From Verrucomicrobiota bacterium (GTDB taxonomy: Bacteria; Verrucomicrobiota; Verrucomicrobiia; Limisphaerales; UBA9464), in NCBI GenBank assembly GCA_025360495.1, contig JANYCC010000027.1, positions 1-46,045 on the forward strand: a stretch of DNA of 46,045 bases, in the 5' to 3' direction. Both the position numbers and the translations under genes were made by a program. Below are positions 1 to 46,045 of the stretch, piece after piece. Below the pieces are notes generated by a model, which was given only the letters and a program-made list of their open reading frames with translations, was not told the origin of the DNA and ran no database searches. Numbering within the stretch: position 1 is the stretch's first letter; the number at the start of each line of letters is the position of its first letter.

Positions 1-26
1 GGCAATCCTTACAGGCTGACCAGAGA

Positions 27-2330
27 TCAGTCCTCGACGGTCGCCGCCCCCTGTACCGAGGTGGTGCCCTGGAGATTCTGCGTCGCGTCGTACACGAAGC
101 CGCTCCGGCTCAGGGACGTGATGCTGAAGGTCAGGGTGCCGGACTTCTTCAGGCGTGACGATGCCAGTATCGCCGAGCCCGTGGCATCCGTGACCGCGGA
201 GGAGGTGCCGGTCGTGGTTCCGGACCAATGTCCGGTGACGGTGACCCCCGACATGGCCACGCCGCTGAGGTTGGTGACCTTGACGACCGCCTGTCCGTGG
301 TTGCTGACCTCGGTGAGGGCGATCGACTGGACGCGGATGACCTTGGCCGGATCCTGGAGCACCGAGATCGGCACACTGGCGCTGGCGGTGGCGCCTTGGT
401 TGTCGGTGACGGTGAGGATCGCGGCATAAGATCCCGCGGTGGTGTAAGTCTTGGTGACCGCCACGCCGCTGGACGTCGTCCCATCCCCGAACGTCCAGGC
501 ATAGGAATTGATGGTCCCGTCGGGATCCGACGAGGTCGAACCATTGAAAGTGACCGCCAGCGGCGCATAGCCGGAGGTGGGGGTGGCGGCGATCCGCGCG
601 ACCGGTGGCAGGTTGGCGCCGGAGACGGTGACCACGATCGAACCCGAGCCGGTGAGCCCGGTGTTGTCGGTGACGGTGAGGGTCCCGGTATAAGGGCCAA
701 GCGCGTTGATGAACTTGCTGACCGTGACGCCCGTGGCAGTGGTGCCGTCGCTGAACTGCCAGGAATAGCCGGTGATGGAGCCGTCCTGGTCGAACGACCC
801 ACTGCCGCTGAACGTGACGCTCAACGGCGCCACGCCGGTGAGCGGGGTGGCCGAGGGCACGGCAATCGGTGCGATGCCGCCGGTCGGAGGCACCACGGTC
901 CCGGTGATCTGGTAGGTGCCGATCGAGGCATAGGCGGAGTAACCGGTGGTGACGGGGTCCAGATATCCGATGCCATGGATATAAAGGAAGAAGGTTCCCG
1001 CCGGCAGGGTCAGGCTGAAGGACGCGCCGAGGGCGGTGGCGGGATTGCTGGTGGCCACAATCTGGCCGCTCGAATTGCGGAGCTCGGCCAGGAGGTCGAG
1101 ATCGGCGTCGGCCGCCCCACTGACCAGGTTGATGTTCACGGCACCCGCCCCGGTGGTGAAGGCGATGACATCGACATCCGACAGGCTGGAGATCAGCCCG
1201 CTGGCGGCGATCTGCGCCGCGGCCGGCAGATAGGTGGCGGTCGCGGCGGTGTTCCCATGGTCGTCGGGACGATAACCCACATAGGAGGCGATGATGGCGA
1301 GGTCGTCCTCGGTGTTGTTGGCGGCATTATATTCGCCCTTACTCCATTGGACGACGTTGGCATAATAGCCGACGCCCATGATCGGGGCCCACACCATCGG
1401 CGCGGTGCCCTGACCCGTGTAGTAGGCCGTGCTGGGCAACTGGCCGTCATGGCTCAGGCGGAAGGAATGGCCGACCTCGTGGCTGATGGCTTCGGCGGTG
1501 TATTTCTCCGCGCCGTTTCCCAACTGCGCCGTGAAGACATAATTAGGGGTGTCCGAACTCCAATCGAAGCTGCCCACATAGGAGACCCCGCCGGCGGAAG
1601 ACGCAAACCAGTCATAGCAGGAGCCGCCGATGCAGACATGGATGCCATAGGCAGTGTCGCCGGAGGAGGTCTTGCGCAGTCCCTCCAAGCCCGGGTCCTG
1701 CGTCGTGACGTCCACGTCAAACGGGGCGTAATCCTCGGCCACCCGCTGCCAGATCAACTGGATCCGCTGGAGCTCGGCATCACTGAAGGCGGCCGGGTTG
1801 CCGTCGATGTCGAACGGGGGCGTGGTGAAGGAGGCGCCGCCGGTGAAACTGCTGTTCCATTGCGTTCCGGAGGTCGTGTTGCCGTCAAAATCCAGGAAGA
1901 TGACCCGGGTGGTGCCGGGTCGGCTGTGGAGTTGGAAGGTGCTGGTCAGGGGCGCGGGGGCCGCGCCGGCCACCGCTCCACCCAAGGTCACCGGCTCGGT
2001 CAGGGCCGTGGTCTGGGGAGGGTCGTCGCGTCCGGGACAACCGAAGAACAGGCGTCCCGCCCGGTCGACCTGGAGGTCGGGATCGGTCTGGAGCCGGGTG
2101 ATCAGTTCGGGGGCCCCGATCTGGTGCGCACGGGCCAGGTCCGGCAGATGGGAACCCAGTGCGCGGATGGCGTCACGACCTGAGGTGACACCGCCGAGGT
2201 CCAGTTCCGGGACTTCGGTCAGGCCGCGATGATGCTCGGGATCAGGTTCGGCGCGGAGGGGGAGGCTGGTGACAAGGACTGCGGTGGCGGCCAGAATCAG
2301 GCCACCCCGCTTTACCGCTGGGAATTGCAT
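27..2330 (-). CDS. Secreted PKD-domain zinc metalloprotease
   Basis: A 767-residue exported protein. Residues 1-27 form a signal peptide (basic start, hydrophobic LILAATAVLVTSLPL, then AEP). A zinc-protease motif HEVGHSFRLSHD lies at 284-295, giving H284, E285, H288 and H294. It resembles the metzincin motif but has Leu where Gly is usual. IMGVGYY near 317 could supply the Met-turn. A pre-peptidase C-terminal-like beta domain (about 355-475, with DVDVIAFT) follows, then two PKD domains (about 490-570 and 575-660, each with SFDQDG/SSDPDG and FSDGT/FGDGT) and a C-terminal Ig-like region. I infer extracellular protein or polysaccharide-linked proteolysis. It stands alone with no partner gene. 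The protease call rests on the motif and architecture; the substrate is unknown. Confidence 0.85.
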   Translation of the reverse strand: MQFPAVKRGGLILAATAVLVTSLPLRAEPDPEHHRGLTEVPELDLGGVTSGRDAIRALGSHLPDLARAHQIGAPELITRLQTDPDLQVDRAGRLFFGCPGRDDPPQTTALTEPVTLGGAVAGAAPAPLTSTFQLHSRPGTTRVIFLDFDGNTTSGTQWNSSFTGGASFTTPPFDIDGNPAAFSDAELQRIQLIWQRVAEDYAPFDVDVTTQDPGLEGLRKTSSGDTAYGIHVCIGGSCYDWFASSAGGVSYVGSFDWSSDTPNYVFTAQLGNGAEKYTAEAISHEVGHSFRLSHDGQLPSTAYYTGQGTAPMVWAPIMGVGYYANVVQWSKGEYNAANNTEDDLAIIASYVGYRPDDHGNTAATATYLPAAAQIAASGLISSLSDVDVIAFTTGAGAVNINLVSGAADADLDLLAELRNSSGQIVATSNPATALGASFSLTLPAGTFFLYIHGIGYLDPVTTGYSAYASIGTYQITGTVVPPTGGIAPIAVPSATPLTGVAPLSVTFSGSGSFDQDGSITGYSWQFSDGTTATGVTVSKFINALGPYTGTLTVTDNTGLTGSGSIVVTVSGANLPPVARIAATPTSGYAPLAVTFNGSTSSDPDGTINSYAWTFGDGTTSSGVAVTKTYTTAGSYAAILTVTDNQGATASASVPISVLQDPAKVIRVQSIALTEVSNHGQAVVKVTNLSGVAMSGVTVTGHWSGTTTGTSSAVTDATGSAILASSRLKKSGTLTFSITSLSRSGFVYDATQNLQGTTSVQGAATVED

Positions 2331-2854
2331 TATTTATGTGGAAACCCCAGAACCCGTTAGATGACAGGGTCCTGGCTGTGTTGTATTGTCACCCAGTCAC
2401 CAACAGCCGGCCTTCTCCCGTAATTAGGGGGTACGGAAAAACACCGGACCGCATGCTTCTGGGTGGGATCATCACTGCACCCCCCGACTCCGGGTCCTCA
2501 TTCAGCCTTGGGCGGGCTTGGGGGATTCGGACCCTAACGGGAGGGCATGGAAATGATGAAATATCCTTGAGGGACGTTTTTTGATGCCACGGGGGGCGCG
2601 TTCTGGGCAAGCGGAAATTATGCGGGGATTAGATCCATAATAAATGGCGTGAACGGAGCCCGATAATTATCCCGGATGTAACGTTGTCGGTCACGGTGAC
2701 TTGCGGCCGGGACGCGGAGCAGCGCAGGAGGCCGCAGCCGGGAAAAAGAAATCTACCGCATCGGCCGGGACGGAGGCCATGGACCGAACATCCGGGGCGG
2801 CGACTTTGGCACTTGCGGGCTGGAGCTCGCCACGGAACGTCCCCATGGTGGGGA
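2331..2854. other. Intergenic region, no convincing gene
   Basis: This 524-base stretch separates the divergent protease gene and the small hypothetical gene. The ORFs here are short and lack domain-like composition. The stretch is more AT-rich than its neighbours in places (2560-2680), so it probably holds the promoters of both genes, but I could not pick clear -35/-10 pairs. A T-arm-like string near 2516-2535 does not extend into a tRNA. Confidence 0.5.
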
Positions 2855-3184
2855 ATGCATCGCCCCCTGTTCATCAGTGAAGTGTTGGATCGATTCGTTG
2901 AGGACGGCCAGGAACGCGAACTCTGCGCGACCTCGGAAGCCCGTTATGACGCCACCCAGGAAAAGGTGGCCGTCGATCTCGATGCCTTCGTCCGGCCCGT
3001 TGAGCTGTGCGGGAAGGAATGGCATGTGCGGCCCGAATGGCTGTTGCGACCGCACACGGTGACCGAAGGGGTGCCGGAGGAGGAGGCGGCCGAATTGTCG
3101 CGGGAAATCTTCCAGCGATGGGTGGTGCGGCTGCGGCCGGTTCTCAACAGTCACCGCGAAGTGCTGGCCGCGGCGGGCACCTGA
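2855..3184 (+). CDS. Hypothetical protein
   Basis: A 109-residue protein that I do not recognise. The in-frame ORF could begin at 2684, but that extension is Arg/Pro-rich and looks non-coding. The ATG at 2855 has GGTGGGGA just upstream and begins MHRPLFISEVLDRF. The rest is acidic and regular, with two cysteines, three tryptophans (one in EWHVRPEWLL) and an amphipathic C-terminal helix. There is no signal peptide or membrane segment. It precedes the sugar kinase/nucleotidyltransferase gene on the same strand with a gap of about 85-120 bases, so co-transcription is possible. Composition supports a real gene; function is unknown. Confidence 0.6.
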   Translation: MHRPLFISEVLDRFVEDGQERELCATSEARYDATQEKVAVDLDAFVRPVELCGKEWHVRPEWLLRPHTVTEGVPEEEAAELSREIFQRWVVRLRPVLNSHREVLAAAGT

Positions 3185-3268
3185 CCGGTTTCAGGCCGGA
3201 GCCCGGCTTTGTGAGGGCCGGCAACACGCGGGATCCGTGTTCCTCCCCCACCCGGCTTCGCTGTCCCA

Positions 3269-6200
3269 TTGACGTTGGCCCTGCACTTCGTGGAGCGTGA
3301 ACCCGCTGTGGCCAAGCCTTCTCTCCTCGAACTGATCACGTCCCCCGATCCCGCGATCCGCAACCTCCCGCTCGGCGACTGGCTCGAACCCCTGGCCGTT
3401 CCCGAACTCCTGTCCGCCGCCGCCGAACTCGAGGAATTCCGGCGTCGGGCGGAGAATCTTTATGAACGGGTCCGGGCCCTGTTCTTCCTGTATGCACTCC
3501 ACCGGTTTCACCTGCCCGCACGGCTTTCGTCCGGATCCGGGGAGTTGCACGGCAGTCTCATCCCCTTCCGTGGCTTCGAACAGCTGCTCCACCGCCGGTT
3601 CGAGGAGGCCATCGTCACCTTTCTCGCGGTCCAGACGGCCAACGGGCCCAGCGACGGCGTGTCCTCCGCCCTGGCCGCCGCCTATCACCGACTCGCTTTC
3701 CAAACCCTCGCCGACCAGGTCCGGCGCAGTGTGCGGACCGTCCGCGGCAACCAGTGGATGTTCCGCCTGGGCCATCCCGCCGACCAACCGCTCCGCGTCC
3801 GTCCCGATCTGCTGACCCCTTCCGCCGACGGCACCTACCCGATCCTTCGCGAACAGACGCCGGTCCGCATGGATCTCACCCATTCCGCGTGGTCCGACAT
3901 CTTCTTCCTCGGCATGGATTATCCCGAGGGTGCGAAGGTGCTGAACCTTTCCGTGGACCTTGGCGTGCATGGGCGGGATGCCACCACGCGCCCCCCCGTG
4001 AGCGCCTGGTTGCGCGTGCTCGATGAACCCGTGCTCCGGCTCACCTCGGTGGACCTGGGGGCGACGGCCGACCTGACGTCGTTGGCCGAGGTGTTCGATT
4101 TTGCGAAGGATTATCTCGGGTTGTTGAAGGCGGCGGTCATCGCGTCCGGCATCGTGCCACCGGGCATCGAGGGGTCCGGACAATCGTTGGCGGCGTTGCT
4201 GGACCGTTTGGTGGGGACCGGTCGGGGCCTGGAGATCGTGTCCTGGGTGAACGACATTCCGAAAGGGTCGCGCCTCGCCGTGAGCACCAACCTGTTGGGA
4301 TCGTTGATCAGCGTCTGCATGCGGGCGACCGGCCAGGCGGGATCACTGACCGGCCCGTTGGAGGAATCGGAACGTCGGTTGGTGTTGGCGCGGGCCCTGT
4401 TGGGTGAGTGGCTGGGGGGATCCGGCGGCGGTTGGCAGGACTCCGGCGGTGTCTGGCCCGGCATCAAGCTCATCACGGGCGCTGCCGCGGGCGAGGGCGA
4501 CCCGGAACACGGCATCTCGCGGGGCCGACTCATGCCCGTCCACCACGTGTATTCCCGGGACGAGATCCCGGAATCGGCCCGTCAGGCGTTGCAGGATTCG
4601 TTGGTGGTGGTGCACGGAGGGATGGCCCAGAACGTGGGGCCGATCCTGGAAATGGTGACCGAGAAATACCTGCTGCGATCCGCCGCCGAATGGAAGGGGC
4701 GCCAGGATGCGCTCGGGGTATTGGACGAGGTCATCGGGGCCTTGCAACGCGGGGATATCCGGGCGTTGGGGGCGGCGACCACCCGCAATTTCCGCGGGCC
4801 GATCCAGACGATCATCCCGTGGGCTTCGACGCATTTCACGGAGATGCTGATTGCGCGGGCGGAGGAGGCATTTGGGGCCGATTTCTGGGGGTTCTGGATG
4901 CTCGGTGGGATGTCGGGCGGCGGGATGGGGTTCATCTTCGCACCCGGACGGAAGCTGGAGGCGCAGGGGCGGATGCTGGAGATCATGCTCCAGACCAAGC
5001 GGGAACTGCAGCATGCCCTCCCGTTCGCGATGGACCCCGTGGTGTTCGACTACCGGATCAACGAGAACGGCACCTGCGCGGATCTTCTGTCGGAGGAAGC
5101 CGCCCTGATGCCCGCCAATTATTATGCGTTGACCATCCCCGGCCTGCTCCGCCGCGAACGCCACGCCCTGCCGCCAACGCGCCGCGCGGAACTCGACAAG
5201 TTCGGGGCGGCCGCCCGCAACCGGCCGGAATTGCGGGGGATGGTGCAGACGCTCTTTGACGTCCTGCTGCCCCGCGGCGCGGGTCTCCGGGCCGATGGGC
5301 CTTCGTTGAAGGAACTTCTCGAGCAGAATGGTTTCGACCGCGCCCAGCATGAACGGATCCGCTCGGACCTACGGGACGGACGGATCGGGCTCATGCAAAA
5401 CCGGCTCCGGGCCGACACGCGGATCGAGGACGTCGCGGCGGGCGATGTGACCTGGGCGGGCTCCGGGGACGGGTCGCGGTTCCGGGCGCGGGGTGAGGCG
5501 GCGTTGCGGGCCGGTGCGGTCGCCGTGGTGACCCTGGCGGCAGGGGCGGGTTCCCGGTGGACGCAGGGCGCGGGGGTGTGCAAGGCGCTGCATCCGTTTT
5601 GCAAACTCGGGGGGCGCCATCGCACCTTCATCGAGACTCATCTGGCCAAGTCGCGCCGGACCGGCCTTCGCTTTGGGGCGACCCTTCCGCACATCTTCAC
5701 AACGAGTTACCTGACGCATGGGCCGACCGCGGCGTTCCTGGAGCGGATGGTCGCACCCGCCTACCCCGGGCCGCTGTTGCTCTCGCCGGGACGGAGCGTC
5801 GGCCTGCGTCTGGTCCCCACCGTTCGCGACCTGCGTTTCCAATGGGAGGAAATGCCGCAACAGATGCTGGATGTGCAGCAGCAGAAGGTCCGCGAATCAC
5901 TCCGCACGGCCCTGATGAACTGGGCCCGCACCACCGGTGAGGCGGGGGATTACACCGACAATCTGCCGCTCCAGTGCCTGCATCCGGTCGGTCATTTTTT
6001 CGAGGTGCCCAACCTGTTGCGCAACGGGGTCCTGGCCCGTCTCCTCCGCGAACGTCCGCATCTCCAGACCTTGCTCCTCCATAACATCGACACCCTCGGG
6101 GCCGATGCCGACGCGGAGTTGCTGGGACGGCATCTGGAGTCCGGTGCGTGCCTGACGTTTGAACTGATCACGCGCCGGTTGGAGGATCGCGGGGGCGGCC

Positions 6201-6649
6201 TGGCACGCGTCAATGGAAAGGTCCGCCTGGTCGAGGGTCTGGCCCTGCCGCGCGAGGAGGACGAGTTCCGCCTGAGTTATTATAATTCCATGACGACCTG
6301 GATTGATATCGACCGCTTCCTGGCGGTGCTGGGACTGACGCGGGCCGACGTGTTGGAGGGCAACGAAGGGCGGATCGCCGCTGCGGTGCGGGAGTTGGCG
6401 ACGCGCCTGCCGACCTACGTGACCGTGAAGGATGTGAAGAAGCGGTGGGGTCATGGTCAGGAGGACATTTTCCCGGTCGCCCAATTTGAGAAATTATGGA
6501 GTGACCTGACGGCATTGCCGGAGATCGACAGCCGATTCATCGTGATCCCGCGACTCCGTGGGCAGCAGATGAAAGACCAGGCCCAATTGGACGGTTGGTT
6601 GCGGGACGGATCGGCGCAGCACTTGGAATCGCTCTGCGACTGGGGCTGA
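3269..6649 (+). CDS. GHMP-kinase-like / UDPGP-type nucleotidyltransferase fusion
   Basis: A 1126-residue fusion likely to activate a sugar by phosphorylation and nucleotidyl transfer, in the manner of bifunctional fucokinase/GDP-fucose pyrophosphorylases. The GHMP-like half (about 195-600) has a substrate-side motif (VRMDLTHSAWSD, 199-210), a P-loop equivalent IPKGSRLAVST (330-340), GGWQDSGGVWPGIK (387-400) and a C-terminal glycine motif LGGMSGGGMGF. The UDPGP-like half (about 745-1126) has VVTLAAGAGSRW, HPVGHFFEVPNL and LLHNIDTLGADAD. The first ~190 residues are unassigned. The order is opposite to the Bacteroides Fkp enzyme, in which the transferase is N-terminal. The P-loop is degenerate (RLAVST in place of GLGTSS-like). 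The start is uncertain: TTG 3269, GTG 3290 or GTG 3308. Substrate and nucleotide cannot be named. Confidence 0.75.
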   Translation: MTLALHFVEREPAVAKPSLLELITSPDPAIRNLPLGDWLEPLAVPELLSAAAELEEFRRRAENLYERVRALFFLYALHRFHLPARLSSGSGELHGSLIPFRGFEQLLHRRFEEAIVTFLAVQTANGPSDGVSSALAAAYHRLAFQTLADQVRRSVRTVRGNQWMFRLGHPADQPLRVRPDLLTPSADGTYPILREQTPVRMDLTHSAWSDIFFLGMDYPEGAKVLNLSVDLGVHGRDATTRPPVSAWLRVLDEPVLRLTSVDLGATADLTSLAEVFDFAKDYLGLLKAAVIASGIVPPGIEGSGQSLAALLDRLVGTGRGLEIVSWVNDIPKGSRLAVSTNLLGSLISVCMRATGQAGSLTGPLEESERRLVLARALLGEWLGGSGGGWQDSGGVWPGIKLITGAAAGEGDPEHGISRGRLMPVHHVYSRDEIPESARQALQDSLVVVHGGMAQNVGPILEMVTEKYLLRSAAEWKGRQDALGVLDEVIGALQRGDIRALGAATTRNFRGPIQTIIPWASTHFTEMLIARAEEAFGADFWGFWMLGGMSGGGMGFIFAPGRKLEAQGRMLEIMLQTKRELQHALPFAMDPVVFDYRINENGTCADLLSEEAALMPANYYALTIPGLLRRERHALPPTRRAELDKFGAAARNRPELRGMVQTLFDVLLPRGAGLRADGPSLKELLEQNGFDRAQHERIRSDLRDGRIGLMQNRLRADTRIEDVAAGDVTWAGSGDGSRFRARGEAALRAGAVAVVTLAAGAGSRWTQGAGVCKALHPFCKLGGRHRTFIETHLAKSRRTGLRFGATLPHIFTTSYLTHGPTAAFLERMVAPAYPGPLLLSPGRSVGLRLVPTVRDLRFQWEEMPQQMLDVQQQKVRESLRTALMNWARTTGEAGDYTDNLPLQCLHPVGHFFEVPNLLRNGVLARLLRERPHLQTLLLHNIDTLGADADAELLGRHLESGACLTFELITRRLEDRGGGLARVNGKVRLVEGLALPREEDEFRLSYYNSMTTWIDIDRFLAVLGLTRADVLEGNEGRIAAAVRELATRLPTYVTVKDVKKRWGHGQEDIFPVAQFEKLWSDLTALPEIDSRFIVIPRLRGQQMKDQAQLDGWLRDGSAQHLESLCDWG

Positions 6650-6658
6650 GTCGGGCGT

Positions 6659-7210
6659 TCAGCCTTTGAGCAGACGCCACCAAAAGAGCCCATAAACCGA
6701 ACACCAGACCAAGGCTCCGGCCAGCAGTCCGGCGGCGAGGTCATCGGCGACGACTCCCAGGCCGCCCGGGAGGTTTTGGAGCCGGCGGATGGGCCATGGC
6801 TTCCAAATGTCGAGGACGCGGAAAAGCACGAACGCGACGACGAGGAAAGGCCACCACAACCGAATCTCGGCGAGGCCCGGAAGTTGTCCCGTCCCGAGGG
6901 TCCAATGCACCGCATAACCCGCGAAAGCCAGGGGCATCGCCACGATCTCGTCCAGCACCACGGAACCCGGGTCGTGACGGCCCAGGATGCGTTCGGCGGC
7001 GGAGCACGCGGCGACCGCCACCGGAATGCTGGCCAGGATCAGCGCCGTGTAAACCCAGGGATTGCCGATCCAGAGAAGCACGAGGATCCATCCCACGCCG
7101 ACCAAGGAACCCCAAGTTCCAGGGCCGGGTTTCAGCCGACCGGAACCGAACCCTTCGGCCAGCCACAGGATCCAGCGATCCCGCGCGTTCCGGTTCGTCG
7201 GGGTGGTCAC
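6659..7210 (-). CDS. pgpA: Phosphatidylglycerophosphatase A
   Basis: A 183-residue membrane enzyme that removes phosphate from phosphatidylglycerol phosphate. The PgpA pattern is clear: a GPGTWGSL motif near the start, several membrane helices, DEIVAMP, and the C-terminal DIWKPWPIRRLQ followed by GGLGVVADDLAAG. The longest ORF starts at 7369, but its first 53 residues are an out-of-frame reading of pgsA. The GTG at 7210 overlaps the pgsA stop (GTGA), indicating translational coupling. It catalyses the step directly after PgsA, which lies immediately upstream, so the pair forms a phosphatidylglycerol module. Confidence 0.9.
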   Translation of the reverse strand: MTTPTNRNARDRWILWLAEGFGSGRLKPGPGTWGSLVGVGWILVLLWIGNPWVYTALILASIPVAVAACSAAERILGRHDPGSVVLDEIVAMPLAFAGYAVHWTLGTGQLPGLAEIRLWWPFLVVAFVLFRVLDIWKPWPIRRLQNLPGGLGVVADDLAAGLLAGALVWCSVYGLFWWRLLKG

Positions 7211-7797
7211 AGGCTGCGCAGGTAGATCTGGCGGTTGCGCCAGAGATAAATGGCACCGCTGAGAATGGTCAGCAGCACCGCGAGCCACTTGGCGCAGTCG
7301 GCGAACCACCAGATCCATGGATGGCCACCGACAGCGGGCCCGAAGATCCAAACGCCGGCCGCACCCCATTGTTCGTAGCTCAACAGGACCAGGATCGAGA
7401 GGATCGCGACGATTTGGGAGATGGTCTTATGTTTGCCAAACCCTTCGGCCGCCAGGACCAGGTTTTGCGACGCGGCGAGCAGGCGGAGACCCGTGATCGC
7501 CAATTCGCGCGCCACCATCACCACCACCATCCAAGCCTCGATCTGGCCCAGTTCGACAAACGCGATGAAGGCTGAACACGTAAGGATCTTGTCGGCCAAC
7601 GGATCCATCAGGATGCCGAAATTCGTGATCAATCCCCGGCGCCTCGCGATCCGGCCGTCGAGGGCGTCCGTGATGCCGGCCAGGCTGAAGACGATCAGGG
7701 CGATGGTCTCGTTGCCCGGGAAACGGGCAAAGATCACCCCGAGAAAAATCGCGGTGAGGGCAAACCGGGAGACGGTGAGCTTGTTGGGGAGGTTCAC
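7207..7797 (-). CDS. pgsA: CDP-diacylglycerol-glycerol-3-phosphate 3-phosphatidyltransferase
   Basis: A 196-residue integral membrane enzyme making phosphatidylglycerol phosphate from CDP-diacylglycerol and glycerol 3-phosphate. It starts NLPNKLTVSRF, typical of PgsA, and carries the CDP-alcohol phosphotransferase signature with DALDGRIARRRG followed by GILMDPLADK, so all the metal-binding aspartates are present. An ATG at 7827 is in frame but would overlap the DUF4337 gene; the GTG at 7797 fits the family N-terminus and leaves a 10-base gap. The stop overlaps the pgpA start by four bases. Confidence 0.92.
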   Translation of the reverse strand: MNLPNKLTVSRFALTAIFLGVIFARFPGNETIALIVFSLAGITDALDGRIARRRGLITNFGILMDPLADKILTCSAFIAFVELGQIEAWMVVVMVARELAITGLRLLAASQNLVLAAEGFGKHKTISQIVAILSILVLLSYEQWGAAGVWIFGPAVGGHPWIWWFADCAKWLAVLLTILSGAIYLWRNRQIYLRSL

Positions 7798-7807
7798 GCG
7801 CCGGATC

Positions 7808-8407
7808 TCAGCGGACAGCCCCGGCATGTCCTGCGGCAGCGGGGGTTGACTCCTCCGGGGCGGCTTCGGCTTTCCGCGTGAAAGCCACGCAGCCCAAGCC
7901 CACGCCGATGAGGGCCACCACGATCCCGATCCGGAGGAAAAGGCGTGATTCGGTGAGCAAGGTCAGCGAGCACAGGACGACCGCGACCTGGAGCAGAATC
8001 TCCGAATAGTCGAACCACTCGTTGCGGGCGTCCGCAATGCGTGCCCGGAGACCGTGATGACGCGCGTCCGACTGGATCTTTTCGGTCTCGGCGTGGTACT
8101 CGATATTCTTCGATTTGAGGTCGGCCGCGATCCGGGCCAGGGCGGTGCGTTGGGCTTCGGTCGGGTTGCCGGCCAGTTCCACCTCGATCCGCTTCAATTC
8201 GAGGTCGTTGACGTACTCGCGCTGGCGCTTCGCCTGGTACCACGCGAACCCGTTCGAGGACTTCACCTCGTCGACGATCATCTCGTTGGCCGCGTTGTGG
8301 CCCATCGCCCCGACGATCGCCATCAGCACGGCAATGATCGCGATGAGGATTCCGACGTGTTTTTCACCGGCTTTGCCTTCGGCGCGGGGGATTTCGATTT
8401 CAGCCAT
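7808..8407 (-). CDS. DUF4337 family membrane protein
   Basis: A 199-residue protein with a short charged N-terminus (MAEIEIPRAEGKAGEKH), a first membrane helix (VGILIAIIAVLMAIVGAMG), a charged helical region of about 100 residues (VDEVKSSNGFAWYQAKRQRE and onwards) and two C-terminal hydrophobic helices. This layout and the W-x-x-Y-x-A-K-x-x-R-x segment match the DUF4337 family, whose function is not established. It lies 10 bases upstream of pgsA on the same strand and is probably co-transcribed, although a role in lipid metabolism is only inferred from position. Confidence 0.8.
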   Translation of the reverse strand: MAEIEIPRAEGKAGEKHVGILIAIIAVLMAIVGAMGHNAANEMIVDEVKSSNGFAWYQAKRQREYVNDLELKRIEVELAGNPTEAQRTALARIAADLKSKNIEYHAETEKIQSDARHHGLRARIADARNEWFDYSEILLQVAVVLCSLTLLTESRLFLRIGIVVALIGVGLGCVAFTRKAEAAPEESTPAAAGHAGAVR

Positions 8408-8482
8408 GATGATTTCGGTGGGGACGAAGCTACGGGGGGACGGGGAAAAGGCAACGAATCACCCGTCGAACGACCCGGAATG

Positions 8483-9187
8483 TCAACGCGTCCCCGACTC
8501 CAGGCAGCGGGATTGAATTCCCCATCGGCGGGTGCGGGTGCTGATCTCGATCACCGGTGCGGACATCAGCCCCAGGGCAAACAGGAACAAAGGCCAATGG
8601 AAATGCTCGGGCAAGAGGTCGCGGAGTTGCGCGGTGCGACCCCCGGAAGCCACGAGTCGGAGGGAATCAGCCATGAAGACGGAGAGCGCTGTCAGGCAAC
8701 CCAGTGCCGCGGCGCCCGAAGTGGCACGGCCCGGCCACAGGGGTCGGGCTGGAGTGTCATGGAGGCCCACCGTCGCACCAAACACGATCATCAACAGGGC
8801 GATGCTCATCGGCGCCCAGACGGGTCCCCACCACGGCAGCGGGATCAGGAAGAGGATATCCCAGTCTGCCAGCGATCTCGGCCACGCGGTCAAGGGAACC
8901 AGCCAGAGATAATAGGCGATGTCCCAAACCCCGAAGGCGAACAGGGCGAAACCCAGCCGGCTCCGCCACGTCTTTCCGGCGAGCCAACCCACCGTGAGCA
9001 GCATCACCATCGTGGCCCCCTCGCGCACCACTTCCGCGAAGCCAAATCCGTCGGCGAGGGGCAGGGGATGGGGCTGATGCGGGTCGAGACGATGGATCAT
9101 CGAGCGGAGGTAGAACACCACCGCGGACTCCACCCAAGCCATCGCGAGCGCATAAAGGCCCACCACCAGAAGAGTGCTTTGTCGCAC
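8483..9187 (-). CDS. Hypothetical polytopic membrane protein
   Basis: A 234-residue protein with about six hydrophobic segments: an N-terminal LLVVGLYALAMAWVESAVVF, a middle pair around VMLLTVGWLAG and FALFAFGVWDIAYYLWLV, a helix around APMSIALLMIVFGATVGL, and two more in the C-terminal third. The aromatic, tryptophan-rich pattern WDIAYYLWLVPLTAWP suggests a conserved family, but I cannot name it. No catalytic motif is evident. It is the first gene of the run leading through DUF4337 to pgsA and pgpA, 75 bases upstream of the next gene. Confidence 0.65.
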   Translation of the reverse strand: MRQSTLLVVGLYALAMAWVESAVVFYLRSMIHRLDPHQPHPLPLADGFGFAEVVREGATMVMLLTVGWLAGKTWRSRLGFALFAFGVWDIAYYLWLVPLTAWPRSLADWDILFLIPLPWWGPVWAPMSIALLMIVFGATVGLHDTPARPLWPGRATSGAAALGCLTALSVFMADSLRLVASGGRTAQLRDLLPEHFHWPLFLFALGLMSAPVIEISTRTRRWGIQSRCLESGTR

Positions 9188-9360
9188 AAAGTGAAGGACC
9201 GGCCGGGAGGGATCCTGTTCAAGACGCGGTGGATTTTCTCACAGCGGTGGGAGGATACAGGGCGCCATCGGCCCGCGCCGGCCGCACTGCGGCGACGGCC
9301 GCGCACAGAATCAGCAGCCCTGCGAGCCAGCGGAGGATTGGATGCGCCCTCATGCAGGGC

Positions 9361-9654
9361 TCAGTCACCCAGAAGTTTTTTCAGGGCGTCGCGGGCGGAG
9401 TCGGCCCGCGGATCATCCTGCCGGCCCTTCCAATCGCGCCGCGCGAACTCGAACCACTCGCAGAAATTGGCGCTCTGTTTGTCCTCGACCGGTTCCGCCC
9501 TTCGCTCCCGGCATTGGTGCGCCGCGCTGCGGTCGTGGTGCATGCAATTGAGGCAGATGTGCAGATCCGCCCGGCATTGGGGACAACTTTCACTGCGGCC
9601 CGGTTGGAGGGCCGGAGTCCAAAACCAGCCGCACTGGTGGCAATGGCGTGTCAC
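9361..9654 (-). CDS. Small zinc-ribbon protein
   Basis: A 97-residue protein with two Cys pairs near the start (HCHQCG and SCPQC) followed by HICLNCMHHD and further Cys/His residues, consistent with one or two zinc-binding knuckles. The C-terminal half is charged and ends DALKKLLGD. The open frame continues upstream to 9720, but that extension is encoded by the AATGACC tandem repeat and reads as a repetitive GHWSLVIGHW, so I chose the GTG at 9654 (start of VTRHCHQCG). Function unknown; zinc binding is inferred from the motifs. Confidence 0.7.
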   Translation of the reverse strand: MTRHCHQCGWFWTPALQPGRSESCPQCRADLHICLNCMHHDRSAAHQCRERRAEPVEDKQSANFCEWFEFARRDWKGRQDDPRADSARDALKKLLGD

Positions 9655-9682
9655 GACCGCGACCTTATAGGGGTGGGTGGGG

Positions 9683-9717
9683 AATGACCAATGACCAATG
9701 ACCAATGACCAATGACC
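9683..9717. repeat. Five tandem copies of AATGACC
   Basis: Five perfect, contiguous copies of the heptamer AATGACC, just upstream of the zinc-ribbon gene start. Read on the minus strand it is GGTCATT repeated. The array is in frame with an N-terminal extension of that gene, so a change in copy number could alter the reading frame if an upstream start were used. Confidence 0.95.
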
Positions 9718-9755
9718 CACCTCGAACGACGGTGCAATGGGTCGCCAGAAAGAAG

Positions 9756-9785
9756 AAGGGCCGGACCTCTGCAGGCCCGGCCCTT
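9756..9785 (-). terminator. Possible intrinsic terminator hairpin
   Basis: AAGGGCCGG at 9756-9764 pairs perfectly with CCGGCCCTT at 9777-9785, and an inner CCT/AGG pairing extends the stem past one mismatch. Read on the minus strand it is followed by CTTCTTTC, a moderate pyrimidine tract. It could end transcription from pgl or from the structured RNA candidate next to it. The T-tract is weak. Confidence 0.4.
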
Positions 9786-9890
9786 GGTGATGAGATCTAC
9801 AACGCCTTCACCCAGACGCTCAGATCGGCAGTGAGGCCAACTGGAAACCCGGTGCCCGCACCTCACCGCCAAGCAAGATCTCTCTGCCAA
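9756..9890 (-). ncRNA. Candidate structured RNA
   Basis: Nested complementary segments suggest one long hairpin. TTGG (9784-9787) pairs with CCAA (9887-9890), GAGATCT (9792-9798) with AGATCTC (9876-9882), and GGCAGTGAGG (9827-9836) with CCTCACCGCC (9861-9870, one G-U pair in the minus-strand RNA). The terminator-like hairpin closes the minus-strand 3' end. I could not match it to SRP RNA, tmRNA, RNase P or tRNA. It may instead be the 3' UTR of pgl. Confidence 0.3.
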
Positions 9891-9982
9891 CCCTTAGCGG
9901 ACACCTATCCAACCAACACTATCTAAGACCGACTCACCAACATTCTGTTCAACGGCATTTTGACCAAGGGGCCAGAGGGTCG

Positions 9983-10699
9983 TCACGTTGCCTGGACATC
10001 GGTAAACACAAGGGTTTTCGCCCGTTCCGAGAGCACCCGGCCCAACGGAGTCCGGGTTCCCGCCAGAGATTCTTTCAGCGCCGTCCCTTTGTCGGAGCCC
10101 GAAACCAACACCCAGACCTCCCGTGCCGCACGGATCGCCCCAAATGTCAGCGAAACCCGGCGCGGCGGCGGTTTGGGACCGGTAACCGCCACATACGTCG
10201 AGGCGCTCTCCGTGATCTCCGCCCCGAGACCCGGGAAAAGCGACGCGACATGCCCATCTTCCCCCATGCCAAGGAACACCAGATCCAGCATCGGCTCCCG
10301 ATCGGGTCCGGTCGCAGTTGCATTCCGCAACTCCACCGCGGCTTCCCGAGCGGCGATCACCGGGTCCACTTCCCCGCGGATCCGGTGGCATCGCGTCGTC
10401 GACACTCCGGCCGGGACAAAAAGGCACTCGTGGGCGAGTTTATAATTGCTGTCCGAATCGTCCGGCGGCACGCACCGCTCGTCGCCCCAGAAGAACTCCA
10501 CCCCGGTGAGGGATAATTTGCGCCGCACGGCCTCCGTGGCGGTTGAGATCAGGAAGCCCTTGGTGATGCGTCCCCCCGCCAGGGCGGCCCGGTGCGGTTC
10601 ACCAGACCGGGCTGCCTGGGCGATCCGATCCAGCCAGCGGGTCGCGACTCCGACGGCCAGGGCGTTGTCGTTCGGAAATGGGATCAGTTCGTAGGCCAT
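9983..10699 (-). CDS. pgl: 6-phosphogluconolactonase
   Basis: A 238-residue cytosolic enzyme of the oxidative pentose phosphate pathway (NagB-like fold) that hydrolyses 6-phosphogluconolactone. Family motifs seen are FFWGDERCVPPDDSDSNY and LVFLGMGEDGHVASLFPG; the usual SGGxTP substrate loop appears as LAGGRITKG. The longest frame starts at 10762, but the ATG at 10699 (MAYELIPFPNDNA) fits the family start. No other pentose-phosphate gene is nearby, so it appears to be transcribed alone or with the upstream lipocalin-like gene 78 bases away. Confidence 0.9.
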   Translation of the reverse strand: MAYELIPFPNDNALAVGVATRWLDRIAQAARSGEPHRAALAGGRITKGFLISTATEAVRRKLSLTGVEFFWGDERCVPPDDSDSNYKLAHECLFVPAGVSTTRCHRIRGEVDPVIAAREAAVELRNATATGPDREPMLDLVFLGMGEDGHVASLFPGLGAEITESASTYVAVTGPKPPPRRVSLTFGAIRAAREVWVLVSGSDKGTALKESLAGTRTPLGRVLSERAKTLVFTDVQAT

Positions 10700-10777
10700 T
10701 GCTCGCGGCAGCCTATCCCCGATCGGCAAAGGTGGGAATCTTCGGATCTCCTGCGGTAACATCCGGGCGACGCTCGC

Positions 10778-11932
10778 TCACCGGAAACGGTCGGCCAGTC
10801 GGCCGACATAGCCGGTCAATTCCAGATAGGCTTGCCCCACCTTGCGCCCCGACCCATCCCGGACCCGGCACGCCCCCTCCCAATACGCCACCCCGCCAAG
10901 GGGGTCGGTCAATTCCTGGTCGTCCGCCAACGGTTCCAAAAACAGCTCGGCCCCGGCTCCACCGTCCGGGTCCGGCGCGAACAACCGGACCCGGTTCGGA
11001 TATTTCCCGCCGGACGCCTTGCTGGTCCAGGTCCCGGCGGTCTCCCAGCGGAATCGATCCGGCCCGAAATGGCGCACCGACCCGTCCCGTCCCACCCAGG
11101 CCAGCGTGGAGAACGCATCGGTGGATCCGTCCTGACGGCGCATGCGATACGCCATCAGGTCGCGGCCGTCATCAAGCTGGATGCAGGCCCAATCCCATCC
11201 GACCTGACCCGGATCCAACTGGCTGCTGCTGATCTCGTGATCCATCCAGGCCAGGCCCGTGACGGGCAAACGTTCGGTGCCGAGGGTCACGGTGCCGCTG
11301 GCGTTCAGACGCGGAAACGTGAGGTAATGGCTGGCGGCGGCGGGGTCGGCACCCTTGCGCGAAACGGAGTTGGTACCGAACACGACCAAGGGTTTCACCG
11401 GTTTCAGGGCAAGTTGGAACGTAACCTCCGCCTGCACGCCGCCCGCGAGTTCCATCCGATCGTCCGATCCATTGGCGAATCGGAGGGACCAGTTGCCGTT
11501 CCACACCCGCAAGGTGTCCGGTGAAGAACCGGCGTCCCAACCCGCCCGGTTCAATCGTGCCTGGTGGAGGAACCGACCGGACTTCACGTCCAGCAAGGCG
11601 ACATGCGCGAGGTACAGGGGTGCGTGCGCGAAAACGTTCGTGGGAGGCGACGGATTGGGCACCGGACCGGCGCTCCGGAAAAAGGTTGCCTGGAAACCGA
11701 ACGGTCGCCCGTGTTCCGACTCCAGATGGCCTGTGACATACCACCATTCGACCTTGAACCCGGGATGACTGCCGTGGTCCTTGGGAAAATGGAAGACACG
11801 GCCGGGTTGCGGAAGCGCGAATCCCTCGGCGGTGGTGGACGGCGGGGCGGCGGTAACGTGTGTGAGGTTGGCGAGGGCGAAGAGGAGGGCGGCGAGGGCG
11901 CTACAAGACTGGATTCTCTTCGGCAGGTTCAC
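10778..11932 (-). CDS. Secreted lipocalin-like (CrtC/AttH-type) protein
   Basis: A 384-residue exported protein. A signal peptide is visible after the GTG at 11932 (LPKRIQSCSALAALLFALAN, then HVTAAPPS). The mature part has the AttH/CrtC hallmarks: FPKDHGSHPGFKVEWWYVTG near the start, FGFQATFFR, then GLAWMDHEISSSQL and GWDWACIQLDDGRDLMAYR further on. This family includes carotenoid 1,2-hydratases and exported proteins of unknown role. No carotenoid genes are present, so I do not call it CrtC. An alternative TTG start at 11971 would add 13 basic residues. Confidence 0.8.
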   Translation of the reverse strand: MNLPKRIQSCSALAALLFALANLTHVTAAPPSTTAEGFALPQPGRVFHFPKDHGSHPGFKVEWWYVTGHLESEHGRPFGFQATFFRSAGPVPNPSPPTNVFAHAPLYLAHVALLDVKSGRFLHQARLNRAGWDAGSSPDTLRVWNGNWSLRFANGSDDRMELAGGVQAEVTFQLALKPVKPLVVFGTNSVSRKGADPAAASHYLTFPRLNASGTVTLGTERLPVTGLAWMDHEISSSQLDPGQVGWDWACIQLDDGRDLMAYRMRRQDGSTDAFSTLAWVGRDGSVRHFGPDRFRWETAGTWTSKASGGKYPNRVRLFAPDPDGGAGAELFLEPLADDQELTDPLGGVAYWEGACRVRDGSGRKVGQAYLELTGYVGRLADRFR

Positions 11933-12050
11933 GGCGCGGCCAATATGCGGGGTCGGGCGACGAAACCGCAAACCCCCGATGCGACCATTGACTCAGGCCG
12001 GGGGCATTCCGTGCAACACCAACCCTATGGGAAGCGCGGCGGGGTGAAGG

Positions 12051-12248
12051 ATGAGTGTGGAGGGAAAGCTGCGACCGGCGATGAACGGGGAACCGGTGAT
12101 TGACCTGCGCAGGAAGCGGGAGATTGAGACTGATGATGCTTGGTATTTGAAGGTGCACCGGGGAGCGATGACAATTGACTGGTATCGAGAGATGCCGCGC
12201 ACCTTGGAGTTTTGTGACCGGGACGACCCAGACAAGATTGAGGTTTGA
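12051..12248 (+). CDS. Possible small hypothetical protein
   Basis: A 65-residue frame with GAAGG five bases before the ATG. The product is highly charged with three tyrosine/tryptophan clusters (DDAWYLKVH, IDWYREMPR) and lacks the Arg/Pro bias of antisense noise. The base composition is less GC-rich than the neighbours. An internal ATG at 12081 (MNGEPVIDL) is also possible. I recognise no family, and it could be a remnant. Confidence 0.4.
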   Translation: MSVEGKLRPAMNGEPVIDLRRKREIETDDAWYLKVHRGAMTIDWYREMPRTLEFCDRDDPDKIEV

Positions 12249-12470
12249 TTATGGGACAGCTAACCGGACGCCACAGCGAACACCGGGTACACGTTCTGCT
12301 TTGATTCTAATGCCAGCGGCCCGACGTCCCGGAACCGGCCGTTGGCGGCCATGAGCGCGACCGGGCGTCATCGTGTGTGCGAGAGTCCGGCCGGCTAAAC
12401 CCCGGGACTCCGAACCTCGCGTCAGATCATATTGGACGTGCTTGGCAGTAACACGATCCCATCCGCACCT

Positions 12471-13271
12471 ATGAATACTCGGGAACTGACCGGCCGGACC
12501 GCTCTCGTGACCGGTGTCACCCGACGCGCCGGGATCGGGGCGGCGATTGCGCGGGAATTGGGACGGGCCGGCGCAAGACTCTTCGTGACGTTCTTCCGCC
12601 CGTACGACCGCCAGCAAGCCTGGGGGGTTGAACCGAACGAACCGGAATTGCTGCTCAGCGAACTTCGCTCCATCGCCGATGCGGTTGCGGGCATCGAGAT
12701 GGATCTCAGTCAACCTGCAGCACCAGCGGAGTTGTACCGTCAGGCACTGGAGCGATTCGGTGGCATCGACATCCTCGTCAACAATGCCGCGCACTGGGAA
12801 GAGGGAGGGATAGGCGAGGTTCATGCCGAACAGTTGGACCGTCACTATGCCGTGAACGTCCGCGCCCCGGTCCTGCTGTGCGCCGAGTTCGCCAGACAGA
12901 AGGGGCGGGACAGGCCGGGCCGGATCATCAACATCACATCGGGACAGAATCTCAATCCGATGCCGGGTCAGATCGCCTACGTGGTCACGAAGGCGGCGTT
13001 GGATGCGCTGACGCTCACGCTCAGCTCCGAACTGGCCGGGTGCGGCATCACTGTCAATGCCGTGGATCCCGGCGCCACAGATACCGGATGGATTTCCGAC
13101 GAGTTGAGGTCGAAGCTCCTGAAAGACTCGCCGAATGGGATATCATCCCCCGAAGCGATTGCGTGTTTGGTGCGACGGCTTGCAGGCGACGATGCGGCAT
13201 CGATCACGGGGCAGGTCATCCGGGCGCAGGGGGCTGGAGTGGGTGGCCTGTTCACGAAAGGTGCCGGCTGA
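12471..13271 (+). CDS. SDR-family NAD(P)-dependent oxidoreductase
   Basis: A 266-residue short-chain dehydrogenase, closest in appearance to 3-oxoacyl-ACP reductases. It has the Rossmann glycine motif TGVTRRAGIGAAIA near residue 15, the NNAA motif (ILVNNAAHW), the catalytic serine region IINITSGQN, the Tyr-x-x-x-Lys pair in AYVVTKAAL, and the cofactor-side VDPGATDTGW. The start is the ATG at 12471 (MNTRELTGRTALVTG); the frame begins earlier, but those residues do not fit. It is monocistronic and convergent with the permease gene. The substrate cannot be deduced. Confidence 0.85.
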   Translation: MNTRELTGRTALVTGVTRRAGIGAAIARELGRAGARLFVTFFRPYDRQQAWGVEPNEPELLLSELRSIADAVAGIEMDLSQPAAPAELYRQALERFGGIDILVNNAAHWEEGGIGEVHAEQLDRHYAVNVRAPVLLCAEFARQKGRDRPGRIINITSGQNLNPMPGQIAYVVTKAALDALTLTLSSELAGCGITVNAVDPGATDTGWISDELRSKLLKDSPNGISSPEAIACLVRRLAGDDAASITGQVIRAQGAGVGGLFTKGAG

Positions 13272-13296
13272 AGAATCTGCTACCGGTGGCGGGTTT

Positions 13297-13325
13297 ATGA
13301 TTCTTCCCAATGCTGGCGGAATCAT
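13297..13325. terminator. Possible convergent terminator
   Basis: ATGATTC (13297-13303) and GAATCAT (13319-13325) form a 7-base inverted repeat with a 15-base loop between the convergent SDR and permease genes, overlapping the permease stop. There is no T-tract, so the call is weak. Confidence 0.25.
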
Positions 13326-15958
13326 TCCTCGCGGTCGGCGGGGAGGGCCGCGCCCCAACGACCCACGGCATAAGCCACTCCGGCACCCGTCGCCAGGACC
13401 AGCGCCGCCAGCAACGCGAGCCTCCCCGCCGGAAGGGAATACTGAAGGGTCCAGCCGAAGGTCTGGCGGTTGATCACATGGATCAGCAACCACCCGAGCG
13501 CCACGCTGACCACGAGTCCGCCGCCGACACCCGCCGCTGCCAGGACCGCGCCCTCGGCCGCCGCGGCCCGGGCGATCTCACCGTGTGCCATGCCGAGTGC
13601 GCGCAGGGTGGTGAGATCATTGCGTCGTTCCAACAAGACGCTCACGAGGGTCAATCCGAGTCCGGCCACGGACACCGCCACCCCGATCAGTTCCAAGGCA
13701 TAAGTGATGGCGAAAGTCTGCCGGAAGATGCGGAGGATTTCGCGGCGCAGATGGGCATTCGTCAACACGCGCAGGCCGGGATTGGATGCCTGCAGTTCGG
13801 AGCGGACGGTTTCATCCACCAGGCCCGGTTTCAAAAACAGGATCACGCTGCTGCCCAACTCATCGCCGAACCAGGCCGCGAAATGCCGCCGCTCCACCAC
13901 GATCGAGCCGCGTTCATTGCCATAATCGGAGAACACGCCGTCGATCTTCAGGCGCTGTGCGCCGGAGGGCGTCGGCACCGTGAGCGTGTCCCCGATGTTC
14001 ACCTGAAACCGTTCGGTGAAGGCTTCGCTGACGAAGGCGATTCCGTGGTTGCGGGCCGGATCGAACGCGGCTTCTCCACGGGGTCGGTCCCGCCAGGCCA
14101 GTGAATCGTGCCTTTGGGCGAAACCGAGCTCCGCGCCCACCAGGATCGTGGGCTTTCCGGAGACCACCACGTCCGCAACTTGTACAACGTTCCAATCAGC
14201 GACCGCCGGATGCTTTGACAGCGCACGCCACACCGTCGGATCAATCCGGTTTTGAGTGGAGGCACTCTGCGCGCCGTCGCTCGATATGAAAAGGTCCGCC
14301 TGGAACGTGCGACCGATCCAACCGCGCAGGGTGTGGTCGAAACTGGCGACGAGGATTGCCATCCCGGCCGTCATGGCGACCGCGCAGAGAAGTCCGGCGG
14401 CGGCGAGACGGTGGCGTCCGGACGGTTGACGCAGGGTGGCGACGGCGATCCGCCACGTGGGGCTACGGCGACCCAGCGGTTCGAAAAGTCGCGCGAACCC
14501 GGCCAGTGAACTTCCGGTCAGCACGCCGCCACCGAGAATCCAGAAGAATCCTGAGAAATAGCCGGCGATGGGCAGTCGCAGGCCGTCCGTGAATCGTAAT
14601 GGCGGTGGGAATATCAACAGGGTCCCCAAGGCGACCAACACCGCGCCGAACCAGGGGCGGGTCCATAAGGTGCGATGGACGGACGGCGGATTATGTCGGC
14701 TTAGAATCTGGGCCGGCGGGGTCCGGGCCGCGGCGCGTGCCGGCATCCAACCGGCGACCAATGCGGTCACGATGGAGAGGGTCAGGGCGCCGACGAATTC
14801 CGCGGTTGAAAGATCCGCCGATTGCGCGCTCGTGGCATAATATAAGACATTCACCGTGCGTCCCACGATGCGCACCGAAAGTTGTGCGCCGGCCCAACCC
14901 AGCAATGTGCCAACGAACCCGCCGACCAATCCGAGCACCGCCGCTTCCAGCCACCATGCCCGGCGGATGCGGTATTCCTCGACTCCCAGCGAGCGCAGGA
15001 TGCCGATCTCCTGCCGGCGCCTCACGACCGCGCCATCGAGCGCCTGGAAGACCAGATAAAGCCCGACCAGCAGCGCGATCAGCGAGAGGATGGTCAGGTT
15101 CAACCGGAACGCCCGGGTCATCATCGCGCCGGCTTCCCGACGATCGCTCGGCGACCCGATGAGCCACTGGTCCCCGCCGGTTTGTTGCAGGATCCGTCGC
15201 ACTTCCTCGCGTCGCGCGGTGCGGTCGGGACCCGGTTCCAGCCGCACCTCCACGCGATCGATGTGCCCGGCCCGGCCCGTCAACGCCTGCAATGCCGGCA
15301 GGTCCATCACCAACAGGTTTTCGGGGGGTGCGGGATTCCCGGCGGAGGACGGGATGATGCCTGCCACGTGCAATCGGACGACCCGCTCGTTGATGACGAG
15401 TTCGAGTTCGCCGCCGGGTCGGAGGGTTTCGCGTCGGGCCAAAGAATCGGCGATGAAGACGGCGAGGGGATCGGTGAAGACATCCCAGAACGAGCCCGTG
15501 TCGCGGGCCTTCTGGCCGGCTGGAGGGCTGAACCATGCGTGATCGGCCTGATGTCGGACCGCCGCGTTCTGCACGCCGACGAGATCAATTCCGAGCAAAT
15601 GGAAAGTCGGTCGGGTGCCGATGCCTTCGTCGATGGGAGGACGGGGTTTGGCGGCGGTGTTTTCGAGGACGGGGAACAGTTCGACGGGACGCGAACCGAG
15701 TGCGGCGCGCATCGTGGCGGGTGCGGAGTCGGGCAGCAATCCGGCGGGTGCGGAGACGATCCAGTCGCTTTCCTCGGTGATGAGTTCGGCGAAGTTTTGG
15801 AACGAGGCGACAGCGGCCCGATTGGCGAGCCGGATGGAGAGATAGACCGCGATGCCGAGGGCGAGGATGAGCACCAACAACGCGGATTGCCTCGGGGCGG
15901 CGCACCAATGACGCACGGTGAAACGTCGCCAGAGCAGGACCGTGATCCCCGTGTTCAT
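13322..15958 (-). CDS. FtsX-like ABC transporter permease
   Basis: An 878-residue permease with an N-terminal membrane anchor (ALLVLILALGIAVYLSIRLA), a large periplasmic region, a block of helices near 290-480 (LNLTILSLIALLVGLYLVFQ onward), a second periplasmic region and C-terminal helices around 750-870. This is the duplicated FtsX arrangement of LolC/E-like or MacB-like exporters. The conserved LGVEEYRIRR and LGMAHGEIARA segments follow the helices as expected. Its ATG overlaps the stop of the ATPase gene (ATGA), so the two form one transporter. The substrate is unknown; lipoprotein or peptide export is the family expectation. Confidence 0.85.
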   Translation of the reverse strand: MNTGITVLLWRRFTVRHWCAAPRQSALLVLILALGIAVYLSIRLANRAAVASFQNFAELITEESDWIVSAPAGLLPDSAPATMRAALGSRPVELFPVLENTAAKPRPPIDEGIGTRPTFHLLGIDLVGVQNAAVRHQADHAWFSPPAGQKARDTGSFWDVFTDPLAVFIADSLARRETLRPGGELELVINERVVRLHVAGIIPSSAGNPAPPENLLVMDLPALQALTGRAGHIDRVEVRLEPGPDRTARREEVRRILQQTGGDQWLIGSPSDRREAGAMMTRAFRLNLTILSLIALLVGLYLVFQALDGAVVRRRQEIGILRSLGVEEYRIRRAWWLEAAVLGLVGGFVGTLLGWAGAQLSVRIVGRTVNVLYYATSAQSADLSTAEFVGALTLSIVTALVAGWMPARAAARTPPAQILSRHNPPSVHRTLWTRPWFGAVLVALGTLLIFPPPLRFTDGLRLPIAGYFSGFFWILGGGVLTGSSLAGFARLFEPLGRRSPTWRIAVATLRQPSGRHRLAAAGLLCAVAMTAGMAILVASFDHTLRGWIGRTFQADLFISSDGAQSASTQNRIDPTVWRALSKHPAVADWNVVQVADVVVSGKPTILVGAELGFAQRHDSLAWRDRPRGEAAFDPARNHGIAFVSEAFTERFQVNIGDTLTVPTPSGAQRLKIDGVFSDYGNERGSIVVERRHFAAWFGDELGSSVILFLKPGLVDETVRSELQASNPGLRVLTNAHLRREILRIFRQTFAITYALELIGVAVSVAGLGLTLVSVLLERRNDLTTLRALGMAHGEIARAAAAEGAVLAAAGVGGGLVVSVALGWLLIHVINRQTFGWTLQYSLPAGRLALLAALVLATGAGVAYAVGRWGAALPADREE

Positions 15959-16665
15959 GGGGGACCGGTCCCTTGCCTTTCCTCACGCACCACGGCGCCG
16001 TCGCGGAGGTGGATCACGCGATGGCAGATGCGGGTGGCCTCGGGACTGTGCGTGACCAGGACCAGCGCGGTCCCGGTCTCGTCGCTGAGTTCGCGGAGCA
16101 GGGCGAGAATGTTGGCACCATTGGCGGAATCGAGGTTTCCAGTCGGTTCATCCGCCAGCAGGAGATCGGGTCGATGAACCAACGCGCGGGCGATCGCGAC
16201 CCGCTGCATCTCACCACCGGAAAGTTGTGCCGGAATCGCGTGGGCCCGATGCGCCACGCCGACCCGATCGAGCAGCCATCGGACCCGTTCCGCACGGACG
16301 CCCGGCGGTTGGCGGAGCAACTGGAGTGGGAACTCGACATTCTCCGCCGCGGTGAGCGTGGGCAACAGATGGAAGAACTGGAACACCGTGCCCACCCGAC
16401 GGCGTCGGACCTGGGCCAACTGGTCGCCGGACAATGATTCGATCGGGTCGCCGTGGATTTCGATCCGGCCGGAGTCGGGTCGATCGACGCCGCCGAGGCA
16501 ATTGAGGAGGGTGGTTTTTCCACTACCGGACGGGCCGACGAGGGCGAGTCGTTCACCCGCGTGCAATTCAAAGGAAACCCCGCAGAGGACGGACCGGCCG
16601 GCGTACGCCTTGGTGACTTCGTGGGCGGCTAGAACGACGGGTTGCTGGTCAGGGGCGGCGGGCAT
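15955..16665 (-). CDS. LolD-like ABC transporter ATP-binding protein
   Basis: A 236-residue ATPase with Walker A GPSGSGKTTLLN, Q-loop VGTVFQFFHLLPTLTA, signature LSGGEMQRVAIARAL, Walker B LLLADEPTGNLD and the switch His in VLVTHSPEA. It belongs to the LolD/MacB/FtsE group and energises the FtsX permease directly downstream, with a four-base overlap. The ATG at 16665 is used; the frame extends to 16758 but would then run into the RF3-like gene, which ends at 16683, only 17 bases away. That spacing suggests co-transcription with the release-factor-like genes upstream. Confidence 0.9.
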   Translation of the reverse strand: MPAAPDQQPVVLAAHEVTKAYAGRSVLCGVSFELHAGERLALVGPSGSGKTTLLNCLGGVDRPDSGRIEIHGDPIESLSGDQLAQVRRRRVGTVFQFFHLLPTLTAAENVEFPLQLLRQPPGVRAERVRWLLDRVGVAHRAHAIPAQLSGGEMQRVAIARALVHRPDLLLADEPTGNLDSANGANILALLRELSDETGTALVLVTHSPEATRICHRVIHLRDGAVVREERQGTGPP

Positions 16666-16682
16666 GCACGGGGCGCCTGGGT

Positions 16683-17459
16683 TCAATGCCGTTTCGGAGG
16701 GGCGAGCGGGGTCAGTTTCAGGCCGGGGTTGTTCTGGGAGAAATAACCCATCGACCACTCGGTCGGGAACAGGGCGACGGCGTGCTGGTCGATGTCGAAG
16801 GCGAAGCGCGCGCCGGTCGGCAGGGAGAGCGTGTCCAAGGTCTCGGGTTCGGTGCCTTCGGGCAGCCAGCGCACCAGGGTGAACGGAGCCGCCTCGCGTC
16901 GGGTCTCTGCGCCGTACTCGGTTTCCAGCCGGTATTGGAGCACCTCGAATTGGAGGGGGCCCACCGCGGCCAACAACGGCACGCGACTGGCGGTGTCCTT
17001 CAGATGAAAAGCCTGCGCCACGCCTTCCAATAACAACTGGTCGAGGCCCTGGCGGAATTGTTTGAACTTCGCCGTGTTCGGGTTGTGGAAATACTCGAAG
17101 ACCTCGGGAGTGAACCGGGGGATTTCGTCATACCGGATCGACGGGTCGGTCGTCAGTGTGTCGCCGATGCCGAAGCCGTCGTGGCCCACCAATCCGATGA
17201 TGTCGCCGGGGTAGGCCTCATCGACGGTTTCGCGTTCGTTGCCGAAGAGCTTGTGGGAAGAACTCAGGCGTACTTTCCGGCCCGACTGGACGTGCAGGAC
17301 CGTCATGTCGCGCTCGAACTTCCCGCTCACCACGCGTACGAACGCGATCCGGTCGCGATGGCGCGGATCCATGTTCGCCTGGATCTTGAAGATGAACCCG
17401 CTGAACTGCGGATGCTCCGGCTCGATGAAGCGGCCGGATGTCGGTGATTCGCTGGACAT
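16683..17459 (-). CDS. Release factor 3 C-terminal domains without the GTPase domain
   Basis: A 258-residue protein matching the part of RF3 (PrfC) that follows its G domain. The RF3 domain II signature FSGFIFKIQANMDPRHRDR is at 19-37, followed by RVVSGKFERDM and VDEAYPGDIIGLVGH. Domain III (about 112-258) contains a LLLEGVAQAF segment and VGPLQFEVLQYRLETEYG. Full RF3 is about 525 residues; none of the GTPase motifs is present here or in the upstream DNA, which encodes the AAA+ protein. The ATG at 17459 starts exactly at the linker between G domain and domain II. An alternative GTG at 17552 overlaps the upstream stop (GTGA) but adds an Arg-rich stretch unlike protein. The frame is intact, so I treat it as a gene and not a fragment. 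Confidence 0.85.
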   Translation of the reverse strand: MSSESPTSGRFIEPEHPQFSGFIFKIQANMDPRHRDRIAFVRVVSGKFERDMTVLHVQSGRKVRLSSSHKLFGNERETVDEAYPGDIIGLVGHDGFGIGDTLTTDPSIRYDEIPRFTPEVFEYFHNPNTAKFKQFRQGLDQLLLEGVAQAFHLKDTASRVPLLAAVGPLQFEVLQYRLETEYGAETRREAAPFTLVRWLPEGTEPETLDTLSLPTGARFAFDIDQHAVALFPTEWSMGYFSQNNPGLKLTPLAPPKRH

Positions 17460-17548
17460 GGAACGGTGATGGGCCGCACGGCGGCCGGGACGAGGAAAAC
17501 GGAAGAACCGCCCGGGCGCGAGGGGGATTATGGCCTGGGCGCCGGTCC

Positions 17549-20500
17549 TCACTTCCGGAGCAGCTCCAATTGTCCCTTGAAGACCGCACCGAGTCGCGGG
17601 GTGGAACGGCCAGTGCGGAGGTCCTTGATCCGGGAGCCGATTCCCAAGTCATAAGTCCGGATCAGGGTGGCGGCGTCGGACGTGTCGGGGGCCTGCACCA
17701 GCGTGTGCAACAGGCGCAGGATCCGTTCACCGGCTGAGGATTTGGGGCCGGTGGTCCAGGCCTCGATGCCGCGGACGCGAGTGCTGTCGAAGGCCGAGAC
17801 TTCCCACGCGAGGCCGGCGATCAACCGTTCCCGGGGCGGCGTCAGTCCGCTGCAGTGCACGCGCGCGGCCCGGGCGAAGGAGGTCGGCGGATCCCCCGCC
17901 GCGGGCACGACGTCCACGCGGACGATTTCTCTCTGTTCCTGGGTGCCCTCGCGTCCGGTCCGTGGGTCGGACTGGCGTTCACGATGGGAAAGGCGGTGGA
18001 GACCGGCTTCCGGAGCGAGGAGACCGAAAGCCCCGAGCCCGGAGACCTGCAGGTACGCGGTGTCCGTGGTGCCATCAAATCGTTCGGCAGCGATTTCCGC
18101 GGTGAGCCGGTGCCGACGGGCGAATTCCCGGATCATGCGGGCCAGTTGTTCGACCCCTTTCAACGGCCCACCCCGGTGATCGATCCGCGTCAGGACCACC
18201 AGTGCGTCCCCCAATCCCCGCGGATCGGAAGCGGTCGCGACGAACCGGAGGTATTCCAATTCGGCCGATAATTCCGCACCCCGGTCCGCAGTGCCTCCGT
18301 CGTCGGCGGACGTCGGATTCGAGGCGTCTGCACGCAAGCGCTCGAGGAGATGTGACGCCCGGTCGGCGAGCGCGAGGAACTGGTCGATCCCATGGAGTTC
18401 ATCCAGCACCTGCACCCGGTCCGGTGACTTTTGGAAGAACGCCGGAGCCTGGGTGCGTTCGACCAGCAGGGTTTTGCGGTCTCGGAACAATTGCAGGCCG
18501 GGGCCGAGGTCCTGCCAGATTTCGGCGAGTCCTTGAAGTTGGCGTTGGACGGCACGGACGGCGGTGCGCCGGGGTGCGGCGGGAGTTGCGGTGGTGGCCT
18601 CGGTGGGAACCGGAACGAGACGGGTCTCGACGAGGCCATCCCGGGCGTGAAGGGAGATGACGGCCCCGGCCCGGGCCTGACCGGTGGCGAGGATGCGGGC
18701 GAGGGGTTGAAGCAGGCGGCGTTCGACCGTGCGCTTGAGCGGGCGCGCACCGAAATGCGGAGACCAGCCCTCCCGGACGAGGAGACTGGTGACGGACGGA
18801 TCGACGTTGACGGTGAGATGGCGTCGGACCACGCCGCTGCGCTGGAGCACCGCTTCGATCTCCCGTAGCGCGATGCGTTCGGTGGCTTCCAGCGACAACG
18901 GCCGGAAATTCACAATCCGGTCGATGCGGTTGAGGAATTCCGGCCGGAAAAAGCGGGTCAATTCGCGCCAGGTGCGGTCGGGATCGGCTTCCGGTGCGGT
19001 CGGCGTCGCGGCGGAACCGAATCCCAGCGGTGTCCCCGGCAATTGGGCCCCGATGTTGGAGGTCAGGATGATGATCGTCCGTCGGAAATCGACCGTCCGG
19101 CCGAGCCCGTCGGTAAGGCGGCCGGCATCGAACAATTGCAGGCAGAGATCAAAAACATTCAGGTGCGACTTCTCGATCTCATCCAGCAGCACGACTGAGA
19201 ACGGTTGTTGTCGGACGGCATCGGTGAGGACTCCGTTGGCACCCCGGGCGCCGATGAGGCCCTGGAACGCCTCCGGGCTGGCGAACTCACTCATGTCATA
19301 CCGGAGGAGTCGGGCGGGGTTTCCGAATAGGTAACCGGCCAGGGCGCGGGCGAGTTCGGTCTTGCCCACCCCGGTGGGACCGACGAAGAGGAGCACCCCG
19401 AGTGGTTTCTGTGGATCGGTGAGGCCGGCCTTGATGAGGGTGACCACGTCCACGACGGATTCGACCGCCTCCGCTTGTCCCAGAATCCGCTTTTCGAAGT
19501 GTTGACGGACGGCGGCGGGATCCAGGGGAACGTCGTCATCGAGCAAGCCGGCGGGCAAACCCGTGGACTGGGACAGGACGTCGAGGAATTCCCGGGAAGT
19601 GATTTCTGCCTCGTGGGGTCGGCCGGAGCTGAGCACCCCGCGCAAGAGGTTGGCGGCATTGCCCGGGCGCCGGGTCTGGCACAGGAACGCGTCGGCCACC
19701 TCGATGAGGCGGTCGAGGGTTGCCGGGGTTGCCCGGGCGTCGGCCTCGTCGAGGATTCCCTCGAGGATCACCCGGGTTTGCCCGGAACCGGCCTCGGGGA
19801 TGAGAACCCGGTCAAAGAGCCGGGCCAGCGCCGGGATGGAACCCAGCCCGCGTTCGAATTCTCGGGGCGTTGCCTCGCCCAACAGGATCACGCTGCCGTC
19901 TTCCAGATGAGGCGCCAGGGTCTGGGCGACATTCCCCTTGGAGGTCGAACTGGTGCCGGTGTTGGAGAGTTCGGCGAGGTTCGGGATGTAAAGAAGAACG
20001 CGGCGCGGGGCCCGGATGGCTTGGATGAGTTCGTGCGCCCGTGTTTCCCATTCGCCGATATACTTGGTCCCGGTGAGAAAATCGGCGGCGGCGACCCGGA
20101 TGACCCTCCATCCCCCCCGGGCGGGGTCGGCGAGCACGTGGGTCAGTTCGTTCACCAGCGCGGTTTTGCCAACCCCCGATTCCCCGAGCAGGACCAGCGA
20201 GCGGCGGGGTTCGCGGGCGAGCATCCCCTGGATCAGGGCAATGCTGGCATCGACGCCAAAGGCCCGGGGCACGGTGCCGGCAGCCGCGGCGGTGGTCAGG
20301 TCGGTTCCGAACTGCGCCAGTGCCTGGACATCGACCGAGGCGCCGGCATGGCCGGCGACCCATTCCGCCAGGCGTGGGAAACGGGTGCGAAGGGCGGCCT
20401 CCTTCAGTTTCTTATCGGCCCGGTGGTGGAGTTCCGGGTTCCCCACGGCGGTCTCCGGAAGCTCCTGCCATTCGGCCCGGAGCCCCGCCTCGAGAAGGGC

Positions 20501-21040
20501 TCCGCAACGGTTGGCGACGTCGGAATCGGTCTCCTCGGCAAAGGCGCGGAACAGTCGGACGAAATCACCCGGGAGACGCCAGTCACCGATCACCTTCGCG
20601 ACGGCGAGTCGTACCTCCCATGATGGATCGGAAGGCAGAAGCGCGCGGACGACCGCATGGAGTTCCACCTGTCCGGAGGCCGCCTCGACCGCGGCGGATC
20701 GCACCGATGGCACCGGATCTTCGAGCAGTTTTTCAAGGGACGGGAGGGACCGGGGAAATCCGGGGAACCCAAGGCAGCGGGCGATCCGTTGACGGACTCC
20801 GGGTTCGGGGTCATCAGCCAGTTCCCGGAGGCGATCGGTGAGTGCCGGATCGACACGACCTGCCGAGGCGTCCGCGGCCGCCATCCGCAATCCGGGGTGG
20901 GCCGAGTTCAGCAGTTGAAGGAGCGTGTCGGGGTCCGCGTGGTGATCGTGCAGCGCGGCGGTGAGCAGTCGGATATGTTCGGTGGGGTCGTCCGACTCAC
21001 CCCGGCGCAGGGTCTCGATCAGATGTTGGATCTCGGTCAT
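17549..21040 (-). CDS. HEAT-ClpA/C-like double AAA+ protein with C-terminal RF2-like module
   Basis: A 1163-residue protein in four parts. Residues 20-185 read as HEAT-like helical repeats. AAA+ D1 (about 240-470) has Walker A GESGVGKT (286-293) and pore loop KYIGE (326-330), but its Walker B reads LLYIPN (349-354) where LFIDE-like is expected. AAA+ D2 (about 510-800) has GPTGVGKT (554-561), VVLLDEIEK (616-624), sensor TSNIG, arginine finger FLNRID and sensor-2 GARPLKR. The tyrosine pore loop (GYVG) is missing: LIGARGANGVLT at 595-606 is short. LGF at 672-674 sits where ClpC carries its ClpP-binding loop. After a Thr/Pro/Ala linker, residues 828-1163 resemble a class I release factor: APAFFQKSPDRVQVLDEL, GAFGLLAPEAGLHRL and IRTYDLGIGSRIKDLRTG. 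GGQ is absent. It is the first gene of a run with the RF3-like gene; function is not established. Confidence 0.8.
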   Translation of the reverse strand: MTEIQHLIETLRRGESDDPTEHIRLLTAALHDHHADPDTLLQLLNSAHPGLRMAAADASAGRVDPALTDRLRELADDPEPGVRQRIARCLGFPGFPRSLPSLEKLLEDPVPSVRSAAVEAASGQVELHAVVRALLPSDPSWEVRLAVAKVIGDWRLPGDFVRLFRAFAEETDSDVANRCGALLEAGLRAEWQELPETAVGNPELHHRADKKLKEAALRTRFPRLAEWVAGHAGASVDVQALAQFGTDLTTAAAAGTVPRAFGVDASIALIQGMLAREPRRSLVLLGESGVGKTALVNELTHVLADPARGGWRVIRVAAADFLTGTKYIGEWETRAHELIQAIRAPRRVLLYIPNLAELSNTGTSSTSKGNVAQTLAPHLEDGSVILLGEATPREFERGLGSIPALARLFDRVLIPEAGSGQTRVILEGILDEADARATPATLDRLIEVADAFLCQTRRPGNAANLLRGVLSSGRPHEAEITSREFLDVLSQSTGLPAGLLDDDVPLDPAAVRQHFEKRILGQAEAVESVVDVVTLIKAGLTDPQKPLGVLLFVGPTGVGKTELARALAGYLFGNPARLLRYDMSEFASPEAFQGLIGARGANGVLTDAVRQQPFSVVLLDEIEKSHLNVFDLCLQLFDAGRLTDGLGRTVDFRRTIIILTSNIGAQLPGTPLGFGSAATPTAPEADPDRTWRELTRFFRPEFLNRIDRIVNFRPLSLEATERIALREIEAVLQRSGVVRRHLTVNVDPSVTSLLVREGWSPHFGARPLKRTVERRLLQPLARILATGQARAGAVISLHARDGLVETRLVPVPTEATTATPAAPRRTAVRAVQRQLQGLAEIWQDLGPGLQLFRDRKTLLVERTQAPAFFQKSPDRVQVLDELHGIDQFLALADRASHLLERLRADASNPTSADDGGTADRGAELSAELEYLRFVATASDPRGLGDALVVLTRIDHRGGPLKGVEQLARMIREFARRHRLTAEIAAERFDGTTDTAYLQVSGLGAFGLLAPEAGLHRLSHRERQSDPRTGREGTQEQREIVRVDVVPAAGDPPTSFARAARVHCSGLTPPRERLIAGLAWEVSAFDSTRVRGIEAWTTGPKSSAGERILRLLHTLVQAPDTSDAATLIRTYDLGIGSRIKDLRTGRSTPRLGAVFKGQLELLRK

Positions 21041-21222
21041 CGGGTGACGGAGGAGCCTGCTGGGAGGAAGGGGTGACTGACGAGTGACAAGTCATGGAAA
21101 GGGGAGATTCCCATCGGTTTCACGATCCGTCCGGGGCATCAAGTGGGAAGGCGCGGGCATCTCCGTCCGCCCCCTGGGGGATGGACCCAGCGTCCGGTTC
21201 CCGCCAAACTGCGACCGCTCCC

Positions 21223-22266
21223 ATGCGCGCTCTTTTCATTGCCTTGGTGGTTGCCGCATCGATCCCCGGGCTGTCCGCCGCGTGGATCGATGGATGGCGG
21301 CTCCAAAACCCGATCTGGCGCGGCGCCCATGTCCTGGTCCGCAACCCGGCATTTGTCCGGGATTTGGAGGCGTCGCTTCCGGCACTGACCAACGCCGGGC
21401 TCAACGTGCTCGTCGTCCAGATCGATTATGGTCTGGCGTTCGACCAGCATCCCGAAGTGCGGGGCACCGGCTTCCTCAGCAAGGCCGAAGCGCATCATCT
21501 GACCGAGGCGTGCCACGCGAATGGAATCCGGCTCATCCCCCAGTTCAGTTGCCTCGGGCACCAATCATGGTCGAGCAACACGGGGCCGTTGTTGGTGCAC
21601 CATCCGGAGTTCGACGAGACACCGGGACAGTTTCCCGAGAACAAGGGGATCTATTGCCGGAGTTGGTGTCCGCAGGCGCCCGGTCTCGCCCCGTTCGTGC
21701 GGGATCTGATGGATGAGATGATCGATGCCTTCGACGCCGACGCGCTGCACGTCGGGATGGACGAGGTGTTCCTGCTGGCGTCCGAACATTGTCCGCGTTG
21801 CAAGGGCGGGGATCCGGCGAAGCTGTTTGCCGGGGAGGTGAACCGGCTTCATGCCCAGGTGGTGGGGCGTCGGAAGTGTGAAATGCTGATGTGGGCGGAC
21901 CGGTTTCTGGACGCGAGCGGCACCGGTTACGGCGAATGGGAGGCGGCGAAAAACGGGACGGCGCCCGCGGTCGACCTGATCCCGAAGGACATCATCCTGT
22001 GCGACTGGCATTATGAGCCGCTGGACAAATACCCGGGCAAGCCGGACCGATATAAGTCGCTGCCCCTATTATTGGAAAAGGGGTTCCGGGTGTGGCCGTC
22101 GACGTGGCGGAATCCGAAGTCGGCAACGGCCTTCTCGGAGGAGGCGCGGGCGTTGAAAGATCCGCGAATGCTGGGGACTTTGGTGACGACCTGGGGGGCG
22201 GTGAAGCCTGCCGGTCTGGCCGACTGGGAACCTTTGCGAGCGGGCTTTTCCGTCTGGCCGAAGTGA
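21223..22266 (+). CDS. Secreted GH20-like glycoside hydrolase
   Basis: A 347-residue exported TIM-barrel-like protein. The ATG at 21223 gives a clean signal peptide (MRALFIALVVAASIPGLSAA); the frame extends to 21094 but that part is not protein-like. A barrel pattern is visible: LNVLVVQIDYG, GIRLIPQFSCLGHQSWS, and HVGMDEVFLL at 176-185, which resembles the Asp-Glu catalytic pair of family 20 hexosaminidases. Cysteines in HCPRCKGG and YCRSWCP are notable. It is divergent from the AAA+ gene and convergent with tsf. Hexosaminidase activity is an inference; the sugar is unknown. Confidence 0.7.
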   Translation: MRALFIALVVAASIPGLSAAWIDGWRLQNPIWRGAHVLVRNPAFVRDLEASLPALTNAGLNVLVVQIDYGLAFDQHPEVRGTGFLSKAEAHHLTEACHANGIRLIPQFSCLGHQSWSSNTGPLLVHHPEFDETPGQFPENKGIYCRSWCPQAPGLAPFVRDLMDEMIDAFDADALHVGMDEVFLLASEHCPRCKGGDPAKLFAGEVNRLHAQVVGRRKCEMLMWADRFLDASGTGYGEWEAAKNGTAPAVDLIPKDIILCDWHYEPLDKYPGKPDRYKSLPLLLEKGFRVWPSTWRNPKSATAFSEEARALKDPRMLGTLVTTWGAVKPAGLADWEPLRAGFSVWPK

Positions 22267-22271
22267 CAGCC

Positions 22272-22307
22272 GGGAAGGATGGGGAGGATGGGACGAATGG
22301 GAAGGAT
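22272..22307. repeat. Four imperfect 9-base tandem repeats
   Basis: GGGAAGGAT, GGGGAGGAT, GGGACGAAT and GGGAAGGAT lie head to tail immediately after the GH20-like stop codon. All match a GGGAAGGAT consensus with up to two changes. Confidence 0.9.
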
Positions 22308-22313
22308 GGGACT

Positions 22314-22353
22314 CTCGGAGCTCGTCCCTCCGAGGGTGGATGACCTCTCGGAG
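22314..22353. terminator. Alternative hairpins between convergent genes
   Basis: CTCGGAG (22314-22320) and a second copy (22347-22353) flank the inverse CTCCGAG (22328-22334), so the middle segment can pair with either side. The element lies between the convergent GH20-like and tsf genes and could act as a bidirectional transcription end. No long T-tract follows. Confidence 0.35.
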
Positions 22354-22386
22354 GGGCGAGTTATACGAATCCGCAGACTAGGCCGT

Positions 22387-23226
22387 TCAGATCGGTTCGC
22401 CCACTTGGAACCGGACGAACCGGCGGACGGTGATTTCGTCACCGAGCTGTTTGCTGACAGTGCCGATATGGGCCATGACCTTGAGGTCGGCGTTCTTGAC
22501 GAAACCCTGTTCCAGCAGGCAGGAGGTCTCGAAGAACTTGTTGAGCTTGCCCTCGATGATCTTGGCCACCGCCTGGGCGGGCTTGCCCTTCACGGAATCG
22601 CTCTGGGTGGCGATTTCCTTCTCCTTCTCCACCACGGCCGCCGGGATGTCCGAGCGGCTGATCGAGACCGGGCTGGCGGCGGCGATTTGGAGAGTGATGT
22701 CGCGCACGAGTTGCTTGAACTCCTCCTGGGAGGTGGTCGCTTCCTGGGTGGCACCCACTTCGACCAACACGCCGACCTTGCCGCCGGTGTGGATGTAGGC
22801 CGCGATCAGGCCACTCCCTTGGACTTCGAGGCGTTGGTGGCGTCGGATCTGGATGTTTTCACCGATGCGGGCGACGGCGGCGACGCGGTCGGGTTCGAGA
22901 TCGGGTGACGGCTGGGAGGCGATCTTGGCGGCGAGTTCACCGACCAACGCCTTGAAGCTGTCATTCCGGGCGACGAAGTCGGTCTCGCAGTTGACCTCGA
23001 GGAGGACGCCGACCTTGCCGCCATTGAGGACGGCCTGGCCGATGAGGCCCTCATTGGCGCTGCGGTCCGACTTCTTGACCGCGGCGGCGGCGCCCTGTTT
23101 GCGGAGCAGGTCGACCGCGGCTTGGAGGTCGCCTTTCGCCTCGTCGAGGGATTTCTTGCAGGCCATGAGGCCGGCGCCGGTCATGGCGCGGAGTTGACCG
23201 ACCAGTGCGGGAGTGATTTCAGCCAT
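22387..23226 (-). CDS. tsf: Elongation factor Ts
   Basis: A 279-residue EF-Ts, the nucleotide exchange factor for EF-Tu. The N-terminal UBA-like region contains LRAMTGAGLMACKKSLDEA, followed by GVLLEVNCETDFVARND, the core signature. A second, similar GKVGVLVEVGATQEA segment covers the other half of the dimerisation-type core. The start is the ATG at 23226 (MAEITPALVGQ); the frame runs on to 23304 without sense. It follows rpsB by 93 bases, the usual rpsB-tsf order. Confidence 0.97.
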   Translation of the reverse strand: MAEITPALVGQLRAMTGAGLMACKKSLDEAKGDLQAAVDLLRKQGAAAAVKKSDRSANEGLIGQAVLNGGKVGVLLEVNCETDFVARNDSFKALVGELAAKIASQPSPDLEPDRVAAVARIGENIQIRRHQRLEVQGSGLIAAYIHTGGKVGVLVEVGATQEATTSQEEFKQLVRDITLQIAAASPVSISRSDIPAAVVEKEKEIATQSDSVKGKPAQAVAKIIEGKLNKFFETSCLLEQGFVKNADLKVMAHIGTVSKQLGDEITVRRFVRFQVGEPI

Positions 23227-23319
23227 GGTGATTTTCCGGTGGGAGCAGCTTTGGTAAAAAGAGCCGCCGACGTCCGGCCCGGGTGGGCTGGGCGGCGGCG
23301 GCAAGTTGGGTCTGTGGGA

Positions 23320-24126
23320 TCAGGCCGCCGGGGTCGGTGCCGATTCGGCGGCAGGTTCGACGGCGGGTGCCGGTGCCGGTGCCGATGCGGACGACGCGGA
23401 GGCGTCCTCCTCACGGGCGGGCTTGCGGGCGCGCTTGGCGTCGTACTCCGCCTTGGCCTTGGAGATCGAGCCGACGACGGCATTGAGCAGCAGTTTCACC
23501 GAGCGGATCGCGTCGTCATTGCCCGCGATCGGGTAATCGACGAGGTCGGGATCGCAGTTGGTGTCGACGATGCCGGCGATGGGGATCCGGAGGCGGCGGG
23601 CCTCGGCGACGGCATTGTGTTCGCGCTTGATGTCGATGATGAACATCGCGTCGGGCAGCGAATCGATGGTGCGCATGCCGTCGAGGTTCTTGGCGATGCG
23701 CAGGTGCTCGCGACGGAGCATCGACTGCTCCTGCTTGACGTAATTGTTGATCGACCCGTCCTGATCCATGCGCTCGATCTCCTTCATGCGGGAAAGGGAG
23801 CGCTTGACGGTGCGGAGATTGGTGAGGGTGCCGCCGAGCCAGCGACCGGTGATGAACGGCTGACCGCAGGACAGGGCGGATTCCTTGACCGCTTCCTGGG
23901 CCTGCTTTTTGGTGCCGCAGAAAAGGATGTTGCCGCCCTTGCCGGCTACTCCGGCGAGGAACTCGCAAGCCTTCTCCAATTGGCCGACGGTGAGGTCGAG
24001 ATTGATGATGTGGATGCCGTTCCGCGCCTCGAAGATGTAGGGCTTCATCTTCGGGTTCCACCGACGGGTCTGGTGGCCGAAATGGACGCCGGCCTCCAAG
24101 AGTTCCTGAATTGTGACTGTGCTCAT
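23320..24126 (-). CDS. rpsB: 30S ribosomal protein S2
   Basis: A 268-residue S2 protein of the small subunit. It opens with TIQELLEAGVHFGHQTRRWN and KMKPYIFEARNGIHIINL, then carries RWLGGTLTN and the family's PDAMFIIDIKREHNAVAEA and IPIAGIVDTNCDPD segments. The C-terminus is extended by an Ala/Pro-rich tail of about 30 residues, variable in this family. It is first in the rpsB-tsf operon; promoter signals must lie in 24127-24323, but I could not assign hexamers with confidence. Confidence 0.97.
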   Translation of the reverse strand: MSTVTIQELLEAGVHFGHQTRRWNPKMKPYIFEARNGIHIINLDLTVGQLEKACEFLAGVAGKGGNILFCGTKKQAQEAVKESALSCGQPFITGRWLGGTLTNLRTVKRSLSRMKEIERMDQDGSINNYVKQEQSMLRREHLRIAKNLDGMRTIDSLPDAMFIIDIKREHNAVAEARRLRIPIAGIVDTNCDPDLVDYPIAGNDDAIRSVKLLLNAVVGSISKAKAEYDAKRARKPAREEDASASSASAPAPAPAVEPAAESAPTPAA

Positions 24127-24323
24127 GTCTGTCTTGCTGCTTCCGATGGTTCAGATCCCGATACGGGACCATCCGGCGGAAGGACCGGATTGCATTCGAT
24201 GTTGTTGTGGCCACCGGACGCCCGAGCGCCCGGCTGTTTTATGGCCGTTTCCCCCGCCGGAACACCCGGAAAGGGGGGCGAACCCTATCAACCGGGCGGG
24301 GTCGGGCAACTGGTTTCTTTGGT

Positions 24324-25610
24324 TCAATGATGAAGTCCGTAGAACACCTTGCGCGTGCCGTCGTATTTGAAGAGCTCGGCATAACGGGCCCAAGACACGA
24401 TGATCCGCAGGATGCGTTGGGGTCGTTCCCGCGGGAAAGTCAGCGCCAATTCGCCCAGCACGACGCCTTGCTCCACCTCGTTCCCGGGCGATTCCGACAG
24501 CAGTCGCACGACGAGGTCGAAGACGTAAATGTCGCGGAGTCGGGTGTTGAGCAATCGCTTGCGGGTGCCGATGTCGGCGGCGAGGAATGTGCGTCCGGCG
24601 GCGGTCAATTCCACGCGGTCACCCGGAGTGGTCACCCAGCCGAGCAGTTCGGCCGCCTTCACCACGAGCAGGAACTGGGTCAGATCGATGTGCACCCGGC
24701 GGGACAACTCGAACAGTTCCATCGCCTCCCGGCCCTCCATCACCTCCAACAACCCGATGGGGGTCCCGAGTGAGACCAGCGGGATGGCCTGGGGGGGAAG
24801 GGGTCGGGTGACCAGAGCGGGAGTGGGGACGGTGCCCTTGGGGATCACGGTCTGGCTGATGAGCGCATGCAGTGTCTGGCACAGTCGGAGGAACTCGGGA
24901 TCGTGTTCGTCACGGGGGAACGGCAGCGGGTTCTCCAGCACGGTCCGGATCGTCCCCGGATGCGCGCCCATCACCACCAGTCGGGTCGCCATGGACACCC
25001 CTTCGTTGATGCTATGGGTGACCATGAGGATGCTGTTCACCGGGGAATCCTTGCTGGTGTAGATGTCGATGACCTCTTTGCGCAGGGTTTCGCTGGTGAG
25101 GACGTCCAGCGCACTGAAGGGCTCGTCCATGCAAAGGATTTCCGGTTGGACCGCCAGCGCCCGGGCGAGTCCAACCCGCTGTTTCATGCCGCCCGAAAGC
25201 TCCTTGGGGTAGGCTTCCTCGGACCCTCCGAGACCGACCGACGCGATGACTTTGCCAACCCGTTCCGCCTTCTGGGCGTCGTCGAGGGGGAGATGCGAGA
25301 GGCCGACGGCGACGTTGTCCTGGACGGTGAGCCAGGGAAAAAGGGCGAAGTTCTGGAACACCAGGGCGGTGCTGGGGTTCAGTCCCTCCTGCAACCGGCC
25401 TTTATATAATATCTGGCCCGCCTTCGGTGGCTCCAGGCCGATGATGGCGCGCAAAAGGGTCGATTTGCCACAGCCGGACGGTCCGAGGATGGCGACGACC
25501 TCGTGCTCGCCGATGGTGAGACTGATGTCGTGGAGGATTTCGACGGCCGTGCCACCGGGTCCGGGGAAGGATTGGGACACGTTGCGGACCTCCAGGAGTG
25601 GCGTGGCCAT
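24324..25610 (-). CDS. NitT/TauT-type ABC ATPase with AAA-associated C-terminal domain
   Basis: A 428-residue ATPase of the nitrate/sulfonate/taurine import group. Residues 1-250 have Walker A GPSGCGKSTLLRAI, signature LSGGMKQRVGLARAL, Walker B ILCMDEPFSALD and the switch His in MVTHSINEG. Residues about 290-428 form the helical AAA-associated domain found on some members (LLEVMEGREAMELFELSRRV, then a winged-helix-like stretch), thought to be regulatory. It starts 6 bases after the stop of its permease. No periplasmic binding protein gene is adjacent, so the substrate is unknown. Confidence 0.88.
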   Translation of the reverse strand: MATPLLEVRNVSQSFPGPGGTAVEILHDISLTIGEHEVVAILGPSGCGKSTLLRAIIGLEPPKAGQILYKGRLQEGLNPSTALVFQNFALFPWLTVQDNVAVGLSHLPLDDAQKAERVGKVIASVGLGGSEEAYPKELSGGMKQRVGLARALAVQPEILCMDEPFSALDVLTSETLRKEVIDIYTSKDSPVNSILMVTHSINEGVSMATRLVVMGAHPGTIRTVLENPLPFPRDEHDPEFLRLCQTLHALISQTVIPKGTVPTPALVTRPLPPQAIPLVSLGTPIGLLEVMEGREAMELFELSRRVHIDLTQFLLVVKAAELLGWVTTPGDRVELTAAGRTFLAADIGTRKRLLNTRLRDIYVFDLVVRLLSESPGNEVEQGVVLGELALTFPRERPQRILRIIVSWARYAELFKYDGTRKVFYGLHH

Positions 25611-25616
25611 GTCAGA

Positions 25617-27368
25617 TCAGGTGTCCAGGGTGTAGCGGGTCTGGGCCTGGTGGCTGAGGGGATGCCAGACCAGGCGGTTGAATCCCACCACCACGGCGGC
25701 CATCAGTCCGACGGCTGCGGCGAGCAGGGGGAAATCGGCGCGTTCCGTCGCCTGGCTGATGGTCGCGCCCAAGCCGGTGGTGCTGAGCGTGTGGCTTTGG
25801 TATCTCATGTATTCGGCGACGATGCTGGCATTCCAGGCGCCGCCCATCGCGGTGATCCAGCCGGTGAGCAGGCTGGGGAAGATGGAGGGCAGGATGAGTT
25901 TCTGCCAGCGGTGCCGCCACGAGAACCGGGCCAACCGGGACACCTCCCAAAGCTCGCGCGGAATGGCGCTGCTGCCGGCGATGACATTGAACAGGATGTA
26001 CCATTGGGTGCCGAGCAACAGGAGTCCGACCGAACTATAGCCCAGCCCCAGGCCGAGTTGGAGCATCCCGCCCACGACCACCGGGAAGATCATCGGGGCC
26101 GGGAAGCTCGCGGCCATCTGGATCAGGGGTTGGAGGGCCTTCGACCAGCGTGGGTGGCGACCGATCAGGACGCCGATGGGAATGGTCCAAACCGAGGCGA
26201 GCAGAACCGCCGCGATCACGCGGAGGAACGTCGCGCCCGTGCTCCGGAAAAGACCGAGCCACGCGGCCATGGTCAAGCCGCCGAGGAGACGGACATACAT
26301 CACCACGCCGAAAAGGATCACCGCGATGCCGGCGGCAGCGAGCAGTCGGAGGGTCCAACGGCGCAGGGGACGGGCCTGGGGCGTCCCGGGTTCCGTGGGT
26401 GCGACGGCGCTGACCGGGGTGGGTCGGGTCCGACGCCGGAGCGATCCGAGCGACTTCGAAAACGCCAGCCCGATGCGGGATCTTCGGATGCGGTCCCAGA
26501 ACCACGAACCGGAGACGACGGCCGGTTCGTCATCGGTGAACTTGTGCGACCAGGCCACCAAGGGGCGCCAGACCAACTGGTCGATGAACACAATCATCGC
26601 CAGCATGGACAGGACGCCGAGGCATTGGGCGGTGGCATCGCCGCGTTCGATGGCCAGACTCATATAAGAGCCGAGGCCGGGAAGGCGGAAATCGTGATCC
26701 CCCAGCACGAACGCCTCGCTCACCATCAGGAAGAACCAACCGCCGGCCATGGACATCATGCTGTTCCAAAGCAGGCCGGTGGCGGCGAAGGAAAGGTCGA
26801 GACGGGTGAAGCGTTCCCACCACGACATCCGGGCCAACCGGGTGACCGCGACCAGGTCCGGAGGCACGGATTTCAACGAGGAATAGAACGAGAACGTCAT
26901 GTTCCAGACCTGTCCGGTGAAGATCATCAGCACCGATGCGATTTCGAGGCCGAGGTTGCGGTCCGGGAAGAGGTGGACCAATCCGAGGACGAACCCGGGC
27001 AGGAATCCCAGGACGGGGATGCTTTGCAGGATGTCGAGCACCGGGAGCATCAGACGTTCCGCCCCGACGACGCGGGCCATGACATAGCCATAGACGAGGG
27101 TGAAGAGGAAGGACACGGCATAGGCGATCACCCCTCGGGTCAGGCTGAACAGGGCATAGAGGGGCAGGTAACGCGCCTCCAGATGGATCCCCGGGATGAC
27201 CGGCAATGGGCCACTCCATTCCCTGGCCACGGTGACGAGGGCGTAAGTGGCGGTGGCCAGCAGCCCGATCACGCCCAGGTCGACCCACCCGAAGGAACGG
27301 TTGGCAGGGACGACGATCCCGGTCCCGAGGACGGCCCGGTCGGGAAGGCTCGATGGGGACCCGGTCAT
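25617..27368 (-). CDS. Fused double ABC transporter permease (NitT/TauT type)
   Basis: A 583-residue protein joining two permease units. Each half ends with the cytoplasmic EAA-type loop that docks on the ATPase: LVAVTRLARMSWWERFTRLD in the first and ELWEVSRLARFSWRHRWQKL in the second, each followed by hydrophobic helices. The linker near 300-350 is charged and cytoplasmic. One polypeptide therefore supplies both membrane domains. It is coupled to the ATPase gene 6 bases downstream and follows the CheB-CheR gene by 36 bases. Confidence 0.85.
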   Translation of the reverse strand: MTGSPSSLPDRAVLGTGIVVPANRSFGWVDLGVIGLLATATYALVTVAREWSGPLPVIPGIHLEARYLPLYALFSLTRGVIAYAVSFLFTLVYGYVMARVVGAERLMLPVLDILQSIPVLGFLPGFVLGLVHLFPDRNLGLEIASVLMIFTGQVWNMTFSFYSSLKSVPPDLVAVTRLARMSWWERFTRLDLSFAATGLLWNSMMSMAGGWFFLMVSEAFVLGDHDFRLPGLGSYMSLAIERGDATAQCLGVLSMLAMIVFIDQLVWRPLVAWSHKFTDDEPAVVSGSWFWDRIRRSRIGLAFSKSLGSLRRRTRPTPVSAVAPTEPGTPQARPLRRWTLRLLAAAGIAVILFGVVMYVRLLGGLTMAAWLGLFRSTGATFLRVIAAVLLASVWTIPIGVLIGRHPRWSKALQPLIQMAASFPAPMIFPVVVGGMLQLGLGLGYSSVGLLLLGTQWYILFNVIAGSSAIPRELWEVSRLARFSWRHRWQKLILPSIFPSLLTGWITAMGGAWNASIVAEYMRYQSHTLSTTGLGATISQATERADFPLLAAAVGLMAAVVVGFNRLVWHPLSHQAQTRYTLDT

Positions 27369-27404
27369 GGGGGCTGGATCCGCTGCATCAGGGGCCCGGG
27401 ATTC

Positions 27405-30170
27405 CTAGGATTCACCGCGCTCGGCGGTGCGGCCACCCGGCGCGGGCTTGCGTCGGGGAGCCTGGCCTTTTCGCCCTTCGATTTCCGATTGCAACCGGTG
27501 TTTTGCATCTTCCATTTTGAGGGCCTGTGCGGTGGCGTGCACCTTCATTTCGCGGTGTTCCGTCTGGAGGCCGATTTCGACATTTTTGGCATGGGTGACA
27601 TCCGCAAAGGTGATCACCACGCCGTCAATCCGATTGTCCGTGGTGCGATAGGGAAGGTGCCTCACCGTGAACCAACGACCGTCACGGGTGGTGACCGTTT
27701 TTTCCATTGCGACGAGAGTCTGGAGGACATGGCGCGCGTCGTCGGCCAGTTCCGGGTAGACAAGGTCGGAGGCGAGGTCGGTGATCGGTCGGCCCTCATC
27801 TCCTGGGATCAGTTTGATGATCGTCTTGGCCTTGGGTGTGAACCGCCGGACCTGCAGGTCGTTGTCCAGAAAGACGGTGGCGATATCGGTGCTGTTGAGG
27901 AGGTTCTTCATGTCGTTGTTCGTCCCGGAAAGCTCCTCCAACTTGGACTGGAGCTCGGCGTTGACGGTCTGGAGTTCCTCATTGAGCGACTGCAACTCCT
28001 CCTTCGACGTCGTCAATTCCTCGTTGGTGGACTGCAATTCCTCATTGGTGGACTGCAGTTCCTCGTTGGCGGACTTGAGTTCCTCCTGCGAGCTTTGCAT
28101 CTCCTCGCGGTTGGCCTGGACCTCCTCGTGGGCATGCTGGAGTTCCCGTTCCAATTCTGCCAGGCGGGCATTGCGTTGCGGAACTTTTTCGGCCCGGGGT
28201 TTCGGACCGGATTCGGCGGCGGTGGCGACATCGATGAACACAATCAGCACCATCCCGCGAAGTGCCTTGGGTTCCTGGAGGGCGCGCACGGTGAGATCGA
28301 CCAACTTCGGGTCGGTGTCGGTCCCGATGCGGATGCCGTGGACGCTGACGGTGCCGGATTCGCGCTTCACCTTGTGGAGGGCGCTGCTCAGATGATAGCG
28401 GAGGGCGTCCCGGGCCATGGCGAGGATGTTCCAGTTGGCCTTGCCGGCGGCGGGTTCCAGATACCGGCCCGTCCGGCCACTGACATAAAGGATGTCACCC
28501 TGGTCGTTGACCAGGACGGCGGGAGGGACAAAGGCCTCATGGAGGACCTGTTCCGCCAACGATTGAAGGCTCACGACGGGGGGTTGGGTGGGGCACGGGG
28601 CCTCCATCCGGTTCGCCATGACCGGCACAAAAACCGGGGGCAATTCCGGCGGAGCGCTCGTCATGGGGGATTCATTCCGTCGAAAGATCCTCTCCTTGGA
28701 CGCCAAGGGGGCGAACAACCGGCTGGCGGCTCCCAAGCTTGTGGCGCTTCCGAGAAACAGCAGCCCGCCGGGGTTCAGGCTGTAGTGGAACATCGGGATG
28801 AGTTTTTTTTGCAATTCCGGCGCCAGATAGATCAGGAGGTTGCGGCAACTCAGGATATCGAGCTTGGTGAACGGCGGGTCCATGATCAGGTTTTGGACCG
28901 CAAAGACCACCATGGCCCGGATCTCCTTGCTCACCCGGTACCCGGCGCCTTCCTTGACAAAAAACCGGGCCAGTCGTTCGGGGGACACGTCGGCGGCGAT
29001 GTTCTCAGGAAAAAAACCCTGGCGGGCCCGATCGATGGCATCGCGGTCCAGATCGGTGGCATAGATCTGCAAGGTGACCTGCCGGATGGGTTTGACCATC
29101 CCCATGGCCTCCTTGAAGACCATCGCCAGCGAGTACACTTCCTCACCCGTCGAGCAACCGGCCACCCAGGCCCGCAGCTTGGTGCCCGGCGTCCGACGGG
29201 AGGCCAGGGCCGGGAGAGCTTTCCTGGCCAGATAATCCCATGCGGCAGGGTCCCGGAAAAAACTGGTGACCCCGATCAAGAGTTCCTTGAAGAGAATGCC
29301 CAACTCGTGCGGGTTATCCTGCAGATACCGGACGTAAGCGGAAATCCGGCCGATCTGGTGGATGCCCATCCGCCGCTCGATCCGGCGGTGAAGGGTGCTC
29401 CGGCGATAGAGGGTGAAATCATGCCCCGATTGGGCGCGCAACAGGATGACCACCTTTTCCAAGGCGCTCAGGGTCTTGGCCTCCAACGGAAGGTCGGGCT
29501 GGCGGATCCGGGGGAGATGCCGTTGGTAGAGGATGAGTTTGGCGGCGAGTTCCTCGGCCGGGGCCACAAAATCCGCCAGGCCGGCGTCAATCACGCTGCG
29601 CGGCATCGCATCGAATTTTGCCGATCTCGGGTCCTGCACCAGGACCACGCCGGCCTTCTCCTTGATGGCTTTGAGGCCCAGCGTCCCGTCGCTGCCCATG
29701 CCCGAAAGGATGACGCCGACGCTGTGTTCGTGCTGGTCCGCAGCCAGCGAACGGAAGAAGAAATCGATGGGCAGGCGCAGTCCGCGGGGTGCGGAGGGGA
29801 CCAGCAGGTGAAGCCGGCCATGCAGGAGCGACATGTCCTTGTTGGGCGGGATCACATAGACACAGTCCGGTTGGACCACGGCCCGATCTTTCGCCTGCAT
29901 CACCTTCATGCGCGTGATCCGCTGCAGGAGTTCCGGCATCATGCCCTTCTGGGTCGGATCCAGACGCTGGACGACGACAAACGCCATTCCACATTGGGGC
30001 GGCACTTGTCGGAGGAATTGTTCCAAGGCGTCCAGTCCCCCGGCGGAGGCGCCGATCCCGATGATGGGGAAGGACGGCGGGGACGAATGCCGACCGACCG
30101 CCAGCGGGCTCTTCAGGGCGCCCACGGCGATCGGGCGGCGGCGTGGTGCGATGACACGGGGCTTTTTCAT
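27405..30170 (-). CDS. CheB-CheR-PAS hybrid protein
   Basis: A 921-residue signalling protein. The N-terminal CheB methylesterase-like domain (about 34-225) has GIGASAGGLDALEQFL with Ser42 and GVILSGMGSDGTLG with Asp161, but the catalytic-His position is Arg69 (VVVQRLDP; VVVQHLxP is usual). A CheR-type methyltransferase (about 245-500) has the SAM site WVAGCSTGEEVYSLAM and ends near FHYSLNPGGLLFLG. A PAS-like region, a long Glu/Gln/Asn-rich coiled coil (about 658-750, repeated NEELQST) and a PAS domain (about 751-860) follow. There is no kinase or receiver domain and no chemoreceptor gene nearby. The start at 30170 (MKKPRVIAPRRR) is preferred over 30293. Confidence 0.88.
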   Translation of the reverse strand: MKKPRVIAPRRRPIAVGALKSPLAVGRHSSPPSFPIIGIGASAGGLDALEQFLRQVPPQCGMAFVVVQRLDPTQKGMMPELLQRITRMKVMQAKDRAVVQPDCVYVIPPNKDMSLLHGRLHLLVPSAPRGLRLPIDFFFRSLAADQHEHSVGVILSGMGSDGTLGLKAIKEKAGVVLVQDPRSAKFDAMPRSVIDAGLADFVAPAEELAAKLILYQRHLPRIRQPDLPLEAKTLSALEKVVILLRAQSGHDFTLYRRSTLHRRIERRMGIHQIGRISAYVRYLQDNPHELGILFKELLIGVTSFFRDPAAWDYLARKALPALASRRTPGTKLRAWVAGCSTGEEVYSLAMVFKEAMGMVKPIRQVTLQIYATDLDRDAIDRARQGFFPENIAADVSPERLARFFVKEGAGYRVSKEIRAMVVFAVQNLIMDPPFTKLDILSCRNLLIYLAPELQKKLIPMFHYSLNPGGLLFLGSATSLGAASRLFAPLASKERIFRRNESPMTSAPPELPPVFVPVMANRMEAPCPTQPPVVSLQSLAEQVLHEAFVPPAVLVNDQGDILYVSGRTGRYLEPAAGKANWNILAMARDALRYHLSSALHKVKRESGTVSVHGIRIGTDTDPKLVDLTVRALQEPKALRGMVLIVFIDVATAAESGPKPRAEKVPQRNARLAELERELQHAHEEVQANREEMQSSQEELKSANEELQSTNEELQSTNEELTTSKEELQSLNEELQTVNAELQSKLEELSGTNNDMKNLLNSTDIATVFLDNDLQVRRFTPKAKTIIKLIPGDEGRPITDLASDLVYPELADDARHVLQTLVAMEKTVTTRDGRWFTVRHLPYRTTDNRIDGVVITFADVTHAKNVEIGLQTEHREMKVHATAQALKMEDAKHRLQSEIEGRKGQAPRRKPAPGGRTAERGES

Positions 30171-30305
30171 CTTACAAATCCGCGGTCTCGCGCGGGTGGA
30201 TCCGGGAATGGATCGGGTCGATCCGCAGGCTTTGGGTCGGGCCGGGAGATTTCGAAGCAGTGTTTCACCCGACGGGGAAAACGAAAGCCACAAGTGCGGG
30301 GCGAA

Positions 30306-30914
30306 TCAATGGATCGGTCCGATGAGATTCCCGGTCAGATCCACATTCCAGAGGGAGATGACAGGTTCGGCAGGATTGCCATGTTCATGTCCCAGGATGC
30401 TCAGGGATGCAGTGCCCAACACGAAGCGTTGGGCAGCGGTCACGGGCAAACCGATCCAACGCACGGCCAGGACCCGGCCGAAATGCCCATGGGAGAAGAC
30501 CGCGATCCTACCCTCCAAGGCCCGGAGCCGGGCCAGGAGCCGGTCCGCGCGGTCAGCGACCTGGCCGGGGGTCTCGCCGCGGGGACAACCGTCCCGGAAG
30601 AGATTCCAACCCGGCCGTTCGTGGAGGATTTCGGCGGAGCGCAACCCTTCATAATCGCCATAATCCCATTCGGCCAAATCCGGTTCGATCACCGCCGGCG
30701 GGCTTATACCCACCCCTTCACAGGTCTGGCGGGCACGCCGAAGGGGGCTGGTGAAAACCTGGCTGAATTGGATTTCGCGCAGCCGTTCGCCCAGTTGGCG
30801 GGCGCGCAATTCGCCTTGTGCCACCAAGGGAAGGTCGGTCCGGCCCGTGTGCCGGCCCGACACCGACCATTCGGTCTCGCCATGACGGATGAGATGGATT
30901 TGAGGGGGCGTCAC
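30306..30914 (-). CDS. Histidine phosphatase family protein
   Basis: A 202-residue phosphoglycerate-mutase-like phosphatase. The catalytic RHG motif appears as LIRHGETEWSVSGRHTGRTD near residue 10, with VFTSPLRRARQT, the acid-region DLAEWDYGDYEGLRS and the second His in IAVFSHGHFGRVL. All the active-site residues are present. Substrates of this family range from sugar phosphates to alpha-ribazole phosphate, and nothing here narrows it. It begins 11 bases after the stop of the large heme-binding protein, so the two are probably co-transcribed. Confidence 0.85.
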   Translation of the reverse strand: MTPPQIHLIRHGETEWSVSGRHTGRTDLPLVAQGELRARQLGERLREIQFSQVFTSPLRRARQTCEGVGISPPAVIEPDLAEWDYGDYEGLRSAEILHERPGWNLFRDGCPRGETPGQVADRADRLLARLRALEGRIAVFSHGHFGRVLAVRWIGLPVTAAQRFVLGTASLSILGHEHGNPAEPVISLWNVDLTGNLIGPIH

Positions 30915-30925
30915 GCGATTGCCCC

Positions 30926-33900
30926 TTATTTCAAGGTGCCGATGAACTCGATCACATCACGCAGTTCCGGTTTTGAGAGCAATTGCCCCAACCCATCGGG
31001 CATGCCGCTCAACCCCTTTTCCCGCGATTTGATGTCGGGTTTCTTCAGGTGGACTTCGCCGTCTTCGCCCGAGTTGAGGACGACCTCGGAGTCGGTTTCC
31101 GATTTGACGATGCCGGCATAGGATTGGCCGTTGTTGAGGGAAATCATGGCGGTCTCAAAACCGGCGGTGATCTGTCGGTTGGGGAACACGACGGATTCGA
31201 GCAGGTATTCGCGGGGTTGGCGGCTGGCGACCCCGGCGAGCGAGGGTCCGGCGTTGCCTCCGCCGTCGGCCCCGATCTGGTGGCAGCGGGTGCAGGCGAC
31301 AGACGCATTTTCATAGAAAATCTTGCGTCCCCGTGCGGCGTCCCCGCCCGCCAAGGCTTCGCGATAGGGCGAGAGATGGTCCTTGGGCAGTTTCCATTCC
31401 TGATAGGCGGCGAGCCGGGTTTTGACGGCGTCGGCCGACCGTTTTCCCGCGGCTTCGACGAGATCGAGCATCACCTCGTTGGCCACTTCGCGTTTCATGA
31501 GCTTGTCCAGCCATTCGGCGAGCACAGCGTCGGCGGCATCGGACTTGAGATCCCCGAGGGTGGTGAACGCAGCCTGTTGTTCGGCGAGGGTGCCGGTGGT
31601 GAGCTTGGCGGCCAGTTGTCCGGCGGCGTCATTGGGGTTCAATTCCGCATTCAGTTTTGACGCAGCGAGGCGCAGGGCTTCGGCCGGGTCACCGGCGGCG
31701 GTCTTGAGGGCCGCCGCGGTCTCCGGGGCATGCAGGCTGGCGAGTGCACGCAGGGCGCCGGCACGAACGCCCGGTGCGGCGGACGCATCTTTCATCAAGT
31801 CGACGAGCAGGGGCGCGGCATTGGTGAGACCGAGCCGCGCGGCCGCCTCGACCGCACCGGTGACGACGGGTCCGCGTCGGGTGGAATCCCGGCCGACCAA
31901 TTGTGGAAAGACGGTCCCAAGGGCATCGCGGGCCGGGGTGGCGTCGCGGTTTGGCAGCGGACGGAAGATCCCGACAATGCGGTCACGGGCGGGTGGTTCG
32001 GCCCAATCACCCAAGGCGGTGAGGGCTTCCGTGCGGGCGATTTCCGGGACATCGGGACGGGAGGCAAATGCGGCCAGACGCACTGTGGCCTCGGGGGTGC
32101 CGGTGCGGAAATTGGCATTCACGATTCGCAGCAGCATGGGTGCGAGCAGGTCGACCGGGGCATTGGTCCAAGGCAGGGGTTGGTCGGCGCGGATATCCCG
32201 GATGGTGCCGGCGGGGACTTCCGGTTCTCCGAAGGGCGCCAGGGCGGCGAACTGCTTGAGCAAGGACGGCAGGCGGGTGGGTTCGGCCAGACCGGCCAGC
32301 GCAGGCAACGCCCCGTTGATCGGGACATCATTGATGGCCCGGGCGGCTTCGAGAACCAGCAGGGGATCCGCGTCGTCGAGGAACGTGCGCAGTGATTCGT
32401 CCCCGGTCCGCCGCAGGGCCAGCAGCGCGGTCAGTCGCACGCTGTGATTGGTGTGGCCGATCCAACCGGAAAGTTCACGGCCCGCGGAATGTCGGCTGAG
32501 CGCGGTGGCCGCCACCGAACGCCAGACCGGGTCGGATTCGACCGGATGGATGAGCACTGCGCCACGGAGGGTTTCGGCGAAACCGCGCCAACCGGTGATC
32601 CCCAGCACTTCGGTGGCGGCGACCCGCTGACGGTCGTCACCGCTTTGCAGGAGGATGGTGAGTGCCTCATTGAGGAAACGATCATATTTCGGCGCGGATT
32701 CGCCGGGAGTTTGACGGCCAAACCGGGCGCGTTGACGGCCCGCCCACCAACCGATGGCGTGCGCGGCCTGGACCGCGACCTCGCCATGTTCCGGACGCAA
32801 CAGGCTGAGGAGCGCGGGACGCCAGTCACCGGTACGCCCGGCCATGCCGAGGCACCAGACGGCATGAATCCGGGAGCTTTCCGCCGGCGCATTTTGGGCG
32901 AGTCTCCCCAACCGTCGCTCCAGTTCATCCACCGCGAGGTTGTCGCCCTTCCGGCTCCGGCGGTTTTGCAGGCGTTCCGCGAGTTCGAAGTGAGCCTCCT
33001 GTCGGACCCGCAGGTCGGGATGCGCGAACAAACCCATCAATTCGTCATCGGTGCGCTCCGTCATGCCGGCGACCAGCAACTTCTGTGTGCCGGTGGTCCC
33101 GGGATCCCCGGCCCCCGGAAAAACGGCGCGGTAGATCCGGCCCTTGTTGCTCTTGGGCCAGCCCTCGTGCCAGTCCAGAAACCAGACTGCACCATCGGGT
33201 CCGATATCGACATCCGGGACCAGCGCGTTCCAGACGAACTCGTCGTGGGCGGTCAGTTGGAAGCCGGCGCCTTGGGGGCGGATGGCGAGGGAACAGACCC
33301 CGCTTTTGGCGCTGGTTCCCTTGAAATAAGCGAGCAGGAACCGGTGTCGGAGGCGTTCGTCGAGGCCGGTTCCATAATCATAAACCAGGCCGCTCGGGCC
33401 ATCGCCGATGTTCGCGATTGGCGGCAGAAGGTATGCGGCCTGGCCGTCGAAGGGTGGAACCCAGAGCCGTTCCATGTTCCACATGCCGGCGTTGCCCAAC
33501 GGGGCGTGTTGATAGCCCACGCGCCAACCGCTGTCCGCCCCTTCGACTATCTGCACCCAACGTTCCCGGTCGCCTTGGTCGGAGTCATTGTCGCCGGTGA
33601 ACAGGTTGCCGTGCTCATCAAATGCGAGTTCCTGGGGATTGCGAAGCCCGCTGTGGACGATCTCCAGGAATGAACCGTCGGGCTCGCATCGGAAGACCGC
33701 GCCCTCGTCGGGAAGGTCGATGACTTTGCCTTCGCGGTTGACCACGTGGGTGCCGCGATCCCCGCAGGAAAAATACAGGCGTCCGTCCGGGCCAAACTTG
33801 AGGCCGTGAAGGTCATGGCCGGTGAAGCTGAACCGAACGCCGAATCCGCGGAGGAGTTCGTCGGCCCGCCACCCGGACGCCACCCGCGGGACGGAGGCGA

Positions 33901-34564
33901 GGGGAACCGTCCCGGGCGTCTTGCGTCGTCGCGGAGCGTCCCCGGATGCCGGCGAAAACCGCCAGAGACTGGGGATATCGGTGAGCCAGACTTTTCCGCC
34001 CCGCGCCAACACCCCGGACGCGATGCCATCCAACGGTGAATTGAGGCCATCGACGAAGACCGTGGACCGATCCGCCTGACCATCGTGATTGGTATCCTCG
34101 ATGAGGCGGACGACCTCGGTTTCACGGCCCAATTCCCGCTCGCCATCCGGGCCGAACCATTTGCGGATGTTCTCCAGGCGGTTGGTGATGTTGCGCGCGG
34201 CGAGGTCGTCCTCCAGCATGAACATGTAATGCCGGATATCGAGGACGCTGGTGCGGTAGCGGTAGGTTTCGCTGGTGAAGACCCGGCCCCGTTCATCGAT
34301 GGTGAAGGCGACCGGGTTGGCCAGCATCGGTTCATCGGCCCACAGCTGGATTTTGACGCCGGGGGACGTTTTGAATTGGTGGAGGCGGGCCTCGCCTTCG
34401 TTGCTGGCGGGTGCCAGCAAGGGCGACGCGGCGCGGTCGTCCTGGACCAGGGAACGGAACGTACCGGCGTTGGGAGCGGCCTCTTTGGGCCGGTCGATTT
34501 CGGCGGCCAAGGCCAAAGGACCCACGGTGAGCAGGCCCATCAGGAACGGGCGGACAGAAGCCAT
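30926..34564 (-). CDS. Secreted PVC-type CxxCH heme-binding dehydrogenase-like protein
   Basis: A 1212-residue exported protein. The ATG at 34564 gives a signal peptide (RPFLMGLLTVGPLALAAEI); the frame runs to 35032 but that part overlaps the divergent gene. The N-terminal beta-propeller resembles the membrane-bound dehydrogenase family of Planctomycetes and Verrucomicrobia, with FGVRFSFTGHDLHGLKFGPD and GNLFTGDNDSDQGDRERWVQ. A long helical HEAT-like region (about 600-1050) follows, and a cytochrome-c-like end carries CTRCH at 1091-1095 with a PDGLGQLLSK segment that could give an axial Met. Role: periplasmic redox or sugar oxidation is the family expectation; the substrate is unknown. Confidence 0.88.
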   Translation of the reverse strand: MASVRPFLMGLLTVGPLALAAEIDRPKEAAPNAGTFRSLVQDDRAASPLLAPASNEGEARLHQFKTSPGVKIQLWADEPMLANPVAFTIDERGRVFTSETYRYRTSVLDIRHYMFMLEDDLAARNITNRLENIRKWFGPDGERELGRETEVVRLIEDTNHDGQADRSTVFVDGLNSPLDGIASGVLARGGKVWLTDIPSLWRFSPASGDAPRRRKTPGTVPLASVPRVASGWRADELLRGFGVRFSFTGHDLHGLKFGPDGRLYFSCGDRGTHVVNREGKVIDLPDEGAVFRCEPDGSFLEIVHSGLRNPQELAFDEHGNLFTGDNDSDQGDRERWVQIVEGADSGWRVGYQHAPLGNAGMWNMERLWVPPFDGQAAYLLPPIANIGDGPSGLVYDYGTGLDERLRHRFLLAYFKGTSAKSGVCSLAIRPQGAGFQLTAHDEFVWNALVPDVDIGPDGAVWFLDWHEGWPKSNKGRIYRAVFPGAGDPGTTGTQKLLVAGMTERTDDELMGLFAHPDLRVRQEAHFELAERLQNRRSRKGDNLAVDELERRLGRLAQNAPAESSRIHAVWCLGMAGRTGDWRPALLSLLRPEHGEVAVQAAHAIGWWAGRQRARFGRQTPGESAPKYDRFLNEALTILLQSGDDRQRVAATEVLGITGWRGFAETLRGAVLIHPVESDPVWRSVAATALSRHSAGRELSGWIGHTNHSVRLTALLALRRTGDESLRTFLDDADPLLVLEAARAINDVPINGALPALAGLAEPTRLPSLLKQFAALAPFGEPEVPAGTIRDIRADQPLPWTNAPVDLLAPMLLRIVNANFRTGTPEATVRLAAFASRPDVPEIARTEALTALGDWAEPPARDRIVGIFRPLPNRDATPARDALGTVFPQLVGRDSTRRGPVVTGAVEAAARLGLTNAAPLLVDLMKDASAAPGVRAGALRALASLHAPETAAALKTAAGDPAEALRLAASKLNAELNPNDAAGQLAAKLTTGTLAEQQAAFTTLGDLKSDAADAVLAEWLDKLMKREVANEVMLDLVEAAGKRSADAVKTRLAAYQEWKLPKDHLSPYREALAGGDAARGRKIFYENASVACTRCHQIGADGGGNAGPSLAGVASRQPREYLLESVVFPNRQITAGFETAMISLNNGQSYAGIVKSETDSEVVLNSGEDGEVHLKKPDIKSREKGLSGMPDGLGQLLSKPELRDVIEFIGTLK

Positions 34565-34702
34565 GGGTGGGAGCCTGCTGAAGCCGGCCGCACAAAACAA
34601 CGGGCTTGCGGTGCTTTTCCCGAATGAAACTTGCCATCCTGTTTCCGGGTGTTCGACATTCGGGCCATCGATCCACGGCGGCCCACACCCTCTGGTCCTT
34701 CC

Positions 34703-35704
34703 ATGAAACCTTTGCTTACCGTTCTGACAATCGTTGCGACTGCGGCCGGTTGCCTGGCGGCCACCGATGAATCTCTCGACCATCGCGCGACTCTCCCGCC
34801 GGGCGGACGGTTCGGAATCGATGTCGATTTCGGGTCGATCGAGATCACCACCAACGCCACCCGTGACGTCGTCATCACGGTGGCCCGGACGGTCGACTTG
34901 GGATCGGAAGCCCGGGAAAAGGCGTATCTGGCGGAGCGACCGGTGACCTTCGAAACCGAGGCGGACCGACTGGTGGTGCGTTCCCGGAAGGGGGGAGGGG
35001 TTTTCAACCGAGGGAACTGGGGTTGGGGGCACACCAAGCTGAAAGGCCTCTACACGGTCTCATTGCCTGCGGACTGCAGCCTCGATCTCCATACTTCCGG
35101 CGGGAGTATTCGCGTCACCGGCACCCAAGCCGCGGTCAAGGCCCACACCAGCGGGGGATCGCTCCGGTTCGTCGGCCTGCGGGGGCCCCTCGACGGTGGC
35201 ACCTCCGGGGGGAAGATCGAAGTGTCCGAATCGACGGGCGAATTGCTACTGAACACCAGTGGCGGTTCCATTGAGGTCCATGGCGGTTCCGGGACGTTGA
35301 ATTCCGCCACCTCCGGCGGATCGATTCGGGTCCGCAACTTCGCCGGACCGGCCCGCATTCGCAGCAGTGGTGGTTCGTTGACCTTGGAGAATGTCGCGGG
35401 GGCGGTGACGGGTTCGACCTCGGGAGGATCGATTTCCGCAGTGATTCCTTCGCCCTTCCCGGGCGCGGTGCGCTTGGACACCTCGGGGGGAAGCATCACG
35501 GTTAAACTCCCGGAAGCGGCCGCGTTCAATTTGGATGCCAGCACTTCGGGTGGGGGTGTCTCCTCCGATTTACCGGTGCAAATGGAGGGCAAAAAGAAGC
35601 GGAACCAACTGAAGGGACCGGTGAATGGTGGGGGACCGACGGTGGAACTGCACACTTCGGGCGGGGGCATCCATGTGAAGGCCGCCCCGGCGGCGCTTCG
35701 ATAG
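34703..35704 (+). CDS. Exported DUF4097-type beta-repeat protein
   Basis: A 333-residue protein with an N-terminal signal (MKPLLTVLTIVATAAGCLAA; the AAGC could be a weak lipobox). The second half is built from about ten repeats of a TSGGSI-like motif spaced 16-22 residues apart, each followed by a hydrophobic beta strand, typical of DUF4097 beta-solenoid proteins. The first part (about 25-120) is a beta-rich region with a Gly/Asn/Trp loop near FNRGNWGWGH. It is divergent from the heme-binding protein gene with 138 bases between starts. Function in this family is not established; a cell-surface role is inferred. Confidence 0.82.
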   Translation: MKPLLTVLTIVATAAGCLAATDESLDHRATLPPGGRFGIDVDFGSIEITTNATRDVVITVARTVDLGSEAREKAYLAERPVTFETEADRLVVRSRKGGGVFNRGNWGWGHTKLKGLYTVSLPADCSLDLHTSGGSIRVTGTQAAVKAHTSGGSLRFVGLRGPLDGGTSGGKIEVSESTGELLLNTSGGSIEVHGGSGTLNSATSGGSIRVRNFAGPARIRSSGGSLTLENVAGAVTGSTSGGSISAVIPSPFPGAVRLDTSGGSITVKLPEAAAFNLDASTSGGGVSSDLPVQMEGKKKRNQLKGPVNGGGPTVELHTSGGGIHVKAAPAALR

Positions 35705-35764
35705 GCCGCACCCGAAGAGGGAACGACGGACCCCGGATCTGATCCCCTGAGGCTCCGGCGTTCC

Positions 35765-35796
35765 GAGGCTCTGGGGCTCTGGGGCTCTGAGGTTCT
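35765..35796. repeat. Four 8-base tandem repeats
   Basis: GAGGCTCT, GGGGCTCT, GGGGCTCT and GAGGTTCT lie head to tail between two convergent genes, preceded by a diverged GAGGCTCC at about 35749. A short tandem array with no coding content. Confidence 0.9.
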
Positions 35797-35803
35797 GCCT
35801 CCG

Positions 35804-36688
35804 TCAGGCCGCCATGGCCAACCGCTGCTTGAGGCGACTCAGGTTCGCTTCAATGCGCTCAATGTAAAAATTGCGCCCGGCGGTCACGGGTTGGGCCAGG
35901 CACCGGTACATGCCCAAGAAATCATTCTGCACCTTTGGAAGGACGTATTTCTCCCAAAACAAAGGCGTCTTCCGCATCAGATCTTCGACGCTGGTGAAAC
36001 CCACCGCGCCGGGATTGCCATTGAAACGGCCGGATTCCACAAATTCCTCGTAGAGGATCGGCAGCTTGTCGATGTAATCGTCGGCCGCCATCTGTCCCAA
36101 CAGGTCGGCAGTCCCCAAGGCATAACCGCAGACCCGTTCCACCTGGGACTGGAAGGGGATCGCTGCGACATTCGCGCCCATTCCGGTGCAGCGGATCATG
36201 TTCTTGACCGCGAGAACCTCCTCCGGGCCGAACCCGTGGGCCGCGAGCAATCGTTCGGCGAAATCGCAACTGCGGATGACGTGGGTCAGGGTGTACTTGG
36301 CTCCGGTCCCGGACGTGTCATCCCGCCGTTTGAGATAGCCCGTGTCATGGAGCAGAATTGCCAACAGGCACAACTCGAATGTCTTGCGAGTCAAACGTGG
36401 TTCCGACGACGTCTCATGCCACCCCCGAAGAAGGGTCGAAAGACAGAGTGTTCCCTGCAGGGTGTGCTCCAGATCGTGGTACCGCGCATCGATCGGAAGG
36501 AAGTCATCGTCACGTCCGGTGAAACAATCGAGCGCCCAACTGAAAGCATGCGGTACAAACGGACGTTCCCCCTCCGGAAACATCGCCAGATAATCGGCCC
36601 GGACCTGGGCGGCCACCGAGAGGGGGTCATGGGTGTCCGCCCTCAGGTGCATCGGTGGAAAGGCCAGCACGGTCTCACGCGCTTTCAT
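35804..36688 (-). CDS. HD-domain phosphohydrolase-like protein
   Basis: A 294-residue soluble protein with HD-superfamily features: H71 and H75 in ARYHDLEHTLQG, the HD pair at 114-115 in LLAILLHDTGYLKRRDD, and a later His in THVIRSCDFAERLL. A second helical half contains VCGYALGTADLLGQMAADDY, the typical downstream aspartate region. The start is the ATG at 36688 (MKARETVLAF); the upstream extension to 36763 overlaps the next gene region. Family members are metal-dependent phosphohydrolases, often nucleotide or cyclic-nucleotide related. The substrate is unknown. Confidence 0.75.
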   Translation of the reverse strand: MKARETVLAFPPMHLRADTHDPLSVAAQVRADYLAMFPEGERPFVPHAFSWALDCFTGRDDDFLPIDARYHDLEHTLQGTLCLSTLLRGWHETSSEPRLTRKTFELCLLAILLHDTGYLKRRDDTSGTGAKYTLTHVIRSCDFAERLLAAHGFGPEEVLAVKNMIRCTGMGANVAAIPFQSQVERVCGYALGTADLLGQMAADDYIDKLPILYEEFVESGRFNGNPGAVGFTSVEDLMRKTPLFWEKYVLPKVQNDFLGMYRCLAQPVTAGRNFYIERIEANLSRLKQRLAMAA

Positions 36689-36749
36689 ACTCGTGGGGGC
36701 GCGACGCAATTTTTGGGCCGCGCATTTGTGCGATAAATTAGGTCCCGGT

Positions 36750-39305
36750 TCACAAACCTTCAATTCGATTCATAAGTTCCTGTGCCACAGGTTTGTCCGG
36801 TCGGATCAGCGCCAACCTCCTCAATCGCTCCCGCGCCGCCGCGGGTCGCGTTCGCAACTCCGCCATGGCTTCACTGAGCAGGTGGCTGTACGCCGATGGG
36901 AAATCACTGCTTGCTGCCGCGCTGGCCCACAACCACTGGTCCGACTCCTCCCGTCGACCCCGAACCGCCGCCGCCAACCCCCGGAGATAGTCATTTCGCG
37001 CCTGCCGGAATCCGCCCCATCGCACTGGATCGACTTCGAGCCAATCCCGCGGCGGTTGGGCTCCCACCCGGGGAAGCAAGTTCAGCAGTTCATCGAGATA
37101 TTCCTGACGGGCCCGGTCAGCCCGTCGCGCCGCTGTCCATCCCGCCACCGGATGCTCATCGGTGTTCATGGGACTAATGTCGGTGGCTGTTGCCGGCAGG
37201 AGGTCCGACGCCATCCCCAGCCAGCAGCCCCAAAACTGCCAATCATCGGACAGGCCGCAAATCCGGAGTCGTTCGCGCAATCCGGGGGGTGTGTCTTGCA
37301 CCGGATGCAATCGGCGGGCAAGGGGAACGCCATCCTTCCATCCGACCAACCCCACCACCGGCGTATCGACCGTCGTCCAGCGAAGCAACCATGCCTCCGA
37401 TCCCGGAAATTCGGCCGACCACGCCCGGATGATGGCGGCGCGAGCGGTGGCATCGAGTTGAAACCAAGGGAGCCATTGGCACGCGAGTCCCCCGGGGTTC
37501 AGGCCCGAGCGAATCGCGGCGAAGTGTTCCCGGGTGTAAAGCCATCCGGCCCCATCCCGATCCGGGTGGAACAGGTCGGCGATGATCACATCATAGCGGT
37601 TGGTCAGGGAACGCACGAAGCACCGGGCATCCCCCGTCACCACTTCCAAGCCCGGGCGAAGTCGGTTATAAGGGCTGAATTGGGGCAGGGCCGCGACGAC
37701 TTCGGGGACCAGTTCCACGCCCTCCGCGACCAGGTCGGGGTGATCTCCGGCGGCGGCGAAGGACAAACCAGTGCCGAGCCCAAGGAACAACGCGCGCCGT
37801 GGCTGCGGGTGCATCAGCAGGGGCAGGTGCGCGTGGCGTGCGGCCGCATTGGTGGCGGCAGTCCCCCCCATCGCAAACCGGTTGTCCACGGTCAGGCTGC
37901 GGTTGCCATCCGGATACTCCCAGACGGTGACGGTGTCGGCCGCTCCTTCGCGGTTCCAGACCACCCGCGCCCCGGGTGGACCGTGGACCAACGACAGCTC
38001 CCGCGGAATGACGAGTACCGCGACGAGGGCGACACCCAATCCCATCCATACCGTTGCCTGTCCGGAACGGCCGATCCGGCGGTCGTGCCAGCATCCCAAT
38101 GCGAGGTAACCGGCAATCAACGTCAGCCACGTGAAGCGACTCCCGAGCCACGGGAACAGGATCGCCCCGAACGCGGCGGGCGCGACGGCCCCGGCCAGCG
38201 TGTTGGCGGCAAGGGCGTGTCCCGCTCCGAAACCGTCCGCCACGGCACGGTCGAGCAATTCACTGAACCAGGCGCCCAACAAGAGGGTCACCGGGAACAT
38301 CACGGACGCGGTCGCGAACACCTCGGCGAGAGTCGTGGCTGCGAATCCAGAGCCCCAGCTTGCCCGGGCCGTTTCCAATCCGAGGGGCAACCGGGCGAGT
38401 CCCCACCCGGCCGCCACCAACGCCCCCGCGAGCGCCCAAGGAAGCCATTGCCACGGGGCGGTTCGACAGCGACTCCAAAGCGCGGCGCCCGTGGCGGTCC
38501 CGGCCAACCACAAGCCGAGGATCACCGCGTAACTGTAGACCGTTCCGCCAAGGACCATGCTCAGCAGTCGGACCTCCACCACTTCAAATCCCATCCCGAG
38601 CAGTCCGGAGAAGGCGAGGAGCCACAGGGCTGGGGTGCGGCGGGTTCGCCGGGGAGTGGTGAGGGAAACGGGGGGTGAACCCGGAATTCTCACGGTGCAG
38701 AGGAAGGCCATTCCCGCGAGTCCATGCAGTGCGGCGGCGAGCACAGTGGTCGTAGGAAATCCCCAAGCCGGCTGCCACCAACACAACGCGAGGATCACCC
38801 CGACCAAGGCGCCCGCAGTGTTCACCGCGTAATAACGGGCCAAGGGTCGCACGGATCCCTGCATCTGCAACAGGTGACCGGTGATGGGGAACATGGCCCC
38901 GATTCCGAGGGTGGCCGGAAGCAGGGCCAGGGTGGGGGCGAGGAACGCGGGCAACCATTGCCCGGTCGCGCCCGGATGAGGTCCCCTCCAACCCGGGATG
39001 CAGTCGTTGAACCAGCTGATCAGGGGCACTGTGAACAACGCCCAACCTGCGATCCCCAGTTCAATCCCAGCTGCCAATCGGCCGGGTCGGCGAGCCCTGC
39101 GCACGGCACCCTCACCCCACCAACCGCCGAGTCCCAAGCCGAGAAAGAAAACGGTCACCACCCCGAGCAGGGCAGGAAGCTCGTGGCCCAGGCTGATCGC
39201 GAGGCGACGCGTCCAGGTGACTTGGAGTCCCAAGGCCCCCGCCCCCGACAACAGCGCCGCCAACAGGATGACCGGCGTGATTCGCAATCCGGAGAGCCTG
39301 CCCAT
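36750..39305 (-). CDS. Fused membrane / spermidine-synthase-like protein
   Basis: An 851-residue protein. The N-terminal half (about 1-430) has about 10-12 membrane helices, beginning ITPVILLAALLSGAGALGL and including FFLGLGLGGWWGEG. The C-terminal half has a spermidine-synthase-type SAM fold: FLGLGTGLSFAAAG, VELVPEVVAALP, a TGDAR acidic motif and YDVIIADLFHPDRDG, which carries the aspartate expected at the catalytic position. A tail of about 130 residues is helical. Such MFS-like/spermidine synthase fusions are common but uncharacterised. Start ATG 39305; a GTG at 39338 would add 11 residues. Polyamine chemistry is inferred. Confidence 0.8.
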   Translation of the reverse strand: MGRLSGLRITPVILLAALLSGAGALGLQVTWTRRLAISLGHELPALLGVVTVFFLGLGLGGWWGEGAVRRARRPGRLAAGIELGIAGWALFTVPLISWFNDCIPGWRGPHPGATGQWLPAFLAPTLALLPATLGIGAMFPITGHLLQMQGSVRPLARYYAVNTAGALVGVILALCWWQPAWGFPTTTVLAAALHGLAGMAFLCTVRIPGSPPVSLTTPRRTRRTPALWLLAFSGLLGMGFEVVEVRLLSMVLGGTVYSYAVILGLWLAGTATGAALWSRCRTAPWQWLPWALAGALVAAGWGLARLPLGLETARASWGSGFAATTLAEVFATASVMFPVTLLLGAWFSELLDRAVADGFGAGHALAANTLAGAVAPAAFGAILFPWLGSRFTWLTLIAGYLALGCWHDRRIGRSGQATVWMGLGVALVAVLVIPRELSLVHGPPGARVVWNREGAADTVTVWEYPDGNRSLTVDNRFAMGGTAATNAAARHAHLPLLMHPQPRRALFLGLGTGLSFAAAGDHPDLVAEGVELVPEVVAALPQFSPYNRLRPGLEVVTGDARCFVRSLTNRYDVIIADLFHPDRDGAGWLYTREHFAAIRSGLNPGGLACQWLPWFQLDATARAAIIRAWSAEFPGSEAWLLRWTTVDTPVVGLVGWKDGVPLARRLHPVQDTPPGLRERLRICGLSDDWQFWGCWLGMASDLLPATATDISPMNTDEHPVAGWTAARRADRARQEYLDELLNLLPRVGAQPPRDWLEVDPVRWGGFRQARNDYLRGLAAAVRGRREESDQWLWASAAASSDFPSAYSHLLSEAMAELRTRPAAARERLRRLALIRPDKPVAQELMNRIEGL

Positions 39306-39384
39306 CGACCGGACGCGGAGGAAGTGCGGAAGCGGCACCCGATTTCCTCACGACGCACCCCGGATTTCATCGTAACATCGGCAC

Positions 39385-40257
39385 ATGGGTGAGACGCCGG
39401 TACAAAGCCATTGGCGCAGCGTGCAGGACCATTCGCGGTCCTTCTGGGATTTCACGTACGTCTACCCGGTCATTTCGCGTCGGTCCCGCGGGTTGTCCAT
39501 CGGTATGAACCTCAACCCGGACAAGGTCTGCAATTTCGACTGCGTCTACTGTGAGGTCGACCGTGCCATTCCCCCGAAAACGCTCACCTTGGACCTGCTC
39601 AAGCTGCGGGCGGAACTGGTGGAAATGATCCGTTTCGCCCAGTCGGGCCGGTTGGCGGAGGATCCCAAGTTTGCGGAGGCGGGAGCCTTGACGCAGGTGA
39701 TCCGTGATCTCGCTTTCAGTGGCGATGGTGAGCCGACGATGGTGCCGAACTTTGACGAATGCGTGCAGGTGGCAGTCGAGATCAAGCGCCTCTTCAAATT
39801 GCCGGAAACCAAGATCGTGCTGATCACCGATGCGGCCGGTTTGGACAAGGCCTCGGTGCGGCGCGGACTGGAACTGATGGATGCCCATCAGGGGGAGGTC
39901 TGGGGCAAACTCGACGCCGGGACGGAGGACTACTATCGCACCGTCAATCGATCGACCGTCCGTTTCGAGCGGATCCTCGCCAATCTCGCCGCCACGGCGA
40001 AGGCGCGTCCGATCGTCATCCAAAGTCTTTTCTTCCGGATTCATGGCCAGCCGATGCCGGCCGCTGAACTCTCGGCTTACTGCGGGAGATTGCGGGACAT
40101 CGTTGGCGCCGGCGGGCGGATCATGGAGGTGCACGCCTACACCATTGCCCGGCCCACGCCCGAACCTTGGGCGACGAAGCTCTCGCCGGAGGAATTGGAG
40201 GCGACGGCGGCGGGGATTCGCGCGCAAACCGGCCTGCCGGTGCAGGTGTTCGCATGA
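39385..40257 (+). CDS. Radical SAM protein
   Basis: A 290-residue radical SAM enzyme. The cluster-binding motif is CNFDCVYC at about residues 52-59, with GMNLNPDKV before it, followed by the SAM-binding GDGEPTM glycine motif and the strand motif IVLITDAAGL. It resembles the Fe-S oxidoreductase group COG0731. No SPASM domain or extra cluster motif is seen. It overlaps the decarboxylase gene by four bases (ATGA) and is divergent from the spermidine-synthase-like gene. The reaction is unknown. Confidence 0.85.
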   Translation: MGETPVQSHWRSVQDHSRSFWDFTYVYPVISRRSRGLSIGMNLNPDKVCNFDCVYCEVDRAIPPKTLTLDLLKLRAELVEMIRFAQSGRLAEDPKFAEAGALTQVIRDLAFSGDGEPTMVPNFDECVQVAVEIKRLFKLPETKIVLITDAAGLDKASVRRGLELMDAHQGEVWGKLDAGTEDYYRTVNRSTVRFERILANLAATAKARPIVIQSLFFRIHGQPMPAAELSAYCGRLRDIVGAGGRIMEVHAYTIARPTPEPWATKLSPEELEATAAGIRAQTGLPVQVFA

Positions 40258-41516
40258 ACAGCGGGTTCGGCCACCCGCCCGGGTTGGTGGCGTGGTGGCG
40301 GCGTCTGGCGTCCCGGGCGCTCGCGGCGGGTGCGCGCACGCCGTTCTACCTGTTCTCGGCGGAACCCTTCACTGGGCGCATCGCGGAATTGGAATCCCTC
40401 GATCTTGGGAGACCGGCCACCCTCTGGCTTTCGTGCAAGACGCAGCCTCTGGCGCCCCTGCTTCGGTGGTGGGCGGCGCAAGGACGGCCGATCGAGGTGG
40501 TGAGTGAGTTTGAGTTTCGCGGAGCAATCGCCGAGGGCTTTCCCCCGGAGAGGATCTTGGTGAACGGACCGGCCAAACACCGATGGTTGCCGGGTGTCTC
40601 CGTGCGCGGGATCCGGGTGAATTTTGATTCGCCGGCCGAGCTGGCCGCCCTGCTACCGCTGGCCCGGCGTCACCACTGGCGGACCGGCCTTCGTCTTCGG
40701 ACTGCAGGAGAGACCGATCCAGAGTTTCCGGATTCCCCCACCCAGTTTGGATTTGAACGGGATGAGGTGTCCGCCGCGCTTCGACGCCTCGGCAAGGCCG
40801 GACTCAAGCCGGAGACCTTGCATTTTCACCTGCGCACCAACGTGCCGGACCCGGGATTCTTCGATCGTGCCCTGAGTGAGGTGGCGGAGCTCTGCGGACA
40901 AATTGGTTGGCGACCGCAAAACCTGGACACGGGGGGCGGGCTCCCTCCGCGGTACACGCTGGACCGGCAGGGCGACCGCATGGACGGGGGTTACCCGGGC
41001 GGGCTCGACACCTATGCTGCAACATTACGTCAGGCCGCCGCCTGGTTTCCCGGATTGAGAGAGTGGTGGCTGGAACACGGTCGGTTCGTCAGCGCGGGCT
41101 CCGGTGTGTTGGTGGTGACGGTGCTGGACGCGCGAAGTCGATCGGGAATCCGGCAACTCCTGTGCGACGGCGGAAGGACGCTCAACGCCCTCATTTCGAT
41201 CTGGGAACAGCATGCCTTGGTTCCACTTCCAACCCGGCGTGGCAAAGGCGTGACGACGGTTGTCCACGGGCCGACCTGCATGGCTTTTGATCAACTTTCC
41301 CGGCGGCCGCTCCCCAGTTCGGTGCGACCTGGCGATCAGCTTCTTTGGATGGATGCCGGGGCTTATCACCTATCTTGGGAGACGCGGTTTTCCCACGGGC
41401 TCGCCGAGGTGTGGTGGCACGATGGACGAGGCCTTGAACGCACCCGGACGGCGGAAGGGTTCGCCGATTATTGGACTCGTAGCGGTGGCACTCCCCGGCC
41501 CGCGGTCCTCCCGTGA
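40254..41516 (+). CDS. Fold-III PLP-dependent decarboxylase-like protein
   Basis: A 420-residue protein of the ornithine/diaminopimelate decarboxylase family. The N-terminal barrel has the PLP-lysine motif LWLSCKTQPLAPLL, VVSEFEFRGAIAEGFPPERI, LHFHLRTN and NLDTGGGLPP. The C-terminal part has WLEHGRFVSAGSG, LLCDGG, GPTCMAFDQLS (catalytic-type Cys and Asp) and DAGAYHLSW. Its ATG overlaps the stop of the radical SAM gene, so the frame's earlier start at 40167 is rejected. The active-site pieces look complete, but substrate specificity cannot be read. The coupling to a radical SAM enzyme is unusual for lysine biosynthesis. Confidence 0.82.
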   Translation: MNSGFGHPPGLVAWWRRLASRALAAGARTPFYLFSAEPFTGRIAELESLDLGRPATLWLSCKTQPLAPLLRWWAAQGRPIEVVSEFEFRGAIAEGFPPERILVNGPAKHRWLPGVSVRGIRVNFDSPAELAALLPLARRHHWRTGLRLRTAGETDPEFPDSPTQFGFERDEVSAALRRLGKAGLKPETLHFHLRTNVPDPGFFDRALSEVAELCGQIGWRPQNLDTGGGLPPRYTLDRQGDRMDGGYPGGLDTYAATLRQAAAWFPGLREWWLEHGRFVSAGSGVLVVTVLDARSRSGIRQLLCDGGRTLNALISIWEQHALVPLPTRRGKGVTTVVHGPTCMAFDQLSRRPLPSSVRPGDQLLWMDAGAYHLSWETRFSHGLAEVWWHDGRGLERTRTAEGFADYWTRSGGTPRPAVLP

Positions 41517-41576
41517 CCCGGGGTTGGTGGAGCCGGATCGGGCTGCCTGATCCGAAAGTGGCAAGTGCGCACGCGG

Positions 41577-42287
41577 CTACTGCTGCCGATTCAAGCGACG
41601 AGCCAAACCCAAGAGCACCGCCGCGCCCGCCAGCAGGGAAAAAGTGGAACCCGAATCCGGAATCGGGTTCCCCGGAGGAGTGATCGGCTTGTCAAAAACA
41701 CTGTGGTTGTCCGATTCAAATCCACTGGCAGTCACGTTCCCAAACACCACCCGGTCAATCTGGGAGCCCGCCGTGGTCGTGAAATCCAAGTAGGCGTAGT
41801 ATTCGCCCTTGTTCTCCCCGGTGACCGGGTTTCCCAGATAGGCCGACGACAGGAACGGAATGATGTCGCCGATGACATAGGAGCCCAAGAGCGCATTCGA
41901 AGGGTCATAGAAGTCCAGCTTGTTGGAGGCGTCGCCGGCACTCCACCACAGTCCGAAATAGGTCTTCGGGGCGGCAAACTGAAGTGTTTGGGAGACCGTG
42001 GTGCCCAATCCCACAACGTCGTACTGACCCGTCCCCCCGGCCCCGCCATATTGGTTGTGCGGGATGACCTGGCCTCCGCTGTACGTGCCGCCAATCGTCG
42101 GGGAAACGTAGGTCCCGATCACACCGAGGGGGACGGCATCAAATGTTTCCGTGGATGCCCCGGCAACCGTCGTCGCTTGAACCCCGGGGTTTTCAATCGT
42201 GAAAACGAGCCCGGCGCGAGCGGGTGCCAGACCCAACAGGCCTCCCGTTGCTGACAAGATCAGCAATCCTCTAAAAGGGTTCTTCAT
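41577..42287 (-). CDS. VPDSG-CTERM sorted exported protein
   Basis: A 236-residue protein with a signal peptide (MKNPFRGLLILSATGGLLGL, then APARAG) and a C-terminal sorting signal: IPDSGSTFSLL, a hydrophobic helix and a basic end RRLNRQQ. This is the verrucomicrobial relative of PEP-CTERM, processed by exosortase-type enzymes. No exosortase gene is in the window. The middle is beta-rich (FDAVPLGVIGTY, YFGLWWSAGDASNKLDFYD), like other secreted PEP-CTERM proteins. The start at 42287 is chosen for the signal peptide; upstream codons to 42449 are AT-rich and look like promoter DNA. Confidence 0.88.
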   Translation of the reverse strand: MKNPFRGLLILSATGGLLGLAPARAGLVFTIENPGVQATTVAGASTETFDAVPLGVIGTYVSPTIGGTYSGGQVIPHNQYGGAGGTGQYDVVGLGTTVSQTLQFAAPKTYFGLWWSAGDASNKLDFYDPSNALLGSYVIGDIIPFLSSAYLGNPVTGENKGEYYAYLDFTTTAGSQIDRVVFGNVTASGFESDNHSVFDKPITPPGNPIPDSGSTFSLLAGAAVLLGLARRLNRQQ

Positions 42288-42811
42288 GAGATGGAGCGTG
42301 ATGCTTTTGTGGTGCATGGATTGGTTATTGGCACAGAAAGCAACTGTCGTTCCATCCGACGCATGTATGATGTAACTAATTGATGTGTAAACTGATATGA
42401 ATTCAGTGGCAATGCGATCCGAAACACAGAGTGTTAACGAACCCGACAATTCTTCGGGGTTGATGAGACTTGTCCGGCGTGGAGCCTATATTTAACGTGT
42501 TCCAGCCAAAATGGTTGGGAAGCATGGGTGCGGGGACGAATCTTTTGACACCGGGAAATGCGGTCGGCAGCGCAGGAATCCGAGGCGACCACGCCAAGCC
42601 TTCCCGCCCGGGACGGAGACTTGCAAGCTGAGGGGGCGGGGAAGGTTGGGGGAGAGGACCCAAATCGGAGATTGGGTGGTAAGGGGTTTGTACAATCAGG
42701 CGTCACTTTCGCTTGCAGTCTGGCACGGGTCTGGCTTTTTAACCGGCCGGCGGTCCCCGCGTAACCCGTTGGGGCAGCCAAGTCAAAGTGATCGCCACAC
42801 TCAATAGCTCG
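42288..42811. other. Divergent intergenic region
   Basis: A 524-base region between the VPDSG-CTERM gene and the CBM48 gene. Its left part (42300-42420) is AT-rich compared with the rest of the window and probably holds the promoter of the exported protein. Its right part holds a sigma-54-type promoter. No protein-like frame is seen; the long minus frame across it is Pro/Arg-rich noise. Confidence 0.6.
42721..42735 (+). promoter_or_regulatory. Sigma-54 (-24/-12) promoter
   Basis: TGGCACG, four bases, then TGGC matches the TGGCACG-N4-TTGC consensus with one change, and the GG and GC dinucleotides have the required 10-base spacing. A T-run follows. A start near 42747 would place the CBM48 gene ATG about 65 bases downstream. 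Confidence 0.6.
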
Positions 42812-43126
42812 ATGCACGGATTGCGCCGCCCCCATCCTCCGCACCAACGACTGCAGGCCCGGAAGACGGTTCTGCCGGTCAACTTCATCTGTCTCGCCCC
42901 CCAAGCGGCGACAGTGCATCTCACCGGGGACTTCAACAGTTGGAACCGGACCTCCCACCCGATGAATCGTAGCTTCGACGGTTCCTGGCATCTTTCGGTG
43001 CCCCTCGGACATGGGGGACACCACTATCAGTTCCTGGTCGATGGCCTCCCCGTGAACGATCCACGGGCGCAGGGTCTTGCCCGTAATGCGCAGGGTGAAA
43101 AAGTCTCGATGATCCTGGTCAGTTGA
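42812..43126 (+). CDS. Small CBM48 glycogen-binding-domain protein
   Basis: A 104-residue protein that is almost entirely an AMPK/isoamylase-type carbohydrate-binding domain: NFICLAPQAATVHLTGDFNS, WNRTSHPMNR, DGSWHLSVPLGHGGHHYQFL and VDGLPVNDPRA. The aromatic and GDFNxW residues of the glycogen-binding family are present. No catalytic domain is attached. It may target glycogen or act as a regulatory adaptor. GTG 42788 is an alternative start. Its last 8 bases overlap the end of tadA on the other strand. A sigma-54-type promoter precedes it. Confidence 0.8.
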   Translation: MHGLRRPHPPHQRLQARKTVLPVNFICLAPQAATVHLTGDFNSWNRTSHPMNRSFDGSWHLSVPLGHGGHHYQFLVDGLPVNDPRAQGLARNAQGEKVSMILVS

Positions 43127-43694
43127 CCGGTCTCCCGGGCGGGAAAGGACCGGGATTTCCGGTTCGGTCGGACCCTCGACGGGCGCGCTGTTCAGCGAAG
43201 AAGGTGCGCAACAGGAGGCGTGATTCATCCCCCAGGACACCGGGCGTGATTTCGCACCGGTGGTTCAAGGTGGGGAATTGCAGCACGTTCATGGCTCCCC
43301 CTGCGGCTCCGGCTTTCACGTCGGGTGCTCCGAACACCACCCGCTCGCACCGGACGTGAACCATCGCCCCGGCACACATGGGGCAGGGTTCCTTGGTCAC
43401 AAACAACGTGCAGTCCGTCAGGCGCCAATCCCCGACCTGCTGTTGGGCCTGGGTCAACGCCAACATCTCGGCGTGTGCCGTCGCATCTTTCAACCGTTCC
43501 ACCTGGTTATGTGCCCGTGCGATGATCCGGCCACCCCGCACCACCACGCACCCGACTGGCACCTCGCCGTCCTGATAGGCCCGGACCGCCTGACGCAGGG
43601 CTTCCCCCATGAAGAACGAGTCGGAGCGTAGATCGATCACGGGACCTTCATCCGGGGGCACCGGGGATTCGGACTCGGAGTCGGGTGTTTTCAT
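43119..43694 (-). CDS. tadA: tRNA-specific adenosine deaminase
   Basis: A 191-residue zinc deaminase that converts wobble adenosine 34 to inosine in tRNA-Arg. The motifs are DGEVPVGCVVV, ATAHAEMLAL (zinc His and catalytic Glu at 74-76) and KEPCPMCAGAM (zinc cysteines at 104 and 107). The C-terminal FPTLNHRCEITPGVL and ESRLLLRTFFAEQR fit TadA. An acidic N-terminal extension of about 22 residues precedes the core. Its ATG overlaps the Nudix stop by four bases. Confidence 0.93.
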   Translation of the reverse strand: MKTPDSESESPVPPDEGPVIDLRSDSFFMGEALRQAVRAYQDGEVPVGCVVVRGGRIIARAHNQVERLKDATAHAEMLALTQAQQQVGDWRLTDCTLFVTKEPCPMCAGAMVHVRCERVVFGAPDVKAGAAGGAMNVLQFPTLNHRCEITPGVLGDESRLLLRTFFAEQRARRGSDRTGNPGPFPPGRPVN

Positions 43695-44254
43695 CGGGGT
43701 GCGGGCCGGGATTCCTCGAGCGACCAGTCGAAGTCACCGTCGGCCCGACAATGGCAATGAGCCGCGAAGAACCCGCCCCGGTGCTGCCAGAAAAGAGGCC
43801 AGATCTGGGTGCGGTCGGTTTCGGGCAACGGGAGGTCGTCCAATGCGGCGCGAGGCCAGAACCGGAATCTTCCCTCCCGATGGGGGGGAGGAACGGTGGT
43901 GAACCGGGGGACGACCTCAAAAAGAAACATCAACCAATGGGACTGCCCCAGATAACCGTGCTCGCTCACCAAACCGGTGAGTTTCAGGTCCGGCGCCGTC
44001 AACCGCACCCCGAGTTCCTCGGTGGCCTCCCGGCAGGCGCATGTGTACGGGGATTCGCCGATCTCCTGAAGCAGCTTACCGCCACAGGGGCTCCATAAAC
44101 CGCGGTTGGGTTGCCGGGTGCGCTCCAGCAGCAGGATCTCGTCCTGCCCGCTGAAACAATAGAGCAGGGTGGAGACTTGATACGGCAGCGACATGGGTGC
44201 GAAACGAATCACGCCGGTGCAGTCGGGGTCAAGAGACTCGCGACGCAGGGGCAT
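43691..44254 (-). CDS. Nudix hydrolase
   Basis: A 187-residue Nudix protein. The box reads GGKLLQEIGESPYTCACREATEELGV-like, with the REATEELGV half canonical and two extra residues between the leading Gly and the first Glu. The preceding ILLLERTRQPNRGLWSPCGG is a typical Nudix entry. The C-terminal region has FWPRAALDDLPLPETDR, as in NUDT1/MutT-like 8-oxo-dGTP or (d)NTP diphosphatases. A second start at 44194 (MSLPYQVSTLLYCF) is also plausible. It is translationally coupled to tadA. Confidence 0.85.
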   Translation of the reverse strand: MPLRRESLDPDCTGVIRFAPMSLPYQVSTLLYCFSGQDEILLLERTRQPNRGLWSPCGGKLLQEIGESPYTCACREATEELGVRLTAPDLKLTGLVSEHGYLGQSHWLMFLFEVVPRFTTVPPPHREGRFRFWPRAALDDLPLPETDRTQIWPLFWQHRGGFFAAHCHCRADGDFDWSLEESRPAPR

Positions 44255-44283
44255 GGATCCGGGTCAGGGCGTGAAATTGGGAA

Positions 44284-44313
44284 TTGACCTTGCAGCCGGT
44301 TTCTTGCTAATTA
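44284..44313 (+). promoter_or_regulatory. Sigma-70-like promoter
   Basis: TTGACC at 44284-44289 and TAATTA at 44308-44313 are separated by 18 bases. The -35 is near consensus and the -10 is AT-rich within GC-rich DNA. The start would lie near 44320, just before the 36-codon frame. Confidence 0.5.
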
Positions 44314-44326
44314 TGCGGAGTCCGAG

Positions 44327-44437
44327 ATGCAGAACCGCACCTCCATCATTGTAACCGCCCGCCATCAGTCGATGGCTGGCAACCTCTGTTTCTGGGTCAA
44401 ACCCGGAACAGTGGGCATCGTGGGGGTGACGGTCTAG
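44327..44437 (+). CDS. Possible 36-residue leader or small protein
   Basis: A short frame beginning ATG at 44327 with GGAG six bases upstream and ending TAG at 44437. The product starts MQNRTSIIVTARHQS and ends GTVGIVGVTV. It contains a GCCATC/GATGGC hairpin (44361-44376) in its RNA and is followed after 23 bases by a strong terminator. It may be a leader peptide, a small protein, or coincidental within a small RNA. The predicted transcript start leaves only a few bases before the ATG. Confidence 0.35.
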   Translation: MQNRTSIIVTARHQSMAGNLCFWVKPGTVGIVGVTV

Positions 44438-44460
44438 CAAACGGCGTCATCCAGTTTTTA

Positions 44461-44501
44461 GAAAACCCACGATTGCCCTGCAATCGTGGGTTTTCTTTTT
44501 T
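44461..44501 (+). terminator. Strong intrinsic terminator
   Basis: A perfect 15-base stem (GAAAACCCACGATTG with CAATCGTGGGTTTTC), loop CCCTG, then six T residues. It is the clearest rho-independent terminator in the window and separates the short transcription unit from the hypothetical gene at 44559. Confidence 0.92.
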
Positions 44502-44558
44502 CCGGGCCGGGCTGCCGGAACTCATCAGCCCCGACAGAACACCAAGAATCATCATCCC

Positions 44559-44900
44559 ATGAAGATACCTCCCTCGAATCCCGAGAATGAACGGGTGAAT
44601 CCCGGTCCGTTCGGCCGGGCACCCGAGCCCGCCAACCTGAATCGCTGGACGGCTGAGACTGAATTGGAAGCCCTGAAGAACCGGTTGTTGCGATCGGAAT
44701 TGCAATCGGCCGAACCCGGGCTGTTGGTGGCATTGCGCCGGGCGGCGAACGAGGCCGCATCGTTGGCGTGGTTGGAACCGCATCCGTTGCTGGTCTTCCC
44801 GACCCTGTTCGGTGAACTGGCCTTGCGGGCCGTCCGACGTCATCAAAAGCAAGGCAACGTGCGGACCCGTTCCGCAGCCTTCCTTCAGGAGGCCGCGTGA
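44559..44900 (+). CDS. Hypothetical helical protein
   Basis: A 113-residue protein I do not recognise. The first 30 residues are Pro/Asn-rich (PSNPENERVNPGPFGRAPEP), followed by helices: ETELEALKNRLLRSELQ, LLVALRRAANEAASLAWLE and LFGELALRAVRRHQK. There is no signal peptide. The amphipathic pattern and lack of antisense-type composition support a real gene. It lies after the strong terminator, so it must have its own promoter or depend on read-through. The function is unknown. Confidence 0.6.
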   Translation: MKIPPSNPENERVNPGPFGRAPEPANLNRWTAETELEALKNRLLRSELQSAEPGLLVALRRAANEAASLAWLEPHPLLVFPTLFGELALRAVRRHQKQGNVRTRSAAFLQEAA

Positions 44901-45015
44901 ACGCTGATGTTCCACGGATCAGCATCCGGTCGGGCGGGCGTGGCCGGGCGGGGATCGGTGCGGATCGCGTCGTGCACGCGGCCCGCACCGATCCCTGCCC
45001 CGGTGGGTGCGGAGG

Positions 45016-45531
45016 TCACCACAGCCGGATGCCCGACTCCTGTCTGATTGGATCGCGAAATGCCCGGGGCACAGGTGGCCCGCCGGAGCCGCGCAATGAA
45101 TCGGGGGCGGAGTAGTCCAGAACCTGCCGTGTCTCGAATGCCATCGCTGCGGGCTGTTCCGGCCTGGTCGTCGGCGCGAACGGGTTGATCAGGTCGGCCA
45201 GCGCGCGCCAAGACCGCTTTTTTTCGAGGTAGCGGCCCGCGGAACCCATCCTTTCCACCGAAATGGGAGGGTCTGTGGCCCGAAGCCCGGACTGGACGGA
45301 GTCTTGATTTTCCTTGGAGAGGTTGCCGGCCCGGAAATCCTGCCGGGCAAGATCCACCAGTGCTTCGGTGGCCGGTCGGGCGAGAAGGGATTGGTCCGGC
45401 CCCGGCGCAATTTCCAAGGTGCCGGCCGGCGGAGTTTTAGTTGGGGATGCACCGGATGCGCCGATTTCGGCCGCATGAGTGCCCAGTCCCACCACCAGGA
45501 CCGCGAGCGACAACTGCGACAACTTTCTCAT
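45016..45531 (-). CDS. Hypothetical exported protein
   Basis: A 171-residue protein with a signal peptide (MRKLSQLSLAVLVVGLGTHA, then AEIGAS) using the ATG at 45531. After a Pro/Thr/Ala-rich linker there is a short helical part (LVDLARQDFRAGNLSKENQD), a basic segment YLEKKRSWRALADLINPFAP and a Pro-rich tail. I know no matching family. It lies 13 bases after the metallo-hydrolase stop, so the two may be co-transcribed. Function unknown. Confidence 0.6.
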   Translation of the reverse strand: MRKLSQLSLAVLVVGLGTHAAEIGASGASPTKTPPAGTLEIAPGPDQSLLARPATEALVDLARQDFRAGNLSKENQDSVQSGLRATDPPISVERMGSAGRYLEKKRSWRALADLINPFAPTTRPEQPAAMAFETRQVLDYSAPDSLRGSGGPPVPRAFRDPIRQESGIRLW

Positions 45532-45544
45532 GGGTACCGTCCTT

Positions 45545-46045
45545 TCAACCAAACCAAGGGTTGTTTTCCTTTTCCTGCGCCACCGTCGTCAATGGGCCGT
45601 GACCAGGACAGATCAAGGTCTCCGGTGGCAGTGAGAATACTTGGTCCCGGATCTTCGACCGCGCAAGGTCCAGATGTTCGCGCGCGCCGCCGATCGAACC
45701 CGCAAAAACGGCATCGCCCACCATCGCCACAAAAGGCGCGTCGTCCGGCCAATTGCCCACGATATAGGTCACGCCGTCCTCGGCATGGCCGGGGGTTTCA
45801 CGGTTGGTGACGCGCAGGCTGCCGAGCATGATGAAATCGTTGGATCGAATACGCTGATCAACAGGTGCGTTGCGGCTGCCCGAGTGCACCCGGGCTTTGG
45901 GGAAACGCGCGCGTACGGGTGCCAGGGCTGCGACATGGTCACCGTGGGAATGGGTGATGAAAATGTGTTTCAGTTGGAGTTGCTCCGGTTCGAGCAGGGA
46001 CAGGATCGCCGACGCATCGAATCCCGTGTCGAACAACGCCGCCTC
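45545..46045 (-). CDS. MBL-fold metallo-hydrolase (partial, runs off the edge)
   Basis: The C-terminal 166 residues of a metallo-beta-lactamase-fold enzyme; the start lies beyond the window. The metal-binding THSHGDH motif is at ITHSHGDHVAAL, with a downstream His in TPGHAEDGVTYIVG, an Asp in MVGDAVFAGSIGG and a final His in ICPGHGPLTTVAQEKE. The upstream DTGFDAS motif is also present. This is the glyoxalase-II/hydroxyacylglutathione-hydrolase-like layout, but the substrate is unknown. Confidence 0.88.
   Translation of the reverse strand, partial: EAALFDTGFDASAILSLLEPEQLQLKHIFITHSHGDHVAALAPVRARFPKARVHSGSRNAPVDQRIRSNDFIMLGSLRVTNRETPGHAEDGVTYIVGNWPDDAPFVAMVGDAVFAGSIGGAREHLDLARSKIRDQVFSLPPETLICPGHGPLTTVAQEKENNPWFG

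Follow-up and report, generated by a model that had tools for sequence, protein, structure and literature searches.

A very probable ribosome-mediated transcription attenuator upstream of a conserved 113-residue protein gene in Limisphaerales

Transcription attenuators of the trp and his operons of Proteobacteria combine a translated short leader with a conditional intrinsic terminator and an antiterminator that shares the 5′ arm of that terminator. In the Escherichia coli trpL leader the control codons read Trp-Trp-Arg, and a single regulatory codon is expected in theory to give low sensitivity, according to one analysis (PMC1183508), while trp leaders of Actinobacteria carry double or triple UGG codons (PMC1262725). 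In the E. coli trp operon, a protector pairing additionally keeps expression off when translation is absent. The TnaC leader peptide of the E. coli tryptophanase operon ends in Pro. One Trp of TnaC is of importance (PMC8429421), and the tna operon is subject to Rho-dependent termination (PMC1262725). In the ToiL upstream open reading frame (uORF) of E. coli topAI and in antibiotic-sensing leaders, a short frame reports ribosome stalling (PMC12121999).

The locus described here occupies positions 44284 to 44501 (+ strand) of the window, by which we mean the entire 46,045-nucleotide stretch (positions 1 to 46,045, forward strand) of contig JANYCC010000027.1 of the Verrucomicrobiota bacterium assembly GCA_025360495.1. 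Based on conserved synteny, a conserved frame, and a covarying antiterminator, it is very probably a ribosome-mediated transcription attenuator for the gene of a 113-amino-acid (aa) protein at 44559 to 44900 (+). Like the trp and his attenuators, it has a short translatable leader frame, an intrinsic terminator between frame and gene, and an antiterminator sharing the terminator 5′ arm, and like trp attenuators it places Trp and then basic codons near the putative control position. It differs from the trp systems in having one Trp codon with no tandem or repeat, and in preceding not a tryptophan biosynthesis or Trp-tRNA synthetase gene, nor any other known Trp gene, but a family with no match in Pfam or NCBIfam; it also differs from trp and his attenuators in its predicted mRNA, which has nearly no 5′ untranslated leader. 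The leuA and ilvB leaders of Limisphaerales discussed below similarly end their frame just before a conditional terminator directly upstream of the gene, but several of them have Leu or Val codon runs, and the genes downstream are biosynthetic. ToiL is comparable in its short reporting frame but controls translation and Rho-dependent termination, unlike the intrinsic terminator here. The latter point also separates the locus from TnaC, with which it shares a single Trp in the leader peptide; a final Pro was found in only 1 of 80 related leaders. Ribosome-mediated switches are a well-known kind of control, yet an example common to many Verrucomicrobia seems to be undescribed so far, as full-text searches of open journal papers found no such leader for this group by title or opening of the abstract.

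Relatives of the locus were collected at the DNA and protein levels. A DNA search matched 15 of 58 genomes, mostly at the terminator only, and such matches are palindromic, so that their strand and meaning were ambiguous until the protein search. When 286 genomes of the class were searched, 31 proved to encode homologues of the 113-aa protein, and every one of these belongs to the same order, Limisphaerales. In named genome contigs, 96 relatives of the protein were confirmed and 80 kept; these are labelled Verrucomicrobia, Verrucomicrobiales, Limisphaerales, or Pedosphaera, with a few as Akkermansia or plain bacterium. The combined 111 loci, including a paralogue from the genome of the window, reduced to 98 unique loci, of which one had no upstream sequence, leaving 97. 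A terminator-scored hairpin lay upstream of the homologue gene in 85 of these, with those of L088 and L127 apparently unrelated to the rest, and a short ATG frame of 32 to 45 codons preceded the hairpin in 80 of the 85, against 7.8 ± 2.7 in shuffled leaders. In the 80 loci, the leader stop lies 15 to 28 nucleotides (nt) before the terminator, and the order promoter, frame, antiterminator element, terminator, and gene is kept. No hairpin of this type was found in the remaining 12 of the 97 unique loci, which count against the attenuator interpretation. Among them is the paralogue, L132 (G000:C401:34117-34326), through which the genome of the window has a further member of the 113-aa family, one that lacks the leader. 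L047 and L050, which are of the same genus, are also without it. L027 has no ATG frame; in the 314 nt before its terminator there is a GTG frame that stops inside the antiterminator element, unlike the other 80. A phylum-wide profile search returned the genome of the window alone (1 of 387), in a sample poor in members of the order and with few candidates scored, and so carries little weight.

The predicted promoter (44284 to 44313, +) consists of a −35 box TTGACC at 44284 to 44289 and a −10 box TAATTA at 44308 to 44313, separated by an 18-nt spacer. A −35/−10 pair had been noted in the first-pass annotation, and both boxes can be read directly from the sequence. The pair is weaker than its counterparts in related leaders, and a simple promoter scan of 43000 to 46045 listed no promoter, this pair included; the weight of the promoter call comes from the relatives. 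There, with the search confined to the region upstream of the chosen ATG and the best match taken, the −35 box matched TTGACA at all six positions in 71 of 80 leaders and at five in the other 9, with spacers of 16 to 18 nt. The −10 box ends 11 to 17 nt upstream of the ATG in 65 of the 80. As judged from its position, the mRNA should start about 5 to 10 nt upstream of the leader ATG, leaving almost no 5′ untranslated leader. The predicted transcript runs from about 44319 to 44501, near 180 nt. A ribosome-binding site had also been proposed in the first-pass annotation, and this proposal is not supported: the GGAG at 44316 to 44319 lies at or before the predicted transcription start and is probably outside the RNA, or only at its extreme end. 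The upstream neighbor is a NUDIX gene on the opposite strand.

The leader frame itself, 36 codons as previously proposed, extends from the ATG at 44327 to a TAG stop codon at 44435 to 44437 (+). Its pooled pN/pS across 21 independent pairs of relatives is 0.61 (95% interval, 0.50 to 0.73), compared with 1.03 and 0.86 in the shifted frames, so codon conservation indicates weak purifying selection; by this comparative measure the frame is translated and its peptide loosely constrained. Such selection is also what would be seen if the frame encoded a functional small protein, with the terminator as its ordinary end and the next gene served by its own promoter. We regard this as very unlikely, since the length (32 to 45 codons) and sequence of the peptide vary, the link to one downstream gene family is kept, and the compensatory complementarity described next would have no role.

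This complementarity involves element E (GGCATCGTGGG, 44414 to 44424, +), which falls among the frame's final codons, between 21 and 11 nt upstream of the stop, and which, apart from a single bulge, is complementary to 44466 to 44477 in the terminator 5′ arm. The terminator is formed by a 5′ arm (T1, 44460 to 44476, +), which doubles as the 3′ partner of E, and a 3′ arm (44480 to 44496) followed by a T-run, together 44480 to 44501 (+). The hairpin at 44460 to 44496 has 17 pairs and a 3-nt loop; a perfect terminator stem had been reported earlier, correctly except for its length, given as 15 bases.

Covariation between E and the terminator was assessed across the related leaders by permutations and shuffles that leave the relatedness of the leaders in place. 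Pairing of each E with its own arm in 80 leaders had a mean energy of −19.5 kcal/mol, compared with −17.3 ± 0.22 kcal/mol after permutation, and none of 20,000 permutations reached the observed value. With 60 of the 80 leaders aligned, 90% of the cells of the 11-pair E:T1 helix were paired, and 6 of the 11 pairs showed double changes (16 double-change cells). No shuffle out of 500 matched any of five measures, and helices slid along the alignment were 34 to 49% paired. Two loci with differing terminators, L029 and L045, have correspondingly differing E elements, and in each the locus's own E ranks first of 80. Of the 28 loci whose terminators are of rare types, 16 had their own E ranked in the top ten of 80 and 8 had it below 20th; these 8 loci weigh against the attenuator interpretation. 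Overall, the search for covariance in relatives that the first-pass annotation had called for shows E varying in concert with the terminator arm, and of the options it had offered for the unit, a leader-peptide attenuator is strongly supported by the synteny, the frame, and this antiterminator.

The position of E is such that a ribosome would mask it. A ribosome at a stop codon covers up to 12 nt downstream, according to PMC4833913; the terminator, 15 to 28 nt past the stop, would therefore be free with a ribosome there, while much of E, 21 to 11 nt before it, should be masked. In folds of the window's sequence, the antiterminator reaches −29.5 kcal/mol and the terminator hairpin −26.7 kcal/mol. 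Folds of the RNA ending with the 5′ arm, in which a ribosome occupied the Trp codon, had E paired with T1 in 72 of 77 leaders; with no ribosome, the antiterminator still formed in 63 of 77, these being equilibrium rather than kinetic folds. The off state would thus need translation. For a protector pairing between the frame start and E, like the one that holds E. coli trp off in the absence of translation, support is weak at best: z scores were −4.0 and −5.3 in ATG-anchored windows 0 and +6 but reached +3.9 in others, all of them open to inflation by relatedness, and E was paired upstream at above 0.5 in just 6 of 77 leaders.

We infer from this arrangement both termination and read-through, ribosome stalling, and, as the signal, Trp-tRNA shortage or translational slowing. 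In the proposed mechanism, RNA polymerase would produce an mRNA with hardly any 5′ untranslated leader, and translation of its 36-codon frame would begin immediately. If the frame is read to its stop, the ribosome would mask E, the terminator at 44460 to 44496 would fold, and transcription would stop near 44501. Should the ribosome be slowed or stopped upstream, likeliest at the Trp codon at 44393 to 44395 or just past it, E would be left free to pair with the terminator 5′ arm, and polymerase would continue into the 113-aa gene. The unit had earlier been described as a self-contained transcript of about 180 bases, which agrees with the predicted length but overlooks the probably conditional nature of the terminator.

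Beyond E and the terminator, the leader contains further predicted structure. An internal hairpin, as noted in the first reading, is present at 44361 to 44376 (+; GCCATC-AGTC-GATGGC, 6 bp with a loop of 4) by sequence and folding, and a second, CTGTTTCTGGGT-CAA-ACCCGGAACAG, which contains the Trp codon, is predicted on the same basis at 44386 to 44411 (+). A hairpin at a distance from the stop like that of the first gives a covariation signal over 77 leaders (windows −70/−52, z of −7.1), and a hairpin resembling the second is visible in the near relatives L051 and L052. Without the terminator, the leader folds at −64.4 kcal/mol (z of −4.9, with none of 200 shuffles equally low), and with it the folding z against shuffles is −8.1. 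In the 60-row leader alignment, 8 of the 12 predicted terminator pairs show double changes. No Rfam family matched in the window at gathering score, and no tRNA or tmRNA was found. At E values up to 10, the region 44240 to 44560 gave 12 weak Rfam matches, all below gathering scores; these were set aside as subthreshold, several of them lying on the terminator stem, on either strand.

These folding data bear on two further explanations. The strong fold and the near-180-nt terminated transcript would suit a stable small RNA acting in trans, as attenuator products can elsewhere (peTrpL, PMC7298713). This is highly improbable, given the missing Rfam family, the clustering of conserved positions in E, the frame, and the terminator, and the finding of no consensus helix besides the terminator in the 60-row alignment. 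A riboswitch or protein-binding leader that does not require translation would likewise account for a conditional terminator with hairpins; however, consensus folding recovers the terminator only and no conserved aptamer fold, and the frame is open in 80 of 85 loci and selected as protein, leaving this the most improbable of the explanations considered.

A covariance model was built from 57 of 77 leaders and run over the 286 genomes of the class. It gave 26 matches with E below 1e-14, many at loci also in its training set, and each of the 26 lies directly before a member of the 113-aa gene family. With all strong matches preceding the same gene family and with weak selection on the peptide, the small RNA and the small protein that had initially been entertained as functions of the unit are not needed. 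The next matches begin at 1e-10. Of these weaker matches, nine were inspected, taken from the stronger ones together with one from the window's own genome, and all nine directly precede genes reading as leuA or ilvB. Four of the nine were checked and matched NCBIfam models of 2-isopropylmalate synthase or acetolactate synthase; the input was limited to 200 residues, which kept the scores under the cut-offs. An ATG leader frame is present in six of the nine, several with Val runs or Leu-rich stretches (five Val each in L164 and L170), and the Leu codons of the leuA leaders lie at a distance from the stop similar to that of the Trp codon. These Limisphaerales leuA/ilvB leader attenuators are L163 to L171 (genomes G173, G322, G078, G151, G297, G200, G000, and G256); in the ilvB-type leader from the genome of the window (G000:C474:682-792), Val and Leu are merely scattered. 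Model matches at E of 0.001 or less occurred in 88 genomes, 50 of which do not belong to the order, and the matches in those 50 may be ordinary terminators.

With respect to the signal, the candidate control codon is the single Trp of the window's leader (44393 to 44395, +), codon 23 of the frame and 14 codons before the stop. In 63 of 77 leaders an in-frame Trp, typically the only one, stands 12 to 19 codons ahead of the stop, and the other 14 have none in this zone; 54 Trp codons in the 77 leaders lie 14 to 16 codons before the stop. TGG falls in the zone in frame in 64 of 77 leaders, compared with 14 and 8 in the other two frames. A heuristic scan that took the one strongest hairpin per region around trpE and trpS in 10 genomes found no comparable leader. 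Because Trp is missing in 14 of 77 leaders, a single codon should be of low sensitivity, and trp leaders elsewhere carry double or triple UGG, we rate Trp-tRNA shortage as main signal a plausible candidate that falls somewhat short of even chances; slow or failed translation in general takes most of the remaining weight.

The same attenuator might alternatively respond to a ribosome-targeting drug or to nascent-peptide arrest, with the conserved Trp as part of an arrest peptide. The single conserved Trp with no codon run is compatible with such a signal, its absence from the zone in 14 of 77 leaders fits a general stall sensor, and known uORFs sense many translation stresses, ToiL among them (PMC12121999). 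We nonetheless consider this rather unlikely, as the peptide before the stall zone is highly variable apart from Trp, unlike what nascent-chain arrest requires, and the 113-aa gene resembles no resistance family in the scanned libraries.

The gene placed under this putative attenuator starts 58 nt past the T-run region. Scans of homologues of its 113-aa product against Pfam, NCBIfam, and PHROGs gave no family match, and no phage or plasmid relatives of the protein were found. A structure model predicts three helices (mean pLDDT of 84.7, with residues 1 to 27 unreliable). The best hit of a profile search of solved structures had an E value of 0.045, which we take as chance; Foldseek gave a best E of 1.4, and a second structure comparison gave a best Z of 7.4, inside the noise stated for helical models. 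In loci with flanking sequence (e.g., L040, L073, and L037), a divergent Ser/Thr protein kinase gene lies upstream on the other strand in 37, a CitMHS_2-type transporter gene downstream on the same strand in 16, and, again downstream but on the opposite strand, a gene for an EPSP-synthase-fold enzyme in 11; none of the three adjoins the window's copy. Elsewhere in the window, a small glycogen-binding (CBM48/AMPK-type) domain protein is encoded at 42788 to 43126 (+), beside a tRNA-adenosine-deaminase-like gene at 43119 to 43694 (−), and the protein of the frame at 41577 to 42449 (−) ends in what we take to be a VPDSG/PEP-CTERM-like sorting tail.

Together with the leuA and ilvB leaders, these observations suggest that ribosome-mediated attenuation is an ordinary form of control in a branch of Verrucomicrobia with few laboratory strains. 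If the locus is read as an attenuator, a previously unexplained 180-nt unit becomes a switch open to testing, and a conserved protein family that has no named relatives in the scanned libraries gains a first functional hint, namely, that the protein is probably made when translation falters. A broader reading, which we put forward tentatively and as less likely than not, is that the leader is an order-wide translation sensor: because equilibrium folding sets up the antiterminator in 63 of 77 leaders when no ribosome reaches the stop, the gene would be silent only for as long as ribosomes complete the leader, and failure of any kind, whether from Trp-tRNA shortage, a drug, or absent initiation, would switch it on. 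If that is true, the three-helix protein would be a new Limisphaerales factor in the ribosome or starvation response.
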